From: an uncultured Lachnospiraceae bacterium | GTDB lineage: Bacteria; Bacillota; Clostridia; Lachnospirales; Lachnospiraceae | DNA length: 64,000 nucleotides | Assembly (NCBI GenBank): GCA_947650155.1 | Contig: CANSUS010000001.1 | Coordinates: 1-64,000 of the forward strand | Reading direction: 5' to 3' | In this document: piece by piece, positions 1 through 64,000 of the stretch | How positions within the stretch are numbered: the stretch's first letter is position 1 | Layout: each line of letters begins with the position of its first letter | Program-made: the position numbers and the translations under genes | Notes under the pieces: generated by a model | What the model saw: the letters and a program-made list of their open reading frames with translations, nothing else | Databases searched by the model: none | What the model was told of the DNA's origin: nothing

Positions 1-26
1 TACAGTATTGATTTTTCAAGGTTCAG

Positions 27-42
27 CACACCAATTGGTGTG
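27..42. repeat. 16-bp perfect palindrome
   Basis: The sequence CACACCAATTGGTGTG is a perfect inverted repeat with no spacer. It lies about 100 bases beyond the terminator of the GGGtGRT gene, near an AT-rich stretch. It could be an operator for a gene outside the window. No T-run follows on either strand, so a terminator is unlikely. Confidence 0.4.
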
Positions 43-142
43 GGAAGTTTGAGTCTATTATATAAATATATATTATCAATTATTTTATGACTGTTCAACT
101 GATTTGTCTTTCTATTTTTGCAAATTTATAGATATGTTCAAA

Positions 143-179
143 AAAAGAGTCCGTAAACATCACATTTACGGACTCTTTT
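143..179 (-). terminator. Rho-independent terminator of the GGGtGRT operon
   Basis: A 15-bp perfect stem (143-157 with 165-179) has a 7-base loop. On the minus strand it is followed by a run of T. It sits 18 bases past the stop codon of the GGGtGRT gene and should end the two-gene transcript. Confidence 0.9.
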
Positions 180-196
180 GTGTCATCTATAATATA

Positions 197-1207
197 TTAA
201 AACTTTCCTGCTTTTGCAGCTTCCTCAATGGAAACTGCGACTGCAACTGTAGCGCCTACCATTGGGTTATTACCCATACCAATCAGACCCATCATTTCTA
301 CATGTGCAGGTACAGAAGAAGAACCTGCAAACTGTGCATCAGAATGCATACGTCCCATTGTATCGGTCATACCATAAGAAGCAGGACCAGCTGCCATGTT
401 ATCAGGATGAAGGGTACGTCCTGTACCGCCGCCGCTTGCTACGGAGAAATATTTCTTACCCTGCTCCACACATTCCTTTTTGTATGTACCTGCTACCGGA
501 TGCTGGAATCTTGTCGGATTTGTTGAGTTACCTGTAATAGATACGTCAACGCCTTCTTTATGCATGATTGCAACACCTTCTGTAACATCGTTTGCACCAT
601 AACAGTTTACTTTAGAACGAAGACCGTTAGAATAAGGTGTTCTGCTGATTTCTTTTACTTCACCTGTATAATAATCCATTTCTGTTTCTACAAAAGTGAA
701 TCCATTGATACGGGAAATAACCTGAGCAGCGTCTTTACCGAGACCATTTAAGATAACTCTTAAAGGTTTCTGACGAACTTTATTTGCTTTCTCAGCAATA
801 CCGATAGCGCCTTCTGCTGCTGCAAAAGATTCATGCCCTGCAAGGAAACAGAAACAGTCTGTTTCTTCTTCCAGTAACATTTTACCAAGGTTACCATGTC
901 CAAGACCTACTTTACGCTGATCTGCAACAGAACCCGGAATACAGAAAGCCTGAAGACCTTCACCGATTGCTGCTGCTGCATCTGCTGCTCTTTTACATCC
1001 TTTTTTGATCGCGATCGCTGCACCTACTGTATAAGCCCAGCATGCATTTTCAAAACAGATAGGCTGGATTTTTTTAACCTGCTCATAAACATCAAGTCCA
1101 GCATCTTTTGTGATTTTCTCTGCTTCTTCAATGGAAGAAATTCCATAGCTGCCAAGTACAGAATTGATTTTGTCAATTCTTCTTTCATATGATTCAAATA
1201 ATGCCAT
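197..1207 (-). CDS. GGGtGRT family protein
   Basis: This 336-residue protein carries the family's name motif GGGTGRT at residues 259-265, followed by a conserved stretch ending in GMGNNPMVGATVAVAVS. It is cysteine-rich in its first third (C51, C56, C71, C89, C118, C120). The family is known only as a conserved protein of anaerobes with no established biochemistry. The start is set by AGGAGGACAGAACAA before ATG. It lies 17 bases downstream of a NifU-like scaffold gene on the same strand, so the two are very likely co-transcribed. A role in Fe-S metabolism is inferred only from this neighbour. No signal peptide or membrane segment is visible, so it should be cytoplasmic. Confidence 0.9.
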   Translation of the reverse strand: MALFESYERRIDKINSVLGSYGISSIEEAEKITKDAGLDVYEQVKKIQPICFENACWAYTVGAAIAIKKGCKRAADAAAAIGEGLQAFCIPGSVADQRKVGLGHGNLGKMLLEEETDCFCFLAGHESFAAAEGAIGIAEKANKVRQKPLRVILNGLGKDAAQVISRINGFTFVETEMDYYTGEVKEISRTPYSNGLRSKVNCYGANDVTEGVAIMHKEGVDVSITGNSTNPTRFQHPVAGTYKKECVEQGKKYFSVASGGGTGRTLHPDNMAAGPASYGMTDTMGRMHSDAQFAGSSSVPAHVEMMGLIGMGNNPMVGATVAVAVSIEEAAKAGKF

Positions 1208-1224
1208 TTGTTCTGTCCTCCTTA

Positions 1225-1917
1225 TTATTCTTCTCTCGGATCGATAATCTTAACTGCATCATCTACACGACCGTACTGGCCCTTTGCTTTTTCATATGCT
1301 GTGTTAGGATCATCACCTTTTTTGATGAAGTCTGTCATTTTTCCAAGGCTTACGAACTGATAACCGATAATCTGATCATTTTCATCAAGAGCAATACCTG
1401 TTACATATCCTTCTGCCATTTCAAGGTAACGAGGTCCCTTCTTGAGAGTACCATACATAGTACCTACCTGGCTTCTTAAACCTTTTCCTAAATCTTCAAG
1501 ACCTGCACCGATCGGAAGACCTTCTTCGGAGAATGCACTCTGTGTACGTCCATATACGATCTGCAAAAATAATTCTCTCATAGCCGTATTAATTGCATCG
1601 CATACTAAATCTGTATTTAAAGCTTCTAAAACTGTTCTTCCTGGTAAAATCTCCGCTGCCATAGCTGCAGAATGAGTCATACCGGAGCAGCCAATTGTTT
1701 CTACTAAAGCTTCCTGTATAATTCCTTCCTTAACGTTTAAAGTGAGCTTGCAGGCACCCTGCTGAGGTGCACACCAGCCAATACCATGTGTAAGACCAGA
1801 GATATCTTTAACTTCTTTTGCTTTTACCCATTTTGCTTCTTCCGGGATTGGAGCACAACCGTGATTAACGCCCTGTGCTACAGTACACATTTTTTCTACT
1901 TCATGTGAATAAATCAT
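1225..1917 (-). CDS. NifU/IscU-like iron-sulfur scaffold-type protein
   Basis: This 230-residue protein resembles the NifU N-terminal/IscU fold. QGACKLTLNV (C56), ETIGCSG (C77) and LVCDAI (C106) line up with the three cluster-ligand cysteines of IscU. The first motif lacks the usual Gly-Asp after Cys, so the aspartate needed for cluster release in IscU is absent. Extra cysteines occur at 11, 21 and 49. The C-terminal 120 residues go beyond a standard IscU and I do not recognise them. An AAAGGAG site precedes the ATG and a good promoter lies just upstream. It is the first gene of a two-gene operon with the GGGtGRT protein. No cysteine desulfurase is adjacent, so general cluster assembly is not implied. 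Confidence 0.8.
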   Translation of the reverse strand: MIYSHEVEKMCTVAQGVNHGCAPIPEEAKWVKAKEVKDISGLTHGIGWCAPQQGACKLTLNVKEGIIQEALVETIGCSGMTHSAAMAAEILPGRTVLEALNTDLVCDAINTAMRELFLQIVYGRTQSAFSEEGLPIGAGLEDLGKGLRSQVGTMYGTLKKGPRYLEMAEGYVTGIALDENDQIIGYQFVSLGKMTDFIKKGDDPNTAYEKAKGQYGRVDDAVKIIDPREE

Positions 1918-1940
1918 GTGAAAACTCCTTTCAAATATGT

Positions 1941-1969
1941 AGAATAATATTGCTATGCAAAATTATCAA
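1941..1969 (-). promoter_or_regulatory. Promoter of the scaffold/GGGtGRT operon
   Basis: On the minus strand TTGATA and TATTCT are separated by exactly 17 bases, about 20 bases upstream of the ribosome binding site. The -35 box is part of an inverted copy of the TTTGATAA(A)TTT motif that recurs upstream, which suggests regulation. Confidence 0.65.
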
Positions 1970-2018
1970 AGTCATGCAGTTAATAATTAACATTATGATA
2001 GGAATTGCAAATAAAAAC

Positions 2019-2095
2019 TTTGATAAATTTTGTCATATACACTTTTACTATTTTCGCATATTTATGAAAAAAAATCCAGTAGTTTTGATAAATTT
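2019..2095. repeat. Two direct TTTGATAAATTT motifs, operator-like
   Basis: TTTGATAAATTT occurs at 2019-2030 and 2084-2095, 65 bases apart. A close inverted copy (TTTGATAATTTT on the minus strand) overlaps the -35 box at about 1961-1972. Both direct copies are followed by TGTCA. The spacing is close to six helical turns, which would suit a DNA-binding regulator. No known regulator consensus is claimed. Confidence 0.4.
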
Positions 2096-2140
2096 CTGTC
2101 AAATATATATCAAAATGCACTGGAATATATTACTTTAAAA

Positions 2141-2192
2141 ATCTGGATTGATAAATCAACCAAAATAACAGATTATCTGGATTGATAAATCA
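2141..2192. repeat. 18-bp direct repeat at the 3' end of the diguanylate cyclase gene
   Basis: ATCTGGATTGATAAATCA occurs at 2141-2158 and again at 2175-2192. The second copy contains the stop codon of the cyclase gene. This looks like a small local duplication, so the 3' end of the gene may have been reshaped by it. Confidence 0.6.
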
Positions 2193-2204
2193 CCCCAGAT
2201 AATC
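2171..2204 (-). terminator. Possible weak terminator of the diguanylate cyclase gene
   Basis: A 10-bp inverted repeat (GATTATCTGG with CCAGATAATC) spans the stop codon. On the minus strand the downstream bases are T-rich but interrupted, so termination may be weak. Confidence 0.4.
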
Positions 2205-4394
2205 GGATATGTCTACACAACTCATCATACAGGTTGCGGATTCTTCATTACATTCCAACCAGCAGGCACTGTTTTTGGACCATGTACGGAGAGAGTAGTT
2301 AAATCTTTCTTCGCTTTCTCTTGCATGGGGGTTTGTTCTGTCAAGATTTTTCAAAATACAATTTTCACAGGGACTGTCACTGTTACCCATAATTTTATAG
2401 CAATACTCACCGATTTGCACAGATTGTGTTGCCAAAATGACTTTTCTGTTTACAAAATTAATCTGATAAGTATCCGCATCAATTACATAAACATAATTAT
2501 CCATATTATCCATCATCTGAATTTGTGCAACTGCATTTGGCACTCTGCCCATAAAACCATCTTGAAGTACATAGGCGTTAATAATTCTGAGCAGGCATCT
2601 GAGTTCATTTTTCTGATCATCGGAAAGAAGGATTTCATCTTCATTGTGATTCTCAAAAATTATGGCACCCTTATATTCCCCTTCATTATAATAGGGATAA
2701 TAAATCAGACTTCTGATTCCTTCTTCTACCATAAAGCTTCTCTCTTCATCATCCAGATCATCATATTGATGGATAATACAAAAATGTTTATGTGACTGGC
2801 TGAGACTCTCACAAAATTCTTCCCGCCATGCACGATTTTCATCGCTTCCGATTTCGTATCCTTCCGCAATGAACCGGAGAGATTTTTCACTATCCCTGTC
2901 ACATATAAATGCTCTCTGCATACCATACTCGGAAGCAATCAGTTCCAAAACGGAACGCAGTGAGGATTCTTTTATTTTATCATTAAACAGAACTTCGGAT
3001 ACAAGATCTTCCAGTTTTTTAGCAGGAGCTTCCATAAAATTGGCTGACAATGGATTGCTTTTTCGCCTGTTGGCATGATAGGCAAGAGTTGCGGCAGCAT
3101 CAAAGATACGATAGCCGTCTTTTCCATTTGCCTTTGTTGTATAGAGAGCTTTGTCAGCCTTTTCAAAAAGCTCTTCATAAGTCGTTCCATGATACGGAAA
3201 AATGGATATTCCAATACTGGCAGAGATAATAATCTCTCCATAAGCGGACGGTATGGATTTCTTTAATCCTTCACAAAGCTGTGTTGCCAGCATATCTGTC
3301 TGGGAAATCGATTCAATATCCCTTACAAAGATGACAAACTCATCGCCGCCGATACGACCCGGAATATCGCTTCCTTTAAAATTCGTCATAATTGTCATAG
3401 CGGTATCACTGAGCACTTTATCACCGTATGCATGGCCTAATATATCATTTGCTTCTTTAAAATTATCCAAATCGATCATGATAAATGCATGCAGTTTGTC
3501 AATATCTTCCGAAAGCCCCTCTATGCTCTCTTCCAGATATTTTTTAATCAGCTGTTCAGTCGCTCCTTTATTATACATACCGGTCAGGGCATCTTTTTCC
3601 GCCCTGATCTTAAGATCCATTTCTTTTATCTTACGTTCGTTAATATTAACAAGCCTGCCGACCACCCTGGTCACATAGCCTTCTACGCCTGCCATACTTG
3701 TAACGCTGCACTGATACCATTGAAATTCTCCTTCATAACGATTGCTTCTAAGCTCCATCGTATCATGTTTTGGAGATTTTAATGCGCTTCTGAATACGGC
3801 GAAAAAATATTCGGCGTCTTCTTCATGGATAAAACCGGCTTCAAATTTTCCAAAGTAATTATTTATGATAATTTCATTCCGGTTAAAGACATCTTCTGTA
3901 TGATGTATCGTCATTACATCCGTCTTGGCATTATAATCAAAGATCATTTCGCCTTCTGCTGCAGCAACAATATGTAGTTTTTCGGCCTGCTGCCGTAACT
4001 CTTCCTCTACATTCTTTCTTTCTGTAGCATCTACTAAAATTGCACCAACTGTATAGATGTCATTTTTTCTGGAATATAAGTTGGCTCTTACCTGCAGCCA
4101 GCGCATACCGCCGTTTAATGTAACTGTACGGAGTTCAAAGTCTACAGCTCCATCATCTTTGAGTACATCAATGATTGCCTGTTCTAATATTGGAAGATCC
4201 TCAGGGATAATACTGGTTCTGACATTTTTAAATGCTTTCTGTGTCTCAGTCAAAGAATAACCAAGCATTCTGCTCAATCCCTCGTTCAGATAAACAGGTG
4301 TAATTTTTCCGTTTTTCAATTCAAAGATGCAGATCCCGGTAATCATATTTTCTACCATGGATACGATTGATTCAAAATTTAATTCTATCGCCAT
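2190..4394 (-). CDS. Multi-domain PAS-GGDEF diguanylate cyclase
   Basis: This 734-residue cytoplasmic protein should make cyclic di-GMP from GTP. Domains in order: PAS (about 8-125), a second PAS-like domain (about 140-255), GGDEF (about 265-430, intact RIGGDEF at 347-353), a GAF-like region (about 470-610), and a C-terminal PAS-like domain (about 625-734). The bases of the inhibitory I-site are not conserved (KGSD where RxxD is expected). The last domain holds C665, C676 and C679 in a CYKIMG...PCENC arrangement, then more cysteines near the end, suggesting a metal or redox site. No membrane segment is visible. AGAGGAATTCTT precedes the ATG. Another c-di-GMP gene (EAL) lies 3 kb away. Confidence 0.88.
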   Translation of the reverse strand: MAIELNFESIVSMVENMITGICIFELKNGKITPVYLNEGLSRMLGYSLTETQKAFKNVRTSIIPEDLPILEQAIIDVLKDDGAVDFELRTVTLNGGMRWLQVRANLYSRKNDIYTVGAILVDATERKNVEEELRQQAEKLHIVAAAEGEMIFDYNAKTDVMTIHHTEDVFNRNEIIINNYFGKFEAGFIHEEDAEYFFAVFRSALKSPKHDTMELRSNRYEGEFQWYQCSVTSMAGVEGYVTRVVGRLVNINERKIKEMDLKIRAEKDALTGMYNKGATEQLIKKYLEESIEGLSEDIDKLHAFIMIDLDNFKEANDILGHAYGDKVLSDTAMTIMTNFKGSDIPGRIGGDEFVIFVRDIESISQTDMLATQLCEGLKKSIPSAYGEIIISASIGISIFPYHGTTYEELFEKADKALYTTKANGKDGYRIFDAAATLAYHANRRKSNPLSANFMEAPAKKLEDLVSEVLFNDKIKESSLRSVLELIASEYGMQRAFICDRDSEKSLRFIAEGYEIGSDENRAWREEFCESLSQSHKHFCIIHQYDDLDDEERSFMVEEGIRSLIYYPYYNEGEYKGAIIFENHNEDEILLSDDQKNELRCLLRIINAYVLQDGFMGRVPNAVAQIQMMDNMDNYVYVIDADTYQINFVNRKVILATQSVQIGEYCYKIMGNSDSPCENCILKNLDRTNPHARESEERFNYSLRTWSKNSACWLECNEESATCMMSCVDISDYLG

Positions 4395-4456
4395 AAGAAT
4401 TCCTCTCCGTTTATAACCAGACTATATTTTATCCGTTGTGAAACATGCTTCTTATA

Positions 4457-5122
4457 CTATATTTTCTTCACAATGTTATCACTGCTTTTATAAATACTGC
4501 TCTTAGGAATAAATCCGCGAACAGATGAAGTCGGATAAATATTTGTTTCTTTTCCGATTATCGTTCCTGGGTTAAGTACACTGTTGCAACCGACCTCTAC
4601 ACAATCACCAAGCATAGCGCCGAATTTTTTCAGACCGGTCTCGATTTTTTCTCCGCCGTATCGCAAAACCACAAGTGTCTTATCACTCTTTACATTGGAT
4701 GTGATAGAGCCGGCGCCCATATGTGCCTTAAATCCCAATATGCTGTCTCCCACATAATTATAATGGGGAACCTGTACTTTATTAAAGAGAATTACGTTCT
4801 TCAATTCTGTAGAATTTCCGACTACAGCGCCTTTGCCTACGACAGCATTGCCCCGAATAAAAGCACAGTGCCTGATTTCGGCTTCTTCATCAATGATGCA
4901 CGGACCGCCTATAAAGGCTGATGGACTCACTATTGCATTATGAGCGATCCAAATATTTTCTCCGCGTTTTTCATATTTATCAGCGGGAAGAGTTTCTCCC
5001 AGCTTTTTGATAAAATCGCCAATTTTCGGTAAAAGTTCCCACGGATATAATGCTGTAGAAAACAGTTCTGCCGCAATGGTTTCTTCTAAGTTATATAAAC
5101 TGCATATTTTTAATTCTTCCAC
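4457..5122 (-). CDS. Left-handed beta-helix (hexapeptide-repeat) nucleotidyltransferase-like protein
   Basis: From about residue 65 on the protein shows hexapeptide repeats (AIVSPSAFIGGPCIIDEEAE, then similar turns) typical of the C-terminal acyltransferase half of GlmU and of UDP-GlcNAc pyrophosphorylase-related proteins. No GlmU N-terminal uridylyltransferase domain is present. The frame is open to 5161, but the preferred start is GTG at 5122, preceded at a distance by GGGAGAGGGG and giving about 221 residues. An acetyl- or nucleotidyl-sugar role is family-level only. It is a single gene between the diguanylate cyclase and topoisomerase genes. Confidence 0.72.
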   Translation of the reverse strand: MEELKICSLYNLEETIAAELFSTALYPWELLPKIGDFIKKLGETLPADKYEKRGENIWIAHNAIVSPSAFIGGPCIIDEEAEIRHCAFIRGNAVVGKGAVVGNSTELKNVILFNKVQVPHYNYVGDSILGFKAHMGAGSITSNVKSDKTLVVLRYGGEKIETGLKKFGAMLGDCVEVGCNSVLNPGTIIGKETNIYPTSSVRGFIPKSSIYKSSDNIVKKI

Positions 5123-5212
5123 TTTTATAGCAATGCCCCTCTCCCATAATCGTGAATACACTTATATCACGTATAAGTATACCATATTTTTTTTACAACT
5201 CGCAATATGAAT

Positions 5213-7255
5213 CTACTTATTGTTTTTATAATTTGATGCTGCCAGATCATATTGCTTGTAAAGTGCAGTCTGATTCTGCAATTGTTTTACAATATTTGTT
5301 CTTCTGCTCACAAAAGAATCCAGTTTTTTCATATATTCTTCAGAGGTAATCTCTCCGTTTGCAACAAGCGTAAGTCCCTTTTCCCAACTGGCGGTAAGCG
5401 CAGGATCTAACAGTGGTTTTATCGAATGATTTACCACATCATAGACCATTTCTCCCATCAGGGTCGGTGTCAGAATCTGTGTTTTTTTGTTTAAACTCAG
5501 ATATTCAATATTTACAAGTTTTTTCAGAATTTCGGCTCTGGTTGCAGAAGTTCCAATACCATTGCCTTTTATCTGGGCACGCAGTTCTTCGTCTTCAATA
5601 AACTGACCGGCATTTTCCATTGTTAATATGATAGAGCCGGAATTGTAGCGTTTGGGCGGTGAAGTTTCTCCTTCCTTTATAGATAATTCTTTCAGAGAAA
5701 CTTCCGTTCCTTTTTTTAAAGAATGCAAAATTTCCATAAATGCAGTGTCACATTTCATCTCTTCCTGACCGGCATCGGTTTTGCCATTTTCATCCTTCTC
5801 TGCATCGGTACTCCCCTGATTTTCTGTTTTTTTACGAAAAGAATATTTTATGACATTTAAATAACCCTCTTCTGCGAGTACTTTAAAATTGGAAAAAAAT
5901 TTTTCACCCTTTAAATCTACCGTAAGCGATACTTTCTGGTAAATGGCGGGAGGATAAAAAATACTCAGGAACCTTCTTGCGATTACCTCATAAACATCTG
6001 CAGCCGTATGATTCAGACTGTTTAAATTATTGAGTCCCTGTCCGGTAGGTATAATTGCATAATGATCAGTTATCTGTTTATCATTAACATATCTTGTTTT
6101 TGCAATTTTTTTAAAAGTATCTTCTTTCAGTATTTTTGCAGCAATATCTGCTGTATGTACATATCCTGTCAGACCTTTTATATTTTTGTGAATTTCTTTG
6201 GATACGGCGGTAGACAAAACTCTTGCGTCGGTTCTTGGGTAAGTAACCATCTTTTTTTCATACAATTCCTGAACAATGCGAAGTGTTTCATCGGGGCTTA
6301 TTTTAAATAATTTGGAACAGTCATTTTGAAGCTCGGCAAGATTATATAAAAGCGGAGGATTTTTTGTTTCTTTCTTTTTTTCAATTGCGCTGATAACCGG
6401 AGTTTCTTCCGGCGCATCCTTTAAGAAAGAAATAAGCGCTTCTGCATCTTTTTTCTCTTGAAAGCCATTTTCCTTATATAAAAGTGGGGATTGAAAATAT
6501 TTTGAACCTTCCACACTGCGCCATTCCCCTTCAAACTCTCTGTCTGTAAGTGAAAATGTGGCAGGAACACGGTAAAAAGGTGTTTTCACAAAGTTTCGGA
6601 TTTCCCGTTCTCTGTTCACAATCATGCCAAGTACACAGGTCATTACTCTGCCTACTGAAATTACGCTCCGGTCTTTTTTTAAATATGCTTTCATGGAATT
6701 TCCGTATTTCAAAGTAAGTACACGCGAAAAATTGATTCCCATCAGATAATCTTCTTTGGCACGTAAGTATGCTGCTGCACACAAATTATCATACTCTGAT
6801 AAATCCTTTGCTTCTTTTATGCCCCGAAGAATTTCTTCCTCTGTCTGAGAATCAATCCATACTCTTTTTCTTGTTTTTCCTGTAACATTAGCCTGTCTTT
6901 CTACCAGACGGTAGATATACTCTCCTTCCCGCCCGGAGTCTGTGCAGACATAAATAGTATCAACATCTTCTCTTGTCAGCAGTCCGCTTACAATACGATA
7001 TTGTTTTTTCACATTTTCTATTACTTCATATTTAAATTCCTGCGGTATAAAAGGAAGAGTATCAAAAGTCCATTTGCGAAGACTTTCATCATAACTTTCC
7101 GGATAACTCATTGTAACCAGATGCCCTACGCACCAGGTTACAATTGCTTCTGAAGACTCCATAAAGCCGTCCCGATTGCTCATATTGTATTTTAATGCTT
7201 TTGCGAATTCTCTTGCAACGCTTGGCTTTTCTGCAATAAATAAATTTTTTCCCAT
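5213..7255 (-). CDS. topB: DNA topoisomerase III
   Basis: This is a type IA topoisomerase of about 680 residues. The Toprim domain starts with GKNLFIAEKPSVAREFAKAL. The catalytic tyrosine is in MVTYPRTDARVLS, and GIGTSATRAEI follows. It relaxes negative supercoils and decatenates DNA through a covalent phosphotyrosine. The frame is open to 7381, but the ATG at 7255 has GGGGA 6 bases upstream and begins exactly at the family's conserved N-terminus. The longer version would overlap the EAL gene. There is no C-terminal zinc-finger domain, as usual for TopB. The C-terminus ends in a short Gln/Asn-rich tail. Confidence 0.93.
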   Translation of the reverse strand: MGKNLFIAEKPSVAREFAKALKYNMSNRDGFMESSEAIVTWCVGHLVTMSYPESYDESLRKWTFDTLPFIPQEFKYEVIENVKKQYRIVSGLLTREDVDTIYVCTDSGREGEYIYRLVERQANVTGKTRKRVWIDSQTEEEILRGIKEAKDLSEYDNLCAAAYLRAKEDYLMGINFSRVLTLKYGNSMKAYLKKDRSVISVGRVMTCVLGMIVNREREIRNFVKTPFYRVPATFSLTDREFEGEWRSVEGSKYFQSPLLYKENGFQEKKDAEALISFLKDAPEETPVISAIEKKKETKNPPLLYNLAELQNDCSKLFKISPDETLRIVQELYEKKMVTYPRTDARVLSTAVSKEIHKNIKGLTGYVHTADIAAKILKEDTFKKIAKTRYVNDKQITDHYAIIPTGQGLNNLNSLNHTAADVYEVIARRFLSIFYPPAIYQKVSLTVDLKGEKFFSNFKVLAEEGYLNVIKYSFRKKTENQGSTDAEKDENGKTDAGQEEMKCDTAFMEILHSLKKGTEVSLKELSIKEGETSPPKRYNSGSIILTMENAGQFIEDEELRAQIKGNGIGTSATRAEILKKLVNIEYLSLNKKTQILTPTLMGEMVYDVVNHSIKPLLDPALTASWEKGLTLVANGEITSEEYMKKLDSFVSRRTNIVKQLQNQTALYKQYDLAASNYKNNK

Positions 7256-7301
7256 AACAATCCCCATGCTGTAAGCTTTAGAAGTTTTTCTCACGCCGCT
7301 T

Positions 7302-9023
7302 CTATAGCTGTTCGCGTAATAACTGTGCGATTTTTTCAGAAGGCATAGGTTTTCCAAAGAAATAACCCTGTATGATATCACAGCCGATTGATTTTAAGTA
7401 TTCGTACTGCCCCTGTTCCTCTACCCCTTCCGCAATGGTTTCATAGCCTAATTTTTTAACCATTTGAATAATCGCACCTGTTATAATTTTTGTAGAAGAA
7501 TCTGTTATAATGGTATCTACAAAAGATTTATCCACTTTTAAGGTATCGATCGGCATTTCTTTCAGATAGGAAAGAGAGGAATAACCTGTTCCAAAATCAT
7601 CCAGTGAAATTTTTATTCCGTGGTCTCTTAATATATTCAGTTTCCTGACCACTTCTTCAAAGTCTTCGATCAGAATGCTTTCTGTCACTTCTAATTCCAG
7701 TTCTTCAGCAGGAATGTCATATTTTTGCATGGTTTTTATCAAATCATTTACAAATTCCGGCTGTTTATACTGAATTGCAGATATATTGATGGAAAGAATG
7801 ATATGACAATCAAACTGTTTTTTCCATTCTGCAAAATTACGAATGCTTTCTTCTATTACCCATTGCCCGATAGGCACGATCATTCCATTTCGTTCTGCAA
7901 TTGGTATGAAAACACCGGGACTGATAAATTTTTCTTCTTCGTCATACCAGCGGATCAAAGCTTCTGCGCCGCGCAGTTTTCCTGTTTCCACAGAAAACTG
8001 CGGCTGGAAATACATGATAAACTCCTTTTCAAAGACGGCGTTCTTTAACTTATTTTCAATTTCCACATTTTTCATGAATTCATTGACAATAGGAGTATCA
8101 AAATATTTTATCACATTTTTTCCGGATGCTTTTGCTTTAAACATGACAATTTCTGCGCAGTTAATCAATCCAAGCGCATTATTTGACGCTTCGGGATATT
8201 CTGCAACGCCGATACAGGCTGTAACCAACAGCTTTTGTCCGTCCGGAGAAATAATGCCCTGTAAAACTTTTTCTTTGATGGCCTGACAAATATGCTCCAC
8301 GCTTCTTGCTCCGCAGGGATCATAAATGGCAATACAAAACAAATCGCTTGTGAAGTGGGAAACAATAACCTTTTCTTCTTCAAATTCTTTTAAAAAGAAA
8401 GCAAAACTCTGTAACAGTCCTTCGCCGACTACAATTCCCATCCCGTCGTTGATTCTTTTAAAATCGTCAATATCAATAAACAAAACGCTGACCGTTACAT
8501 TTTCCTCTTCCGCCTTACGAAGAAATTCACCGAGTATCATGACAAAATAATTTCGGTTATATAAACCGGTGGACATATCGAAATAAGCCATTTTCATAAG
8601 CTCTTCGGTCTGTTTTTTATATTTGGATACATCACTGATGCTGATAATTTTATCAAGCGGTTCCTTGTTATCGTCGTAAATTATTTTTGTACAGAATTGA
8701 TACCATGCATTCTTTTCAGGTATATGGCATTCGATTGTTTCTTGCTTGATACCTCTTTTTTCCAAGAATAAATTATTTCTTAGTACATGGGTATCTTTTT
8801 CTTCCACAATATCATAAAACAGAGAAATATCTTTGATCTGTCTGATTTCAAAATCAAAGAAACTATTCCAGTTACCCATACATTTAAATTCATTGGTTTC
8901 AAAAGAAAAATATAAATAAGCATTAACGGACGATTCACAGACAAGACGATACTGTTTTTCCTGATCGCCCAGTCTTTGATTTATTGCCGTCAACAGATCT
9001 AATTGATAGCGCATTTCGTCCAT
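7302..9023 (-). CDS. Degenerate-GGDEF/EAL cyclic di-GMP phosphodiesterase
   Basis: This protein has 573 residues. A PAS-like N-terminus (about 25-135) leads to a GGDEF domain whose STGLYNR start is intact. Its signature is replaced by SHFTSDLF (222-229), so cyclase activity should be lost. The EAL domain (about 315-573) keeps EALIRW (354-359), EVTES (445-449), DDFGTGYSS (475-483), KVDKSF (496-501) and EGVEE (532-536), so it should hydrolyse c-di-GMP to pGpG. The degenerate GGDEF may bind GTP as a regulatory site, as in other GGDEF-EAL proteins. It appears cytoplasmic. GGGAGATTGTT precedes the ATG. It lies just downstream of asd on the same strand. Confidence 0.9.
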   Translation of the reverse strand: MDEMRYQLDLLTAINQRLGDQEKQYRLVCESSVNAYLYFSFETNEFKCMGNWNSFFDFEIRQIKDISLFYDIVEEKDTHVLRNNLFLEKRGIKQETIECHIPEKNAWYQFCTKIIYDDNKEPLDKIISISDVSKYKKQTEELMKMAYFDMSTGLYNRNYFVMILGEFLRKAEEENVTVSVLFIDIDDFKRINDGMGIVVGEGLLQSFAFFLKEFEEEKVIVSHFTSDLFCIAIYDPCGARSVEHICQAIKEKVLQGIISPDGQKLLVTACIGVAEYPEASNNALGLINCAEIVMFKAKASGKNVIKYFDTPIVNEFMKNVEIENKLKNAVFEKEFIMYFQPQFSVETGKLRGAEALIRWYDEEEKFISPGVFIPIAERNGMIVPIGQWVIEESIRNFAEWKKQFDCHIILSINISAIQYKQPEFVNDLIKTMQKYDIPAEELELEVTESILIEDFEEVVRKLNILRDHGIKISLDDFGTGYSSLSYLKEMPIDTLKVDKSFVDTIITDSSTKIITGAIIQMVKKLGYETIAEGVEEQGQYEYLKSIGCDIIQGYFFGKPMPSEKIAQLLREQL

Positions 9024-9044
9024 AACAATCTCCCATCCTTAACA

Positions 9045-10133
9045 TTATGCTTTCTTTGTAATATATCCCTGTGCTTTTAATAATTCTGCACAGAGAACCG
9101 CACCACCGGCTGCACCGCGCACTGTATTATGAGAAAGTCCTACAAATTTAAAATCATAAACGGTATCTTCTCTTAAACGCCCTACGCTGATTCCCATACC
9201 GTTTTCATATTCCACATCCAAAGCGACCTGAGGACGGTTCTCTTCTTCCAGATACTGAATAAACCGCTTAGGCGCATTCGGAAGCTGCAGTGTTTGAGGA
9301 ACGCCTTTGAAAGCACGGAGTTTCTCGATTAACTGTTCTTTTGTCGGCTTTTTTGCAAACTTTACAAATACAGCAGCCGTATGTCCGTTTAATACAGGAA
9401 CTCTGATACACTGGCAGGTAATGACCGGAGAAACCGCAGGCACGATCACGCCGTCTTTTATTTCACCCCAGATACGAAGCGGTTCTTTTTCACTTTTTTC
9501 TTCTTCTCCGCCAATATAAGGAATAATATTTCCTTCCATTTCCGGCCAGTCTTTAAAAGTTTTTCCGGCGCCGGAAATTGCCTGATAAGTAGTAGCGACT
9601 ACTTCTGTGGGTTCATATTCTTTCCATGCTGTAAGGACGGGGGCGTAACTTTGGATAGAACAATTAGGCTTTACTGCTACAAAACCTCTCTGTGTTCCTA
9701 ATCTCTTTTTCTGAAAATCTATGACCTTCATATGCTCAGGATTAATCTCCGGCACTACCATAGGTACGTCCGGAGTCCATCTGTGGGCGCTGTTATTGGA
9801 AACGACCGGTGTTTCGGTCTTTGCATAATCTTCTTCAATTTTCTTGATTTCTTCTTTGGTCATATCCACTGCGCTGAATACGAAATCAACCTGTGAAGCG
9901 ACTTTCTCCACTTCATTTACATTCATGACAACGATTTTCTTTACTGCCTCCGGCATTGGGGTCGTCATTTTCCACCTGTCTCCTACCGCTTCTTCATAGG
10001 TTCTGCCCGCGGAACGGGGACTTGCTGCGATTGTGGTTACTTCAAACCAGGGATGGTTTTCCAAAAGAGAAATAAATCTCTGCCCTACCATACCTGTACC
10101 GCCAAGAATACCAACTTTTAATTTTTCACTCAT
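9045..10133 (-). CDS. asd: Aspartate-semialdehyde dehydrogenase
   Basis: This 362-residue NADP-dependent enzyme reduces aspartyl-4-phosphate to aspartate semialdehyde, the branch point to lysine/diaminopimelate, threonine and methionine. The nucleotide motif GGTGMVGQ is at 11-18 and the catalytic cysteine in KPNCSIQSY is C158. The sequence resembles the archaeal/fungal subtype (SNNSAHR, AISGAGKTFKDWPEMEGN) more than the E. coli subtype. Its ATG overlaps the argH stop codon as ATGA, and its GGAGGATTAAT site lies inside argH, so translation is probably coupled. Confidence 0.93.
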   Translation of the reverse strand: MSEKLKVGILGGTGMVGQRFISLLENHPWFEVTTIAASPRSAGRTYEEAVGDRWKMTTPMPEAVKKIVVMNVNEVEKVASQVDFVFSAVDMTKEEIKKIEEDYAKTETPVVSNNSAHRWTPDVPMVVPEINPEHMKVIDFQKKRLGTQRGFVAVKPNCSIQSYAPVLTAWKEYEPTEVVATTYQAISGAGKTFKDWPEMEGNIIPYIGGEEEKSEKEPLRIWGEIKDGVIVPAVSPVITCQCIRVPVLNGHTAAVFVKFAKKPTKEQLIEKLRAFKGVPQTLQLPNAPKRFIQYLEEENRPQVALDVEYENGMGISVGRLREDTVYDFKFVGLSHNTVRGAAGGAVLCAELLKAQGYITKKA

Positions 10134-11575
10134 ATTAATCCTCCATTTTTGTCATACTTTTGCCAGTCATCTGTCAGATATAGACCAATGTTTTGCCAGT
10201 CATCTGCCAGATATTCTTTTTCCAGACCAATGACTTCTTTCATAATTTCAGGACCCGGTGCGCCAAGCGTAAGTCTTTTTTCCACACAGGTCTTTAAACT
10301 GACTGCATCATAGAAATCCGCATCAAATACCGGACTGATTTCTTTTAGTTCATTCAGCGTCAGTTTTTCTATGCTGGTCTGTTTGTCAATGCAGTATAAA
10401 ACCAGTTTTCCTATTATACCATGCGCATCTCTGAAAGGAACGCCTTTGTTTACAAGGTAATCGGCAGCATCCGTAGCATTGGTAAAACCGTTCATCGCAC
10501 TTTGAGCCATAATTTCCTTATGAAATTTCATGGTATTTAACATTCCGGTAAAAAGAGCAAGACATCCTTTTACCGTATCAATGGCATCAAAAGTAAGTTC
10601 TTTGTCTTCCTGCATATCTTTATTATAAGCAAGAGGGATGCCTTTCATCGTTGTAAGCAGAGAAATAAGGGCGCCATATACCCTTCCGGTTTTGCCTCTG
10701 ATCAGTTCCGCTATGTCAGGGTTCTTTTTCTGAGGCATAATGCTGCTTCCCGTGGAGTAAGTATCATCGATCTCCACAAACTGGTATTCATTGGAGTTCC
10801 ATAGGATAATCTCTTCGCAGAAGCGGCTTAAATGCATCATGATTGTGGACAGCGCCGATAAAAATTCTATCAGATAATCTCTGTCAGAAACAGAATCCAT
10901 ACTGTTTAAGGTAGGGGCTTCAAAACCAAGCAGGGAAGCTGAATAATGCCTGTCAAGGGGATAGGTCGTACCTGCCAGCGCACCTGCCCCTAACGGACAA
11001 TAATTCATACGGGCATAAATGTCCTTTAAGCGTCCTCTGTCTCTTTTAAACATTTCAAAATAGGCGCCCAGATGATGTGCAAGCGTAACCGGCTGTGCTT
11101 TTTGTAAATGAGTAAATCCGGGCATATAAGTTTCCAGATTCGATTCCATTATAGAAAGTAAATCGGTTAAAAGTTCTTTTAACAGCAGATCGGTTTTCAA
11201 AACTTCTTCTCTTGTATAAAGGCGCATGTCCAGCGCAACCTGATCATTCCGGCTTCTGCCTGTATGTAATTTTTTCCCGGCTTCACCGATGCGCCTGATC
11301 AGGTTTGCCTCGACAAAACTATGGATATCTTCATACTCTTCCGTAATTTCAAGTTTTCCGCTTTCCACGTCTTCTCTGATAGAGGCAAGTCCTTTGATAA
11401 TAGCGTCTTTTTCCTCTATCGTAAGAATGTCCTGCCTGGCCAGCATGACCACATGGGCTATGCTGCCTTCTATATCCTGTTTAAACAATTTTTTATCAAA
11501 AGAAATAGAAGCATTAAAGCGATATACAAGCCGGTCTGTTTCTTTTGTAAATCGTCCTCCCCAAAGCTGTGCCAT
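10130..11575 (-). CDS. argH: Argininosuccinate lyase
   Basis: This is the last enzyme of arginine synthesis, splitting argininosuccinate into arginine and fumarate. The family signature GSSIMPQKKNPD is at about residues 276-287 and HTGRSRNDQ at 104-112, counting from the chosen start. That start (11575) has GGAGGGAATT upstream and begins MAQLWGGRF as in the family. A promoter at 11620-11648 rules out the longer frame. The protein has about 481 residues, some 20 more than usual, because of a C-terminal tail in which an 11-residue unit is repeated (YLADDWQNIGL, YLTDDWQKYDK). It forms an operon with asd. Confidence 0.93.
   Translation of the reverse strand: MAQLWGGRFTKETDRLVYRFNASISFDKKLFKQDIEGSIAHVVMLARQDILTIEEKDAIIKGLASIREDVESGKLEITEEYEDIHSFVEANLIRRIGEAGKKLHTGRSRNDQVALDMRLYTREEVLKTDLLLKELLTDLLSIMESNLETYMPGFTHLQKAQPVTLAHHLGAYFEMFKRDRGRLKDIYARMNYCPLGAGALAGTTYPLDRHYSASLLGFEAPTLNSMDSVSDRDYLIEFLSALSTIMMHLSRFCEEIILWNSNEYQFVEIDDTYSTGSSIMPQKKNPDIAELIRGKTGRVYGALISLLTTMKGIPLAYNKDMQEDKELTFDAIDTVKGCLALFTGMLNTMKFHKEIMAQSAMNGFTNATDAADYLVNKGVPFRDAHGIIGKLVLYCIDKQTSIEKLTLNELKEISPVFDADFYDAVSLKTCVEKRLTLGAPGPEIMKEVIGLEKEYLADDWQNIGLYLTDDWQKYDKNGGLI
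10158..10214. repeat. 33-bp-period tandem duplication in the argH 3' end
   Basis: TTTTGCCAGTCATCTG plus the following eight bases occurs at 10158-10181 and, with one change, at 10191-10214. AGACCAATG also follows each copy. The period is 33 bases, so the frame is kept and 11 residues are added to ArgH. Confidence 0.8.
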
Positions 11576-11619
11576 AATTCCCTCCATTTTGAAGTCCGTC
11601 AAAATAAAATCTAAATTTG

Positions 11620-11648
11620 ATATTAACATATTTCCCTGTGTATTTCAA
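11620..11648 (-). promoter_or_regulatory. Promoter of argH-asd
   Basis: On the minus strand TTGAAA and TAATAT are separated by 17 bases. The predicted transcript start lies about 40 bases before the argH ATG at 11575. No obvious leader structure or ArgR box was seen. Confidence 0.65.
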
Positions 11649-11764
11649 CTTACCATCTGGAAATTTCTTTATTTCAGGCATTATTTTACAAAATAAGTCG
11701 CTCTTCCCGTTTTTTTGCATATATTACTCTATATTAATATCGAAATAAAATGGAAAGGACAACT

Positions 11765-12550
11765 ATGGGTGACTTTGTATCAAAAACTCCTATCCTCGAA
11801 CTGAAAAATATCAGTTATTCTTATCATAGCTTACAGGGTGAGACACTTGCCCTGTCAGATGTATCTTTTCAGGTAAACGAGGGTGAATTTATTGCCATTG
11901 TAGGCCCGAGCGGCTGTGGAAAATCAACGCTGCTCTCTATTATTGCCTGTCTGCTCGAGCCTGAAAACGGAACGATACAATTCCAAAATCCCGACGGTTC
12001 CATCCACTATCCGCATATCGGCTATATGCTGCAAAGAGATTATCTTTTTGAATGGCGGACGGTCTATGAAAATGTCACTCTCGGATTGGAACTGAACAGA
12101 AAAAAAACAAAGGAAAATCTGAATTTTGTAGATACACTTTTAAAAGAATATGATCTATATGATTTTAAAGATAAAAAACCGAGCGAATTGTCCGGCGGAA
12201 TGCGGCAGCGCGCCGCACTCATACGCACACTTGCCCTGAAACCGCAGATTCTCCTTTTGGATGAACCGTTTTCAGCATTAGATTACCAGACACGCCTGCA
12301 GGTCTCAGGAGATATCGGAAATCTGATTCACAGATCGAAAAAAACAGCAATACTGGTAACCCATGATCTGTCAGAGGCAATCTCCCTTGCAGACAGAGTT
12401 CTGATTTTATCCGGGCGGCCTGCGCACATTAAGCGGGATCTTACCATTCATCTCACAAAATCATCAGATTCTCTGATTGCGTCCAGAAATGCGCCGGAAT
12501 TTGGTTCATATTTTAATCTTTTATGGGAGGAACTTGGAAATGAAAAATAA
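11765..12550 (+). CDS. ABC transporter ATP-binding protein, nitrate/sulfonate/taurine (SsuB-like) type
   Basis: This ATPase powers import with the adjacent permease. It has Walker A GPSGCGKST, a Q-loop near the GYMLQRDYLFEW stretch, the signature LSGGMRQRAAL, and Walker B ILLLDEPFSALD. The frame opens at 11750, but AAGGA at a good distance favours the ATG at 11765. The family covers sulfonates, nitrate, aliphatic sulfonates and pyrimidine thiamin precursors, so the substrate cannot be read from this subunit. The 3' end overlaps the permease gene by 11 bases. No periplasmic-type binding protein gene is beside it. Confidence 0.88.
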   Translation: MGDFVSKTPILELKNISYSYHSLQGETLALSDVSFQVNEGEFIAIVGPSGCGKSTLLSIIACLLEPENGTIQFQNPDGSIHYPHIGYMLQRDYLFEWRTVYENVTLGLELNRKKTKENLNFVDTLLKEYDLYDFKDKKPSELSGGMRQRAALIRTLALKPQILLLDEPFSALDYQTRLQVSGDIGNLIHRSKKTAILVTHDLSEAISLADRVLILSGRPAHIKRDLTIHLTKSSDSLIASRNAPEFGSYFNLLWEELGNEK

Positions 12551-13349
12551 AAATACAGCAGAAATGACGGCACAGGAATTGTATATAAAAGAACAGAGAA
12601 TCCACAAACGGACAGTTTCCCTCTCCCGCTTTTTTATCTTTGTTGTGTTTTTGATCGTGTGGGAAACCGCCTCTGATCTTGGATGGATTGACAGCTTTTT
12701 TTTCAGCAGTCCTTCCCGCGTCATAATCTGTGCTTATCAAATGCTTTTAGACGGTTCGCTGCCGGTACACATCGGCATTACGCTGTTAGAAACGCTGCTA
12801 AGCTTTTTTCTTGTGTTTGTTCTTGGCATTTCACTGGCACTGCTTCTTTGGTCCTCCGATAAGCTTTCGGAAATATTAGAACCGTATCTTGTGGTGTTAA
12901 ACAGTCTGCCTAAGTCGGCGCTGGCGCCGCTTTTGATCGTATGGCTGGGTACGGGAATGAAAACGATTATAGTGGCCGGAATATCGGTTGCCATATTTGG
13001 TTCTGTCATCAGCCTTTATACGGGTTTTCATGAAGTGGATAAGAACAAACTGATCTTGATCAGAACGCTGGGCGGTACAAAAAAAGACTGCCTGACCAAG
13101 GTTGTCCTGCCAAGCAGCATTCCTACGATTATCAGTACGATCAAGGTGAATATAGGGCTTGCGCTTGTCGGCGTAATTATCGGAGAATTTCTGGCGGCAA
13201 GACGGGGACTTGGCTATCTTATTATTTATGGTTCTCAGGTATTTCAACTGCATATGGTTATTATGAGCATTATTCTTTTATGTATCATAGCCCTTGCGCT
13301 TTACCAGGGAATTCAGGTGTTGGAAAAAATATATAAACGCCATATTTGA
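12540..13349 (+). CDS. ABC transporter permease, SsuC/TauC-like
   Basis: This integral membrane subunit has about 269 residues and some six hydrophobic segments. The coupling motif region reads IRTLGGTKKDCLTKVVLPSSIP, matching the EAA loop of this importer family. The ATG at 12540 has GGGAGGAACTTGGAA upstream and overlaps the ATPase stop region, a coupled arrangement. Together with the ATPase it makes an importer core. The binding protein must be encoded elsewhere, or the pair uses another partner. Confidence 0.88.
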   Translation: MKNKNTAEMTAQELYIKEQRIHKRTVSLSRFFIFVVFLIVWETASDLGWIDSFFFSSPSRVIICAYQMLLDGSLPVHIGITLLETLLSFFLVFVLGISLALLLWSSDKLSEILEPYLVVLNSLPKSALAPLLIVWLGTGMKTIIVAGISVAIFGSVISLYTGFHEVDKNKLILIRTLGGTKKDCLTKVVLPSSIPTIISTIKVNIGLALVGVIIGEFLAARRGLGYLIIYGSQVFQLHMVIMSIILLCIIALALYQGIQVLEKIYKRHI

Positions 13350-13370
13350 AATTTGGCATAACATATAAAA

Positions 13371-13407
13371 GGAGCCGTAACACGAAAGAAATCCGCGTAA
13401 CGGCTCC
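13371..13407. terminator. Bidirectional stem-loop between convergent genes
   Basis: GGAGCCGT (13371-13378) pairs with ACGGCTCC (13400-13407). It lies between the plus-strand permease and the minus-strand ACT gene, which converge here. There is no clear T-run, so its strength is uncertain. Confidence 0.5.
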
Positions 13408-13430
13408 GGCATAATGACTGCGTTGAAATT

Positions 13431-13871
13431 TTAGTGGAGACCCAGATCTTCTCCTGTTATTGTGCTGATTCCGTTTTTTTCGAGAACTGCAGTCAATCCT
13501 TCTGTGTCCGTGACACGAAAGATCATACATGCCTGCCCGTCTTTCTGCCCGAAAACGGAGTACATATATTCTACGTCGATTTCAGCACGTGAAATGATGC
13601 CAAGCACATTGCTGAGACCTCCGGGCGTGTCAGAAACCGCCACACCTACTACGGGTGTCATGGTCAGAATAAAGCCCTGCTCTAAAAGAATGGAGGAAGC
13701 TTTTGATGCATCATCCACAATCAGCCGCAGAACGCCGTAATCGGCTGTCTCTGCAATATTGATTGCCCGCATATTTACCTGATTCTCGGAAAGAATACCG
13801 GTAATGTCTGCAAGCTGTCCCGCTTTATTTTCTAAAAATACAGAAATCTGAGGTATTGTCATATTGATCAC
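13431..13871 (-). CDS. Tandem ACT-domain amino-acid-binding protein
   Basis: This protein of about 146 residues contains two ACT domains, one from residue 5 (IPQISVFLENKAGQLADITG) and one from about 73 (VVGVAVSDTPGGLSNVLGII). ACT domains bind amino acids and usually act as sensors. Proteins of this form often accompany paaK and iorAB in anaerobes. The start is ambiguous: GTG at 13871 lies 4 bases after AAGGAG, and ATG at 13862 lies 13 bases after it. It is the last gene of a seven-gene operon, 12 bases after paaK, and may sense an aromatic amino acid or its product. Confidence 0.85.
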   Translation of the reverse strand: MINMTIPQISVFLENKAGQLADITGILSENQVNMRAINIAETADYGVLRLIVDDASKASSILLEQGFILTMTPVVGVAVSDTPGGLSNVLGIISRAEIDVEYMYSVFGQKDGQACMIFRVTDTEGLTAVLEKNGISTITGEDLGLH

Positions 13872-13883
13872 TGTGCTCCTTTC

Positions 13884-15182
13884 TTAAATTTTTCGTTTAT
13901 CGATCACACGAACTGCCTTGCCTTCACTTCTTGTAATGGATTTTGGCGCTACCAGACGCACTTTGGCGTAAATGCCAAGCATCGCCTTAAGGGCGGATAC
14001 CAGTCCTTTTTCCATTTCTGTAATCTTACCCAGATTATCAGAGAAGTTTTCAGGAGTCATTTCTACCATAACTTCGATCGTATCAGAATGATTGACACGG
14101 TCTACGATGATCTGATAATTTGCAGGATATCCCTGTTCTAAAAGTACTGTTTCAATCTGGGACGGGAATACGTTAACCCCCTTAACAATAAGCATATCGT
14201 CACTTCTGCCCATAGGCTTGCTCATTTTGACATGAGTACGCCCGCAGGAACACTTTTCTCTGGTAAGCACACAGATATCTCTGGTGCGGTAACGCAGAAG
14301 CGGAAAGGCTTCCTTGGTAATGGCTGTAAACACCAATTCGCCTTTACTTCCTTCGGGGAGAACTTCCTCCGTGTTCGGATCGATAATCTCAGCGATAAAG
14401 TGATCCTCATTGATGTGCATTCCGGTCTGTGCACTGCATTCAAAGGCAACGCCGGGACCACTGGTTTCCGTAAGCCCATAGATATCGTAAGCCTTGATTC
14501 CCAGCTTATTTTGAATATCCTGGCGCATCTCTTCGCTCCAGGCTTCCGCGCCAAAGATGCCGGCTTTCAGCTTGATTTTATCCTGCAGGCCCCTTTCCTG
14601 AATGCTTTCTGCCAAAAATGCGGCATAGGATGGCGTGCAGCAAAGGATGCTGGCATTTAAATCCATCATAAACTGCAATTGACGGTCTGTATTGCCTGAT
14701 GACATGGGAAGGGTCAGACATCCCACTTTATGGCTGCCTCCGTGAAGTCCGGGACCGCCGGTAAAAAGACCATAACCATAGCAGACCTGACAGACATCTT
14801 CTTTTGTGCCGCCTGCGGCTGTAATGGCACGGGCACAGCAGTCTTCCCATAAATCCACGTCATGCTGTGTGTAAAATGCCACAACCCTGCGGCCTGTAGT
14901 GCCCGATGTGGACTGAATACGCACACAATCCGCAAGCGGTTTTGCCAACAGACCATAAGGATATGCTTCCCGCAGATCTTCTTTTGTCAGAAAAGGCAGT
15001 TTGTGAAGATCCTCCACACTCTGAACTTCTTCGGGAGTCACTCCTTTCGCTTCCATCTTAGCGCGATAGTAAGGTACATTGTCCCAGACATGACGAACCT
15101 GCTTTTTCAGCCGTTCATTCTGCCATGCAAGAATCTGTTCCCTGTCAGCCGTCTCAATTTCTTTTTGATAATACCGTTCCAT
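13884..15182 (-). CDS. paaK: Phenylacetate--CoA ligase (AMP-forming)
   Basis: This enzyme of about 432 residues activates phenylacetate-type acids to CoA thioesters, or runs in reverse to conserve energy. The AMP-binding motif is STSGTTGRRVV. YGLTETSGPG and the C-terminal KGVNVFPSQIE lysine region follow. The GGAGGATAGAAT site sets the ATG at 15182; the frame upstream to 15221 overlaps iorB. Next to iorAB, the known link is that arylpyruvates become arylacetyl-CoA and the CoA bond is then exchanged. The exact acid (phenylacetate, hydroxyphenylacetate, indoleacetate) is not shown by the sequence. Confidence 0.9.
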   Translation of the reverse strand: MERYYQKEIETADREQILAWQNERLKKQVRHVWDNVPYYRAKMEAKGVTPEEVQSVEDLHKLPFLTKEDLREAYPYGLLAKPLADCVRIQSTSGTTGRRVVAFYTQHDVDLWEDCCARAITAAGGTKEDVCQVCYGYGLFTGGPGLHGGSHKVGCLTLPMSSGNTDRQLQFMMDLNASILCCTPSYAAFLAESIQERGLQDKIKLKAGIFGAEAWSEEMRQDIQNKLGIKAYDIYGLTETSGPGVAFECSAQTGMHINEDHFIAEIIDPNTEEVLPEGSKGELVFTAITKEAFPLLRYRTRDICVLTREKCSCGRTHVKMSKPMGRSDDMLIVKGVNVFPSQIETVLLEQGYPANYQIIVDRVNHSDTIEVMVEMTPENFSDNLGKITEMEKGLVSALKAMLGIYAKVRLVAPKSITRSEGKAVRVIDKRKI

Positions 15183-15198
15183 ATATTCTATCCTCCAT

Positions 15199-15774
15199 TT
15201 ACGCACTCTGCCCCAGATCAAAGGCTTTTTTGTTTAATTCCAGAAATTTAGGCGGTACGCTGTGTTCAATTGCATCCATCCACTCTTCTTTTGTAAAGTC
15301 AAAATGCTTGGCAAGTCTGCCCATAAGTACCAGATTTACAGCTTTGCTGCTTCCTGCTTTTTCTGCCAGCGCCAGCGCATCAAGCGCATCTACATGGATT
15401 CCCAGTGCGCCAAGTTTTTCTACCAGGTTTTCAGGATAAGATGCTGTACCGGCAATTACCGGCATGGGATTAATCTGCTGACTGTTGACAATAATCCTGC
15501 CGTCCGGCTTTAAATATTCCGTATAGCGGGCTGCTTCCAGAAGTTCAAAAGAAAGAATACAGTCTGCCTGCCCCTTGTCAATAATGGGGGAATATACCCT
15601 GTCTCCCCAACGAACATATGTAACAACACTTCCGCCCCGCTGGCTCATGCCGTGTACCTCGCTGACTTTGACATCATATCCTCTGCTAAGGAGGAGACGT
15701 CCCAGAAGTTTACTTGCGAGCAGGGTTCCCTGTCCGCCCACGCCCACGATCATAATACTTTTCGTTTCCATCAT
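15199..15774 (-). CDS. iorB: Indolepyruvate:ferredoxin oxidoreductase, beta subunit
   Basis: This is the 191-residue gamma-type domain of a 2-oxoacid:ferredoxin oxidoreductase. GVGGQGTLLASKLLG near the start and VSEVHGMSQRGGSV are typical of this subunit. With IorA it converts arylpyruvates plus CoA to aryl-acetyl-CoA, CO2 and reduced ferredoxin. The start overlaps the iorA stop as ATGA, with GGAGGAACGGACAA as the ribosome binding site. It is cytoplasmic and oxygen-sensitive by family. Confidence 0.92.
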   Translation of the reverse strand: MMETKSIMIVGVGGQGTLLASKLLGRLLLSRGYDVKVSEVHGMSQRGGSVVTYVRWGDRVYSPIIDKGQADCILSFELLEAARYTEYLKPDGRIIVNSQQINPMPVIAGTASYPENLVEKLGALGIHVDALDALALAEKAGSSKAVNLVLMGRLAKHFDFTKEEWMDAIEHSVPPKFLELNKKAFDLGQSA

Positions 15775-17525
15775 TTGTCCGTTCCTCCTTTATTTACTGC
15801 ACCGAGTGCGTCAAATTTACAGAGCTGTTCACAGACTCCACAGCCTACGCAAAGCGTCGCATCGATTTTTGCTTTGCCGTCTGCCATGCTGATGGCCGGA
15901 CAGCCTATACTCATGCATGCCTTACATCCCTTACATTTTTCAGGATCGGAACAAATTGGTCCCGGGTGTTTCACATACTTTAACAGCGCGCAGGGACGTC
16001 GGGAAATGATTACGGAAGGTTCTTTTGCCGCAAGTTCTTCCTTTATCACTGACTGGCAGGTTTCCATATCATAGGGATCCACTACGCGCACCCGTTTGAT
16101 TCCGACAGCGTGGCACAGGCTTTCCAGATCGATCTTCGTACAGGGATCTCCTTTCAGATTATAACCTGTGGTAGGATTTTGCTGATGGCCGGTCATACCT
16201 GTGATGGAGTTATCCAGTATGATTACAGTGGAGTTTGACTCGTTATAAGCAATATTGATCAGACCTGTCACGCCGGAGTGAATGAAGGTGGAATCGCCAA
16301 TGACTGCCACCGTTTTTCCGGCGGTTTCTTCACCGCCTGCCTTGACAAAACCGTGAAGACCTGAAACGGAAGCGCCCATACATACAGTAGTATCGATGGC
16401 GCTAAGCGGGGGCACTGCTCCCAATGTATAGCATCCAATATCTCCAAGTACGGTAAGATTTAGCTTTTTCAAAACGTAAAAAATGCTTCGATGTGGGCAG
16501 CCTGCACACATTACCGGAGGCCTTGCGGGAATATCTTCCTTTATAGTTACGCCTGCCGGCGCTTTTTTTCCAAGCTTTTCTTTCACCGTATTCTGACTCA
16601 GTTCACCAATATTGGAAAATAGGTCTTTACCGGATACGGAAAGTCCCAGGTTTTTACAATGTGTTTCAATAAAACCGTCTAATTCTTCCACCACGATGAG
16701 TTTGTCAACACCGGCTGCAAAGTCTTTTATTTTCTGCTCCGGCATAGGCCAGATCATCCCCAGCTTGAATACGGGATAAGTATCGCCGAAGGCTTCTTTC
16801 ACATACTGATAACAGGTGGAAGAAGTAAGGATGCCGAAGGATCTGTCACTGCCCTCTTCGATCCGGTTGACAGGCGCTGTCTCCGCCCAGTCTGTCAGTG
16901 CTTTTGTACGTGCTTCCACTTCTGGATGGCGTTTCTTTGCATAAGCAGGCATCATAATATATTTTGCAGGGTTTTTCTCATATTTCTTCTGTTCCGGAAG
17001 CATACGTTCGTCCGTTTCCACCACACTCTGGGAATGACTGACACGGGTACACATTTTAATCAAAACTGTCGTATCGTACTTTTCGGAAAGTTCATAGGCA
17101 AGCTTTACAAAGGCAAGCGCTTCAGCGGAATCAGCAGGTTCCAGCATGGGAAGTTTTGCCGCCCGTGCATAGTGGCGGGAATCCTGTTCATTCTGTGAAC
17201 TGTGCATGCCCGCATCATCGGCAACACAGATCACAAGTCCTGCATTTACGCCGGTATAAGATATGGTAAAAAGCGGGTCTGCCGCCACATTTAAGCCAAC
17301 ATGTTTCATGGCGCAGAAACTTCTTTTTCCTGTCAGTGAAGCGCCAAATGCCGCCTCAAGAGCCACTTTTTCATTGGGTGCCCACTCTGCGTACAGTTCT
17401 TCATATTTTGCGGCACATTCGGTAATTTCCGTACTGGGTGTGCCGGGATAACTGGATACAAAGCAGCAGCCTGCCTCATAAAGACCTCTGGCAACCGCTT
17501 CGTTGCCAAGCATCAGTGTTTTCAT
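15771..17525 (-). CDS. iorA: Indolepyruvate:ferredoxin oxidoreductase, alpha subunit
   Basis: This 584-residue protein binds thiamine diphosphate and Fe-S clusters. The N-terminal domain begins with LMLGNEAVARGLYEAG and SSYPGTPSTEI. The ThDP-binding region contains GDSTFIHSGVTGL and ILDNSITGMTG. CAGCPHRS lies in the middle. Two ferredoxin-type 4Fe-4S motifs are near the C-terminus (CKGCKACMSIGCP and CVGCGVCEQLC). It oxidises aromatic 2-oxo acids from aromatic amino acid transamination. AAGGAGGAAAATACGAT precedes the ATG. It lies 15 bases after the symporter gene in the same operon. Confidence 0.93.
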   Translation of the reverse strand: MKTLMLGNEAVARGLYEAGCCFVSSYPGTPSTEITECAAKYEELYAEWAPNEKVALEAAFGASLTGKRSFCAMKHVGLNVAADPLFTISYTGVNAGLVICVADDAGMHSSQNEQDSRHYARAAKLPMLEPADSAEALAFVKLAYELSEKYDTTVLIKMCTRVSHSQSVVETDERMLPEQKKYEKNPAKYIMMPAYAKKRHPEVEARTKALTDWAETAPVNRIEEGSDRSFGILTSSTCYQYVKEAFGDTYPVFKLGMIWPMPEQKIKDFAAGVDKLIVVEELDGFIETHCKNLGLSVSGKDLFSNIGELSQNTVKEKLGKKAPAGVTIKEDIPARPPVMCAGCPHRSIFYVLKKLNLTVLGDIGCYTLGAVPPLSAIDTTVCMGASVSGLHGFVKAGGEETAGKTVAVIGDSTFIHSGVTGLINIAYNESNSTVIILDNSITGMTGHQQNPTTGYNLKGDPCTKIDLESLCHAVGIKRVRVVDPYDMETCQSVIKEELAAKEPSVIISRRPCALLKYVKHPGPICSDPEKCKGCKACMSIGCPAISMADGKAKIDATLCVGCGVCEQLCKFDALGAVNKGGTDK

Positions 17526-17540
17526 ATCGTATTTTCCTCC

Positions 17541-19091
17541 TTAAGTCTGATCGCCGATGGAATCTGTAACGGAAACAGTTACTTTTTTCTTGTAACAGGA
17601 GAAAATTTTCTCTATTGTTTCCGGTGCAGGTGCTTTTGTTATGATACTCACCAGAGGTACGATTACAAGTCCCGCTATCATGCAGAATGCACCTGCATTG
17701 ATCGGAGACTGCAGGTATGCAGGGAAACCTGTACGGAAAAAAATATTAGCAAGCATCACAATCGTAGAGAACAAAAAACTCACTAAACAGGCGGCCTTAG
17801 TGGTTCGTTTCCAGTACAAACCATAGAGAAAAGGCGCCAGAAAAGCACCGGCCAGCGCACCCCAGCTCACGCCCATCAACTGCGCAATAAACGTAACATT
17901 GGAATGATACTGTATCAGTGCAAGAACTACGGATATTGCGATGAACATTACAAGAAGAGCCCGCATCCATCTAAGTTGTTTCTTCTCATCCATCTCTTTT
18001 ATCATATTACCTTTAATAAAGTCCAGCGTCAAGGTAGAGCTTGATGCCAAAACAAGGGAAGAAAGTGTGGACATGGATGCCGAGAGCACAAGGATGACCA
18101 CTACAGCAATTAAAATGGCGGGAAGCCCCGAAAGCATGGCAGGCACCACGGAATCATAGCCGTTTGCAGCGATATCGATCCTGTCGCTGAAAAGCCGTCC
18201 GAAACCGCCCAGAAAATAGCAGCCGCCTGCAACAATGGCAGCAAATACAGTAGAGATAATCATGCCTTTGTTAATGGCGCTTTCGCTTTTAATGGCATAA
18301 AATTTCTGTACCATTTGAGGCAGTCCCCAGGTTCCCAGACTGGTAAGAATAATGACACCCAAAAGACCTGCAGGGTCCGGTCCGAAAAAAGAATTAAATA
18401 CACCCGGTGCGGCGGAAACTGTTTCATCGCTTACTGCTGCAAGTTGATCAAGCGCTGCAAGAAAACCGCCCTGACTGTTTAATACTGCGAAAATCACGGC
18501 CAGAATGCCAAAGATCATAATAATACCCTGAATAAAATCGTTAATGGCAGTGGCCATATAACCGCCTGCAATAACATAGATACCGGTAAGTACAGCCATT
18601 ACGATTACACATATACTGTAATCAATATCAAAAGCCATTCCGAAAAGGCGGCTCAGGCCGTTGTAAAGACTGGCAGTATAAGGGATCAGAAAGATAAAAA
18701 TTATCGCGGAAGCAGTCAGTTTCAAAGGCTTGCTTTCAAAGCGTTTTCCAAAAAATTCCGGCATGGTAGCGCTGTCTAAATGCTGTGTCATAATGCGGGT
18801 ACGGCGGCCTAACACGGCCCAGGCAAGCAGGGAGCCTATAAAAGCATTTCCCAATCCGGCCCAGGTGGCGGCTATTCCGTATTTCCAGCCAAACTGTCCT
18901 GCATATCCGACAAATACCACTGCGGAAAAATAGCTGGTTCCATAGGCAAAGGCGGTAAGCCACGGTCCCACACTCCTTCCACCCAGCACAAACCCGTTCA
19001 CATCAGTGGCATGCCTGCGGCAATAGAGTCCGATGCCGGTCATAACGCCAAAAAAGATAACGAGCATAAATAATTTGATAAAAAGATCCAT
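17541..19091 (-). CDS. Sodium:solute symporter (SSS family)
   Basis: This 516-residue protein has about 13 predicted membrane helices. GGRSVGPWLTAFAYGTSYFSA near the start and VIAGGYMATAINDFIQGIIM are typical of the sodium/proline-pantothenate-type SSS transporters. The family takes up organic substrates with sodium. Its place between an acyl-CoA ligase and iorA suggests an amino acid, 2-oxo acid or aromatic acid substrate, but this is inference. GGGAGAAAACCATC precedes the ATG, and there are 15-base gaps on both sides. Confidence 0.88.
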   Translation of the reverse strand: MDLFIKLFMLVIFFGVMTGIGLYCRRHATDVNGFVLGGRSVGPWLTAFAYGTSYFSAVVFVGYAGQFGWKYGIAATWAGLGNAFIGSLLAWAVLGRRTRIMTQHLDSATMPEFFGKRFESKPLKLTASAIIFIFLIPYTASLYNGLSRLFGMAFDIDYSICVIVMAVLTGIYVIAGGYMATAINDFIQGIIMIFGILAVIFAVLNSQGGFLAALDQLAAVSDETVSAAPGVFNSFFGPDPAGLLGVIILTSLGTWGLPQMVQKFYAIKSESAINKGMIISTVFAAIVAGGCYFLGGFGRLFSDRIDIAANGYDSVVPAMLSGLPAILIAVVVILVLSASMSTLSSLVLASSSTLTLDFIKGNMIKEMDEKKQLRWMRALLVMFIAISVVLALIQYHSNVTFIAQLMGVSWGALAGAFLAPFLYGLYWKRTTKAACLVSFLFSTIVMLANIFFRTGFPAYLQSPINAGAFCMIAGLVIVPLVSIITKAPAPETIEKIFSCYKKKVTVSVTDSIGDQT

Positions 19092-19106
19092 GATGGTTTT
19101 CTCCCT

Positions 19107-20744
19107 TTAGTTTTTTATCTGTGCTTCCACAAGACTGCCATGACAGTACCGTTCTCTGAGAAGCGGCTTTTCGATCTTTCCGGTAGGGTTTCTTGGCACC
19201 TGTTCAAAGATAATTTTTCTGGGGCGTTTATACCTGGGAAGTTCTTTGCAAAATTCCATGATCTCTTCTTCTGTGCAGGAAATGCCCTCTTTCAGCTCGA
19301 TCACTGCGGCGGCAATCTCCCCAAGTCTGGCATCCGGCAGACCGATCACAGCCACATCTTTAATTTTTTCACTGCGGCGAAGGAAATCTTCAATTTGTAC
19401 CGGATATAAATTTTCGCCCCCGGAAATGATAACATCCTTCTTGCGGTCTACAAGATAAATGAAACCATCTTCGTCCATACGGGCCATATCGCCTGTATAG
19501 AGCCATCCGTCTTTCAAAACCTCATTCGTTGCCTCAGGGTTTTTATAGTAACAGAGCATAACGCCCGGTCCGTGGACAATGAGTTCGCCCACTTCTCCCT
19601 GTGCAGTCTCCTGTCCCTGTTCGTTTACAATTTTTGTCTCCCAGTGATAGCCCGGTTTACCGATCGCTCCCACCTTATGTATGTTTTCTACGCCTAAATG
19701 AACACAGCCGGGACCTATGGATTCGCTTAGTCCATAATTGGTGTCATATTGATGGTGAGGAAAATGTTTTTTCCAGCGCTGGATCAGGCTCGGCGGAACA
19801 GGCTGGGCTCCTATATGCATCAGACGCCACTGCTCCAGAAGATAATGATCCATGTCCACTTTCCCGGAATCAATGGCATCAAGAAGATCCTGTGCCCAGG
19901 GTACTAACAGCCATACAATCGTACACTTTTCTTCCGTGACTGCCCGCAATATCCACTCCGGTTTCACGCCCCTGAGAAGCACTGCCTTACCGGCTGTAAT
20001 AAGGGAGCCGAACCAGTGCATTTTCGCTCCGGTATGGTAAAGAGGCGGAATGCATAAAAAAACATCGTCTTTTGTCTGTCCGTGATGATTTTGCTCTGTC
20101 TCACAGGAGGAACGCAGCGACAGGTGATTATGAAGAATCGCTTTGGGAAATCCGGTGGTACCGGAAGAAAAATATATGGCGGCATAGTCTGTCTCCTGTA
20201 AAGCGACAGGCGGGGCGCTTGATGAACAAAAGCCCATAAGCCTCAGGCAGTCCTCTGTGTAAGAAGGTCCGCCTTCTCCGGGGAAAAACATCATTTTCAC
20301 TCCCTCAAGAGCAGGGGCGATGGTATCCATCCGGCTGATAAATTCCGGACCGAAAACCAGTACTTCAACGTCTGCAAGTTCCAGACAATATTTAATTTCT
20401 TCCGCCGAATAACGGAAGTTCAAAGGTACGGCTACCCCGCCGGCTTTCAGAATGCCGAAATAAACAGGCAGCCATTCCAGACAGTTCATCATCAGAATGC
20501 CCACCTTTGTTTCCCGTTTCAATCCGCGGCTCAAGAGCAGATTCGCAAAACGATTGGCACGTCTGTCAAAATCCGCCCAGCTTAACTCTCTGCGATAAGG
20601 CGCACCGTTTCCTGCACTCTCGATCAGACTTGCCTCCCGCCAGGTTACTGCACTGTCGCGTTCCTGAGAAGGATTTAACTCTACAAGCGCTGTATCCGAA
20701 CCGTAAAGACGGGCATTTCTCTCCAAAAACTCCGTGATTACCAT
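19107..20744 (-). CDS. AMP-forming acyl-CoA ligase
   Basis: This is a long-chain or aromatic acyl-CoA synthetase-like protein of about 545 residues. YFSSGTTGFPKAILHNH is the AMP-binding motif, YGLSESIGPG the second, and YTGDMARMDEDGFIYLVDRKKD and PRNPTGKIEKPLL close the fold with the catalytic lysine. The ATG at 20744 has GGAGGAACCATATT upstream; the frame extends to 20774 without a better site. Together with PaaK this gives the operon two CoA ligases of different families, so they probably act on different acids or in opposite directions. Confidence 0.88.
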   Translation of the reverse strand: MVITEFLERNARLYGSDTALVELNPSQERDSAVTWREASLIESAGNGAPYRRELSWADFDRRANRFANLLLSRGLKRETKVGILMMNCLEWLPVYFGILKAGGVAVPLNFRYSAEEIKYCLELADVEVLVFGPEFISRMDTIAPALEGVKMMFFPGEGGPSYTEDCLRLMGFCSSSAPPVALQETDYAAIYFSSGTTGFPKAILHNHLSLRSSCETEQNHHGQTKDDVFLCIPPLYHTGAKMHWFGSLITAGKAVLLRGVKPEWILRAVTEEKCTIVWLLVPWAQDLLDAIDSGKVDMDHYLLEQWRLMHIGAQPVPPSLIQRWKKHFPHHQYDTNYGLSESIGPGCVHLGVENIHKVGAIGKPGYHWETKIVNEQGQETAQGEVGELIVHGPGVMLCYYKNPEATNEVLKDGWLYTGDMARMDEDGFIYLVDRKKDVIISGGENLYPVQIEDFLRRSEKIKDVAVIGLPDARLGEIAAAVIELKEGISCTEEEIMEFCKELPRYKRPRKIIFEQVPRNPTGKIEKPLLRERYCHGSLVEAQIKN

Positions 20745-20788
20745 AATATGGTTCCTCCTTTTTGTATCTTTCAATGATAAATGAAATG

Positions 20789-21187
20789 CTATTGAATAAC
20801 ATAACCGTTTACGGTTGCATGAGCCACATAAGTATCCATTTCATCCCGTATATCCACCGTATAGAGAGAAGTGGTGCGTCCTTCCCGCAGACACGCTGCC
20901 TCTGCAGTCAGACGGTTTCCCTTTGCGGGTGAAAGAAAGGTAATGGAGACCTGCTGACTGACCGTTTTTTTATCAGAATATCCGTTTGCTGCAATGGCGC
21001 AGGCAAAATCCGCCAACGTAAAAACAGCGCCGCCCATTGGAACTTTGTTTTCATTCATATGCCGTTCTTCCAATGTCAGGGAGCAGACTGCCTTTCCGGG
21101 TTCTGCAGAATCAATGGTAATACCGGTTGTTTCCATAGCAAAATGATCATTTTTAAAACGGCGGCGAATTTCATCTAAAGTTGACAT
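20789..21187 (-). CDS. PaaI-type hotdog thioesterase
   Basis: This 132-residue hotdog-fold protein shows HMNENKVPMGGAVFTLADFACAIAA, the family's active-site helix and loop. PaaI-type enzymes hydrolyse aryl-CoA or acyl-CoA thioesters. It is the first gene of the operon, with AGAGGTCTGTTT before ATG and a strong promoter upstream. It is likely to release free acid from the CoA products made by IorAB or the ligases, or to salvage CoA. Confidence 0.88.
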   Translation of the reverse strand: MSTLDEIRRRFKNDHFAMETTGITIDSAEPGKAVCSLTLEERHMNENKVPMGGAVFTLADFACAIAANGYSDKKTVSQQVSITFLSPAKGNRLTAEAACLREGRTTSLYTVDIRDEMDTYVAHATVNGYVIQ

Positions 21188-21255
21188 AAACAGACCTCTT
21201 TCCTATATTTTTTATCGTATTTTGTTTTCTGCCAAAAGCAAAAACAGCTTTTAAT

Positions 21256-21284
21256 ACTTTAGCACTTTTATTCGCTAAAGTCAA
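21256..21284 (-). promoter_or_regulatory. Promoter of the iorAB/paaK operon with internal palindrome
   Basis: On the minus strand TTGACT and TAAAGT are separated by 17 bases. The inverted repeat CTTTAGC-N10-GCTAAAG (21257-21263 and 21274-21280) lies within the promoter, covering the spacer and touching both boxes. A repressor bound there would block RNA polymerase. I see no regulator gene in the operon itself, except possibly the ACT protein. Confidence 0.7.
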
Positions 21285-21297
21285 GGAAGAATGAAGA

Positions 21298-21318
21298 AAC
21301 GCACATATACTGTGCGTT
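21298..21318 (-). terminator. Terminator-like hairpin after the serine hydrolase promoter region
   Basis: AACGCACA (21298-21305) pairs with TGTGCGTT (21311-21318), and the bases after it on the minus strand are T-rich but not a full run. It is about 45 bases past the stop of the serine hydrolase gene, so it probably ends that transcript. Confidence 0.55.
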
Positions 21319-21364
21319 CCCATAATTACGATACGATTTTACGTTTTTGTCTGGAGATGCTGTC

Positions 21365-22543
21365 TCAAAACTCTTCAAATGCAGCTGCTATTACATTTCT
21401 AAGCCGCCTTGTAAACGGCGCCGTACCGGTATCCGTTCTCTGCATCATAAAAAGTATGGTTGCATCCTCTTTGGGCAGATTGGCAAAATAAGCGCCAAGC
21501 CAGCCGTCCCATCCATATTCTCCAACAGAGGCATTAAAAGTAAACGCTTCTTTATCCCGGGCAATCCGCATCAGATTACGGTATTCAAATCCCTGCAGTC
21601 CGTCCCATGTTGAAAAATCAGCTCTCGGAGTTCCATATAGTCTTCCTGTCGTCATATATTCCACCGTTTTATTTGATAAAATTTTCTGTCCTTTATAAAT
21701 GCCGCCCTGCAATAGCATTTGTCCGAATTTTGCATAATCGTCAATGGTAGAAACCAACCCCGCGCCGCCCGATTCAAATGCCGGCTTAATATCCATTTTA
21801 TTTAAAATTCCAAGATTGTTTAAGCGGAATTCTTTTAATCCTTCTTCTGTTTTTTCGTAAACTCTGGAAAGTCTGTCTTTCTTTTCTTTTGGCACATAAA
21901 AGTCTGTATCCTTCATTCCCAGAGGCCAGAATAATCGTTTCTTTAAAAAGGAACCGAAACTCATGCCTGATACGACTTCCACGATTGCTCCCAGCACATC
22001 GGCAGAAAATCCGTATGCAAAATGCCCGCCCGGTGCGAACGCAAGCGCGCATCCCCCTAAACGGTTGGCAAAATCAAGCGTTGTTATGGGTGTTTCCGAA
22101 TACAGTTTGTTTTGTAATTCTTCCAGCAGAGCCCATGTTTCCTTTCCGTTTTCATCATCACCGCCATAAGTGAGTCCTGATGTCATGGAAAGCAGGTGGT
22201 GAATCTGCATGGGTGCGTTTAAAGCAGTTTTCTTGCCATTTACATAAATATGCTGATTTTGAAAGCCTGGAAGATATTTTTCTACCGGATCGACTAAGTC
22301 AATTTTTCCATCTTCAAACAGCATCATCACTGCCGCAGCGGTAACAGGTTTTGTCATGGAATAAAGACGAAAAATGGTATCTCTTTTTATCGGTTTTTTG
22401 GCGGCAATATCCGCTTTTCCGACTTCATAATAATGCTGCTCTTTTCCGAATCGTGTGATCAGCAGATTCATGCCTGCAATTTCTCCGTCATTTACCAGTT
22501 CCTCCATGATCTCGTTTACACGGTCCAGTTTGTCTCTTCTCAT
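21365..22543 (-). CDS. Class C beta-lactamase-like serine hydrolase
   Basis: This protein of about 392 residues belongs to the beta-lactamase/DD-peptidase/esterase (PF00144-type) family. The catalytic SxxK is in RLYSMTKPVTAAAV near residue 65, and a Tyr motif (FAYGFSADVLG) follows. No signal peptide is seen, so it probably acts in the cytoplasm as an esterase rather than as a secreted beta-lactamase. GGGAGAGATGTAT favours ATG at 22543 over the one at 22549. The substrate is unknown. Confidence 0.82.
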   Translation of the reverse strand: MRRDKLDRVNEIMEELVNDGEIAGMNLLITRFGKEQHYYEVGKADIAAKKPIKRDTIFRLYSMTKPVTAAAVMMLFEDGKIDLVDPVEKYLPGFQNQHIYVNGKKTALNAPMQIHHLLSMTSGLTYGGDDENGKETWALLEELQNKLYSETPITTLDFANRLGGCALAFAPGGHFAYGFSADVLGAIVEVVSGMSFGSFLKKRLFWPLGMKDTDFYVPKEKKDRLSRVYEKTEEGLKEFRLNNLGILNKMDIKPAFESGGAGLVSTIDDYAKFGQMLLQGGIYKGQKILSNKTVEYMTTGRLYGTPRADFSTWDGLQGFEYRNLMRIARDKEAFTFNASVGEYGWDGWLGAYFANLPKEDATILFMMQRTDTGTAPFTRRLRNVIAAAFEEF

Positions 22544-22568
22544 ATACATCTCTCCCTTTCATTCTATT

Positions 22569-23282
22569 TCAAAATTGTAAAAACCAACGCAGAGCTTTTG
22601 CGAATCTTTTGGGAATTTCATGGAAATGTCCGCCGTCAGTCCACTCAAACGTTACATTTTCTTTTCCTATTTTGTTCTCCAATATCTCTTGTATCTTTTT
22701 GGTACATTCAGCAGCCTGTCCCATTCTCGCATTCCGGCTTTTCGCTTCTTTTTTTCCGAGGGACAGATAGATACGTCTGTCTGTTTTTGTACACTGCATC
22801 CCTTCCATAAATTCTACAAATCCATCATACCATAAGGAACCGGAAAGAGAACCGATTTTGGCAAATTGATCTGTTCTGCACAGGGAATACAGCGCGGCAA
22901 GCCCGCCCAACGAATACCCAAGCAGTATCGTATCTTCCGCGCAGGGTTTTGTTCTGTAATGCATGTCCATATAGGGCTTAATTACCTCTGTCAGCTTGGC
23001 AATAAAGGCATCTGCATTTCCGCCCGGAATCTTTTCCCCTTCCCGGAACGCAGGGGCCTTCCAGGGGGTAAAATCATCGTTCCAGTCTTTCGGTTTAATG
23101 GACAAAAGAAGAAAATCAGCCGGGACTGACAGCTTTTTTAATTCAGCTAAAATTTCCTTGACCGGCGCTTCGCCATTAATATAAACTGCCGGATAATGGA
23201 TTGTCTGGCAGTCATAATCAGGAGGAAGGTACAGCGTGCATGATAAGTCTGCAATTTGAAGCTCTTTTATGGATTCAGACAT
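22569..23282 (-). CDS. Esterase-D/enterochelin-esterase-like alpha/beta hydrolase
   Basis: This 237-residue protein carries the nucleophile elbow LGYSLGGLAALYS and a late histidine in DGGHFHEIPKR, the usual end of the Ser-Asp-His triad. It matches the PF00756-type putative esterases, which cleave siderophore esters, S-formylglutathione or other esters. No signal peptide is visible. AAAGG lies ten bases before the ATG. It lies upstream of and adjacent to the serine hydrolase gene, so the two may be co-transcribed. The substrate is not evident. Confidence 0.82.
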   Translation of the reverse strand: MSESIKELQIADLSCTLYLPPDYDCQTIHYPAVYINGEAPVKEILAELKKLSVPADFLLLSIKPKDWNDDFTPWKAPAFREGEKIPGGNADAFIAKLTEVIKPYMDMHYRTKPCAEDTILLGYSLGGLAALYSLCRTDQFAKIGSLSGSLWYDGFVEFMEGMQCTKTDRRIYLSLGKKEAKSRNARMGQAAECTKKIQEILENKIGKENVTFEWTDGGHFHEIPKRFAKALRWFLQF

Positions 23283-23362
23283 ATTATTTCTACCTTTCAG
23301 GAACTATATGAAATTCTATTTTAAATATAGCATTACTTATAAAAGTTGTAAATTGGAATATG

Positions 23363-23386
23363 AAAAAAGAGAGGATCACTCCTCTC
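23363..23386 (-). terminator. Rho-independent terminator of the Bce module
   Basis: On the minus strand GAGAGGA-GTGA-TCCTCTC is followed by six T. It overlaps the last codons of a 32-codon frame and ends the BceAB transcript. Confidence 0.85.
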
Positions 23387-23474
23387 CTCTTTCGCCTGCA
23401 CGTCTGCATTTTAATAGGAAAAACAGAAATAATATCATCACGCAGACAAGCTTCCATATTGTATTTTTCTTCAT
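23376..23474 (-). CDS. Small single-span membrane peptide downstream of bceB
   Basis: This 32-codon frame has a near-ideal ribosome binding site (GGAGGTG, 7 bases before ATG). The predicted peptide starts MKKNTIWKLVCVMILF, has a hydrophobic stretch at about residues 5-21, then a basic and acidic tail (KCRRAGERGEE). It begins 35 bases after the permease stop and its own stop lies inside the transcript's terminator. It is probably in the Bce transcript. The role is unknown; it could be a small partner that tunes the transporter or a sensor subunit. It was not seen as a known family. Confidence 0.6.
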   Translation of the reverse strand: MKKNTIWKLVCVMILFLFFLLKCRRAGERGEE

Positions 23475-23508
23475 TTTTCTTCACCTCCAGCCTGTACTTC
23501 TATTCCTG

Positions 23509-25578
23509 CTATCTGTCTTCAATAATTCTTTTGCAGCCTGAATAGGTAGCCGTAAAATAAATACCGTAGACCAGTACAAGTATCGCTGCCGTCACAAGGA
23601 TCATTCCAATCATATCTTCTTTGCGGAACATGACAGATAACATGTTCTGCGCAAATTGAATGCCAAATACAGAATGAATGACTGCCAGAAACATGGGAAA
23701 CCCGAAAAAAATTCCCATCTGCCAGAGCAGTGCCGACTGCTGCATTTTTTTGTCAACGCCGATTTTATTAAGGATCTGGTATCGCTCTTTATTGTCGGCG
23801 CTCTCTGACAGTTCTTTTAATGCAAGCAGAGCGGCGCCTGCGATCAGAAAGATAATACCTAAATAGATCGCAATAAAAGTGGCGATTGCGGCAAGCCCTA
23901 TGCTGGACTCATAAATAGAAATCTTACTCATTGCATCCAGATCACAGGTCAGTTCGGCCTGCGTCAATTTTTCCGCATTGATGGAAAAAAGGATTTCTTC
24001 GCTCTGTGCTTTTTCTTCTTTTGTCTCTGCACGATAGTCCGCTGCTAAAAGGTTAATTTCCCGTTTCAGTGTATTTCCAAGTTCCGACTCGATTACTTCG
24101 TCTGGCACCAGCGTAATGCCGGAATTGGAATGCACATTGGAAATATGCACAAATCCATACTGACATTCCGTATACTGCGGCGTTAAAATATGATTTCCGA
24201 TCTTTATTGTCCTGCCGGTTAAAAGCGCTTCATTGCGAATCTGCGTAATTTCATCAAAATCGCACAGTTCGATATAGTTTCCCTCTTCCAATGTATAGGT
24301 GGGAAGTCCGTATTTTTCAGCCAGCATATTATACTCTGAAATACTCATGATCTCTTCCGCTGTTGAAAAATCCATTTGAGGAAATTTTTCTGACGCCGTT
24401 TTAACTGTTTCACCTAAAAATGTTTCTATCGTATATTCAGGTGCAGTATAAATGGTAACGTCAACCCAGTCTTCCTGGAACAGGTTTTTGTCCACGTTCA
24501 GTCTGTCCAGTACTTCCCATACAGAAAGTCTGGAATCTTCCACCTGTTCCGGTGGATAAACCTCTTCCGGCCAGTCCATTGACTTATAGATATTGATGTC
24601 TACCGGCGTCATTGTGGTCAATTGCGTTTTCAAAGATGAAGTAACGGATAATCCTGCCGAAAGCACGCAGATCGTCACAAAAAACAGCAGGCAGATGATC
24701 GTCATGGAAAATACCGATGTATTGATATTACTGTTAAGCTGCCGCAGAATAAAAGCGTTCAGTCCCTTCAGATATACTCCCCTTGCCCGTTGGATCATTT
24801 TGAGTAAAAATCCGGAAAGAGACCAGAAGATCAGATAAGTTGACACACATCCGATGCCGATCATAATCATAATCTTCGATTCTGACAAGTGCCCAAAGTC
24901 CAAGGTAACACTGTAGTATGCATAACTTAAAAACAAAGTGGCGAGCAAAAATACCAATACTGCAAAATAAGAATTTTTGAGCCTGTTTTTTTCCACTTTT
25001 CTTTTTGCATGAAACAAATCGATCAGCTGATATCTGGAAAGCATTACGGTGTTAAATAAAATGACGATCAGATACATGATCCCAAAATAGATTACCGTTT
25101 TTATAATCGCATCTGTTGAGACGGTAAAAGCATAAGCCGTCATATCCGCTTCAAACATTTTGGCAACCAGAATCGACATAAACTGAGAGGCAAATACGCC
25201 GATAAAAAGTCCGATGCCCAGAGAAATACAGCCTATCATCACCGTTTCTCCAAAAAGAATTTTGGAAACGTCGCTTTTTCCCATTCCTAATGTCATATAG
25301 ATGGCAAATTCTTTCTTTCTTCTTTTGATCAGAAAATTGTTCGCATATATGATCAAAAATCCTAAAACCAGCGCAACGCCTACAGATACTCCCGACAACA
25401 TACTGACCATCAGTTTCATAATGCTTTTTGTAGAAGAGGAAACGGCAAGCATCGCCTGTTGGGAATCTAATGCGTTGAAAACATAAAAAATGGCGACGCC
25501 TAAAATCAGGGTAAGAAAATAAATCATATAGTCTTTAAAACTTTTTCTTATATTTTTAAACGATAATTTAAACAACAT
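23509..25578 (-). CDS. BceB-type ABC transporter permease (FtsX-like)
   Basis: This 689-residue permease has about ten membrane helices and a large extracellular domain of roughly 200 residues between the central helices (about residues 320-545), as in BceB/VraG antimicrobial-peptide transporters. Such permeases free their cell-wall targets from peptide antibiotics and also signal to the paired kinase. The ATG at 25578 overlaps the end of the ATPase gene and starts MLFKLSFKNIRKSFKDYMIY as in the family. GGAGG is 11 bases upstream. It is followed by a 32-codon gene and a terminator. Confidence 0.9.
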   Translation of the reverse strand: MLFKLSFKNIRKSFKDYMIYFLTLILGVAIFYVFNALDSQQAMLAVSSSTKSIMKLMVSMLSGVSVGVALVLGFLIIYANNFLIKRRKKEFAIYMTLGMGKSDVSKILFGETVMIGCISLGIGLFIGVFASQFMSILVAKMFEADMTAYAFTVSTDAIIKTVIYFGIMYLIVILFNTVMLSRYQLIDLFHAKRKVEKNRLKNSYFAVLVFLLATLFLSYAYYSVTLDFGHLSESKIMIMIGIGCVSTYLIFWSLSGFLLKMIQRARGVYLKGLNAFILRQLNSNINTSVFSMTIICLLFFVTICVLSAGLSVTSSLKTQLTTMTPVDINIYKSMDWPEEVYPPEQVEDSRLSVWEVLDRLNVDKNLFQEDWVDVTIYTAPEYTIETFLGETVKTASEKFPQMDFSTAEEIMSISEYNMLAEKYGLPTYTLEEGNYIELCDFDEITQIRNEALLTGRTIKIGNHILTPQYTECQYGFVHISNVHSNSGITLVPDEVIESELGNTLKREINLLAADYRAETKEEKAQSEEILFSINAEKLTQAELTCDLDAMSKISIYESSIGLAAIATFIAIYLGIIFLIAGAALLALKELSESADNKERYQILNKIGVDKKMQQSALLWQMGIFFGFPMFLAVIHSVFGIQFAQNMLSVMFRKEDMIGMILVTAAILVLVYGIYFTATYSGCKRIIEDR

Positions 25579-26338
25579 CCTGAAGTTCACCTCCAAGCAA
25601 TGTAACAACATCAATAATTCTGTTAAAAAAGGTCTTTCTTGCTTCGCCCGCTTCTTTTAGAAGTTCCGTAAAAACCTGTCCGTCTTTAATAAAAATAATG
25701 CGGTTTGCGTAGCTTGCCGTAAAAGCGTCGTGGGTAACCATCAATATAGTCGTATTTAAATCTCTGTTTAAATATTCCATACTCTGTAAAAGCATTCTTG
25801 CCGCTTTGGAATCCAGCGCGCCGGTGGGTTCGTCCGCCAATACCAGTTTGGGCTTGGTAATGACCGCTCTTGCAGCCGCTACACGCTGTTTTTGTCCGCC
25901 GGACATCTGATACGGATATTTTCCGAGAATCTCTACGATTCCAAGCTGTCCTGCTATTTCCATCACTCTTTTATTAATCTCTTTTGCTTTTATTTTCTGG
26001 ATGGATAAGGCAAGCGCAATATTTTCATATGCCGTCATGGTATCTAACAGATTAAAATCCTGGAAAATGAATCCAAGGTCTTCCCGTCTGAAGCGGTTTA
26101 AATGACTGCCCTTTAAGCTTGTTATTTCTGTACCGCCCACCTGGATGGAACCGCTTGTTACTTTGTCGATCGTGGAAATACAGTTTAGCAGCGTGGTTTT
26201 TCCGCTTCCGCTGGCGCCCATGATTCCTACATATTCGCCTTTTTCCACAACAAAACTTAAATCGTTAATTGCTTTGGTAAGATTTCCCTTGTTGCCGTAA
26301 TATTTTTCAATGTGTTTTACTTTCAATATTTCATCCAT
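25568..26338 (-). CDS. BceA-type ABC transporter ATP-binding protein
   Basis: This 256-residue ATPase carries Walker A GASGSGKTTLL, signature MSGGQKQRVAAARA, and Walker B KLVLADEPTGALD. It drives the BceB-type permease encoded next. The first gene of the transporter pair, it lies 107 bases after the kinase stop, a gap that holds a weak promoter and a hairpin (CCTGTA with TACAGG). Its end overlaps the permease start by 11 bases. Its substrate class is inferred to be cell-wall-active peptides such as bacitracin or lantibiotics. Confidence 0.9.
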   Translation of the reverse strand: MDEILKVKHIEKYYGNKGNLTKAINDLSFVVEKGEYVGIMGASGSGKTTLLNCISTIDKVTSGSIQVGGTEITSLKGSHLNRFRREDLGFIFQDFNLLDTMTAYENIALALSIQKIKAKEINKRVMEIAGQLGIVEILGKYPYQMSGGQKQRVAAARAVITKPKLVLADEPTGALDSKAARMLLQSMEYLNRDLNTTILMVTHDAFTASYANRIIFIKDGQVFTELLKEAGEARKTFFNRIIDVVTLLGGELQDVV

Positions 26339-26445
26339 TGTTTTTCCGCCTTTCTTCCTGTAATTTTTTCTACAGGTTTTCTTATTACAGATTCTAGTTT
26401 AGCGAACGCCGGCATTCTTTTCCATTGAACTGTCTTACAAAAATC

Positions 26446-26459
26446 TTACAAATCTGTAA
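26446..26459. promoter_or_regulatory. BceR-type binding box TTACA-N4-TGTAA
   Basis: On the minus strand TTACAGATTTGTAA matches the TNACA-N4-TGTAA pattern known for BceR-like regulators. It overlaps the last four codons and the stop codon of the kinase gene. A second half site (TTTTGTAAGAC) lies next to it. It stands upstream of the transporter genes, where the regulator should activate them. The fit with known consensus is by pattern only. Confidence 0.65.
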
Positions 26460-27465
26460 GGTTAGAAAAACTGGATTTGGGAAATGTTAAAATCACTTCG
26501 CATCCTTCTCCTTCTGTGGAACGCAGTGCAATCCCATGCCGTAGACGGTTACAGAGCTTTTTACATAAATATAATCCGATCCCGGTAGATTTTTTTTCGT
26601 TTCTGCCGTTTGCTCCTGTAAATCCTTTCTCAAAAACCCTCTGTACCTCACTTGCTTTGATACCGATTCCATTGTCTTTTAAATGGAGTTCCACTTTTTC
26701 CCTTTTTTCTACTCCGTAAATTTCTAGTTTTAGCGTTTTATTTCCCGTATATTTCATACTGTTGCCAATCAATTGCCCTAAAATAAAAACAAGCCACTTT
26801 CCGTCGCTTTTGACCGTCATCTGAAGGTCATGCAGATCGATGGATGTGCCTAACAATATCAACTCTTTTCGATTGTAAACAAGCGCTTCATTTACCAGTT
26901 CTTCTAAAGTCAGATCTTTAATATAATAGTCTTTCTCAACCTCATTGCTTCTGGCGTAATATAGAACCTGTTCTGTATATTCTTCAATCCGCTTGATTTG
27001 TATTTCTATTTCTCTTGCATTTTCATTTTTATGATTTTCAATAATCATCTGCGCTGCGGCAATGGGAATTTTCACTTCGTGAATCCATAATTCAATGTAT
27101 TCTTTATATTCTTTTACTTCCCTTTTATAGTAATTGATTTTTTCTGACATGGCCTTTCCCATATCATGAAGAATTTCCTGGTACAGAAACCCTTCTTCCG
27201 TTCCCGGATTTCCCAAAATCTCCGAGGCCAGATATTTTTCCTCCATACTGTCTACTGCCTGACGAATTTCCGTATATTGTTTTTTCTGGCGGTAAAATTC
27301 CGTAAAAGTTACAAGAAAGTAAGCGCAGACCAGATTCATTCCGATAAATATGGCAAGCCATTCGCTGCCCTTAATGGTAAGTAAAAAAGTTTCAAAGGAA
27401 AACAGTAAATAAAAAAATAGAAGCAATATAAAAATTCTTTCTTTCAGATAATTAAAATAACTCAT
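26446..27465 (-). CDS. BceS-type intramembrane-sensing histidine kinase
   Basis: This 339-residue kinase has two close membrane helices (about 8-28 and 34-55) with almost no extracellular loop, as in BceS. The H-box is IHEVKIPIAA at about residue 129, and N, G and ATP-lid motifs (NSMKYT, DNGIGI, STGIGLYLCKKL) follow. It should not sense the peptide itself but receive the signal from the permease. It overlaps the regulator gene by 4 bases (ATGA). Its last codons carry the BceR-like box. Confidence 0.9.
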   Translation of the reverse strand: MSYFNYLKERIFILLLFFYLLFSFETFLLTIKGSEWLAIFIGMNLVCAYFLVTFTEFYRQKKQYTEIRQAVDSMEEKYLASEILGNPGTEEGFLYQEILHDMGKAMSEKINYYKREVKEYKEYIELWIHEVKIPIAAAQMIIENHKNENAREIEIQIKRIEEYTEQVLYYARSNEVEKDYYIKDLTLEELVNEALVYNRKELILLGTSIDLHDLQMTVKSDGKWLVFILGQLIGNSMKYTGNKTLKLEIYGVEKREKVELHLKDNGIGIKASEVQRVFEKGFTGANGRNEKKSTGIGLYLCKKLCNRLRHGIALRSTEGEGCEVILTFPKSSFSNLTDL

Positions 27466-28136
27466 AAAAGCTGATACCCCATTCCTCTTTTTGTTATAAT
27501 TCTGTCTTTTATTCCGATCTCTTCCAGTTTGTTTTTCAGTCTTGTCATGTTTACAGTCAAGGTATTATCATCTACAAAAAGATGATTTTCCCACAAATTC
27601 TCTATAATTTCATCTCTTGAAACGATTTCCCCCCTTTTTTTGGTCAGCGTCAATAAGATCCGCACTTCGTTCTTCGTAAGTTCGGTACGTTTTTCTTCTT
27701 TTTGAATCATTCCTTTTCCGGGATCAAACATAAAACCGTCAAGATAAAATTTATTATCAGCTTCAGAATTTTTATAAACCCTTTTCAAAACAGCTTCCAT
27801 TCTTGCTAACAGGATCTGCGGATTAAAGGGCTTTGAAACAAAATCGTCTGCGCCGCAGTTCATCGCCATAAGTTCTGTGATTTCTCTGTTGTTGCTTGTA
27901 ATAATGATAATGGGAATATCCGATTCTTTCCGGATCTCTCTGCATAAAAAAAGCCCGTCCGTGCCCGGCAGGGAAATGTCCAGAAGCAACATGGAATATC
28001 CGCCCTGTAACAACGCTTTTGCGTTGTACTCCTCCGGTTTTGCGGCAAAAGCCTCAAAACCGTTTGTATTTAAAAAATAAACAATCTCGTCGCACAGCTT
28101 CAGTTCATCTTCTATGACACATATTTTTCTATCCAT
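27462..28136 (-). CDS. BceR-type OmpR-family response regulator
   Basis: This 224-residue regulator has a receiver domain with the phosphoacceptor Asp in LLLDISLPG, and a winged-helix DNA-binding domain with TLTVNMTRLKNKL. The likely start is ATG at 28136, 7 bases after GGAGGG; the frame is open one codon further at TTG. It probably activates the bceAB genes through the TTACA-N4-TGTAA box. It is the first gene of the module, 50 bases after an unrelated secreted-type gene on the same strand. Confidence 0.9.
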   Translation of the reverse strand: MDRKICVIEDELKLCDEIVYFLNTNGFEAFAAKPEEYNAKALLQGGYSMLLLDISLPGTDGLFLCREIRKESDIPIIIITSNNREITELMAMNCGADDFVSKPFNPQILLARMEAVLKRVYKNSEADNKFYLDGFMFDPGKGMIQKEEKRTELTKNEVRILLTLTKKRGEIVSRDEIIENLWENHLFVDDNTLTVNMTRLKNKLEEIGIKDRIITKRGMGYQLL

Positions 28137-28185
28137 CAAAGGTCCCTCCTCTGAAGTTTTTATTGGTAAACAGTTTTTTTCAGAT

Positions 28186-29196
28186 CTAATCCGAATTGTT
28201 AATAAATTTCATATTTTCAATGGTAAAAGCACCCTTTTGGTATGAAATTTCTGCTTCTACTAAAGGAAGCGATTCTGAGTAAAATGGAGTTGCAAATTCA
28301 TTACACAGTAATCCAACGTCGAAGGAAAGGGTTAATGTATTTTGATCTGCCTGAAATGAAATAATATCGCCAATTGCCATTTTTTCTTCCAGTGTGACAG
28401 TAGTGTCATCATATGATAATTCCTCCGTCAGATTCACACAAATATCCTGACTGTTATCCAAAGTAAATAAGTGCACCTGATACGTATCTGCCATAATTTC
28501 ATATTTCAGCAATTTTTCTATTTGAGTTAAATAATCCTGTTCCTTAAACTGATATAATTTCCAGTCTGAAACCTTTTCCTGTTCCGTATCATCCAATAGA
28601 AATAATTCTTCCACACTATATCCGGTTCCCGTCAGCCTGTGAAGTATTATGACAGGTTCTAACATGCCGTCTTTGTCAAAATCATCTGCAAACAGCGCAG
28701 GATAATATAGTCCTGGCGCAAGATAATATTCATCCGTGAAAAAAAGCTGATCGTTTCTTCTTAAGATTAAACCTCTGGATACTCTGTCCTTATTCATGCC
28801 ATATAAAGCAAAGTCACCCGTTCTTCCCAAAAAAATCAGATCGCTTTCCCAATATTGTGCAGTAGTACCGTCTGCAGTTCGTTCTGCTTCATCCAATTGC
28901 GCTAAAGTAATTTCTCTGAAAGATTTTTTAATATTTTCTACTTTTACTGTAGATTTACGTTTCATTCCCGCTGTTTCTGACATAGCTGTCAGGACTTCTG
29001 ATTCGTTACTTTCTGACATTTCTGTCATATGCGCTTCTTCGGAAACTTCTTCCTGATATTTTTTTTCTGTATTTTCTGTTTGTTCTGTCAATGTTTTTGT
29101 GTCAAAAGCAGCTGTTCGATAAACGAAAAAAGCTAAAATAATAAGTATCGAAACAGAAAAAACTTTTTTAAAAATTATTGTCAGATCTTTTCTCAC
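28186..29196 (-). CDS. Membrane-anchored hypothetical protein
   Basis: I do not recognise the family. The 336-residue protein has an N-terminal hydrophobic helix (about 10-30), then a Glu/Ser/Thr/Met-rich linker (about 35-85), and a globular part with many beta strands. FADDFDKDGMLEPVI (about residues 167-181) resembles an FG-GAP/calcium-binding-type Asp loop. It is likely anchored outside the membrane. It overlaps the ThrE C-terminal gene by 4 bases and lies just upstream of the regulator gene, so it could belong to either unit. Confidence 0.7.
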   Translation of the reverse strand: MRKDLTIIFKKVFSVSILIILAFFVYRTAAFDTKTLTEQTENTEKKYQEEVSEEAHMTEMSESNESEVLTAMSETAGMKRKSTVKVENIKKSFREITLAQLDEAERTADGTTAQYWESDLIFLGRTGDFALYGMNKDRVSRGLILRRNDQLFFTDEYYLAPGLYYPALFADDFDKDGMLEPVIILHRLTGTGYSVEELFLLDDTEQEKVSDWKLYQFKEQDYLTQIEKLLKYEIMADTYQVHLFTLDNSQDICVNLTEELSYDDTTVTLEEKMAIGDIISFQADQNTLTLSFDVGLLCNEFATPFYSESLPLVEAEISYQKGAFTIENMKFINNSD

Positions 29197-29630
29197 ACTC
29201 TTCTCCAGTTCTCTTTTCTCAAAAAGGTACGAAACACTGTGTCCATAATAAAAATACCAATCGCAATCATTCCGGCAATCTGTAAAGTTTTACTGAAATA
29301 ATATCCGGTCATTTCTTTATCGCCTATAATCATATAATAAACAGTCCGGTACATTCCGACGCCCGGTACGGTTGGAAGAATTGCCGGAATCTGAAAAACC
29401 GTCACAGGCGCCTTTAGCGCTCTTGCAAAAATGTGGGAAAGAAGCGCTGACACAAGCGTTGCTGCAAAAACTGCAATCAATTCATTCAGGTTGTTATTTA
29501 AAAGTAACAAATAGACTAACCAACTAACGGCTCCCGTAAACCCGGAATATAAAAGAAATCTTTTCGGTACTCCAAATGTAATGGAAGCGGCTATTACCGC
29601 CGCAAAAGCGCCAATTACCTGAACCAGCAT
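29193..29630 (-). CDS. ThrE-like threonine/serine exporter, C-terminal-type subunit
   Basis: This 145-residue membrane protein has four hydrophobic segments and matches the ThrE_2 (PF12821-type) half. ILPTVPGVGMYRTVYYMIIGDKEMTG is characteristic. ThrE exports threonine and serine in Corynebacterium; in Firmicutes it is split in two genes as here. AAGGAG with a spacing of nine bases precedes the ATG. Its stop overlaps the next gene. Together with the upstream gene it should form an inner-membrane exporter, whose natural substrate is not proven. Confidence 0.85.
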   Translation of the reverse strand: MLVQVIGAFAAVIAASITFGVPKRFLLYSGFTGAVSWLVYLLLLNNNLNELIAVFAATLVSALLSHIFARALKAPVTVFQIPAILPTVPGVGMYRTVYYMIIGDKEMTGYYFSKTLQIAGMIAIGIFIMDTVFRTFLRKENWRRV

Positions 29631-29653
29631 AGCATTTTACTCCTTTTCTTCCT

Positions 29654-30445
29654 TTAGCCGAATACAATTGCACCGATTGCAAGCCCTGCTCCGATTCCTA
29701 CGCCGACGGAAGCGGCTATTGCAAATGCTTCTACGATTTTAGCACTGCCTGCCATGTAATCGGAGTGCAGGGTATCACGAATTGCATTGGTAATTGCTAC
29801 TCCCGGGAGAAGCATCATAACAGAACCTGCTACTACGCGCTCTATTTCAATTTCCACTCCTGGTATTACAGAAAATCCTCTTGTTGTAAATGCCATCAGA
29901 AAAGAAACCGCCATGTTAGTAACAAATACATTTATGTTAAATTTTTTATTAAACAGCATGGAAAGTACAAGATAGATTCCATTTAATGCGGCAAACAGGC
30001 TTTCAGAAAAAGTTCCTCCCAAAAGGATGGTAAATCCGGCAGCCGCAATAATCATACAGGCATACACATAAAGATCCATATAGCTTTTGGATTCCATATG
30101 TTTCAGTAAATGAAAGGCCTGCTTTAAACTCAGTTCTCCGTTGCAAAGTTTTCTTGAAATATCATTTACTTCTGTGATATTTCCCAGGTTAGTCGATTTA
30201 TCGCCAACCCTTCGCAGCATGCTGATCGTATCGATACGCCAGTCTTCCAATGTGACCATAATACCTGCCGTTACGACAAGTACTTCACAGCGCTCAAAAT
30301 TTGATAATTTGAGTATCCGGTAAATAGTATCCTCTACCCGATGGGTTTCCGCACCCGATTTTAACATGATCTCACCAGCAAGTACTGCCGTATCTGCAAG
30401 AAGAAAATAATCCTGTTTCTGTCTTTCGCTCCATTCCGCTGCCAC
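29654..30445 (-). CDS. ThrE-like threonine/serine exporter, N-terminal-type subunit
   Basis: This 263-residue protein matches the DUF1212/PF06738-type half of ThrE. A soluble N-terminal part (about 10-110, with LKSGAETHRVEDTI) is followed by about five membrane segments, with VMMLLPGVAITNAIRDTLHSDYMAG near residue 207. The start is a GTG. Its ribosome binding site is weak. It lies 43 bases after the SGNH hydrolase gene and has no clear promoter of its own. Confidence 0.85.
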   Translation of the reverse strand: MAAEWSERQKQDYFLLADTAVLAGEIMLKSGAETHRVEDTIYRILKLSNFERCEVLVVTAGIMVTLEDWRIDTISMLRRVGDKSTNLGNITEVNDISRKLCNGELSLKQAFHLLKHMESKSYMDLYVYACMIIAAAGFTILLGGTFSESLFAALNGIYLVLSMLFNKKFNINVFVTNMAVSFLMAFTTRGFSVIPGVEIEIERVVAGSVMMLLPGVAITNAIRDTLHSDYMAGSAKIVEAFAIAASVGVGIGAGLAIGAIVFG

Positions 30446-30488
30446 GATGCTTTTCCACTCCTGTTGGTAAATTTTTTATCTTTCTCAT

Positions 30489-31604
30489 TTATTTTTCTAA
30501 TTCTTTCACTAAAATATCCGCTGCCTGTCTATGATTGATTACTCCGGGATGGCACCTTGCTCCGATTCCGTCGCCTTCAGCCTGTGGGAGCACTATTAAT
30601 CTGGCTTTAGCATCTCCCGTTTCTTTGACAAATTCCTGAATTGCCGTTTCTAACATGGAAAGGATCGGCGTTCCAATCATGCCGTATGCCCATAAGATTT
30701 CAGCATTCGGATTATGTTTTCTTATGGTTTTTAAAAAGGCTTTTGCCTTTTCAATCAGTCTTCTTTCGTCTTCTTTATTGTAAGTTCCGTCCTCGTTTTT
30801 ATGTTGTTTAAAGGTAAGACCTGTTTGAGGATCTGTCCACTCTTCATTCTCAAAAGCGCCTGCATCATTGGTGCCAAGGTTAATGATAACGCTGTCCGGC
30901 TGCCATGAAGAAAAGTCATAGTTTTCTTTTGCACCGGCTTTTTCATTACGTTCTCCCTTGCATAGTCCGCAGACCTGCTCATAGTAGTCAGGTAAGGAAC
31001 TATGCGGATTGTTATCCCAGCCTGTGACAATTCCCCATCCGCTCTGGGATACAATATGGAAATCGGCGTCCAGTCTGTCCGCAGTTATGACCGCATAATT
31101 ATTTAAGGCTGTAAACCACATGGAAATCCAGTCCTGTTCTTCCTGCGCCCCTATCGTTCCTTCCCCGGATGTAATACTGTCTCCTATAATTTCTATTTTC
31201 CTGCTTTTTTCAGGTACTTCCTTAAAAATTCCATCTGACTGAAAGCTATGTATTTGCAGGAACAGAGAAGCGTCGTCAGACATTGCCTGTACGTCTCTGA
31301 ATATCCGTACTCTTTTTGTTGCTGCCGCATCCATATTGCGGAAAATACAAATGTCCTTTTTCCCGGCCGTAATCATTTGCCTGCCGATCCATGCGCCGTT
31401 TATTTCGATACTGATCCAAGGTTCATGGGTTTCATAATCCGCTTCCACTTCCATCCATAATTCCGTTCCTGTTACATATAATTCGACTCCGCTTGCCGTC
31501 CAAAATAAAGGCAGCGGCATCCGCTGGCTGCCAGTACGGCCATAAATATGGATATTTTCCAGTTTGTCCATTGTAAATGTTTTTAAATTTTGATTTTCTT
31601 TCAT
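30489..31604 (-). CDS. SGNH/GDSL hydrolase, CE2-like esterase
   Basis: This protein has about 371 residues. A beta-rich N-terminal domain (about 1-130) is followed by an SGNH domain with IGDSITSGEG (block I), GTNDAGAF (block III) and the late C-H pair near CHPGVINHRQAADIL. The arrangement resembles CE2 acetyl-xylan or glucomannan esterases. No signal peptide is seen on the chosen start, ATG at 31604 with GGAG six bases upstream; a promoter at 31642-31670 excludes the longer frame. It is likely cytoplasmic and deacetylates oligosaccharides (inference). Confidence 0.82.
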   Translation of the reverse strand: MKENQNLKTFTMDKLENIHIYGRTGSQRMPLPLFWTASGVELYVTGTELWMEVEADYETHEPWISIEINGAWIGRQMITAGKKDICIFRNMDAAATKRVRIFRDVQAMSDDASLFLQIHSFQSDGIFKEVPEKSRKIEIIGDSITSGEGTIGAQEEQDWISMWFTALNNYAVITADRLDADFHIVSQSGWGIVTGWDNNPHSSLPDYYEQVCGLCKGERNEKAGAKENYDFSSWQPDSVIINLGTNDAGAFENEEWTDPQTGLTFKQHKNEDGTYNKEDERRLIEKAKAFLKTIRKHNPNAEILWAYGMIGTPILSMLETAIQEFVKETGDAKARLIVLPQAEGDGIGARCHPGVINHRQAADILVKELEK

Positions 31605-31641
31605 AACAGTCTCCATTCCGCTTTTACGTTTAATTATTAGT

Positions 31642-31670
31642 AGTATACTATCTAAATAATAATATTTCAA
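31642..31670 (-). promoter_or_regulatory. Promoter of the SGNH hydrolase gene
   Basis: On the minus strand TTGAAA and TATACT are 17 bases apart. Transcription would start close to 31636 and run through the SGNH gene and possibly the ThrE-like genes. Confidence 0.65.
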
Positions 31671-31746
31671 TAAGCGGAATGCCGCAGAGATTGTATCATA
31701 AGCATAAATTTCTACTACAATAAAAAATAATTTTTTCATTTTTATA

Positions 31747-31775
31747 TTGCAAAAAATTCATTTACCTATTATAAT
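31747..31775 (+). promoter_or_regulatory. Promoter of tRNA-Thr
   Basis: TTGCAA and TATAAT are 17 bases apart, about 28 bases before the tRNA. Confidence 0.7.
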
Positions 31776-31803
31776 AACTTATGGTATTGCTTTCAATACT
31801 TGT

Positions 31804-31876
31804 GCTGAAATAGCTCAGTTGGTAGAGCACTTCACTCGTAATGAAGGGGTCGAGGGTTCAAGTCCCTTTTTCAGCT
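31804..31876 (+). tRNA. tRNA-Thr (anticodon CGU)
   Basis: The acceptor stem GCTGAAA pairs with TTTCAGC and a T discriminator follows. The anticodon stem CTTCA/TGAAG encloses the loop CTCGTAA, giving anticodon CGU, which reads ACG. The D-arm TAGCTCAGTTGGTAGAG and T-loop TTCAAGT are standard. CCA is not encoded. It is a single gene with its own promoter and terminator. Confidence 0.95.
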
Positions 31877-31882
31877 TTTCAA

Positions 31883-31923
31883 AAAAGCAGTCAATTCCGT
31901 CCGGTTTTGACTGCTTTTCTTTT
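31883..31923 (+). terminator. Terminator of tRNA-Thr
   Basis: A 12-bp stem AAAAGCAGTCAA (31883-31894) pairs with TTGACTGCTTTT (31907-31918), followed by CTTTTA. It can also serve the convergent MscS gene on the minus strand. Confidence 0.85.
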
Positions 31924-31944
31924 ATTGCTGTTTATTTTGATAGA

Positions 31945-32838
31945 TTAAGGCTGCGCGGCAGTTTGCTGATCGATATGCACATCCATCTGCGGAAAAGGAA
32001 TTTCTATTCCATTTTCATCTAAAGCATATTTGATATTTTCCGTGATACGCCATTTGCCCGGCCAGTAATCTTCATTCTTAAACCAACACCGTACGCCTAA
32101 AATAACGGCGCTTTCTGCAAGTTCATCCACATAAACAAACAGTTCTTTCTCTTTTATAGTGAAAGCATCCTGGGTGATCAATTCCAACAGCACTTCTTTC
32201 GCCTTTTTTATATCGGATTGGTAAGAGATTCCTATTTTAATATCCAGTCTTCTGTCAGGCGCATACGTGACGTTTGTCAGACTGGCATTGGCAAGGTTTC
32301 CATTTGGCAGTACAATGATCTTATTTTCCGGCGTCACAAGTCTTGTGTAAAACAGCTGGATCTCTTCCACAGTCCCTTCGTTACCGTTTGTATCTTCTTT
32401 TATATAATCTCCCACTTTAAAGGGTTTTAAAAGTAGAATCAGTACGCCCCCTGCCAGATTTGCAAGACTTCCCTGAATGGCAAGACCGATGGCAACGCCT
32501 GCAGAACCCAAAACAGCGATTACGCTTGCAGCATCCACGCCGAAACCAGAGGCAATTGCCAAAGCAAGGACGACATAAAGACCAGCTTTAATAAAGGAAT
32601 CCAGAAATTGGACAACGCCCTGTTCTGCATTTCCTCTAAGTAATGATTTCCTTACCATTTTCCGAACAATTTTAATCACTCTGGAGCCGATCAGGAAGAA
32701 AAGAATGGCAAAAACCACTCTGATCCCCAATCGAAATGCTTTATCAGGCAGTTCAGACAGAAACTGTTCAATTACGCCGATATCAATTTCCTCTCCCTGT
32801 GTTAATTCAGGAAGAGCGGTAGCTAATATATCTAACAC
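31945..32838 (-). CDS. MscS-family mechanosensitive channel
   Basis: This 297-residue protein has about three membrane helices. The pore helix AVLGSAGVAIGLAIQGSLANLAGG is at about residues 110-133, then the cytoplasmic vestibule with FKVGDYI and NGNLANASLTN. It releases osmolytes on hypo-osmotic shock. The start is a GTG, with AAAGGAAAAAGCAG upstream. It is followed on the same strand by the tRNA's convergent terminator. Confidence 0.9.
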   Translation of the reverse strand: MLDILATALPELTQGEEIDIGVIEQFLSELPDKAFRLGIRVVFAILFFLIGSRVIKIVRKMVRKSLLRGNAEQGVVQFLDSFIKAGLYVVLALAIASGFGVDAASVIAVLGSAGVAIGLAIQGSLANLAGGVLILLLKPFKVGDYIKEDTNGNEGTVEEIQLFYTRLVTPENKIIVLPNGNLANASLTNVTYAPDRRLDIKIGISYQSDIKKAKEVLLELITQDAFTIKEKELFVYVDELAESAVILGVRCWFKNEDYWPGKWRITENIKYALDENGIEIPFPQMDVHIDQQTAAQP

Positions 32839-32875
32839 CTGCTTTTTCCTTTCTATTCTGTCTTACTTTGAAAAT

Positions 32876-35188
32876 TTATTTTTTATTTTTTCTCCTGTTT
32901 CCCGTACCTGCTTTTTTCTTAATAGTATTTTGTCCTGTGCCGGTTGTTTTTTTGGAAACGTTAGTCGTTTTCTTTTTAACGGGGACGGATACTTTCCGGT
33001 ATTCAAAAATACTGACAGACAGCGGCGCAGATTTCATTGTAATTAAAAAGGGACGTCCGTCGTATTCTTCTTCTTGTGTCAGTCTTGCCCTGCTGTTCAC
33101 CCGGCCTTCTCCGCCGAAGGCTTTGTCATCCGTATTCAATATTTCCTTATAACTTCCTTCATAGGGAACTCCGATCGTAAATTCCTTTTCCACATTAGCA
33201 AAATTGGCAACGACTAACAGAGCGTCTTCTCTGTTTTCTCCTTTTCTCATAAAGGAGACCATACAGTCGTTTGCGGATATACAATTTAGCCATTCAAATC
33301 CTTTGGGAGAATGGTCCAGAGTATGGAGCGCGGGGCATTTTGTATACAGTTCATTCAGCCTCTTTACTAAATTTGCCATGCCTTGATGTTCAGGGATATC
33401 AAGTAATTCCCATTCTACGCTTCTGTTTTCGTTCCATTCGTCGAATTCTGCAATATCCTGTCCCATAAATAACAGTTTTTTGCCTGGATGCGTAAAGAAA
33501 AATCCGTATGCGGCCTTTAAATTGTTAAATTTATCTTTTCTTTCTCCCGGCATTTTTCCGACCAAAGTAGCTTTGCCGTGTACAACTTCGTCATGGGACA
33601 GCACCAGCATAAATTTTTCACTGTAATTATAGATCATGCTGAAAGTAAGTTCGCCGTGATGATGTGCCCTGAAATACGGGTCATATGACATATATCCAAG
33701 GAAATCGTTCATCCATCCCATATTCCATTTTATGTCAAAGCCCAGTCCGTCGTCGTCAAGAGCGCCTGTTATTTTAGGCCATGCCGTGGACTCCTCCGCT
33801 ATAGTAACAACGCCTTTATTTCTTTTATGCATGATAGAATTTAAATGTTTGATAAATTCAATGGCCTCCAGATTTTCATTACCGCCGTATATATTCGCAA
33901 CCCATTCTCCGTCATTCTTACCATAATCAAGGTACAGCATGGAAGCAACCGCATCCATACGGATTCCGTCTGCATGGAACTGTTCTACCCAGTACAGAGC
34001 GTTGGCAATCAGATAATTTGTTACCTGCGGTCTTCCATAATTATAGATCAGTGTCCCCCAATGCGGATGGAAACCTTTCCTTGGGTCCAGATGTTCATAA
34101 AGGCAGGTTCCGTCAAAATTAGAAAGCCCGTAAGTATCTCTGGGAAAATGTGCCGGCACCCAATCCAGAATCACACCGATTCCCGCTTTATGCAGCTCAT
34201 TGATCATAAACCGAAAATCATCAGGCGTGCCATAACGCGCTGTTGGCGCATAATAACCAATTACCTGATAGCCCCAGGAACCGTCGAAAGGATGCTCCAT
34301 TATCGGCATCAATTCCACATGGGTATACCCCATTTCTTTTACGTATCTGATTAACTCCGGAGCAATCTCCCTGTAATTATTATATTCCTTTTCATCGTCT
34401 TTTTTCATAAAAGAATTTAAATACAGTTCGTAAATGCTCATCGGCGCTATTTCAGAGTCAAATTCTTTTCTGTCTGCAAGCCATTTTGCATCTTCCCATT
34501 TAAATTCCTGTACACTTGCTACAATGGAGGCAGTATCAGGACGGAGCTGCTGTCTGAATGCATAAGGATCTGCTTTCAAATACGTAAGACCGCCCTTTAC
34601 CTTAAGTTCAAATTTATAATTATCCCCTTCTTTTGCTTCCGGAATAAAAATTTCAAAAATGCCGGAATCCCAGAGCCGGCGCATCTGATGGGTTCTGCCA
34701 TCCCAATGATTAAAATCTCCCACCGTGCTGACACGCATGGCGTTAGGCGCCCATACTGCAAAGTATACCCCGGAAACGCCGTCGATGGTCATCGGATGTG
34801 CGCCTAATTTCTCGTAGATGGTATAATGGATTCCCGCCTCAAAACGGTCAGTATCCTGTCTGGTAATCTGTTCTTTAAACCGGTAAGGGTCTTCTACTTT
34901 TCTTACAGTACCGTCTTTTTCCGTTATTTCAAACAAATACTCCGTCACATTTTTTTCTGGTACGAGCGCTGCAAAAAATCCTTCTTCATCTGCCATTTCC
35001 ATTTTAATCTTTTCTCTGGATTCCTTTAACAAAAGGACTGCTTTTTCAGCTCCCGGCTGATAAGTCTGGATCAGGGTGGAAGCGCCGGCAGGATGAGCGC
35101 CCAAAACAGCATGCGGGTTATCGGATTCCGCAAAAACAATATCTTCTATTACCGGCCAATTCATATGTTTATATAATTTACTATTCAT
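32876..35188 (-). CDS. glgB: 1,4-alpha-glucan branching enzyme
   Basis: This protein has about 770 residues. An N-terminal CBM48 domain (GVSGVYFAVWAPNAMRVSTVG) is followed by a GH13 domain with the catalytic set intact: GIRMDAV (nucleophile), IAEEST (acid) and LSHDEVVHGK. It adds alpha-1,6 branches to glycogen. The ATG at 35188 has GGAG six bases upstream; the frame upstream to 35221 is not needed. The last 30 residues are very rich in lysine and threonine (VPVKKKTTNV to RRKNKK), which is beyond the normal end. Other glycogen genes (glgA, glgC, glgP) are not in the window. Confidence 0.93.
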   Translation of the reverse strand: MNSKLYKHMNWPVIEDIVFAESDNPHAVLGAHPAGASTLIQTYQPGAEKAVLLLKESREKIKMEMADEEGFFAALVPEKNVTEYLFEITEKDGTVRKVEDPYRFKEQITRQDTDRFEAGIHYTIYEKLGAHPMTIDGVSGVYFAVWAPNAMRVSTVGDFNHWDGRTHQMRRLWDSGIFEIFIPEAKEGDNYKFELKVKGGLTYLKADPYAFRQQLRPDTASIVASVQEFKWEDAKWLADRKEFDSEIAPMSIYELYLNSFMKKDDEKEYNNYREIAPELIRYVKEMGYTHVELMPIMEHPFDGSWGYQVIGYYAPTARYGTPDDFRFMINELHKAGIGVILDWVPAHFPRDTYGLSNFDGTCLYEHLDPRKGFHPHWGTLIYNYGRPQVTNYLIANALYWVEQFHADGIRMDAVASMLYLDYGKNDGEWVANIYGGNENLEAIEFIKHLNSIMHKRNKGVVTIAEESTAWPKITGALDDDGLGFDIKWNMGWMNDFLGYMSYDPYFRAHHHGELTFSMIYNYSEKFMLVLSHDEVVHGKATLVGKMPGERKDKFNNLKAAYGFFFTHPGKKLLFMGQDIAEFDEWNENRSVEWELLDIPEHQGMANLVKRLNELYTKCPALHTLDHSPKGFEWLNCISANDCMVSFMRKGENREDALLVVANFANVEKEFTIGVPYEGSYKEILNTDDKAFGGEGRVNSRARLTQEEEYDGRPFLITMKSAPLSVSIFEYRKVSVPVKKKTTNVSKKTTGTGQNTIKKKAGTGNRRKNKK

Positions 35189-35220
35189 GATTAACTCCAA
35201 TCCGTCTGTTATTACAGACA

Positions 35221-36453
35221 TTAAAATTTATGTATAAAAAGTCCGCTCCTGAGTTTCGGCTCAAACCATGTGGATTTGGGCGGCATCAAAAGTCCGGCAT
35301 CTGCTACTGCAAAAAGCTCTTTAATATCCGTAGGATACATGGAAAAGGCAATCCCATCATATTTATCTGCACGTCTTTCCAACTCCTCCAATCCACGGAT
35401 GCCGCCGACAAATTCAATGCGCTCATTCGTTTTTGGATCATCGATTTGCAGAAGGGGACAGAGTATGTGATCCTGTAAAATGGAAACATCCAGCGCTTCT
35501 ACCGGATTTTCACTTCTTTTTCCCAGGAAGGAAAGACGGTACCATTCTCCGTCAATATACATTCCTATGTTTCCCCTGCTGTCAGGTCTGCAGGCTTCTG
35601 CTCCATTGGGGGTAATAGAGAATGTTTTTTGAATCTGTTCAAAGAGTTCCTCTCTGCTTTTTCCGTTTTTATCCTTTATGACTCTGTTATAATCCATAAT
35701 CATCAGTTCCTTATCCGGGAACAAAACGGAAAGAAAGCGATTATACTCTTCTTCTCCGGTATGGTGTGGATTCTGTGCTTTTCGCTTTAATCCGACTTTT
35801 ACTGCAGAGGCGCATCGGTGATGTCCGTCTGCAATATAAATACTGTCCATAGCGGCAAATGCATCTGTAATTGTTTTTGCTTTTTGAGGATCGGAAATGA
35901 CCCATACTTTATGTGTAATACCATCTTCTGAAACAAAGTCATATTCCGGCGCTTCTTTTTTTATCTCCGCTGTAAGCTGATCTATCTTTTCGCTGCTGCG
36001 GTATGCCAAAAAGATGGGACCTGTCTGCGCGCTGCATGCGTCCACATGCCGAATACGGTCTTCTTCTTTATCGGCCCTTGTATTTTCATGCTTTTTGATT
36101 ACCTGATTACAATAGTCTTCTATGCTGGCACAGGCAACGATTCCCGTCTGACTGCGTCCATCCATAATTTGTTCATACAGATAATAACATTCTGTATGAT
36201 CCTGCATAAAATATTCCTGCTTTATCATTTCATTTAAAAGCTCTGCCGCTTTTTCATAAACACAGGAATCATAAGTATCTACGGTTTTTGGGAAATTTGT
36301 TTCAGCCCTGTCTATTTTCAAAAAGGAAAGGGGTTCCTTTGTCACTTCTGCCAGCGCTTCTTCCCTGTCGTAAACGTCGTAGGGCAGGGCTGCTATTTTC
36401 TTTTCCAGCCCTTTTTTGGGGCGGTATGCCTGAAACGGTTTGATCACTGCCAT
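35221..36453 (-). CDS. DUF1015 family protein (SerK/SbnI-like)
   Basis: This 410-residue protein begins MAVIKPFQAYRP and carries IADGHHRCASA (near residue 209), the conserved family motif. Relatives SerK (archaea) and SbnI (Staphylococcus) phosphorylate serine to O-phosphoserine with ADP or ATP. Whether this one does is inference. That serC and serA lie 2.4 kb away on the same strand supports a serine link, but an intervening plus-strand gene shows it is not in their operon. It heads a two-gene unit with glgB, which starts 32 bases after it, behind a strong promoter. Confidence 0.85.
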   Translation of the reverse strand: MAVIKPFQAYRPKKGLEKKIAALPYDVYDREEALAEVTKEPLSFLKIDRAETNFPKTVDTYDSCVYEKAAELLNEMIKQEYFMQDHTECYYLYEQIMDGRSQTGIVACASIEDYCNQVIKKHENTRADKEEDRIRHVDACSAQTGPIFLAYRSSEKIDQLTAEIKKEAPEYDFVSEDGITHKVWVISDPQKAKTITDAFAAMDSIYIADGHHRCASAVKVGLKRKAQNPHHTGEEEYNRFLSVLFPDKELMIMDYNRVIKDKNGKSREELFEQIQKTFSITPNGAEACRPDSRGNIGMYIDGEWYRLSFLGKRSENPVEALDVSILQDHILCPLLQIDDPKTNERIEFVGGIRGLEELERRADKYDGIAFSMYPTDIKELFAVADAGLLMPPKSTWFEPKLRSGLFIHKF

Positions 36454-36489
36454 ATAATCTTGTCCTCTCTTCTCAAATTTGCTGTTTTA

Positions 36490-36518
36490 ATTTTATCAAA
36501 TTCCCCTTTTTAATACAA
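36490..36518 (-). promoter_or_regulatory. Promoter of the DUF1015-glgB unit
   Basis: On the minus strand TTGTAT and TAAAAT are 17 bases apart, about 40 bases before the ATG. It lies back to back with a plus-strand promoter 32 bases away. Confidence 0.65.
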
Positions 36519-36549
36519 CGTTATTCCCAATATTTCTTTAGAACAGTTT

Positions 36550-36578
36550 TTGACAGATCTATTTCTTAGTGTTAAAAT
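36550..36578 (+). promoter_or_regulatory. Promoter of the small acidic protein gene
   Basis: TTGACA and TAAAAT are 17 bases apart, near consensus. The transcript would carry a hairpin (ATCAGAC with GTCTGAT, 36585-36605) just before the ribosome binding site. Confidence 0.75.
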
Positions 36579-36636
36579 AAATGCCATCAGACCGATTTTG
36601 TCTGATAGAAAAATTTACCCAGAAAGGATGGTCACT

Positions 36637-36897
36637 ATGACAGAGGACGATAAATGTTTTCTTGACCGGATCACTGCATATGCGGAAGAGGCAATGGCTG
36701 ATATGGACGCTGAAAAGACAAGAATTTCTATTCAGCTTGATAAATTAAGACCGGTTATGGAAGAAATAGCTGTAGAACAAAATACTTCCGTTGAAGAGGT
36801 ATTTATCCGTTATATGGATCTTGCAAGTACTGCCGGCGCAAAAAAGCAGGAGCAGTTTAAAAAAGATTATTTAGATTTTGATGATTTAAATATTTAG
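36637..36897 (+). CDS. Small acidic helical protein of unknown function
   Basis: I do not recognise a family. The protein has 86 residues from ATG at 36637, which has AAAGGA upstream; ATG at 36628 is too close to that site. It is predicted helical and acidic (MTEDDKCFLDRITAYAEEAM, then EEIAVEQNTSVEEVFIRYMD). There is no signal or membrane segment. It has its own strong promoter and a terminator stem, and is transcribed opposite to its neighbours, which argues for a real gene. A small regulatory or stress-related role is possible. Confidence 0.7.
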   Translation: MTEDDKCFLDRITAYAEEAMADMDAEKTRISIQLDKLRPVMEEIAVEQNTSVEEVFIRYMDLASTAGAKKQEQFKKDYLDFDDLNI

Positions 36898-36952
36898 TGC
36901 ACTGGTACACTTACATTTCACGAAATGTGTCAGTATGCCAATATAATGAAAA

Positions 36953-36989
36953 GGAGCTTCAAATGCTATGAGAATACATTTGAAGCTCC
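36953..36989. terminator. Bidirectional terminator
   Basis: GGAGCTTCAAATG (36953-36965) pairs perfectly with CATTTGAAGCTCC (36977-36989). T-rich bases follow on both strands. It separates the small acidic protein gene from the convergent serine operon. Confidence 0.85.
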
Positions 36990-37000
36990 GTATTTTATAC

Positions 37001-37549
37001 TTAATATTGATCTTTAATAAATTGTTCTACTGCTTTTGTAAACTGTTTTTTACTGATTTCTTCTGATTCCAGCAGGTAGGTAGTGTTTCCACTTGTAAAA
37101 ACAGCTGCATAATATCCTTTACTGCCGTCTTTGGAAAAACATACATTCATTCCATGCATTTGCGTTAATTTTCCTTCTAAAAGCATAGAGGGAACATCGG
37201 AATCCTGGGTAAGAACAGTGATGGAAACTTTATTTTCCACATAATTTTCAGCTGTATCCACCCCTTCTTCGTTTTCTTTCCGTTCCACAATACTCTGGTA
37301 TACACCGGATACTTCGATTCCTGAAGCGTCAATATCATTATAAACAATCGGATTATTCTGAATCATCAGAACGGATACAATGATGACCACGATAACAACT
37401 GCCGCTGCAGCCATAAAAAAATGAAGCAGCATGGATAGTTTCCTGTGATGTTCCTTTTCTTCTTCTATATGATGTTCTTCACTTGTATCTAAATCTTCCA
37501 ATTCCAAATCATCTTCTAAAATACTATTGTTCTTTTCTTTTTTCTTCAT
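37001..37549 (-). CDS. Single-span membrane protein of unknown function
   Basis: This 182-residue protein begins with a charged cytoplasmic part (KKKEKNN, then an Asp/Glu/His-rich stretch to about 35), followed by a membrane helix (about 43-65), and an extracellular domain of about 115 residues with a likely beta-rich fold. No family is recognised. It is the third gene after serA on the same strand (52 bases) and ends at the terminator. It may be part of the serine operon by position only. Confidence 0.7.
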   Translation of the reverse strand: MKKKEKNNSILEDDLELEDLDTSEEHHIEEEKEHHRKLSMLLHFFMAAAAVVIVVIIVSVLMIQNNPIVYNDIDASGIEVSGVYQSIVERKENEEGVDTAENYVENKVSITVLTQDSDVPSMLLEGKLTQMHGMNVCFSKDGSKGYYAAVFTSGNTTYLLESEEISKKQFTKAVEQFIKDQY

Positions 37550-37601
37550 TTATCTCAAGGCTCCTTGACTGAAAGGAAGCATGCCGATTTTGGCATTCTT
37601 C

Positions 37602-38768
37602 TCACGCTTTTACGACACGAACACGGAAAACGCCTTCAATATTCTGTAATTTTTCGACAATCTCCGGTGTGATCTTTGACTCAACATCCAACATGGTGTA
37701 AGCAACTTCTCCTTTGGATTTATTGGTCATATCTGTGATATTAATGTTATTTTCACCAAAACATGCTGTAAATTTTGTAATCATGTTTGCTACATTCTTG
37801 TGAAAAACAGCAATTCTTCCTGCCTGATTACAAATGCCCATATCGCAGTTGGGATAATTGACGCTGTTAATAATATTTCCGTTTTCCAGGTAATTTACCA
37901 TCTCTTTAACTGCCATTTTTGCACAATTGTCTTCCGATTCTTCTGTAGATGCGCCAAGATGCGGGATCACAATGCACCCTTTTTTGCCTGCCGTTACAGG
38001 ATTCGGAAAATCTGACACATATTTCCTTACTTTTCCGGATTGAATCCCTTCTAAAATGTCTTCTTCCTTAGCAAGCAGATCTCTTGCAAAATTCAAGATA
38101 ATAACGCCGTCTTTCATTTTAGCAACGGCTTCTTTATCAATCATTCCTTTGGTGGAATCTAAAAGCGGTACATGAATCGTAATAATATCACATTTTTCAT
38201 AAATTTCATCTACATTAAGAACATGCTTTACATCACGGCTTAAATTCCATGCAGCGTCTACGGAAACATAGGGATCATAGCCATACACTTCCATTCCGAG
38301 ATGTTTGGCAACATTGGCAACTTTTACGCCAATAGCGCCAAGGCCGATAATACCAAGTTTCTTATCCTGGATTTCCGTACCTGCAAAGTTTTTCTTTTCC
38401 TTTTCCGCTTTTTTTGCAATGTCGGCATCTTCTTTTTCCTTTTCTACCCAGTTGATACCGCCGACAATATCTCTGGAAGCCAGAAGCATTCCGGCGATTA
38501 CCAGTTCTTTTACGCCGTTTGCATTTGCTCCCGGCGTATTAAATACAACAATTCCTTTTTCTGCACATTTATCCAGAGGGATATTGTTTACGCCGGCGCC
38601 CGCTCTTGCAATTGCCAGCAGTTCATCAGAAAAATCCATTTCATGCATGGAAGCGCTTCTGACAAGAATACCCTGTGCTTTGTTTATATCCTCTGTTTTT
38701 TCATAATTATCGGTAAAATTTTCGAGTCCAACCCCGGCGATCGGATTCAGGCAATGATATTGAAACAT
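37602..38768 (-). CDS. serA: D-3-phosphoglycerate dehydrogenase
   Basis: This 388-residue enzyme oxidises 3-phosphoglycerate with NAD, the first step of serine synthesis. The NAD motif GLGAIGVKVANVAKHLGMEV is near residue 144. A C-terminal ACT domain (from about 318) probably binds serine for feedback inhibition. The protein is shorter than the long bacterial type. It is 54 bases after serC in the same direction. Phosphoserine phosphatase (serB) is not in the window. Confidence 0.92.
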   Translation of the reverse strand: MFQYHCLNPIAGVGLENFTDNYEKTEDINKAQGILVRSASMHEMDFSDELLAIARAGAGVNNIPLDKCAEKGIVVFNTPGANANGVKELVIAGMLLASRDIVGGINWVEKEKEDADIAKKAEKEKKNFAGTEIQDKKLGIIGLGAIGVKVANVAKHLGMEVYGYDPYVSVDAAWNLSRDVKHVLNVDEIYEKCDIITIHVPLLDSTKGMIDKEAVAKMKDGVIILNFARDLLAKEEDILEGIQSGKVRKYVSDFPNPVTAGKKGCIVIPHLGASTEESEDNCAKMAVKEMVNYLENGNIINSVNYPNCDMGICNQAGRIAVFHKNVANMITKFTACFGENNINITDMTNKSKGEVAYTMLDVESKITPEIVEKLQNIEGVFRVRVVKA

Positions 38769-38822
38769 ATTTTTCTTTTCCTTCCTGTTATGTAAACTAC
38801 TTTCTTATTCCGTTACTCCGTC

Positions 38823-39911
38823 CTATGCATTTTCTGCTTCAAATTTTTTCATAAATTCCACGAGTTTTTCTACGCCCTCTTTAGGCATGGCATTATAAAT
38901 GCTTGCACGCATACCGCCTACGCTTCTGTGGCCCTTTAAATTTTCAAAACCTGCCTCTTTTGCTTCTTTTACAAATTTTGCATCCAGATCTTCATTTCCG
39001 GTTACAAAAGGAACATTCATAAGAGAACGGTCTTCTTTTCTTACAGTACCTTTAAACAGCTTACTTTCATCAAGAAAATCATAGAGAATTTTAGCTTTCT
39101 CCTCGTTGCGTTTTTTCATTGCTTCCAGTCCGCCCATTTTTTTGATCCATTTAAAGACTTTTCCGCAAATATAAATTCCATATGCCGGCGGCGTATTATA
39201 TAAGGAATCTGCGTCTGCATGCGTTTTATATTTTAACATGGTAGGCGTACCTGCCAGAGTGTCTTCCGTAATCAGATCCTCTCTTATGATAACAATAACA
39301 ACGCCTGCCGGACCGATATTTTTCTGAACTCCACCGTAGATTACCCCATATTTTGTCACGTCTACTGGCTCTGACAAAAAGCAGGAAGATACATCTGCCA
39401 CCAGTGTTTTTCCTTTGGTATTGGGCAGGGTTTTAAATTTCGTTCCATAGATGGTATTGTTTTCGCAGATATAAACATAATCGGCATCTTCTGAAACAGG
39501 AAGATCGGAACAGTCAGGAATATAAGAAAATGTCTGATCCTCAGAGGATGCAATTTTATTTGCCTTTCCGTAAATACATGCTTCCTGATATGCTTTTTTA
39601 GCCCACTGACCGGTTACAATATAATCCGCCACGCCGTTTTTCATTAAATTCATGGGAATCATGGCAAACTGCTGGCTTGCGCCGCCCTGTAAAAAAAGTA
39701 CCTTATAATTATCAGGTATATTCATAAGTTCTCTTAAGTCCGCTTCCGCTTCCTTAATAATGGTATCATAAGCTTTGGAGCGGTGGCTCATTTCCATAAC
39801 GGACATTCCCGTTCCCCTGTAATCTAACATTTCATCTGCAGCTTCTTTTAAAACCTCTTCAGGCAAAACTGCCGGACCTGCTGAAAAATTGTATACTCTG
39901 GACACTTTCAT
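38823..39911 (-). CDS. serC: Phosphoserine aminotransferase
   Basis: This 362-residue PLP enzyme converts 3-phosphohydroxypyruvate and glutamate to O-phosphoserine. It begins VSRVYNFSAGPAVLPEEVL, the family's N-terminus. The PLP-binding lysine lies in YGGVQKNIGPAGV. ATG at 39911 with GAGGAGGAA upstream is the clear start; the frame extends to 39977 but no site is there. A promoter with a palindrome lies upstream. It heads the serC-serA unit. Confidence 0.93.
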   Translation of the reverse strand: MKVSRVYNFSAGPAVLPEEVLKEAADEMLDYRGTGMSVMEMSHRSKAYDTIIKEAEADLRELMNIPDNYKVLFLQGGASQQFAMIPMNLMKNGVADYIVTGQWAKKAYQEACIYGKANKIASSEDQTFSYIPDCSDLPVSEDADYVYICENNTIYGTKFKTLPNTKGKTLVADVSSCFLSEPVDVTKYGVIYGGVQKNIGPAGVVIVIIREDLITEDTLAGTPTMLKYKTHADADSLYNTPPAYGIYICGKVFKWIKKMGGLEAMKKRNEEKAKILYDFLDESKLFKGTVRKEDRSLMNVPFVTGNEDLDAKFVKEAKEAGFENLKGHRSVGGMRASIYNAMPKEGVEKLVEFMKKFEAENA

Positions 39912-39948
39912 TTCCTCCTCATAATAATTTGTTCCATACATAAATTTC

Positions 39949-40000
39949 ATTGTAACCATAAATAACGTTTTAGTCAATCACTTTAGCCAATTAAATTGGC
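39949..40000 (-). promoter_or_regulatory. Promoter of serC-serA with upstream palindrome
   Basis: On the minus strand TTGACT and TACAAT are 17 bases apart (39949-39977). A 15-bp palindrome GCCAATTTAATTGGC at 39986-40000 lies just upstream of the -35 box, a place for an activator. GGCAGGTATT is repeated next to it. Confidence 0.65.
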
Positions 40001-40038
40001 AGGTATTGGCAGGTATTTTCTGAAATAAAATAATGATA

Positions 40039-41421
40039 TTAATAAAACATGACCACGGGAGTGCCGATTTCCACATGCTCATATATTTTTTTCATTTCTT
40101 CGTAGGGAGTGTTAATACATCCGTGAGACCCGTTCGTCTTATAAATCTCCTCACCGTAAGTATTCCGCCAGGGGGCGTCATGAATCCCTATATTTCCTCT
40201 TACCGGAACCCAGAAATTTACGAAAGATGCATAATTGGCGCCTCTCAGTATCCGGTTCGTCTGTTTGGCATATACAAAACAGGTGCCTTCCGGCGTACTC
40301 ATATTTCTTACCATATTCCCTGTAACGATGGGCGTCTGTTCATAAATTTCCCCGTCCACATAATAATACATCTGCTGTTCTGTCATATCAATTTCAATAT
40401 AAGTATCTCCTATATCTTCTTTTCCCCTTCGACAAGCTGTCTGTACATATTGAGGGATATGACATTCTTCTTTTTGGGTCAGAAAGGCTTCTGTTAAATA
40501 ATCGATTTCTGCCTGTTGATCCAGTTTATTCCCATAAGTCCCGCCGCTTACCAATATGGTATCGCCTCTTGTAGCATGAAACTCTCTGTCGCATCCGACA
40601 GTGTCAAATTCTTCTGCAAGTTCTTCAATAAATTTCTGAACCTGCCTTACATCAAGTATCAGATTTCCTGTTTCATCCAAATAGGGGTTTCCTTCTTCTG
40701 TCAGGGTGATCCAGTTACTTACAACGGATGCGTCCACAGTCACAAGTTCATCCCCCATATCATATATAATTCCACAATTTTGAAAGGTATCGATCTTTTC
40801 CCATAAAGCCAGGAGTTTTTCTTCATCCGGGGTAAGCGGAAGGTCTTCATAACAGTTCTCAGGGACTTTAATCTGATATAGTCCGTGTTCCAGCGCATTT
40901 TTGATATGGGCTGACATCAGCTCTTTATTCAAAACATGTTCCTTACCATTTTGAAGGAGATACCCCTGTTCTGTCTTGATGATTTCAACGCTTCTCATTT
41001 GATCAGCAGGAAGGCACTTTTCAAGCAGTTCTTCAAGTACTTTTTCATCATATGTAACTTCTGGAATAATGGTGTTATTTTTCTCTTTTTTCATATCCAG
41101 AATCCAAAAATTCGGATTCTGGATATTCATTAACATTTGCAGCGGCTTTTCATAATCGATTTTATAGGAAATATCCGCCAGTAGGATTTTTATATTTGTC
41201 CCGTTCTCAAAAGAGACTTCCAAAACAGTTTCCTTAAAGTTTTCCTTTAAGAGGCGGTTTACTTCTTCCACGTCCATTCCTGTACAGTAAAATCCATTCA
41301 CCCATGTTCCATAGCTAAAACCGTTGGAATAATATTCTGCGAGTCCCAAATAGAGACCGGTAAGTACGGATATAAAGATTAAAATGCTGAATAATAGCGT
41401 TAATACCGTTTTTTTTCTCAT
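40039..41421 (-). CDS. YkuD-type L,D-transpeptidase
   Basis: This 460-residue protein has one N-terminal membrane helix (about 6-30). The middle has two repeated peptidoglycan-binding (PF12229-type) domains, and the catalytic YkuD domain ends with GSHGCINTPYEEM, holding the catalytic Cys. It cross-links or remodels peptidoglycan outside the membrane through meso-diaminopimelate or other 3-3 links. It lies 35 bases after ilvB on the same strand, perhaps co-transcribed. No other division genes are beside it. Confidence 0.9.
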   Translation of the reverse strand: MRKKTVLTLLFSILIFISVLTGLYLGLAEYYSNGFSYGTWVNGFYCTGMDVEEVNRLLKENFKETVLEVSFENGTNIKILLADISYKIDYEKPLQMLMNIQNPNFWILDMKKEKNNTIIPEVTYDEKVLEELLEKCLPADQMRSVEIIKTEQGYLLQNGKEHVLNKELMSAHIKNALEHGLYQIKVPENCYEDLPLTPDEEKLLALWEKIDTFQNCGIIYDMGDELVTVDASVVSNWITLTEEGNPYLDETGNLILDVRQVQKFIEELAEEFDTVGCDREFHATRGDTILVSGGTYGNKLDQQAEIDYLTEAFLTQKEECHIPQYVQTACRRGKEDIGDTYIEIDMTEQQMYYYVDGEIYEQTPIVTGNMVRNMSTPEGTCFVYAKQTNRILRGANYASFVNFWVPVRGNIGIHDAPWRNTYGEEIYKTNGSHGCINTPYEEMKKIYEHVEIGTPVVMFY

Positions 41422-41456
41422 TGTAGTACCATATCAGTTACTGTCTGGCCGTATCC

Positions 41457-43139
41457 TTAATTTTCTCTTTGCTTCAGATCTTCTCCGTCAAAGGCTTCAC
41501 TAATTGGCGCGCCTGCCGGTACCATTGGAAATACTTTATCATCTTCCGGTATCACACACTCAATCAGAACCGGACGTTTTAATGTCAGTGCCTTTTCCAA
41601 TGCGGGAGCCACTTCTTCTTTTTGGGTAATACGGATCGCTTCACAGCCAAGTCCTTTTGCAACCATACAAAAGTCTACGCTGTCATTCAGCACGGTCTGA
41701 GAATATCTGTGATCGTAAAACAGAGTCTGCCATTGACGTACCATGCCGAGAACATGATTGTTAATCACTACCTGAATAATCGGAATATTGTAACGGCTGG
41801 CGGTAGCAAGTTCATTCATGTTCATACGGAAACATCCGTCACCGGCAATATTGATGCAGATTTTATCCGGCCTTCCCATTTTCGCTCCTATGCAGGCGCC
41901 CAGACCATATCCCATTGTGCCAAGTCCGCCGGAAGATAAAAAGGTTCTTGGCTCGGAATACTTATAATACTGCGCCGCCCACATCTGATGCTGCCCCACA
42001 TCCGTTGTGATCAGTGCCTTTCCTTCCGTGATACGATCAATCTCTTCCATAATATAAGGACAGGAAAGCCCATTGTCTTCATATTTTAACGGATATTTTT
42101 CTTTTAACTCTCTGATATGATCTGTCCATTCTCTGTTCTCTTTCTGTTCCAGTCTGGCATTCAGCGCTTCCAAAACAAGTTTTAAATCTCCTACAACAGA
42201 AGTATCCGTTTTAATATTTTTGTTGATCTCAGCAGCATCCACATCAATTTGAAGGATTTTTGCATTGCTTGCAAATTTGGAAGGATTTCCAACTACTCGG
42301 TCTGAAAATCTGGCGCCGAGAGCAATTAAAAGGTCACATTCACAGACGCCGAAATTGGAAGTTTTTGTTCCATGCATTCCGATCATGCCTGTATACAGCT
42401 CATCATGGCCGTCATATGCGCCTTTTCCCATAAGCGTATCGCATACGGGAGCATCAATCTTCTTTGCAAATTTCCGGACTTCTTCAGAAGCGCCGGAAAT
42501 AATCGCGCCGCCACCCAGATAGATATATGGTTTTTTCGAGGCATTTATCAATGCCACTGCCTTTTCGATATCCTCCTCGGAAAATGCCTTTTTACACTCT
42601 GTTTTTTGAATTTCTTTTTTCTCGTATTCACAAAGATTTGCGGTAACATCTTTTGTTATATCCACAAGAACAGGTCCGGGACGTCCGCTTCTTGCAATTT
42701 CAAATGCTTTCCTGATTGTGTCCGCCAGGATGTTGATATCTTTTACGATATAGCCGTGCTTGGTAATCGGCATAGTTACACCTGCAATGTCCACTTCCTG
42801 AAAAGAGTCTTTTCCTAAAAGCGGAAGCGTTACATTTGCCGTTATGGCAACCATTGGAACGGAATCCATGTATGCGGTTGCAATTCCCGTTACCAGATTG
42901 GTCGCTCCCGGTCCGCTTGTTGCAAGACAGACGCCGACTTTTCCGGTGGCTCTTGCATAACCGTCAGCCGCATGCGCCGCTCCCTGTTCATGGGAGGTCA
43001 GGATATGATTGATTTCGTCACTGTGTTTATATAATGCATCGTAAATATTTAAAATAGAACCGCCCGGATACCCAAAAACGGTATCCACTTCCTGTTCTTT
43101 CAAACATTCTACTACTATTTCCGCACCTGTAAGCTGCAT
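41457..43139 (-). CDS. ilvB: Acetolactate synthase, large subunit
   Basis: This 560-residue thiamine-diphosphate enzyme makes acetolactate or acetohydroxybutyrate for valine, leucine and isoleucine. FGYPGGSILNIYDAL is near the start and GDGCFRMNMNELATASRYNI is the ThDP motif. GGAGGAAGAAA precedes the ATG. The small regulatory subunit (ilvN/ilvH) is not beside it. It is the third gene of leuB-ilvD-ilvB. Confidence 0.93.
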   Translation of the reverse strand: MQLTGAEIVVECLKEQEVDTVFGYPGGSILNIYDALYKHSDEINHILTSHEQGAAHAADGYARATGKVGVCLATSGPGATNLVTGIATAYMDSVPMVAITANVTLPLLGKDSFQEVDIAGVTMPITKHGYIVKDINILADTIRKAFEIARSGRPGPVLVDITKDVTANLCEYEKKEIQKTECKKAFSEEDIEKAVALINASKKPYIYLGGGAIISGASEEVRKFAKKIDAPVCDTLMGKGAYDGHDELYTGMIGMHGTKTSNFGVCECDLLIALGARFSDRVVGNPSKFASNAKILQIDVDAAEINKNIKTDTSVVGDLKLVLEALNARLEQKENREWTDHIRELKEKYPLKYEDNGLSCPYIMEEIDRITEGKALITTDVGQHQMWAAQYYKYSEPRTFLSSGGLGTMGYGLGACIGAKMGRPDKICINIAGDGCFRMNMNELATASRYNIPIIQVVINNHVLGMVRQWQTLFYDHRYSQTVLNDSVDFCMVAKGLGCEAIRITQKEEVAPALEKALTLKRPVLIECVIPEDDKVFPMVPAGAPISEAFDGEDLKQREN

Positions 43140-43165
43140 TTTCTTCCTCCTTACCCTTTTAGTCC

Positions 43166-44839
43166 CTATTTATTTTTGGGCACTTCCAAAATTGCACCTC
43201 TGTTTCCGCTCGTTACTAATTCTCTGTATCTGGACAGATAGCCCGTTGTTACTTTAGGCTCTCTTGGCTGCCATTTTGCTTTTCTGGCTGCCATTTCTTC
43301 TTCGGAGACTTTTACATCCAGTTTGTTTTCCGGAATATTGATACTGATAATATCCCCTTCTTCAACAAAGGCAATCGGACCGCCCACTGCCGCTTCCGGT
43401 GAAACATGCCCGATAGAGGCGCCTCTGGAAGCGCCTGAAAAACGCCCGTCTGTGATCAGGGCAACGCTGGAACCAAGTCCCATGCCCGCAATCGCGGAAG
43501 TAGGATTTAACATTTCTCTCATACCGGGACCGCCTTTTGGTCCTTCATAACGGATCACAACTACATCACCTGCGACAATTTTGCCTCCTTTGATTGCCGC
43601 AATGGCGTCTTCTTCACAGTCGAATACTCTGGCAGGTCCTTCGTGTACCATCATTTCCGGCACTACGGCAGAACGTTTTACCACGCCGGAATCCGGCGCC
43701 AGATTTCCCTTTAATATGGCGATGCCGCCGGTTTCGGAATAAGGATTTTCAACCGGACGGATTACTTCAGGATTTTTATTAACTGCACCTGCAATGTTTT
43801 CGCCTACCGTCTTTCCTGTAACCGTAAGCAGATCTGTATGCAGCAGATTCTTCTTGGTCAATTCTTTCATAACGGCATATACGCCGCCCGCCTCGTTCAA
43901 ATCTTCCATATAAGTCGGCCCTGCAGGCGCAAGATGGCAGAGGTTTGGCGTTTTTGCCGACAGCTCATTGGCAATATCCAGATCCAGCGCAACTCCGGCT
44001 TCATGAGCAATTGCCGGAAGATGGAGCATGGAGTTCGTGGAACAGCCAAGCGCCATATCTACGGTAAGCGCATTTAAAAATGCCTTTTCGGTCATAATAT
44101 CTCTTGGTTTAATATCCTGTTTTACCAGTTCCATAATCTGCATGCCGGCATGCTTTGCAAGGCGGATTCTTTCAGAATAGACGGCAGGAATCGTACCGTT
44201 TCCGCGAAGTCCCATACCAAGCGCTTCTGTCAGACAGTTCATGGAATTTGCAGTATACATACCGGAGCATGAGCCGCAGGTAGGACAGACTTTTTCTTCA
44301 AATTCTGTCAGATCTTCCATAGTCATTGTGCCGTTTGCAACGCTTCCTACCGCTTCAAATATAGAAGAAAGGCTTCTCTTCTCTCCTTTTACTCTTCCCG
44401 CGAGCATAGGCCCTCCGGAAACAAAAATAGTAGGGATATTGATTCTTGCAGCTGCCATCAATAGTCCCGGCACGTTTTTATCACAGTTTGGAATGCAGAC
44501 GAGCCCGTCAAAACCATGCGCCATTGCCATACATTCTGTAGAATCTGCAATCAGATCCCTGGTTACAAGGGAATATTTCATGCCGATATGCCCCATTGCG
44601 ATACCGTCGCATACTGCGATTGCCGGAAATACAATAGGCGTACCGCCTGCCATTGCCACTCCCATTTTTACTGCTTCAACTATTTTATCCAGATTCATAT
44701 GTCCGGGTACGATTTCATTATAAGAACTGACAATACCGATCAGCGGACGGTTTCTTTCTTCCTCCGTATATCCTAATGCATTAAACAGACTCCTGTGGGG
44801 CGCCTGCTGTGTTCCTTTTGTTACAGAATCACTTCTCAT
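43166..44839 (-). CDS. ilvD: Dihydroxy-acid dehydratase
   Basis: This enzyme of about 557 residues dehydrates dihydroxyvalerate to 2-oxoisovalerate. It is an Fe-S enzyme. The cluster cysteines are seen in CDKNVPG and [19 protein letters not shown] at 44839 has GGAGGATAGAAAG upstream and is preferred over 44854. It lies 26 bases before ilvB and 70 bases after leuB. Confidence 0.93.
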
Positions 44840-44909
44840 CTTTCTATCCTCCATCTTTTTATCTTTCCTCCATTATTTTTTTGTACGCAGTGTACTCAAT
44901 TTCAGGCAT

Positions 44910-45995
44910 TCAGCCGATTCTTTGAGCCAGTAAATCGCCCATTTCGCTGCAGCTTACTTTTTTACAGCCTTCCGACATAATATCAACGGTGCGGAATCCT
45001 TCCTTTAACACCTGTTTTACAGCAGATTCTATGGCATCTGCCTCTTCGTCCAGATCAAAAGTAAATCTAAGCATCATTGCCGCGCTTAAAACCGTTGCAA
45101 TCGGATTGGCAATATTTTTGCCTGCAATGTCAGGCGCAGAACCGTGGCTTGGCTCGTACAGGCCAAACTTTGTATCGTTTAAGCTTGCTGAGGAAAGCAT
45201 TCCAATCGAACCGGTTACCATACTTGCTTCATCAGAGAGAATATCGCCAAACATATTTTCCGTAAGAATGACATCAAACTGTGCCGGATCTTTTACAAGC
45301 TGCATAGCGCAATTGTCTACCAGCATATGTTCTAAGGTAACGTCAGGATAGTTTTTCGCAACTTCTTCTACAACCGCTCTCCAGAGCCTGGAGGAGTCCA
45401 GTACATTTGCTTTATCCACGCTGGTTACTTTTTTTCTTCGTTTTCTGGCAATATCAAAACCTTTCACGGCAATCCGGCGGATTTCTTCTTCATTATATGT
45501 AAGAGTATCTACTGCTTTTCTGATTCCGTTTTCTGTTACAGTCTTTCTCTCGCCAAAATACAAACCGCCGGTCAGCTCTCTCATAATCAGCATATCAAAT
45601 CCGGCTTTACTGATTTCTTCTTTCAAAGGGCAGGCTGCTGCAAGCTCGTCATAAAGTACTGCCGGTCTCAAATTAGCAAACAGATTCAGCGCTTTGCGGA
45701 TTTTTAACAATCCTGCTTCCGGTCTTAATTCAGGCGCCAGTTTGTACCAGGGAGATGTAGTCGTATCTCCGCCGATAGATCCCATCAAAACTGCATCTGC
45801 ATTTTTTGCAGTCTGAATTGCCTCATCGGTAAGAGGCACGCCATGTACATCGATCGAAGCGCCTCCCATTAAAATATCCGTATATATCATCTCATGCCCA
45901 AATTTAAGCGCTGTCCTATCAAGGACTTTTTTTGCTTCTCTTACAATCTCAGGTCCAATCCCGTCACCGGGAATGCATGTAATATTCAGTTTCAT
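44910..45995 (-). CDS. leuB: 3-isopropylmalate dehydrogenase
   Basis: This 361-residue enzyme oxidises 3-isopropylmalate with NAD in leucine synthesis. It has [14 protein letters not shown] and [15 protein letters not shown], as in the family. GGAGGATCGTT precedes the ATG. It heads leuB-ilvD-ilvB. leuA, leuC and leuD are not in the window. No T-box or attenuator was seen in its 200-base upstream region. Confidence 0.93.
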
Positions 45996-46054
45996 AACGA
46001 TCCTCCAAATATATGATTTTTAATTTGTATAATACAGAACTGCTGTCACATTCT

Positions 46055-46083
46055 ATATTAGCATAGCAAAGAACATTCCTCAA
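46055..46083 (-). promoter_or_regulatory. Promoter of leuB-ilvD-ilvB
   Basis: On the minus strand TTGAGG and TAATAT are 17 bases apart, about 60 bases before the leuB ATG. Confidence 0.65.
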
Positions 46084-46174
46084 ATACATATTAATTATAT
46101 TTTTCATAATTTACAGTTATAAAGCGCTTTACACTTTTCCTGATTAAGCTTTGGAATTTTCATCTTATAATTTG

Positions 46175-46204
46175 AAAAAAAGAACTGCCGCCGGCAGCTC
46201 TTTT
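46175..46204 (-). terminator. Terminator of yajC
   Basis: On the minus strand GAGCTGCC-GGC-GGCAGTTC is followed by seven T. It starts just past the yajC stop codon. Confidence 0.85.
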
Positions 46205-46205
46205 A

Positions 46206-46565
46206 TTATGATTCCGCATTCGCTTTTTCAATCTGTGCAATGGATGTTTTCTGCATGGGAATACGGCAGTTTTTATTGTTACCAAATTCTACAATTACAG
46301 TGTCATCCGTAATATCAATGATAATTCCGTAAAATCCACTGTTTGTCAAAACACAATCTCCGATTTCCAATGTAGAGAGCATTGCTGCCATTTTTTTCTG
46401 TTCTTTTTTCTGGGGACGGATCATCATAAAATATATGATCGCTCCAAACATTACAATATACAGAACCATCATTAATCCGGCGCCGGCCGCACCGCCCGCT
46501 GCTTCAGGGGCTGTACCGCCCGCTGCTTCCAGTACCATGCCGCCTGCTGTCATTAAAATACCCAT
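46206..46565 (-). CDS. yajC: Preprotein translocase subunit YajC
   Basis: This 119-residue protein has one membrane helix (about 30-48, GLMMVLYIVMFGAIIYFMMI) followed by RPQKKEQKKMAAML, typical of YajC, which assists SecDF. An Ala/Gly-rich N-terminal extension (residues 7-28) with repeated AAGGT/APEAAGG units goes before the helix. GGAGGAAACACGA precedes the ATG. It follows tgt in the common tgt-yajC order. Confidence 0.92.
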   Translation of the reverse strand: MGILMTAGGMVLEAAGGTAPEAAGGAAGAGLMMVLYIVMFGAIIYFMMIRPQKKEQKKMAAMLSTLEIGDCVLTNSGFYGIIIDITDDTVIVEFGNNKNCRIPMQKTSIAQIEKANAES

Positions 46566-46702
46566 TCGTGTTTCCTCCTACTTTGGGACTTATGTTTTCT
46601 AAAACCATATCCATCGTCTGAAAACCGCCTAAAAAATATAATACACAAGGTTTTTGTTTTGGGCAAGCACTTTCCTGTTAAAATGCAATTTTTTATAATT
46701 TT

Positions 46703-47833
46703 TTAATTCTTCCTGCTCATATTATCCAGTTTTCTTTTTTTATATGCTGCAAATTCTCCTGCATCCAATGCATCCCTGATCTCTTCCATCATGGTATTAT
46801 AAAAGTACAGGTTATGCAGCACGCACAGCCGCATCCCAAGCATTTCCTTTGCCTTTAGAAGATGTCTGATATAGGCTCTGGAATATCGCCTGCATGCGGG
46901 GCAGGCACAGCCTTCTTCAATCGGTCTTTCATCTGTTTCATATTTGGCATTAAACAGATTGATTTTTCCATGATTGGTATATAAGTGGCCATGACGTCCG
47001 TTTCTGGTAGGATAAACACAGTCAAAAAAATCAATTCCCCGTTCTACGCCTTCCAAAATATTGGCAGGCGTACCAACGCCCATCAGATAAGTTGGTTTTT
47101 CCAATGGAAGAAAAGGAACGGTTTCCTCTAAAATATGATACATTTCTTCATGGCTTTCTCCTACTGCAAGTCCGCCGATTGCATAGCCGTCCAAATCAAA
47201 TTCTCTGATTCTTTTGGCATGCTCAATACGGATATCTTCATAAACAGCGCCCTGATTTATCCCAAATAACATCTGTTTTTTATTGATAGTATCTTCTGCG
47301 TCATTTAGTCTGTTCATTTCATTTTTGCAGCGTGCAAGCCATCTTGTGGTTCTTTCCACGGAATTTTGCACATAACTTCTATCTGCCGTGCTGGAGGGAC
47401 ATTCGTCAAATGCCATCGCAATTGTGGAAGCAAGATTAGACTGGATCTGCATACTCTCTTCGGGCCCCATGAAGATCTTGCGCCCGTCAATATGGGAATG
47501 AAAATATACGCCTTCTTCTTTTATTTTTCTAAGCCCTGCAAGTGAAAACACCTGAAATCCTCCTGAATCTGTCAGGATCGGTTTGTTCCAGGACATGAAT
47601 TTATGAAGTCCGCCCATTTGTTTTATAATCTTATCCCCCGGACGTACATGAAGGTGGTAGGTATTTGATAACTCCACCTGTGTCTTTATATGTTCCAGAT
47701 CTTCCGTAGAAACAGCGCCCTTTATGGCCGCTGCTGTTCCTACATTCATAAAAACGGGAGTCTGTATGATTCCATGTACAGTATGAAATTCGCCTCTTTT
47801 GGCTCTGCCCTCCTGCTTTAATAATTGATACAT
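46703..47833 (-). CDS. tgt: tRNA-guanine (queuine) transglycosylase
   Basis: This enzyme of about 376 residues exchanges guanine-34 for preQ1 in tRNAs with GUN anticodons. The active-site DSGGFQVFSLAGL and the zinc-binding CACPACRRYSRAYIRHLL are present. ATG at 47833 with GGAGCGTTGAT upstream begins MYQLLKQEGRAKRGEF, the family start; the longer frame to 47944 enters the VanY gene. It is followed by yajC, as often seen. Confidence 0.93.
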   Translation of the reverse strand: MYQLLKQEGRAKRGEFHTVHGIIQTPVFMNVGTAAAIKGAVSTEDLEHIKTQVELSNTYHLHVRPGDKIIKQMGGLHKFMSWNKPILTDSGGFQVFSLAGLRKIKEEGVYFHSHIDGRKIFMGPEESMQIQSNLASTIAMAFDECPSSTADRSYVQNSVERTTRWLARCKNEMNRLNDAEDTINKKQMLFGINQGAVYEDIRIEHAKRIREFDLDGYAIGGLAVGESHEEMYHILEETVPFLPLEKPTYLMGVGTPANILEGVERGIDFFDCVYPTRNGRHGHLYTNHGKINLFNAKYETDERPIEEGCACPACRRYSRAYIRHLLKAKEMLGMRLCVLHNLYFYNTMMEEIRDALDAGEFAAYKKRKLDNMSRKN

Positions 47834-47882
47834 ATCAACGCTCCATTCCTGCTCATTCTGTGAATTTCGGATATCACTGCTT

Positions 47883-48953
47883 TTATAAATCTTCCACAAA
47901 TTCTTCCAGGCAAAGTCCCTGTTCCGTAATTGCCATTGCAGCATCTACTCCTACATAACGGAAATGCCAGGGTTCAAATTCAATTCCGGTAATATATTCT
48001 TTTCCACGCGGATATCGAAGGATAAAACCATATTCACAGCTGTGTTCGGCAAGCCATTTTCCTGCTTCCGTATCAGCAAATCCTTCTTCCAGCTCTTTAT
48101 AAGTATCGCATACAATGTCAATTGCAAGCCCAATCTGATGCTCGCTTGCTCCCGGAACCGTCACAGCCTGCGAAGCATAACTGTATGCTTCCATATAAGA
48201 CATTCCTTTAGCCATATATTTTTTGATTTTCCGGTCAAACAGCATTTCCTGCCGGCTCATATCTCTGTAGGGGGAGCATACGACCAAATTAATGCCGTCT
48301 TCTTTAGCAGCCTGGAACATAGCGAGCAGATCACCAATAATCCGTTCATCACATTTCATGCTGCCCTTGATAATGCCTAAAGTAAAAGTATAATCCGCCG
48401 GAATGGGATGCTGTTTATTGATTAAAACCAGTCTCCAGTCATCTTTATCAAAGGAAACTTCTTCTCCGGCGCTTTTTGTTTCATGCACTCTGTTTGAGTA
48501 TTGAATATTTCCTTCCAGAATTTCATCCAGTGTATATTTATCCGCGTCTTCCATTCCATGCAGTTCGGCGTCTTCATATCCGTCCAGTACATCGTCATCA
48601 TCCAGAATCTGTACGTCTTCAGGCAGAATACTGTCCTCATCTGCAATAGCCAGCTGGGAGTCATAGCCGGCTGTATTATCCAACATGGCTTCCTGCACCT
48701 TTTCTTCTGATTCTGTTTCATTTGTTTCCTCAGAAAAAACAGGGAAAGAAAAACTGCTGCTGACTGTAAAAAACATCAAAATAACGATCAGGGAAGCAAA
48801 TCGTTTCCCGTTTGATGCCAGATATGCAAAAATAGAATATGGGAAAAGTGCTACCGCTGCGCAGATCATCATAAGGGGTTTTAAACATTTATGCTTTTTA
48901 GCAGGTTTTAAAAAAGTCGATAACACTTTTTCTTTCCATGTCTTATCCATCAT
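47883..48953 (-). CDS. D-alanyl-D-alanine carboxypeptidase, VanY-like (M15B)
   Basis: This protein has about 356 residues. Basic N-terminus, two hydrophobic stretches (about 25-45 and 55-75), an acidic linker, and a C-terminal zinc peptidase domain. The zinc motifs are ASEHQIGLAIDIV (H and D) and EPWHFRYVG (catalytic Glu and third ligand His). It trims D-Ala from peptidoglycan stems outside the cell. ATG at 48953 has AAAAGGA eight bases upstream; 49004 is open but has no good site. No vancomycin-resistance genes lie near, so this is likely a housekeeping enzyme. Confidence 0.87.
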   Translation of the reverse strand: MMDKTWKEKVLSTFLKPAKKHKCLKPLMMICAAVALFPYSIFAYLASNGKRFASLIVILMFFTVSSSFSFPVFSEETNETESEEKVQEAMLDNTAGYDSQLAIADEDSILPEDVQILDDDDVLDGYEDAELHGMEDADKYTLDEILEGNIQYSNRVHETKSAGEEVSFDKDDWRLVLINKQHPIPADYTFTLGIIKGSMKCDERIIGDLLAMFQAAKEDGINLVVCSPYRDMSRQEMLFDRKIKKYMAKGMSYMEAYSYASQAVTVPGASEHQIGLAIDIVCDTYKELEEGFADTEAGKWLAEHSCEYGFILRYPRGKEYITGIEFEPWHFRYVGVDAAMAITEQGLCLEEFVEDL

Positions 48954-49004
48954 GAAAGCAATCCTTTTCTTCTCTACTTTTAAACTCTTATTTATAGTTT
49001 CCAT

Positions 49005-49281
49005 TCATATTTTAGTGCATGATTACCCTAAAATACTACATTCTATAATAGCACAAAATTACAAATTGTACATATTATTTTCAAAAAATTACAAAAATCT
49101 TTCATATTCTTTATGTTATTTTAGGATTCCATGTGCAATCCTCTTCTTTTTTCCAAAACTTTCTTGCCAGCATATCACCTATCCTATATAATCATTTTAT
49201 TATAATTTACATAATAACTGTATCAATGCATGGATTTTCCATGAATTTGAAATATCTGCATACCAGATAAGGAGGCTTTAT
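49005..49281. promoter_or_regulatory. AT-rich divergent intergenic region with the aroC promoter
   Basis: The plus-strand promoter has TTGCCA at 49164-49169 and TATAAT at 49187-49192, with 17 bases between. The aroC transcript then has a leader of about 80 bases, in which I see no strong structure. The rest is AT-rich and should also hold the promoter of the VanY-like gene, which I could not place. Confidence 0.65.
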
Positions 49282-50379
49282 ATGGCAGGTTCAACATATG
49301 GCACTATTTTCAAAATCACAACCTGGGGAGAATCCCACGGCGCGGGACTGGGGGTCGTTATTGACGGATGCCCGGCCGGAATTCCACTTTCGGCTATGGA
49401 TGTACAACAGTTTTTGGACAGGAGAAAGCCCGGACAGACCAGAATTGCTACGCCAAGAAAAGAAGCTGATGAAGTGGAAATTTTATCCGGTATTTTTGAA
49501 GGATATACTACGGGAACGCCCATATCCATGTTAGTAAGAAATACTTCCCAGCAATCCGGGGATTATAGTGAAATTGCTTCTTACTACCGTCCCGGTCATG
49601 CGGATTTTACCTTTGATTCCAAATATGGTTTTCGCGATTACCGCGGCGGCGGACGCTCTTCCGGCAGGGAAACTGTCGGTCGTGTTGCAGCAGGGGCAGT
49701 TGCCTGTATTGCATTGAAGCAATTAGGAATTGAACTTATCACCTATACGAAAAGTATTGGAAATATTACCATCAATATGGATGCTTTTGATACTTCTGCC
49801 ATTTTGGAAACGCCAACTTGTATGCCTGACAGAGAAGCATCTGAAAAGGCGGAAAATTATCTGGAACAATGTATTAAAAATTCAGACTCCGCCGGCGGAA
49901 TAATAGAATGTATAGTGAAAAATATGCCTGCCGGAATAGGGGATCCTGTTTTTGAAAAGCTAGATGCCAATCTTGCAAAAGCGGTTATGTCAATTGGCGC
50001 TGTAAAAGCAGTGGAAGTTGGAGATGGATGCGCAGTATCTTTTTCAAATGGAAGTTTTAATAATGATGCTTTTTGCATAGAAGAACAGAAAATTTCCAAA
50101 AAAACCAATCATGCGGGAGGAATCTTAGGCGGTATCAGCGACGGTTCAGATATTATTCTGAGGGCATATGTGAAGCCAACCCCTTCTATTTACAGTACGC
50201 AGGAAACAGTCAATAAAGAAAAGGAGGAAATCAAGATCAATATAAAAGGCCGCCACGATCCCATTATTGTTCCACGCGCTGTAGTCGTGGTGGAAGCAAT
50301 GACTGCCATCACCTTGTTTGATGCGCTTCTCCTTAATATGACAGCCAGAATGGACAGCATTCAGAAATTTTACATTTAA
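49282..50379 (+). CDS. aroC: Chorismate synthase
   Basis: This 365-residue flavin-dependent enzyme turns 5-enolpyruvylshikimate-3-phosphate into chorismate. Family motifs GESHGAGLGVVIDGCPAG (16-33), RGGGRSSGRET and GRHDPIIVPRAVVVVEAM are all present. AAGGAGGCTTTAT precedes the ATG. It is a single-gene transcript, ending in a strong stem-loop. Other shikimate genes are not in the window. Confidence 0.94.
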   Translation: MAGSTYGTIFKITTWGESHGAGLGVVIDGCPAGIPLSAMDVQQFLDRRKPGQTRIATPRKEADEVEILSGIFEGYTTGTPISMLVRNTSQQSGDYSEIASYYRPGHADFTFDSKYGFRDYRGGGRSSGRETVGRVAAGAVACIALKQLGIELITYTKSIGNITINMDAFDTSAILETPTCMPDREASEKAENYLEQCIKNSDSAGGIIECIVKNMPAGIGDPVFEKLDANLAKAVMSIGAVKAVEVGDGCAVSFSNGSFNNDAFCIEEQKISKKTNHAGGILGGISDGSDIILRAYVKPTPSIYSTQETVNKEKEEIKINIKGRHDPIIVPRAVVVVEAMTAITLFDALLLNMTARMDSIQKFYI

Positions 50380-50409
50380 ACAATCTGTATACTGAAATCA
50401 GCCCAAAAT

Positions 50410-50446
50410 TTCGCCCTGCATGTACAAAGTCTGCATGCAGGGCGAA
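50410..50446. terminator. Stem-loop between aroC and the lactonase gene
   Basis: TTCGCCCTGCATG (50410-50422) pairs perfectly with CATGCAGGGCGAA (50434-50446). It lies between convergent genes; a T-run is weak on both strands, so it may work in both directions with modest strength. Confidence 0.7.
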
Positions 50447-50491
50447 GTATTATGCGCCTTGCGGCGTACCTTTCGTCATTGTTCAGCCGGA

Positions 50492-51550
50492 TTATGATAT
50501 TTTGTGAAATAAAACACAATTTGGTTTATCCACAGGTATTTCCGGTCCATTCATTATAATTACTTTGTCTTCTATTTTCACAGTAAAGAAAGTGAGCGTG
50601 TCCGACTCATGGTTTAAGGATACCAAATGCCTGCAGTCAGGAAACAGCGCCGCATCTTTAGGATAATCTCCACTGATGGGAAGACACAATATTTCTTCCA
50701 AAGTACCCTCTTTCGGATCTACATTGTAAAGAATAACACTGTTATCGCCGGCATTGGAACTTAAAAGATATTCATGATTCCATGAAAACTTCAATGCACT
50801 TGCAGCTGCTCCCGCACCACTGCCGTCAGTAGTATCTATTGTCGAAATTCTCTGTATCTTTTCAAAATAAGGATTATTATCCCTCTCTTCATAAGTATAG
50901 ACTTCTATATAATTTTTTAATTCATGAACAATATACATAAATTTTCCGTCTGTACTGAACACCAGATGTCTTGGTGCGGATTCTAACGCGCTTCTGACAA
51001 CATCTACCTGGGTTAATTTCCCTGTTTCGTGATTCAGCCGGTATACATTGACATGATCCATTCCCAGATCCGCCGCACACAAATATTTATTGTCCCTTGT
51101 CATTTTGACGCAGTTTACATGAGGACGGAAATTTCTTTCCGCAACGCTTCCGATTCCCTTATGAAAGATTTCGTCTGTGATTTCACCAACACTGCCATCA
51201 TCGTTAAGACGCAGTACTGTAATCTTTCCGTCATGATATCCGCCAACAAAGAGAAATCTGCTTTCGTGGTCTGTGGAAAGGAAACATCCTCTCATACCAT
51301 TGATGGAAGCTCTGTTGATCAGTTCAAGATCTCCGTCAGCCATCACTTTAAACGCTACAACACCCTGATCGGTAATGGAATAAAGATATTTTAAATTATG
51401 AGAATGCGTAATATAAGAGGAATTGGTGATTTCAACCTCTTTCCATTCTGAAAATCTTCCATTTTCCATATCTACGTCATAAATTTTTATCCCATGTTTG
51501 TCTTTCATCGTATAAGATGAGACATATGCAACATATTTTTCTTCATTCAT
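50492..51550 (-). CDS. Lactonase-family seven-bladed beta-propeller protein
   Basis: This 352-residue protein matches the PF10282-type 6-phosphogluconolactonase-like propellers: repeated blades such as FRPHVNCVKMTRDNKYLCAAD and SAPRHLVFSTDGKFMYIVHE. The family may hydrolyse sugar lactones. No signal peptide. ATG at 51550 has GGAGGATATTTTT upstream. Its promoter overlaps that of the divergent polyamine regulator gene, which may link their control. Confidence 0.85.
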   Translation of the reverse strand: MNEEKYVAYVSSYTMKDKHGIKIYDVDMENGRFSEWKEVEITNSSYITHSHNLKYLYSITDQGVVAFKVMADGDLELINRASINGMRGCFLSTDHESRFLFVGGYHDGKITVLRLNDDGSVGEITDEIFHKGIGSVAERNFRPHVNCVKMTRDNKYLCAADLGMDHVNVYRLNHETGKLTQVDVVRSALESAPRHLVFSTDGKFMYIVHELKNYIEVYTYEERDNNPYFEKIQRISTIDTTDGSGAGAAASALKFSWNHEYLLSSNAGDNSVILYNVDPKEGTLEEILCLPISGDYPKDAALFPDCRHLVSLNHESDTLTFFTVKIEDKVIIMNGPEIPVDKPNCVLFHKIS

Positions 51551-51645
51551 AAAAATATCCTCCAAGCCTTTGTCTTTTTCATAAATAAAAAGAGATCTGT
51601 CTGTATTTAGTCTATCTTACCATATTCAAAATATTTTGTTAATAG

Positions 51646-51728
51646 ATTTTAAAAATTTCGATTGACTTATGTCAAAAATTTAGTATAATCTATCACAGTA
51701 TGTTTAGTTTTAGTAAACTTTTTGTTTA
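51646..51728. promoter_or_regulatory. Overlapping divergent promoters and operator of the lactonase and pot genes
   Basis: On the plus strand TTGACT (51662-51667) and TATAAT (51684-51689) have a 16-base spacer. On the minus strand TTGACA (51670-51675) and TAAAAT (51646-51651) have an 18-base spacer. The two -35 boxes form a TTGACTTATGTCAA palindrome. Downstream lies GTTTA-N7-TAAAC (51702-51718) and a further GTTTAGT (from 51724), a likely binding site for the XRE regulator. Confidence 0.7.
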
Positions 51729-51754
51729 GTTACAGGGATACGGAGGGGGTTTTA

Positions 51755-52291
51755 ATGGTAATCGGAGCCAAAATAAAGGAATTACGGATACAAAAAGGAT
51801 TGACACAGGAAGAACTTGCCGATCGGGCGGAATTGTCGAAAGGTTTTATTTCTCAGGTAGAGCGTGATCTTACTTCTCCTTCCATTGCCACTCTTATGGA
51901 CATTCTGCAATGTCTTGGTACTGATTTAAAGGATTTTTTCAATGAAACGGAGGAGGAGCAGGTAGTATTTTCCAGTGCAGATTATTTTGAAAAAATAGAC
52001 AGTGACTTAAAAAACCGGATTGAATGGATTATACCGAATGCGCAGAAAAATATTATGGAACCGATCCGGCTTACATTAGAACCTTATGGAGCTACTTACC
52101 CTGATAATCCACATGAAGGCGAAGAATTTGGATATGTGCTTTCAGGTACGCTCCATATCTATATAGGGAAAAAGCGGTATGCGGCAAAAAAAGGGGAATC
52201 GTTTTATTTTATTCCCAACAGTACGCATTACATAAAAGCAGGCAGTAAGGGAGCTGTTTTACTGTGGATCAGCTCTCCGCCAAGTTTTTAG
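51755..52291 (+). CDS. XRE-family regulator with C-terminal cupin domain (PuuR-like)
   Basis: This protein has about 178 residues. An XRE helix-turn-helix domain (about 4-60, [20 protein letters not shown]) is joined to a cupin domain (about 105-175, [21 protein letters not shown]). Such regulators often control polyamine or amino acid genes and bind a small ligand in the cupin. ATG at 51755 has GGAGGGGGTTTTA upstream. It is followed by potABCD, so it is likely to repress or activate this operon. Confidence 0.88.
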
Positions 52292-52340
52292 CAGGAATGG
52301 AAATATGGGATTCCGCTTAAGAGGAATCATGGAGGTTTGT

Positions 52341-53414
52341 ATGAAAAAAGAACTTATTACACTTCAAAATATATCAAAATCTTATGATGGTCAGCTTGTT
52401 TTAGATGATCTGAATTTATTTATCAGGGAAAATGAATTTTTGACTCTTTTAGGTCCAAGCGGATGCGGAAAAACGACTACTCTTCGTATTTTAGGAGGAT
52501 TTGAAACTCCTGACAGCGGAAAAGTAATCTTTGACGGAAGCGATATTACCACGCTTCCACCAAACAAACGGCAGCTGAATACTGTATTTCAAAAATATGC
52601 CCTCTTTGTACATATGACCATTGCCGAAAATATTGCCTTCGGACTTAAGATTAAGAAAAAGAGCGCTTCTTACATTAAAGATAAAATAAAGTATGCTCTA
52701 AAACTGGTAAACCTGGAAGGATATGAAAACCGCATGCCGGATTCCTTAAGCGGCGGTCAACAGCAGCGTATTGCTATTGCAAGGGCCATTGTTAACGAGC
52801 CAAAGGTATTACTGTTAGATGAGCCTTTAGGCGCTCTTGACTTAAAGCTCAGACAGGATATGCAGTATGAACTGATCCGGTTGAAAAATGAGCTGGGAAT
52901 TACGTTTATTTATGTCACCCATGATCAGGAAGAAGCGCTTACAATGTCCGACACGATTGTGGTTATGAATCAGGGATATATCCAACAGATCGGCACGCCG
53001 GAAAAAATATATAACGAACCGGAAAATGCCTTTGTCGCCGATTTCATTGGAGACAGCAACATCATTGCATCCACAATGGTCCGTGATGAACTGGTGGAGA
53101 TCCTTGGTGCGCGCTTTGCCTGTGTGGATAAGGGATTTGGAGAAAATGCTCCCGTTGATGTAGTCATACGTCCCGAAGATGTCGAACTCGTGGCTGAAAA
53201 TACCGGTACGATAGAGGGCGTTGTCAGTCATATTATTTTCAAGGGCGTTCATTATGAAATGGAAGTTATGGCAAATGGTTTTGAATGGCTGGTTCATTCT
53301 ACAAAAATGTTCCCTGTAGGAACGAAAGTTGGTATTAAAGTAGATCCTTATAATATTCAGATTATGAACAAACCGGTTTCCGAAGATGAGGAGGCATCGA
53401 CTGTAAATGAATAG
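52341..53414 (+). CDS. potA: Spermidine/putrescine ABC transporter, ATP-binding protein
   Basis: This protein of about 357 residues has Walker [17 protein letters not shown], signature [14 protein letters not shown] and Walker [14 protein letters not shown], with a C-terminal TOBE-type regulatory domain. It powers polyamine import with PotB, PotC and PotD. ATG at 52341 has GGAGGTTTGT upstream. Its stop overlaps the potB start by 8 bases. Confidence 0.92.
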
Positions 53415-54222
53415 AAAAAAAGCGCTTCAGGCGCCTTATCTGTTTTGGTCTGTAATGTTTATTCTTATACCTTTGTGCATGATATTCTATTATGGCTTTA
53501 CAGACAAAACAGGGGCTTTTACCCTGGAAAACATTATGGCAATTGCTACCGCAGAGCATGCAAAAGCATTATGGCTTTCCATGCTGCTGTCCTTAGTCAG
53601 TACTGTCCTGTGCCTTGTGATTGCTTACCCTCTTGCTATGATCCTTTCCAGCATGAACGTAAGTCAGAACAGCTTTATTGTTGTAATCTTCATCCTTCCA
53701 ATGTGGATGAATTTTTTGCTCCGCACGCTTGCATGGCAGACTTTGTTGGAAAAAACAGGTGTTATCAATAATATTCTCAGTTTTTTGCATCTTCCCGCTT
53801 TAAATATTATCAATACACCACCGGCAATTATCCTCGGCATGGTCTATAATTTTTTACCTTTTATGGTACTGCCGATTTATAATGCTCTTGTAAAAATAGA
53901 CAAAAATGTAATTAATGCCGCCAAAGATCTTGGCGCTAATCAGGTACAGACTTTTATCAGGATTATTCTGCCGCTTTCCATACCGGGCGTGATCAGCGGA
54001 ATTACTATGGTATTTGTACCTGCACTTACGACTTTTGTTATCAGTACCCTGTTAGGCGGAAGCAAGATCCTGTTGATCGGTAACGTGATTGAACAGGAAT
54101 TTACCCGGGCAGGCAACTGGTATCTGGGAAGCGGACTTTCTATCGTACTGATGATATTTATTATTGTCAACATGGTACTGTCTTCTGTTTTCGATAAAGA
54201 TGGAGAGGGGGCAATATTATAA
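53407..54222 (+). CDS. potB: Spermidine/putrescine ABC transporter, permease PotB
   Basis: This 271-residue permease has about six membrane helices. The EAA-loop region reads [24 protein letters not shown], the coupling site to PotA. The family partner is PotC, encoded next with no gap. Confidence 0.92.
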
Positions 54223-55014
54223 ATGAAAAATTTTATAAAGCGGTTTTATATTGGTATCATTTTTGTTTTTCTTTATGCTCCGATTGTTACCCTGATTGCC
54301 CTTTCTTTTAATTCCAGTAAAACAAGAGCAAAATGGGGAGGATTTACTTTTAAATGGTACGCATCCCTGTTGCAGGATGAGATTATATTGCAGGCGTTAT
54401 GGAATACGCTGATTATTGCTTTTCTCTCTTCTCTCATAGCAACGGTGATCGGTACGGCTGCCTGTGTTGCCATGCAGAGCATGAGCCGGAAGATGCGTGC
54501 CCTGTTTATGGGGATCACCAATATTCCCATGCTGAACGCAGATATTGTAACCGGAATTTCTTTAATGCTTTTATATATCAGCCTTGGAGTCAGATTTGGA
54601 TTTTCTACTATACTGCTGTCACATATAACTTTTAATATACCATATGTTATTTTAAGCGTTATGCCCCGAATGAAGCAATTGAATCCTCATACATACGAAG
54701 CAGCGCTGGATCTTGGGGCATCTCATGTTTATGCATTTTTTAAAGTGGTTTTTCCTGATATACTTCCAGGTGTTTTAACCGGCTTTCTGATGGCATTTAC
54801 AATGTCGCTGGATGATTTTATTATAACCCATTTTACAAAAGGTGCCGGGATTGATACTCTTTCTACTAAAATTTATACGGAAGTAAAAAAAGGAATCAAA
54901 CCGGAAATGTATGCCCTTTCTACCATTATTTTTATTGCAGTTATCTGTCTGCTTCTTATTATTAATATATTTGGAAAAAAATCAGCACAAAAGGATATGC
55001 GGCAGGATAATTAA
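54223..55014 (+). CDS. potC: Spermidine/putrescine ABC transporter, permease PotC
   Basis: This 263-residue permease has six membrane helices and the coupling region AALDLGASHVYAFFKVVFPDILPG. It starts directly after the potB stop codon, with GGGGG upstream. Confidence 0.92.
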   Translation: MKNFIKRFYIGIIFVFLYAPIVTLIALSFNSSKTRAKWGGFTFKWYASLLQDEIILQALWNTLIIAFLSSLIATVIGTAACVAMQSMSRKMRALFMGITNIPMLNADIVTGISLMLLYISLGVRFGFSTILLSHITFNIPYVILSVMPRMKQLNPHTYEAALDLGASHVYAFFKVVFPDILPGVLTGFLMAFTMSLDDFIITHFTKGAGIDTLSTKIYTEVKKGIKPEMYALSTIIFIAVICLLLIINIFGKKSAQKDMRQDN

Positions 55015-55058
55015 TATGTTAGTTATAAACTAAAAATAGAAATTGGAGGATTTATATT

Positions 55059-56126
55059 ATGAAAAAAAGATTGATTGCTACTACTGCTGTTCTCTGCACC
55101 ACAATTGTTTCGCTTCTGTCAGGATGCGGCGCATCTTCAGAGGGCAAAAACGGGCAGGTAATTGTTTATAACTGGGGGGAATATATTGATCCTGAAACAA
55201 TTACCATGTTTGAAGAAGAAACCGGGATTAAAGTTATTTATGATGAATTTGAGACAAATGAAATCATGTACCCTAAAGTAGAAACAGGCGCTTCTCTGTG
55301 CGATGTCGTATGCCCGTCAGATTATATGATTCAGAAAATGATCGACAATGATCTGCTGGCAGAACTGGATTTTGATAAACTTCCGAATGCCACTGAAAAT
55401 ATCGGCGCTCAATATTGGGAAAATTCCAAACAGTTTGATGCCGAAAATAAATATTCCGTTCCCTACTGTTGGGGAACAGTAGGAATTCTTTATAATAAAA
55501 CAATGGTAGATGAGCCTGTTACAAGCTGGTCCATTCTTTGGAATGAAAAATATGCAGACAATATCTTGATGCAGGATTCGGTACGTGATGCATTTATGGT
55601 AGCCTTAAAGCTGAATGGATGTTCCATGAACAGCACCGATGAAAAGGAACTGGAAGCTGCAATGCAGGCGCTGATTGACCAGAAACCCCTTGTGCAGGCT
55701 TATGTAATAGACGAAGTGCGTGATAAGATGATCGGGGGCGAAGCGGCGCTTGGCGTTATTTATTCAGGCGAAGCAATTTATACTCAACGTGAAAACCCGG
55801 ATCTTGAATATGTAATACCGGAAGAAGGAACCAATATCTGGATTGATTCCTGGGTGGTGCCTAAAAATGCACCGAATATGGAAAACGCGCATATTTTTAT
55901 TGATTTTATGTGCCGCCCCGATATTGCTCTTAAAAATTTTGAGTATATTACATATTCTACTCCCAATGAAGGGGCAAAAGAACTGATTGAAGATGAGGAC
56001 ATCCGTAATTCTTCCATTGCTTTCCCTGACTTGTCACAATATGACAATCTGGAAACATTTTCTTATCTTGGCGAAGAAGGCGATGAACTTTATAATGAGT
56101 TATGGAAAAAAGTGAAATCCAACTAA
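55059..56126 (+). CDS. potD: Spermidine/putrescine-binding lipoprotein PotD
   Basis: This 355-residue binding protein has a lipoprotein signal with lipobox LLSGC (Cys at residue 23). VIVYNWGEYIDPETITMFEEETGIKV is the typical PotD/PotF start of the mature part. Conserved aspartates/tryptophans in the cleft (NWGEY, W...) fit polyamine binding, but the exact substrate is not certain. GGAGGATTTATATT precedes the ATG. It is the last gene of the operon and is followed by a terminator. Confidence 0.92.
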   Translation: MKKRLIATTAVLCTTIVSLLSGCGASSEGKNGQVIVYNWGEYIDPETITMFEEETGIKVIYDEFETNEIMYPKVETGASLCDVVCPSDYMIQKMIDNDLLAELDFDKLPNATENIGAQYWENSKQFDAENKYSVPYCWGTVGILYNKTMVDEPVTSWSILWNEKYADNILMQDSVRDAFMVALKLNGCSMNSTDEKELEAAMQALIDQKPLVQAYVIDEVRDKMIGGEAALGVIYSGEAIYTQRENPDLEYVIPEEGTNIWIDSWVVPKNAPNMENAHIFIDFMCRPDIALKNFEYITYSTPNEGAKELIEDEDIRNSSIAFPDLSQYDNLETFSYLGEEGDELYNELWKKVKSN

Positions 56127-56148
56127 ATAAAATATTATATAGAACAAT

Positions 56149-56182
56149 GAAGAAAAGCCTGTTATGAAACAGGCTTTTCTTC
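56149..56182. terminator. Terminator after potD, overlapping a convergent gene
   Basis: GAAGAAAAGCCTGTT (56149-56163) pairs with AACAGGCTTTTCTTC (56168-56182). The stem contains the stop codon and last codons of the convergent Cys/Asp/Arg-rich gene. T-rich arms suit both directions. Confidence 0.85.
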
Positions 56183-56500
56183 ACATCCACAAGTATCTGC
56201 AAAAGGAGTAAACGGTCTGGCTTCGGGACCTCTGCCGCAGCCGCAATCCCGGTCGCGGTCTCTGTCACGTCCTCTGTCACAGTCGTCATCGCGGTCACGT
56301 CCTCTGTCATGATCGCAGCCGCAGTCTCTGTCGCGGTCGCGTCCTCTGTCACAATCATCATCACGGTCGCGTCCTCTGTCGTTGTCACAGCCGCCTCTAT
56401 CTCTTCCGCAGCCACATCCATTATTGCAGCCGCAATCTCCCTGCAAATTTCCGTTTCCGCCGCAACAGGCAAGTAAAAGTAATAACCAAAGACAATTCAT
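56162..56500 (-). CDS. Cys/Asp/Arg-rich low-complexity repeat protein
   Basis: This 112-residue protein begins MNCLWLLLLLACCGGNGN, a short hydrophobic start with a CC motif, and then is almost only Asp, Arg, Cys and Gly. A 24-residue unit, starting DRGRDRDDDCDRG and ending DRDCGCDH, is repeated about twice from residue 41 on (72-base DNA period). CGC and DCGC motifs suggest a metal or disulfide-rich fold. Function unknown. The ribosome binding site is weak, but the frame is kept through the repeats. It overlaps a terminator at its 3' end. Confidence 0.6.
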   Translation of the reverse strand: MNCLWLLLLLACCGGNGNLQGDCGCNNGCGCGRDRGGCDNDRGRDRDDDCDRGRDRDRDCGCDHDRGRDRDDDCDRGRDRDRDRDCGCGRGPEARPFTPFADTCGCEEKPVS

Positions 56501-56556
56501 ATTTAATTTCTCTTTTCATTTCTTTACTTTATCCTATTCCGGTGTTTACATATTTG

Positions 56557-57084
56557 TTACAAAACTTCTTTTTTTATATATCGAAAAGTCTTCTCCTCTC
56601 CATTTTTTGCAAGCATATAAAGCAGTTTTTCCAAAAGTTTTTTCGTATCTTCATGCATGAGTATGGAATCTTTTCCCTTATTGTAGTATTTAAGAGGCGA
56701 TGCATTTGTATAGTTTTCTTTTAAATAGACTTTACTTGCTGCTATCCGGTCCATAAACATTTCCACCACATATTTTTCAGGCATGGGCGCCGGTGCCATT
56801 CCTCCAGGGATAGCGTTCAGACTGTAATCAATCCAATATTCATAATGATGCTTATTTCTTCCTTTATGATGCAGCCACGCTCCGGAATAACCGATTGCTT
56901 CCCGTTCTGCATTGTTTGGACTGCGTGTTCCCTGATAGTATTTTGCACCGACAAGAAATTCACTTGGAGAATATTTGGACAGATCATGCAATATGCCCTG
57001 CTTATAAAGTCCTACTTTGAAACAACCCTTTGCTACCAGATATTTATGGTATGTGATTGTTTGAAAGTGCTGCCATATCTTCAT
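56557..57084 (-). CDS. DUF5662 family protein
   Basis: This 175-residue protein resembles a family of unknown function. LYKQGILHDLSKYSPSEF (26-43) and AWLHHKGRNKHHYEYW (69-84) are rich in His and Asp, an arrangement like HD-type metal-binding enzymes. The His/Asp residues could bind a metal. GGAGTAGAA precedes the ATG. It lies 30 bases after the GH13-like gene on the same strand. A hydrolase role is only inference. Confidence 0.75.
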   Translation of the reverse strand: MKIWQHFQTITYHKYLVAKGCFKVGLYKQGILHDLSKYSPSEFLVGAKYYQGTRSPNNAEREAIGYSGAWLHHKGRNKHHYEYWIDYSLNAIPGGMAPAPMPEKYVVEMFMDRIAASKVYLKENYTNASPLKYYNKGKDSILMHEDTKKLLEKLLYMLAKNGEEKTFRYIKKEVL

Positions 57085-57114
57085 TTCTACTCCAATCTGT
57101 ATCCGCTTATTTTC

Positions 57115-59004
57115 TTATTTTGATATATAAATAACAATTGTTCTTGGCTTTAATTCTATTTCCTGCCCCATCTCTGCCTTTTCAAGATTATCTTCTGCTT
57201 CAGGTATTGGCGTCGTTTCTTCTGTAGTAGATAATAAGTACCAGTTTTTTCCTTTTGTTAATTTGGGGAGAGCCAGTTTCCGTTTCTGCCAGTGCATATT
57301 ATAAGCAATAAAGAAACTGTTATCGTCCTCTTTCCGATTCTTCTTTCCGTATGCACCTGCATACAAAATTCCGACATGGCGGTTATAATTTTCAAGCTCA
57401 GGACGCCATGCCTGGCTTCCATGATAGGATACATCAGGGTATCCACAGGCCAATGTATCCATTAAATGCAAGGTTCGGACGCCGTGCAATACAGGATGTG
57501 CCTTTCTGAATGCAATCAGACTCTTTACATATTCAAACCAGTCTCTGTTCTTTTCAAGTCCCGTCCAATTGAGCCAGCTTATTTCATTATCCAGGCAATA
57601 AGGATTGTTATTCCCTTTCTGTGAATTACAAAATTCATCTCCTGCCAAAAACAAAGGCGACGCCTGAGATAAAAATAATAAATTAAAAGCATTCTGCATT
57701 TGTTTTCTCCGCAAGGACAAAACAGCTTTTTTTCTGCTGACGCCTTCTACTCCACAGTTCCAACTGTAATTAAACTCATTGCCGTCTCTGTTTTCTTCCC
57801 CATTTCCCTGATTGTGCTTTCTTTCATAAGAAACAAGATCCATCAGTGTAAATCCATAGTAATTCGTAATATATTGTACAATTCCATGTGTGTCACTGTT
57901 ATGGCGTAAATGCCCCAGAACTGCCGGCAGCATATTTTCATCGCCTTTCAGATACCGACGCATGTCGTACATAAAGTCATCCCTGTAAGAAGCCAGATTC
58001 CGATAGGCAGGAATCTCTTCTTCCCTGTAAATCTCCTCATATGGAAAAGAATAATAAAACAGCTTGGTATCTTTTAAAAGAGCTTCTGTCGCAAGAAGAA
58101 TCAGCGGCATATTATCTCCTTTCAGGTGAAATCCGTCCACATGATAGGTTACCCGCCAAAATTTAAGTACATCCAGAATAAAGCCCGGATTCTCTTTTTC
58201 AAAGTAAAACTGCATGATTACTTCTATTCCATTTTTATGGAGTTCTTTTATCATATGCATAAATTCCGATGATGCCTGATTTGGTACAGAAGCGAAGGAA
58301 GCTTTCGGCATAAAATAATGACACTCTTTTGTATATCCCCAATAATTGAGCTTGTCCCTCCGTTTTTCTTTTGTAAGATCTTTGGCATACTGTTTCGCCG
58401 CCTCTTCCATTGTAAGAGGTGTCTCTTCTTCATATGTATTTTCTTTGAATTCATACGCCGGCATCAGTTCGATTGCCGTAATTCCAAGTTCCTGCAAGTA
58501 AGGAATCTTCTCTACTATTCCCATGAATGTTCCACGGTGCGACACCTTGGAAGAACTGTGCATTGTAAATCCTCTTACGTGCATACAGTAAAAATAACTG
58601 TCTTCATAAGGCGTTTTTAAAATATGATCCTGTTCCCAATCAAAATCCGATGACAGCATTCCATAATAAATGTCTTTCTGTTTCACAGATTTACCCCATT
58701 TTTCACGTCCTGACATCTTTACGGCATAATCATCTTTGATCATATTGCCATCCGCATAAATCTGATATCTGCAATCCTGTATTTCCAGATCTGCAATATA
58801 CATACAGCTGATGTCTCCGACACGAAATGTCTCCGAAAAAGGAATTTTATATTTCTTTTCCTGCCCGTCTTTTGCTTTTATCCATAAAAATAAACCGCAT
58901 TCTCTTGCCTGTGGAATCTTTACTGCAATATTGATCCCGCTTTTATAACTGCTAAGACCTTTGGGTAATATATTTCCCTGTTCAATGTTTAATTTAAGCT
59001 TCAT
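57115..59004 (-). CDS. GH13 isoamylase/GlgX-like protein, probably catalytically inactive
   Basis: This 629-residue protein has the architecture of isoamylase/GlgX, with an N-terminal beta domain (1-100), a (beta/alpha)8 barrel (about 135-500), and a C-terminal beta domain. GFTLMDLVSYERKHNQGNGE and NRDG...SWNCGVEG match GlgX nearly exactly. Yet the catalytic positions differ: region I reads GIEVIMQFYF (259-268), region II VDGFHLKGDN (289-298, Lys295 where the nucleophile Asp should be), region III LFYYSFP (no Glu), and region IV NYYGFTL where AHDGFTL is expected. It should bind but not cleave glucans. GGAGACAGTTT precedes the ATG. Confidence 0.85.
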   Translation of the reverse strand: MKLKLNIEQGNILPKGLSSYKSGINIAVKIPQARECGLFLWIKAKDGQEKKYKIPFSETFRVGDISCMYIADLEIQDCRYQIYADGNMIKDDYAVKMSGREKWGKSVKQKDIYYGMLSSDFDWEQDHILKTPYEDSYFYCMHVRGFTMHSSSKVSHRGTFMGIVEKIPYLQELGITAIELMPAYEFKENTYEEETPLTMEEAAKQYAKDLTKEKRRDKLNYWGYTKECHYFMPKASFASVPNQASSEFMHMIKELHKNGIEVIMQFYFEKENPGFILDVLKFWRVTYHVDGFHLKGDNMPLILLATEALLKDTKLFYYSFPYEEIYREEEIPAYRNLASYRDDFMYDMRRYLKGDENMLPAVLGHLRHNSDTHGIVQYITNYYGFTLMDLVSYERKHNQGNGEENRDGNEFNYSWNCGVEGVSRKKAVLSLRRKQMQNAFNLLFLSQASPLFLAGDEFCNSQKGNNNPYCLDNEISWLNWTGLEKNRDWFEYVKSLIAFRKAHPVLHGVRTLHLMDTLACGYPDVSYHGSQAWRPELENYNRHVGILYAGAYGKKNRKEDDNSFFIAYNMHWQKRKLALPKLTKGKNWYLLSTTEETTPIPEAEDNLEKAEMGQEIELKPRTIVIYISK

Positions 59005-59080
59005 AAACTGTCTCCGTATTTAATAATATATATAGTTTAACATATTTTTCCCATCCATGAAACTATTTTCCATGTAAGTA

Positions 59081-59109
59081 TTGATTAAATTCTTCTTATT
59101 ATGTACAAT
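59081..59109 (+). promoter_or_regulatory. Promoter of the DUF1292 leader RNA
   Basis: TTGATT and TACAAT are 17 bases apart. Transcription would start at about 59116, leaving a leader of some 260 bases before the DUF1292 start codon. Confidence 0.65.
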
Positions 59110-59115
59110 ATCCAT

Positions 59116-59318
59116 ATAAAACTTCATGAAATCATGGTTTTGTAGAGAATATGTCCAATAAATCGGACAACATACCATCCGTTTGGAATCCCGTTTTCAA
59201 ATGCTGGAATGGTATGTCCGCTAATGCGGAGAGGGAGGGATAAAGTTGAATAAAAATGCGTATTCAACTTATTAATTTCAATCCATTTTAATGGATTTGT
59301 GCGCGTCGCAACGCGCAG
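59116..59318 (+). ncRNA. Structured leader or small RNA upstream of the DUF1292 gene
   Basis: Several stems lie in a row: TGTCC/GGACA (59152-59156, 59165-59169); CATACCAT/ATGGTATG (59171-59178, 59209-59216) extended by GGA/TCC with a bulge; TCCGC/GCGGA (59217-59230); AAGTTGAAT/ATTCAACTT (59243-59270); AATCCATT/AATGGATT (59280-59297); GCGCGT/ACGCGC (59301-59316). GGACA can pair with either of two TGTCC copies, and TCC is shared by two stems, so alternative folds exist, as in riboswitches. A GGGAGGG site with a nine-codon TTG frame (59246-59275) lies inside. It matches no RNA class I know. Confidence 0.5.
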
Positions 59319-59375
59319 ATGGGAATAAAATTGGAAAAGGATCTTAATCGCAAGGAAGAAATAACAGAGGAAGAA

Positions 59376-59666
59376 ATGACTGTAGAACTGGAATTGGAAG
59401 ATGGCAAGGTTGTAACCTGTGCAGTTGTTACTATCATGACTGTACAGAAGAAAGATTATATTGTTCTTCTTCCTTTAGACGAGAATGGAGAAAATGAAGA
59501 CGGTGAAGTATGGTTCTATCGTTATTATGAAGATGAAAAGGATGAAAATGCCGAACCGGAATTAGAATATATCGATGATGACGAAGAATATGAAATGGTT
59601 GCAGACGCTTTTGATGAATTCCTTGACAATGCAGAATTTGATGAAATTGTAGAGCCTGAGCAATAG
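59376..59666 (+). CDS. DUF1292 family protein
   Basis: This small acidic protein matches the DUF1292 family, common in Firmicutes and of unknown function. ATG at 59376 has AGAGGAAGAA upstream and gives 96 residues, near the family's usual size; the frame extends back to 59319 inside the structured leader with no ribosome binding site. The C-terminal third is nearly all Asp and Glu. It is usually found near ruvX or fur-type genes in Clostridia, but not here. Confidence 0.8.
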   Translation: MTVELELEDGKVVTCAVVTIMTVQKKDYIVLLPLDENGENEDGEVWFYRYYEDEKDENAEPELEYIDDDEEYEMVADAFDEFLDNAEFDEIVEPEQ

Positions 59667-59683
59667 CAGAATAAAGATGCTGT

Positions 59684-59718
59684 GCCGCTGAAACTGAAAA
59701 CATAACAGTTTCAGCGGC
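59684..59718. terminator. Bidirectional terminator between the DUF1292 and helicase genes
   Basis: GCCGCTGAAACTG (59684-59696) pairs perfectly with CAGTTTCAGCGGC (59706-59718), followed on the plus strand by ATTTTCTGT. It overlaps the last codons and stop of the convergent helicase gene. Confidence 0.8.
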
Positions 59719-61552
59719 ATTTTCTGTCATTGGTTTCGTTACATGCTTTTGGAAGAAAACGGGATGGTTTTATACGGTCATTTTCCAGATACATGATCTC
59801 CAATCTGGTTTTAGCTCTGGTAACTGCCACATAAAAGATTCTTCTTTCCTCATCTTCCTCCTCTTTTGACAACTGTCTGCCAAATGGAACCATGCCATCG
59901 TTCACATCAGGTATAAAAACAGTATCATATTCAAGTCCTTTGGCGCCATGCATGGTAAGAACGGCGGCTTTGTCTTCCCGCCCGTCCTTTATCGGATTTT
60001 TTTCATTAACCGCATTCTGTCTGCGGTATTTTTCAATTGCCAACAGCCATTCTTCAGTACTTCTGAAAGCAGCCGCGTTTTTCTGGATAAGATCCGCTAT
60101 TTCTATAAATTTTTCTGACTTATCCCCTTTTTCTTTTAAATATTCATCATAACAGACAGCCTTTCTTATAAAATTGACTGCAAGATACGGCGGCAGATCC
60201 TTTAATTGTTTCATTTGTTTATCCAGTTCAGAAATTCTTTTTATATATTCCGTTTTCCCACTATAATATTGTTTCATTTTTTCAAAGGATGTATCCTCGC
60301 TGACGCTGTCTCTTGTAAAAAAGCGGGACGGTTTATTCATGATGCGCAAAAAGCGGGAACGCTCCCGTTCTCCTCTTGCAAATCGGATATAATCTTCAAA
60401 ATCTTTTATAATAAAGTGATCGTACAGAATGGGTTGTGATTCTTTTCCCATAAATGCAATTCCGGCTTTTTTCAGGACTTCCTTTATTTCTCCTGCCCCT
60501 CTGTTTGTTCTGCAGATAACTGCACAGTCTTTCAATCTTTCTTTCGTCTGATATTCTTTCAGATTTGTTATCAGTGCGTGATACTCTTCTTCCTTATTTA
60601 AAAAATTTCTGATAGATACTTGCCCCGCTTTTTTTGTTCCCGCTTGAATCGTTTTAGAAAAACGGTTGCTATTTTCCTTTATAAGCTGCATGGAAAATTG
60701 AATAACAGGCTCTGCTGAACGATAATTTTGTTCCAGCATTACTGTTTTTGCACTGACAAAATCCTCAAGAAATTTTTTCATAATAGAAGGGTCCGCTCCC
60801 CGGAAACCATATATGGACTGATCGTCATCCCCCACAGCTATCAGATTTTTGTTTTTTCCGCTAAGCATTTTAACGACAATATACTGCGCTGAATTAATAT
60901 CCTGAAATTCGTCAATCATAATAAAAGAAAAACGTTTTTGCCAAATTTCTAATATATCCGGTCTTTTCCTGAAAAGTTCCATACATTGCAGTGCCATATC
61001 ATCAAAATCCATTTTTTGTTCCTGCAGGCAAATTTTTCTATAACACCTGTAATTTTCCTTAAATTCTTCCGGTTCCAGTAAACCACCTTTATAGTGATAG
61101 TTTTCAATTCCCCCGATGCTGTTCTTTACTTTGCCAAATTCATTTAAAAGATGTTCTATCAATTCACTTTCGCTGACATTTTCATTTACACCTTTTATTA
61201 TTTGTTTTAAATATTCTCTTTTCTCTTTTTCCGATATAATATTTTGGGAAGTATATTGATAAGTTTGTTTCAGAATGTGAAAATAGACTGCATGAAAGGT
61301 TCCAAAATTTACAGAATAATTTTTTCCCTTCATGGCATTTTGAAACCTCTGTTCCATTTCAGAGGCTGCAGCTTTTGTGAATGTGATTATTAAAATCTGC
61401 GAAGGTTCTATATTATGCTCTTCTATCAGATAGCGGATTCTTTCTATAATGGTGAAAGTTTTACCGCTTCCGGGACCGGCTATCAAAAGCATCGGTCCCA
61501 GAAAATGCTGCACTGCCCGCATCTGGGCTTCATTACAATTAGTTAACGGCAT
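59711..61552 (-). CDS. UvrD/PcrA-like superfamily I DNA helicase
   Basis: This 613-residue helicase has Walker [16 protein letters not shown] (residues 25-39), the Walker B-like [28 protein letters not shown], and [15 protein letters not shown] at the C-terminus. It is shorter than PcrA/UvrD (about 720-750), lacking part of the C-terminal region. It unwinds DNA 3' to 5' in repair or replication. Its ATG overlaps the gltX end by 14 bases, so it is likely coupled. Confidence 0.9.
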
Positions 61553-63002
61553 TTTTTAACAGTTCGATCCCACGCTTTATGCGTTTCAGGGTTTCTTCCT
61601 TTCCCAGAATCTCCATGATTTCCGTAGCGCCTGCAGGCGTCATCTGTTTTCCTGACACTGCAGTTCTGACCGGCCACATGACATATCCGTTTTTACATTC
61701 TTTCTTTTCCACTAATCCTAGTAACATCTGATAGAGCGCATCATTACTGTAATCTTCCTGCTCTTCCAAGAGCGGTAAAACTTCCTCCAGAACTTCAAGG
61801 GAAGATGCTTCATTTGTTTTCATTTTTTTATGTGTATACATTGCCGTATCATATTCCGGAAGTTCTTCAAAAAAGTCAATCTGGTCTTTGATATCAGGGA
61901 AAATTTCAATTCTGGTCTTTACCATTGCGGCAATCTTTTTCAGATCAAGCGGTTTTTTAATCGTTTCCTGCAGATAAGGAAGCGCAAGTTCAAAAAATTG
62001 CTCTTCTTTCATTGCTTTTAAATATTCGCCATTCATCCATTTTAATTTGACAATATCAAATACCGCAGGCGATTTGCTGATTCTGTGGTAATCAAATTCG
62101 TCAATCAGTTCTTTCAGCGTAAAAATTTCTCTGTTATCTTCAGGACTCCATCCAAGCAGCGCAATATAATTTACTACAGCTTCTGCCAGAAATCCCTGTT
62201 CCAATAAGTCTTCAAAGGAAGCATGTCCACTTCTTTTTGCAAGTTTTTTATGATTTTCATCTGTAATAAGAGGCAAATGCACATATACCGGTACTTCCCA
62301 TCCAAAAGCTTCATAAAGCCTTGTATATTTGGGTGAGGAAGAAAGATACTCGTTTCCTCTTACCACATGGGTGATATTCATCGTATGATCATCTACCACA
62401 TTGGCAAAATTATAGGTAGGATAGCCGTCGGATTTTATCAGAATCATATCATCCAGTTCTGCATTATCTACTGTAATGTCACCATATAATTCGTCATGGA
62501 AAGTGGTCGTGCCTTCTTTAGGATTGTTTTGCCGGATGACATAGGGTTTTCCAGACTTCAAGTTCTCTTCTATTTCTTCTTTTGATAAAGAAAGGCAGTG
62601 CTTGTCATACATAGTGATCTCTTTTCCTTCTACGACCTCTGTCTTCAGACTGTCCAGTCTTTCTTTATCACAAAAGCAGTAATATGCTTCTTTTTTCTCT
62701 ATCAGTTCCCTGGCATACTTCATATAGATGCCGGTTTTCATCCTCTCGCTTTGGACATAAGGCCCTACGCCTCCGTCTTTGTCGGGACCTTCGTCATGTA
62801 CCATACCTGTTTTTTCCAGTGTACGGTAAATAATATCGACAGCTCCCTCCACATATCTTTCCTGGTCGGTATCTTCAATACGGAGCATAAAAGTTCCGCC
62901 CTCATGCTTTGCAATTAAAAATTCATACAATGCGGAACGAAGATTTCCTACATGCATTTTTCCGGTAGGACTCGGTGCATATCTCGTTCTGATTTTGGTC
63001 AT
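61539..63002 (-). CDS. gltX: Glutamyl-tRNA synthetase
   Basis: This 487-residue class I enzyme charges tRNA-Glu. The HIGH-like motif is in [19 protein letters not shown] and the KMSKS-like motif is KLAKRSG. A ribosome binding site is not strong (AAGG ten bases upstream). It is the gene after the hydrogenase gene, 21 bases away. Its end overlaps the helicase start. Confidence 0.93.
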
Positions 63003-63023
63003 AATAATCCAGCCTTTCTTTTT

Positions 63024-64000
63024 TTATTGTTCTTTATCAGGAAGCTTTTTTAATGCTTTTTTCTTAAATTCTGCAAGTTCTTTTGCAGCCTGCGGAATCG
63101 CAATATTAGTGCCTGCGCCTGCAATACATCCTCCGGGACATGCCATTCCTTCAATCAGACAGCCGTTTTTCTTTCCCGCCTTTGCCAGCATCAGTATTTT
63201 TTTGCATTCAGAAAGACTTTCAGCATGTTCGATATGCACATCCACATCAGGATAATATTCCTGAATGCATTCTTCAATAGCACTGGCGACACCGCCTGCA
63301 ACACCGTATCCTCTTCCCGCACTGGTTGCGTCTTCCATCACTTCATCCGTATCAATGCCTGAAAGTTCAATTCCTTTTGCTTCAAACATTCCTGCAAGTT
63401 CTTCAAAGGTAATCACAAAATCAACATCGGAACGTACGGTTCTTCTGGAAGCTTCCAGTTTTTTAGACGCACAGGGTCCTATGAATACTACTCCGGCGTC
63501 CGGGTGTTCTTCTTTAATTATCCGGGCTGTCGCAACCATCGGCGTCAGTTCATTGGATATTTTATCCATCGTTTCAGGAAAAAACTTCTTAGCAAGCACA
63601 GACCACGATGGACAACAGGAAGTAAGACTGAACGGCTGTTTTTTACTGGCCACCTGTTCCACATAATGCTTTGCTTCTGCCATAGCGCCCATATCTGCAC
63701 CAATTGCTGTTTCATATACTTCTGCAAATCCAAGTTCTTTTAATGCTGCCTTAAATATTGCAGGGGTAACCTGCGGTCCAAATTGTCCTACAAAAGCAGG
63801 TGCAACCTGTGCAATGATTTTCTTTCCCGACTGCAATGCCCGGATCAATTGAAAAATCTGGGATTTATCGGCAATCGCACCAAACGGACAGCTTACCATG
63901 CACATACCGCAGGAAACGCATACGTCATTATCAATAACAGCTCTGTTTAATCGGTCATTCTTAATGGCGCCCACGCCGCAGGCGGCAGCACAGGGACGTA
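63024..64000 (-). CDS. [FeFe] hydrogenase-type protein, 5' end outside the window
   Basis: The visible part reads open past the window edge; GTG at 63974 is an internal valine, not a start. It contains ferredoxin-like cysteines (RPCAAACGVGAIKN; CVSCGMCMVSCPFGAI), then the H-cluster motifs: L1 LTSCCPSW, L2 IGPCASKKLEA, and L3 EGMACPGGCIAGAGT. L2 begins GPC rather than MPC as in the classic A-type enzymes. It may be a ferredoxin-linked or a sensory hydrogenase (groups B or C). It fits fermentative electron disposal. Confidence 0.88.
   Translation of the reverse strand, partial: RPCAAACGVGAIKNDRLNRAVIDNDVCVSCGMCMVSCPFGAIADKSQIFQLIRALQSGKKIIAQVAPAFVGQFGPQVTPAIFKAALKELGFAEVYETAIGADMGAMAEAKHYVEQVASKKQPFSLTSCCPSWSVLAKKFFPETMDKISNELTPMVATARIIKEEHPDAGVVFIGPCASKKLEASRRTVRSDVDFVITFEELAGMFEAKGIELSGIDTDEVMEDATSAGRGYGVAGGVASAIEECIQEYYPDVDVHIEHAESLSECKKILMLAKAGKKNGCLIEGMACPGGCIAGAGTNIAIPQAAKELAEFKKKALKKLPDKEQ

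Follow-up and report, generated by a model that had tools for sequence, protein, structure and literature searches.

A 64,000-nucleotide window from an uncultured Lachnospiraceae bacterium (positions 1 to 64,000 of contig CANSUS010000001.1, the whole stretch analysed here) carries, on its minus strand at 57115..59004, an open reading frame for a 629 aa homologue of the GlgX/isoamylase (GH13_11) proteins in which all of the catalytic residues are replaced. The question raised by this locus is whether the gene is decaying, encodes an enzyme of unusual chemistry or is maintained as a pseudoenzyme, and what a GlgX without catalytic residues might do for the cell.

A GlgX homologue that has lost its catalytic site

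The reading frame begins with ATG, is intact as first described and has a GGAGA-type ribosome-binding site just 5′ of it. The protein matches the GlgX model TIGR02100 with 279.1 bits (E = 6e-83), far below the curated cut-off of 640.9 bits. Its homology to Escherichia coli GlgX (2wsk), Streptomyces venezuelae GlgX (7u39) and TreX (2vnc) spans the full length and includes the three-domain fold of beta-sandwich, barrel and C-terminal beta domain, as judged from a predicted structure of moderate quality (built with 10 sequences; mean pLDDT 63.8, below 50 in the conserved loops). In Foldseek and VIA-align comparisons the model superposes along its full length on ISA1 and GlgX, with Z-scores of 27–30 over about 500 residues, and the closest solved relatives are ISA1 (Chlamydomonas and plants), TreX and GlgX. 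Residue 7 of the model aligns with residue 4 of E. coli GlgX, leaving no room for an extra N-terminal domain.

The initial annotation had located the signature regions by their GlgX-like flanks (GFTLMDLVSY, NGEENRDG and SWNCGVEG), all of which we found, and had claimed that every catalytic residue is replaced. This was borne out residue by residue when the protein was aligned with GlgX of E. coli, further active GlgX proteins and 138–146 homologues. Region I reads IMQFYFEKEN, where an active counterpart has ILDIVLNHSAE, so that E. coli D261, N265 and H266 correspond to Q265, E269 and K270. The nucleophile D336 is replaced by Lys295 (codon 58120..58122, minus strand), the acid/base E371 by Tyr318 (58051..58053, minus strand) and the transition-state pair H442-D443 by Tyr382-Tyr383 (57856..57861, minus strand); a further substitution in the alignment places H293 opposite R334. 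The Asp/Glu/Asp triad and the region I Asn-His pair of a catalytic GH13_11 protein are both missing from the window protein, and no alignment puts Asp, Glu and Asp at the catalytic positions.

The loss extends beyond point substitutions. The segment between regions I and II comprises 53 residues in 10 of 10 active GlgX proteins and 8–9 in all the dead sequences, a deletion of 44 residues; in the window protein the region I remnant and shortened loop lie at residues 263–275 (IMQFYFEKENPGF; 58180..58218, minus strand). Three smaller segments present in active GlgX are also absent from the dead family. For the 147 alignment columns that are invariant in ten active GlgX proteins, conservation in the dead set is at least 80% in 69 and below 40% in 56, and all eight catalytic-site columns belong to the latter (hypergeometric P = 3e-4). 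The nucleophile column now holds N (26%), L (13%), K (12%) or V (12%), with Asp in about 1% of dead sequences, and it ranks at the 83rd percentile of column entropy; for the acid/base column the figure is the 99th percentile. Both the catalytic −1 site and the loop that joins region I to region II in active enzymes are gone.

Continued enzymatic activity through some atypical set of catalytic residues is very unlikely. Two triad residues out of three do survive in five family members, and most sequences have an acidic residue or Gln at the region I position (E in 85, Q in 42 and D in 14 of 146 sequences), but the pocket contains no conserved candidate catalytic column, few columns vary more than those of the nucleophile and the acid/base, and the active-site loops are deleted.

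A single, maintained clade in Lachnospiraceae

We searched 200 Lachnospiraceae genomes (the GTDB family of the window), sampled at nearly one per genus. A match at E ≤ 1e-30 was present in 164 of them, a few of which probably carry active GlgX only (G004, G048, G053). The dead set consists of 146 distinct sequences, nearly all from Lachnospiraceae: the main match from 129 genomes, the window protein and 17 further loci, minus one partial sequence. Conservation percentages for the dead family are shares of these 146. None of the triad residues is kept in 97 sequences, one in 44 and two in 5; the intact triad occurs in none. In the tree, all dead sequences group in a single clade, separate from the ten active GlgX proteins (SH-aLRT 100). 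No dead homologue was found outside the family in 392 genomes of the class at E ≤ 1e-70, the sole matches there being two active GlgX proteins (L190 and L191).

Total loss of the catalytic residues is also what a decaying pseudogene or a sequence artefact might display. Such an origin, to which we attach virtually no probability, is refuted by the invariant motifs, by intact frames without internal stops in matches across about 160 genera, and by dN/dS values of about 0.04–0.10, obtained by most methods in three close pairs, which were used because dS is saturated between species of the same genus. The orthologues do not decay at random, and the original suggestion of a maintained pseudoenzyme is well supported by the 0 of 146 intact triads, the single clade, the dN/dS values and the intact frames. 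This is a real, maintained, family-wide pseudoenzyme, whose gene arose once, apparently inside Lachnospiraceae, and which selection has maintained ever since. None of the open-licence papers searched described a bacterial GlgX pseudoenzyme.

Glucan-facing residues outside the catalytic site are retained

The most conserved stretches of the dead protein are residues 401–420 and 461–480. They fall largely within two loops, one after region IV (residues 396–424, KHNQGNGEENRDGNEFNYSWNCGVEGVSR; 57733..57819, minus strand) and a second at residues 456–474 (DEFCNSQKGNNNPYCLDNE; 57583..57639, minus strand). Counterparts of N561 and W578 (maize ISA1) and of E470 (S. venezuelae GlgX) lie in the first loop, those of N628 (ISA1) and of N534 and Y536 (GlgX) in the second.

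In S. venezuelae GlgX bound to acarbose, the −1 site is lined by W222, Y224, H271, D342, E378, W380 and H449, while R212, E470, N534 and Y536 touch sugars beyond it (PMC9530166). We carried these positions to the dead family via E. coli GlgX, which gave no confident alignment for the R212 equivalent. Within the −1 site, the equivalents of W222 and Y224 are kept and those of H271, D342, E378, W380 and H449 are lost. The distal contacts are retained, as E403 (98%), N467 (100%) and Y469 (93%). Trp occupies position 403, the counterpart of the E470 contact, in roughly half of the ten active GlgX proteins examined, in contrast to the near-invariant Glu of the dead family; the comparison included active GlgX of Lachnospiraceae (L073 and L097).

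A second set of retained residues corresponds to the border lobe of maize ISA1, which contains four sweet-corn (su1) mutation sites, R504, N561, W578 and N628, of which W578 contacts glucan in the secondary site SBS2; border-lobe variants that are catalytically dead still alter polyglucan structure (PMC12510319). With the SWNCG motif of rice ISA1 as the reference for spacing, the equivalents in the dead family are R349 (98%), N398 (100%), W415 (90%) and N465 (100%). These border-lobe and distal subsite motifs are common to the dead family and to GlgX/isoamylase (2wsk, 7u39, TreX), and the border-lobe residues, which are conserved in active enzymes as well, may be conserved for folding or structure alone. 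Newly conserved residues are few (Q447, D516 and D524), so no new site is indicated. The retained border lobe and distal contacts are the main evidence suggesting that the dead protein binds glucan. A CBM48 module is a poor candidate for such binding, as the Pfam model CBM_48, scanned against 10 members, reaches E = 1 in just two, and one of these may be the active L070.

We also considered whether the protein could be a c-di-GMP receptor derived from GlgX, since S. venezuelae GlgX, which is among the nearest solved structures, binds c-di-GMP at an allosteric site (PMC9530166). We regard this as extremely unlikely and rejected it: residues 424–431 (E. coli numbering), which include the equivalent of Arg438, the contact of one subunit, are deleted in the dead family, and the site is limited to Streptomyces (PMC9530166).

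Neighbouring genes

Thirty bp downstream of the dead gene in the window lies a DUF5662 gene (56557..57084, minus strand; PF18907, 8e-41). A DUF5662 gene occupies the downstream position in 70 of 138 loci, always on the same strand and with a median gap of 14 bp, and a TraX gene does so in 36 of 138 (same strand, median gap 0 bp). The TraX-family membrane protein directly follows dead GlgX at L093:4075-4815 (minus strand) and at 35 other loci, and the order dead GlgX, TraX, DUF5662 recurs in 13 loci. On the other side, a divergent DUF1292 gene (59319..59666, plus strand) is a conserved neighbour, found in 48 of 138 loci, and the upstream order GltX-UvrD-(DUF1292) is common. In a subclade with shorter dead proteins of about 560–600 aa, a Peripla_BP_4 protein is encoded directly upstream, often overlapping (median −9 bp; L146, L148, L152, L159, L162–L170 and similar loci).

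The immediate neighbours DUF5662, TraX, UvrD and GltX are not glycogen genes, and the barrel might have been reused for a purpose outside glycogen metabolism, as a sensor, an adaptor or an enzyme on another ligand, tied to DUF5662 or TraX. The frequent same-strand placement of these two genes at short gaps is consistent with such reuse, as is the Peripla_BP_4 protein that precedes the dead gene in one subclade. We consider it rather doubtful, however: the conserved set consists of the old glucan-facing residues, with few new ones, and DUF5662 occurs widely among Clostridia that do not have the dead gene, is absent from some genomes that carry it (G224, G364, G402 and G198) and is unlinked to it in G419. 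On the same distribution DUF5662 was rejected as an obligate partner; it is a frequent neighbour and at most a possible partner of dead GlgX.

Eight aligned DUF5662 proteins share the invariants H13, H33-D34, H72-H73, H79-H80, D86 and D112, reminiscent of HD-type metal sites. The predicted fold has a pLDDT of 67.9, below 50 in the His-rich part, and gave no significant Foldseek match and no PDB sequence match; the putative HD-like pattern is best taken as a lead. Directly downstream of DUF5662 is a low-complexity open reading frame rich in Cys, Arg and Asp (CGCGRDRGGCDNDRGRDRDDDC...; 56162..56500, minus strand).

Association with glycogen genes

The genome from which the window derives encodes two type I pullulanases and two GlgB proteins, and no active GlgX was found in it. 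One branching enzyme GlgB (781 aa; TIGR01515, 839 bits; domains GlgB_N, CBM48, Alpha-amylase and Alpha-amylase_C) is encoded at 32876..35221 on the minus strand, 22 kb from dead GlgX with unrelated genes between, and is a candidate functional associate. It adjoins a DUF1015 gene, the two together occupying 32876..36453 (minus strand).

Among the 200 sampled genomes, GlgA is present in 194 and GlgB in 191. With GlgA near-universal, the presence or absence of the dead gene relative to it was uninformative. Among well-assembled or complete genomes, about 135 of 160 that have GlgB also carry the dead gene, compared with 1 of 5 that lack GlgB (P = 0.003), a result that hangs on the five GlgB-less genomes. 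Among the matches listed, at least 18 of about 90 genomes have GlgB no more than 45 kb from the dead gene, compared with at least 1 of about 125 for GlgA (P = 7e-7; counts read by eye, with approximate denominators). At one locus (L133), GlgB is found 7 bp downstream of the dead gene.

Plant ISA2, itself a GH13_11 protein without activity, functions in heteromers with ISA1 (PMC12510319), and in some genomes an active GlgX gene lies no more than 2 kb from the dead one (L097 and L073), which would fit an obligate subunit paired with active GlgX. Active GlgX is, however, present in only 57 of 200 genomes, and is missing from the window's own, whereas the dead gene is present in most; an ISA1/ISA2-type pair is therefore not the general mechanism, and obligate pairing was rejected as such on these counts. 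In addition, the extra N-terminal domain of ISA2 is absent here, and ISA2 lacks the SBS2 sequence (PMC12510319), whose W578 residue the dead family keeps. An ISA2-like obligate subunit is thus improbable.

Discussion

The dead family differs from GlgX/isoamylase in lacking the catalytic residues, in the 44-residue and further loop deletions and in scoring far below the GlgX cut-off. Plant ISA1 (rice, Arabidopsis, Chlamydomonas) provides the nearest solved structures, shares the conserved border lobe and offers the precedent that catalytically dead mutants still change polyglucan structure, although ISA1 itself is an active enzyme. The closest known system is plant ISA2, likewise a non-catalytic GH13_11 protein of alpha-polyglucan biology maintained by selection. 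The two differ in domain content, partner and retained site: the bacterial protein has no extra N-terminal beta-sandwich domain (629 aa versus about 870 aa), needs no active isoamylase partner and keeps the W578/SBS2 equivalent absent in ISA2. The loss is also apparently independent. The tree, which compares bacterial sequences, separates dead from active GlgX. GlgD offers a bacterial precedent as a regulatory paralogue of the glycogen enzyme GlgC (PMC10395257); it belongs to a different enzyme family and has GlgC as its partner, whereas dead GlgX has no known partner.

We favour the proposal of the initial annotation, a glycogen-binding scaffold or regulator, because the distal contacts and border lobe are conserved and because GlgB co-occurs with the dead gene and is loosely linked to it. 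Specifically, the protein is probably a non-catalytic, glucan-binding paralogue of GlgX/isoamylase in glycogen metabolism, perhaps acting with GlgB. The retained border lobe and channel wall would grip branches or chains of glycogen; without cutting, the bound protein could then shield or present branches, or recruit further enzymes of glycogen metabolism, with the branching enzyme GlgB as the likeliest, such that branching or turnover of the stored polymer would be tuned. Both the glucan binding and the GlgB partnership are suggested by residue conservation and gene association. More tentatively, Lachnospiraceae may possess an architectural glycogen subunit that acts with GlgB, an independent bacterial counterpart of plant ISA2 that has kept different glucan-binding sites.

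Homology-based catalogues could list the members of this large, uniformly dead clade of a major gut family as GlgX and so predict glycogen breakdown wrongly. The clade may also be a naturally occurring example of proteins that bind glucan and do not cut it, a role proposed for plant ISA1/ISA2, which deletion or point mutation in a bacterium could test.
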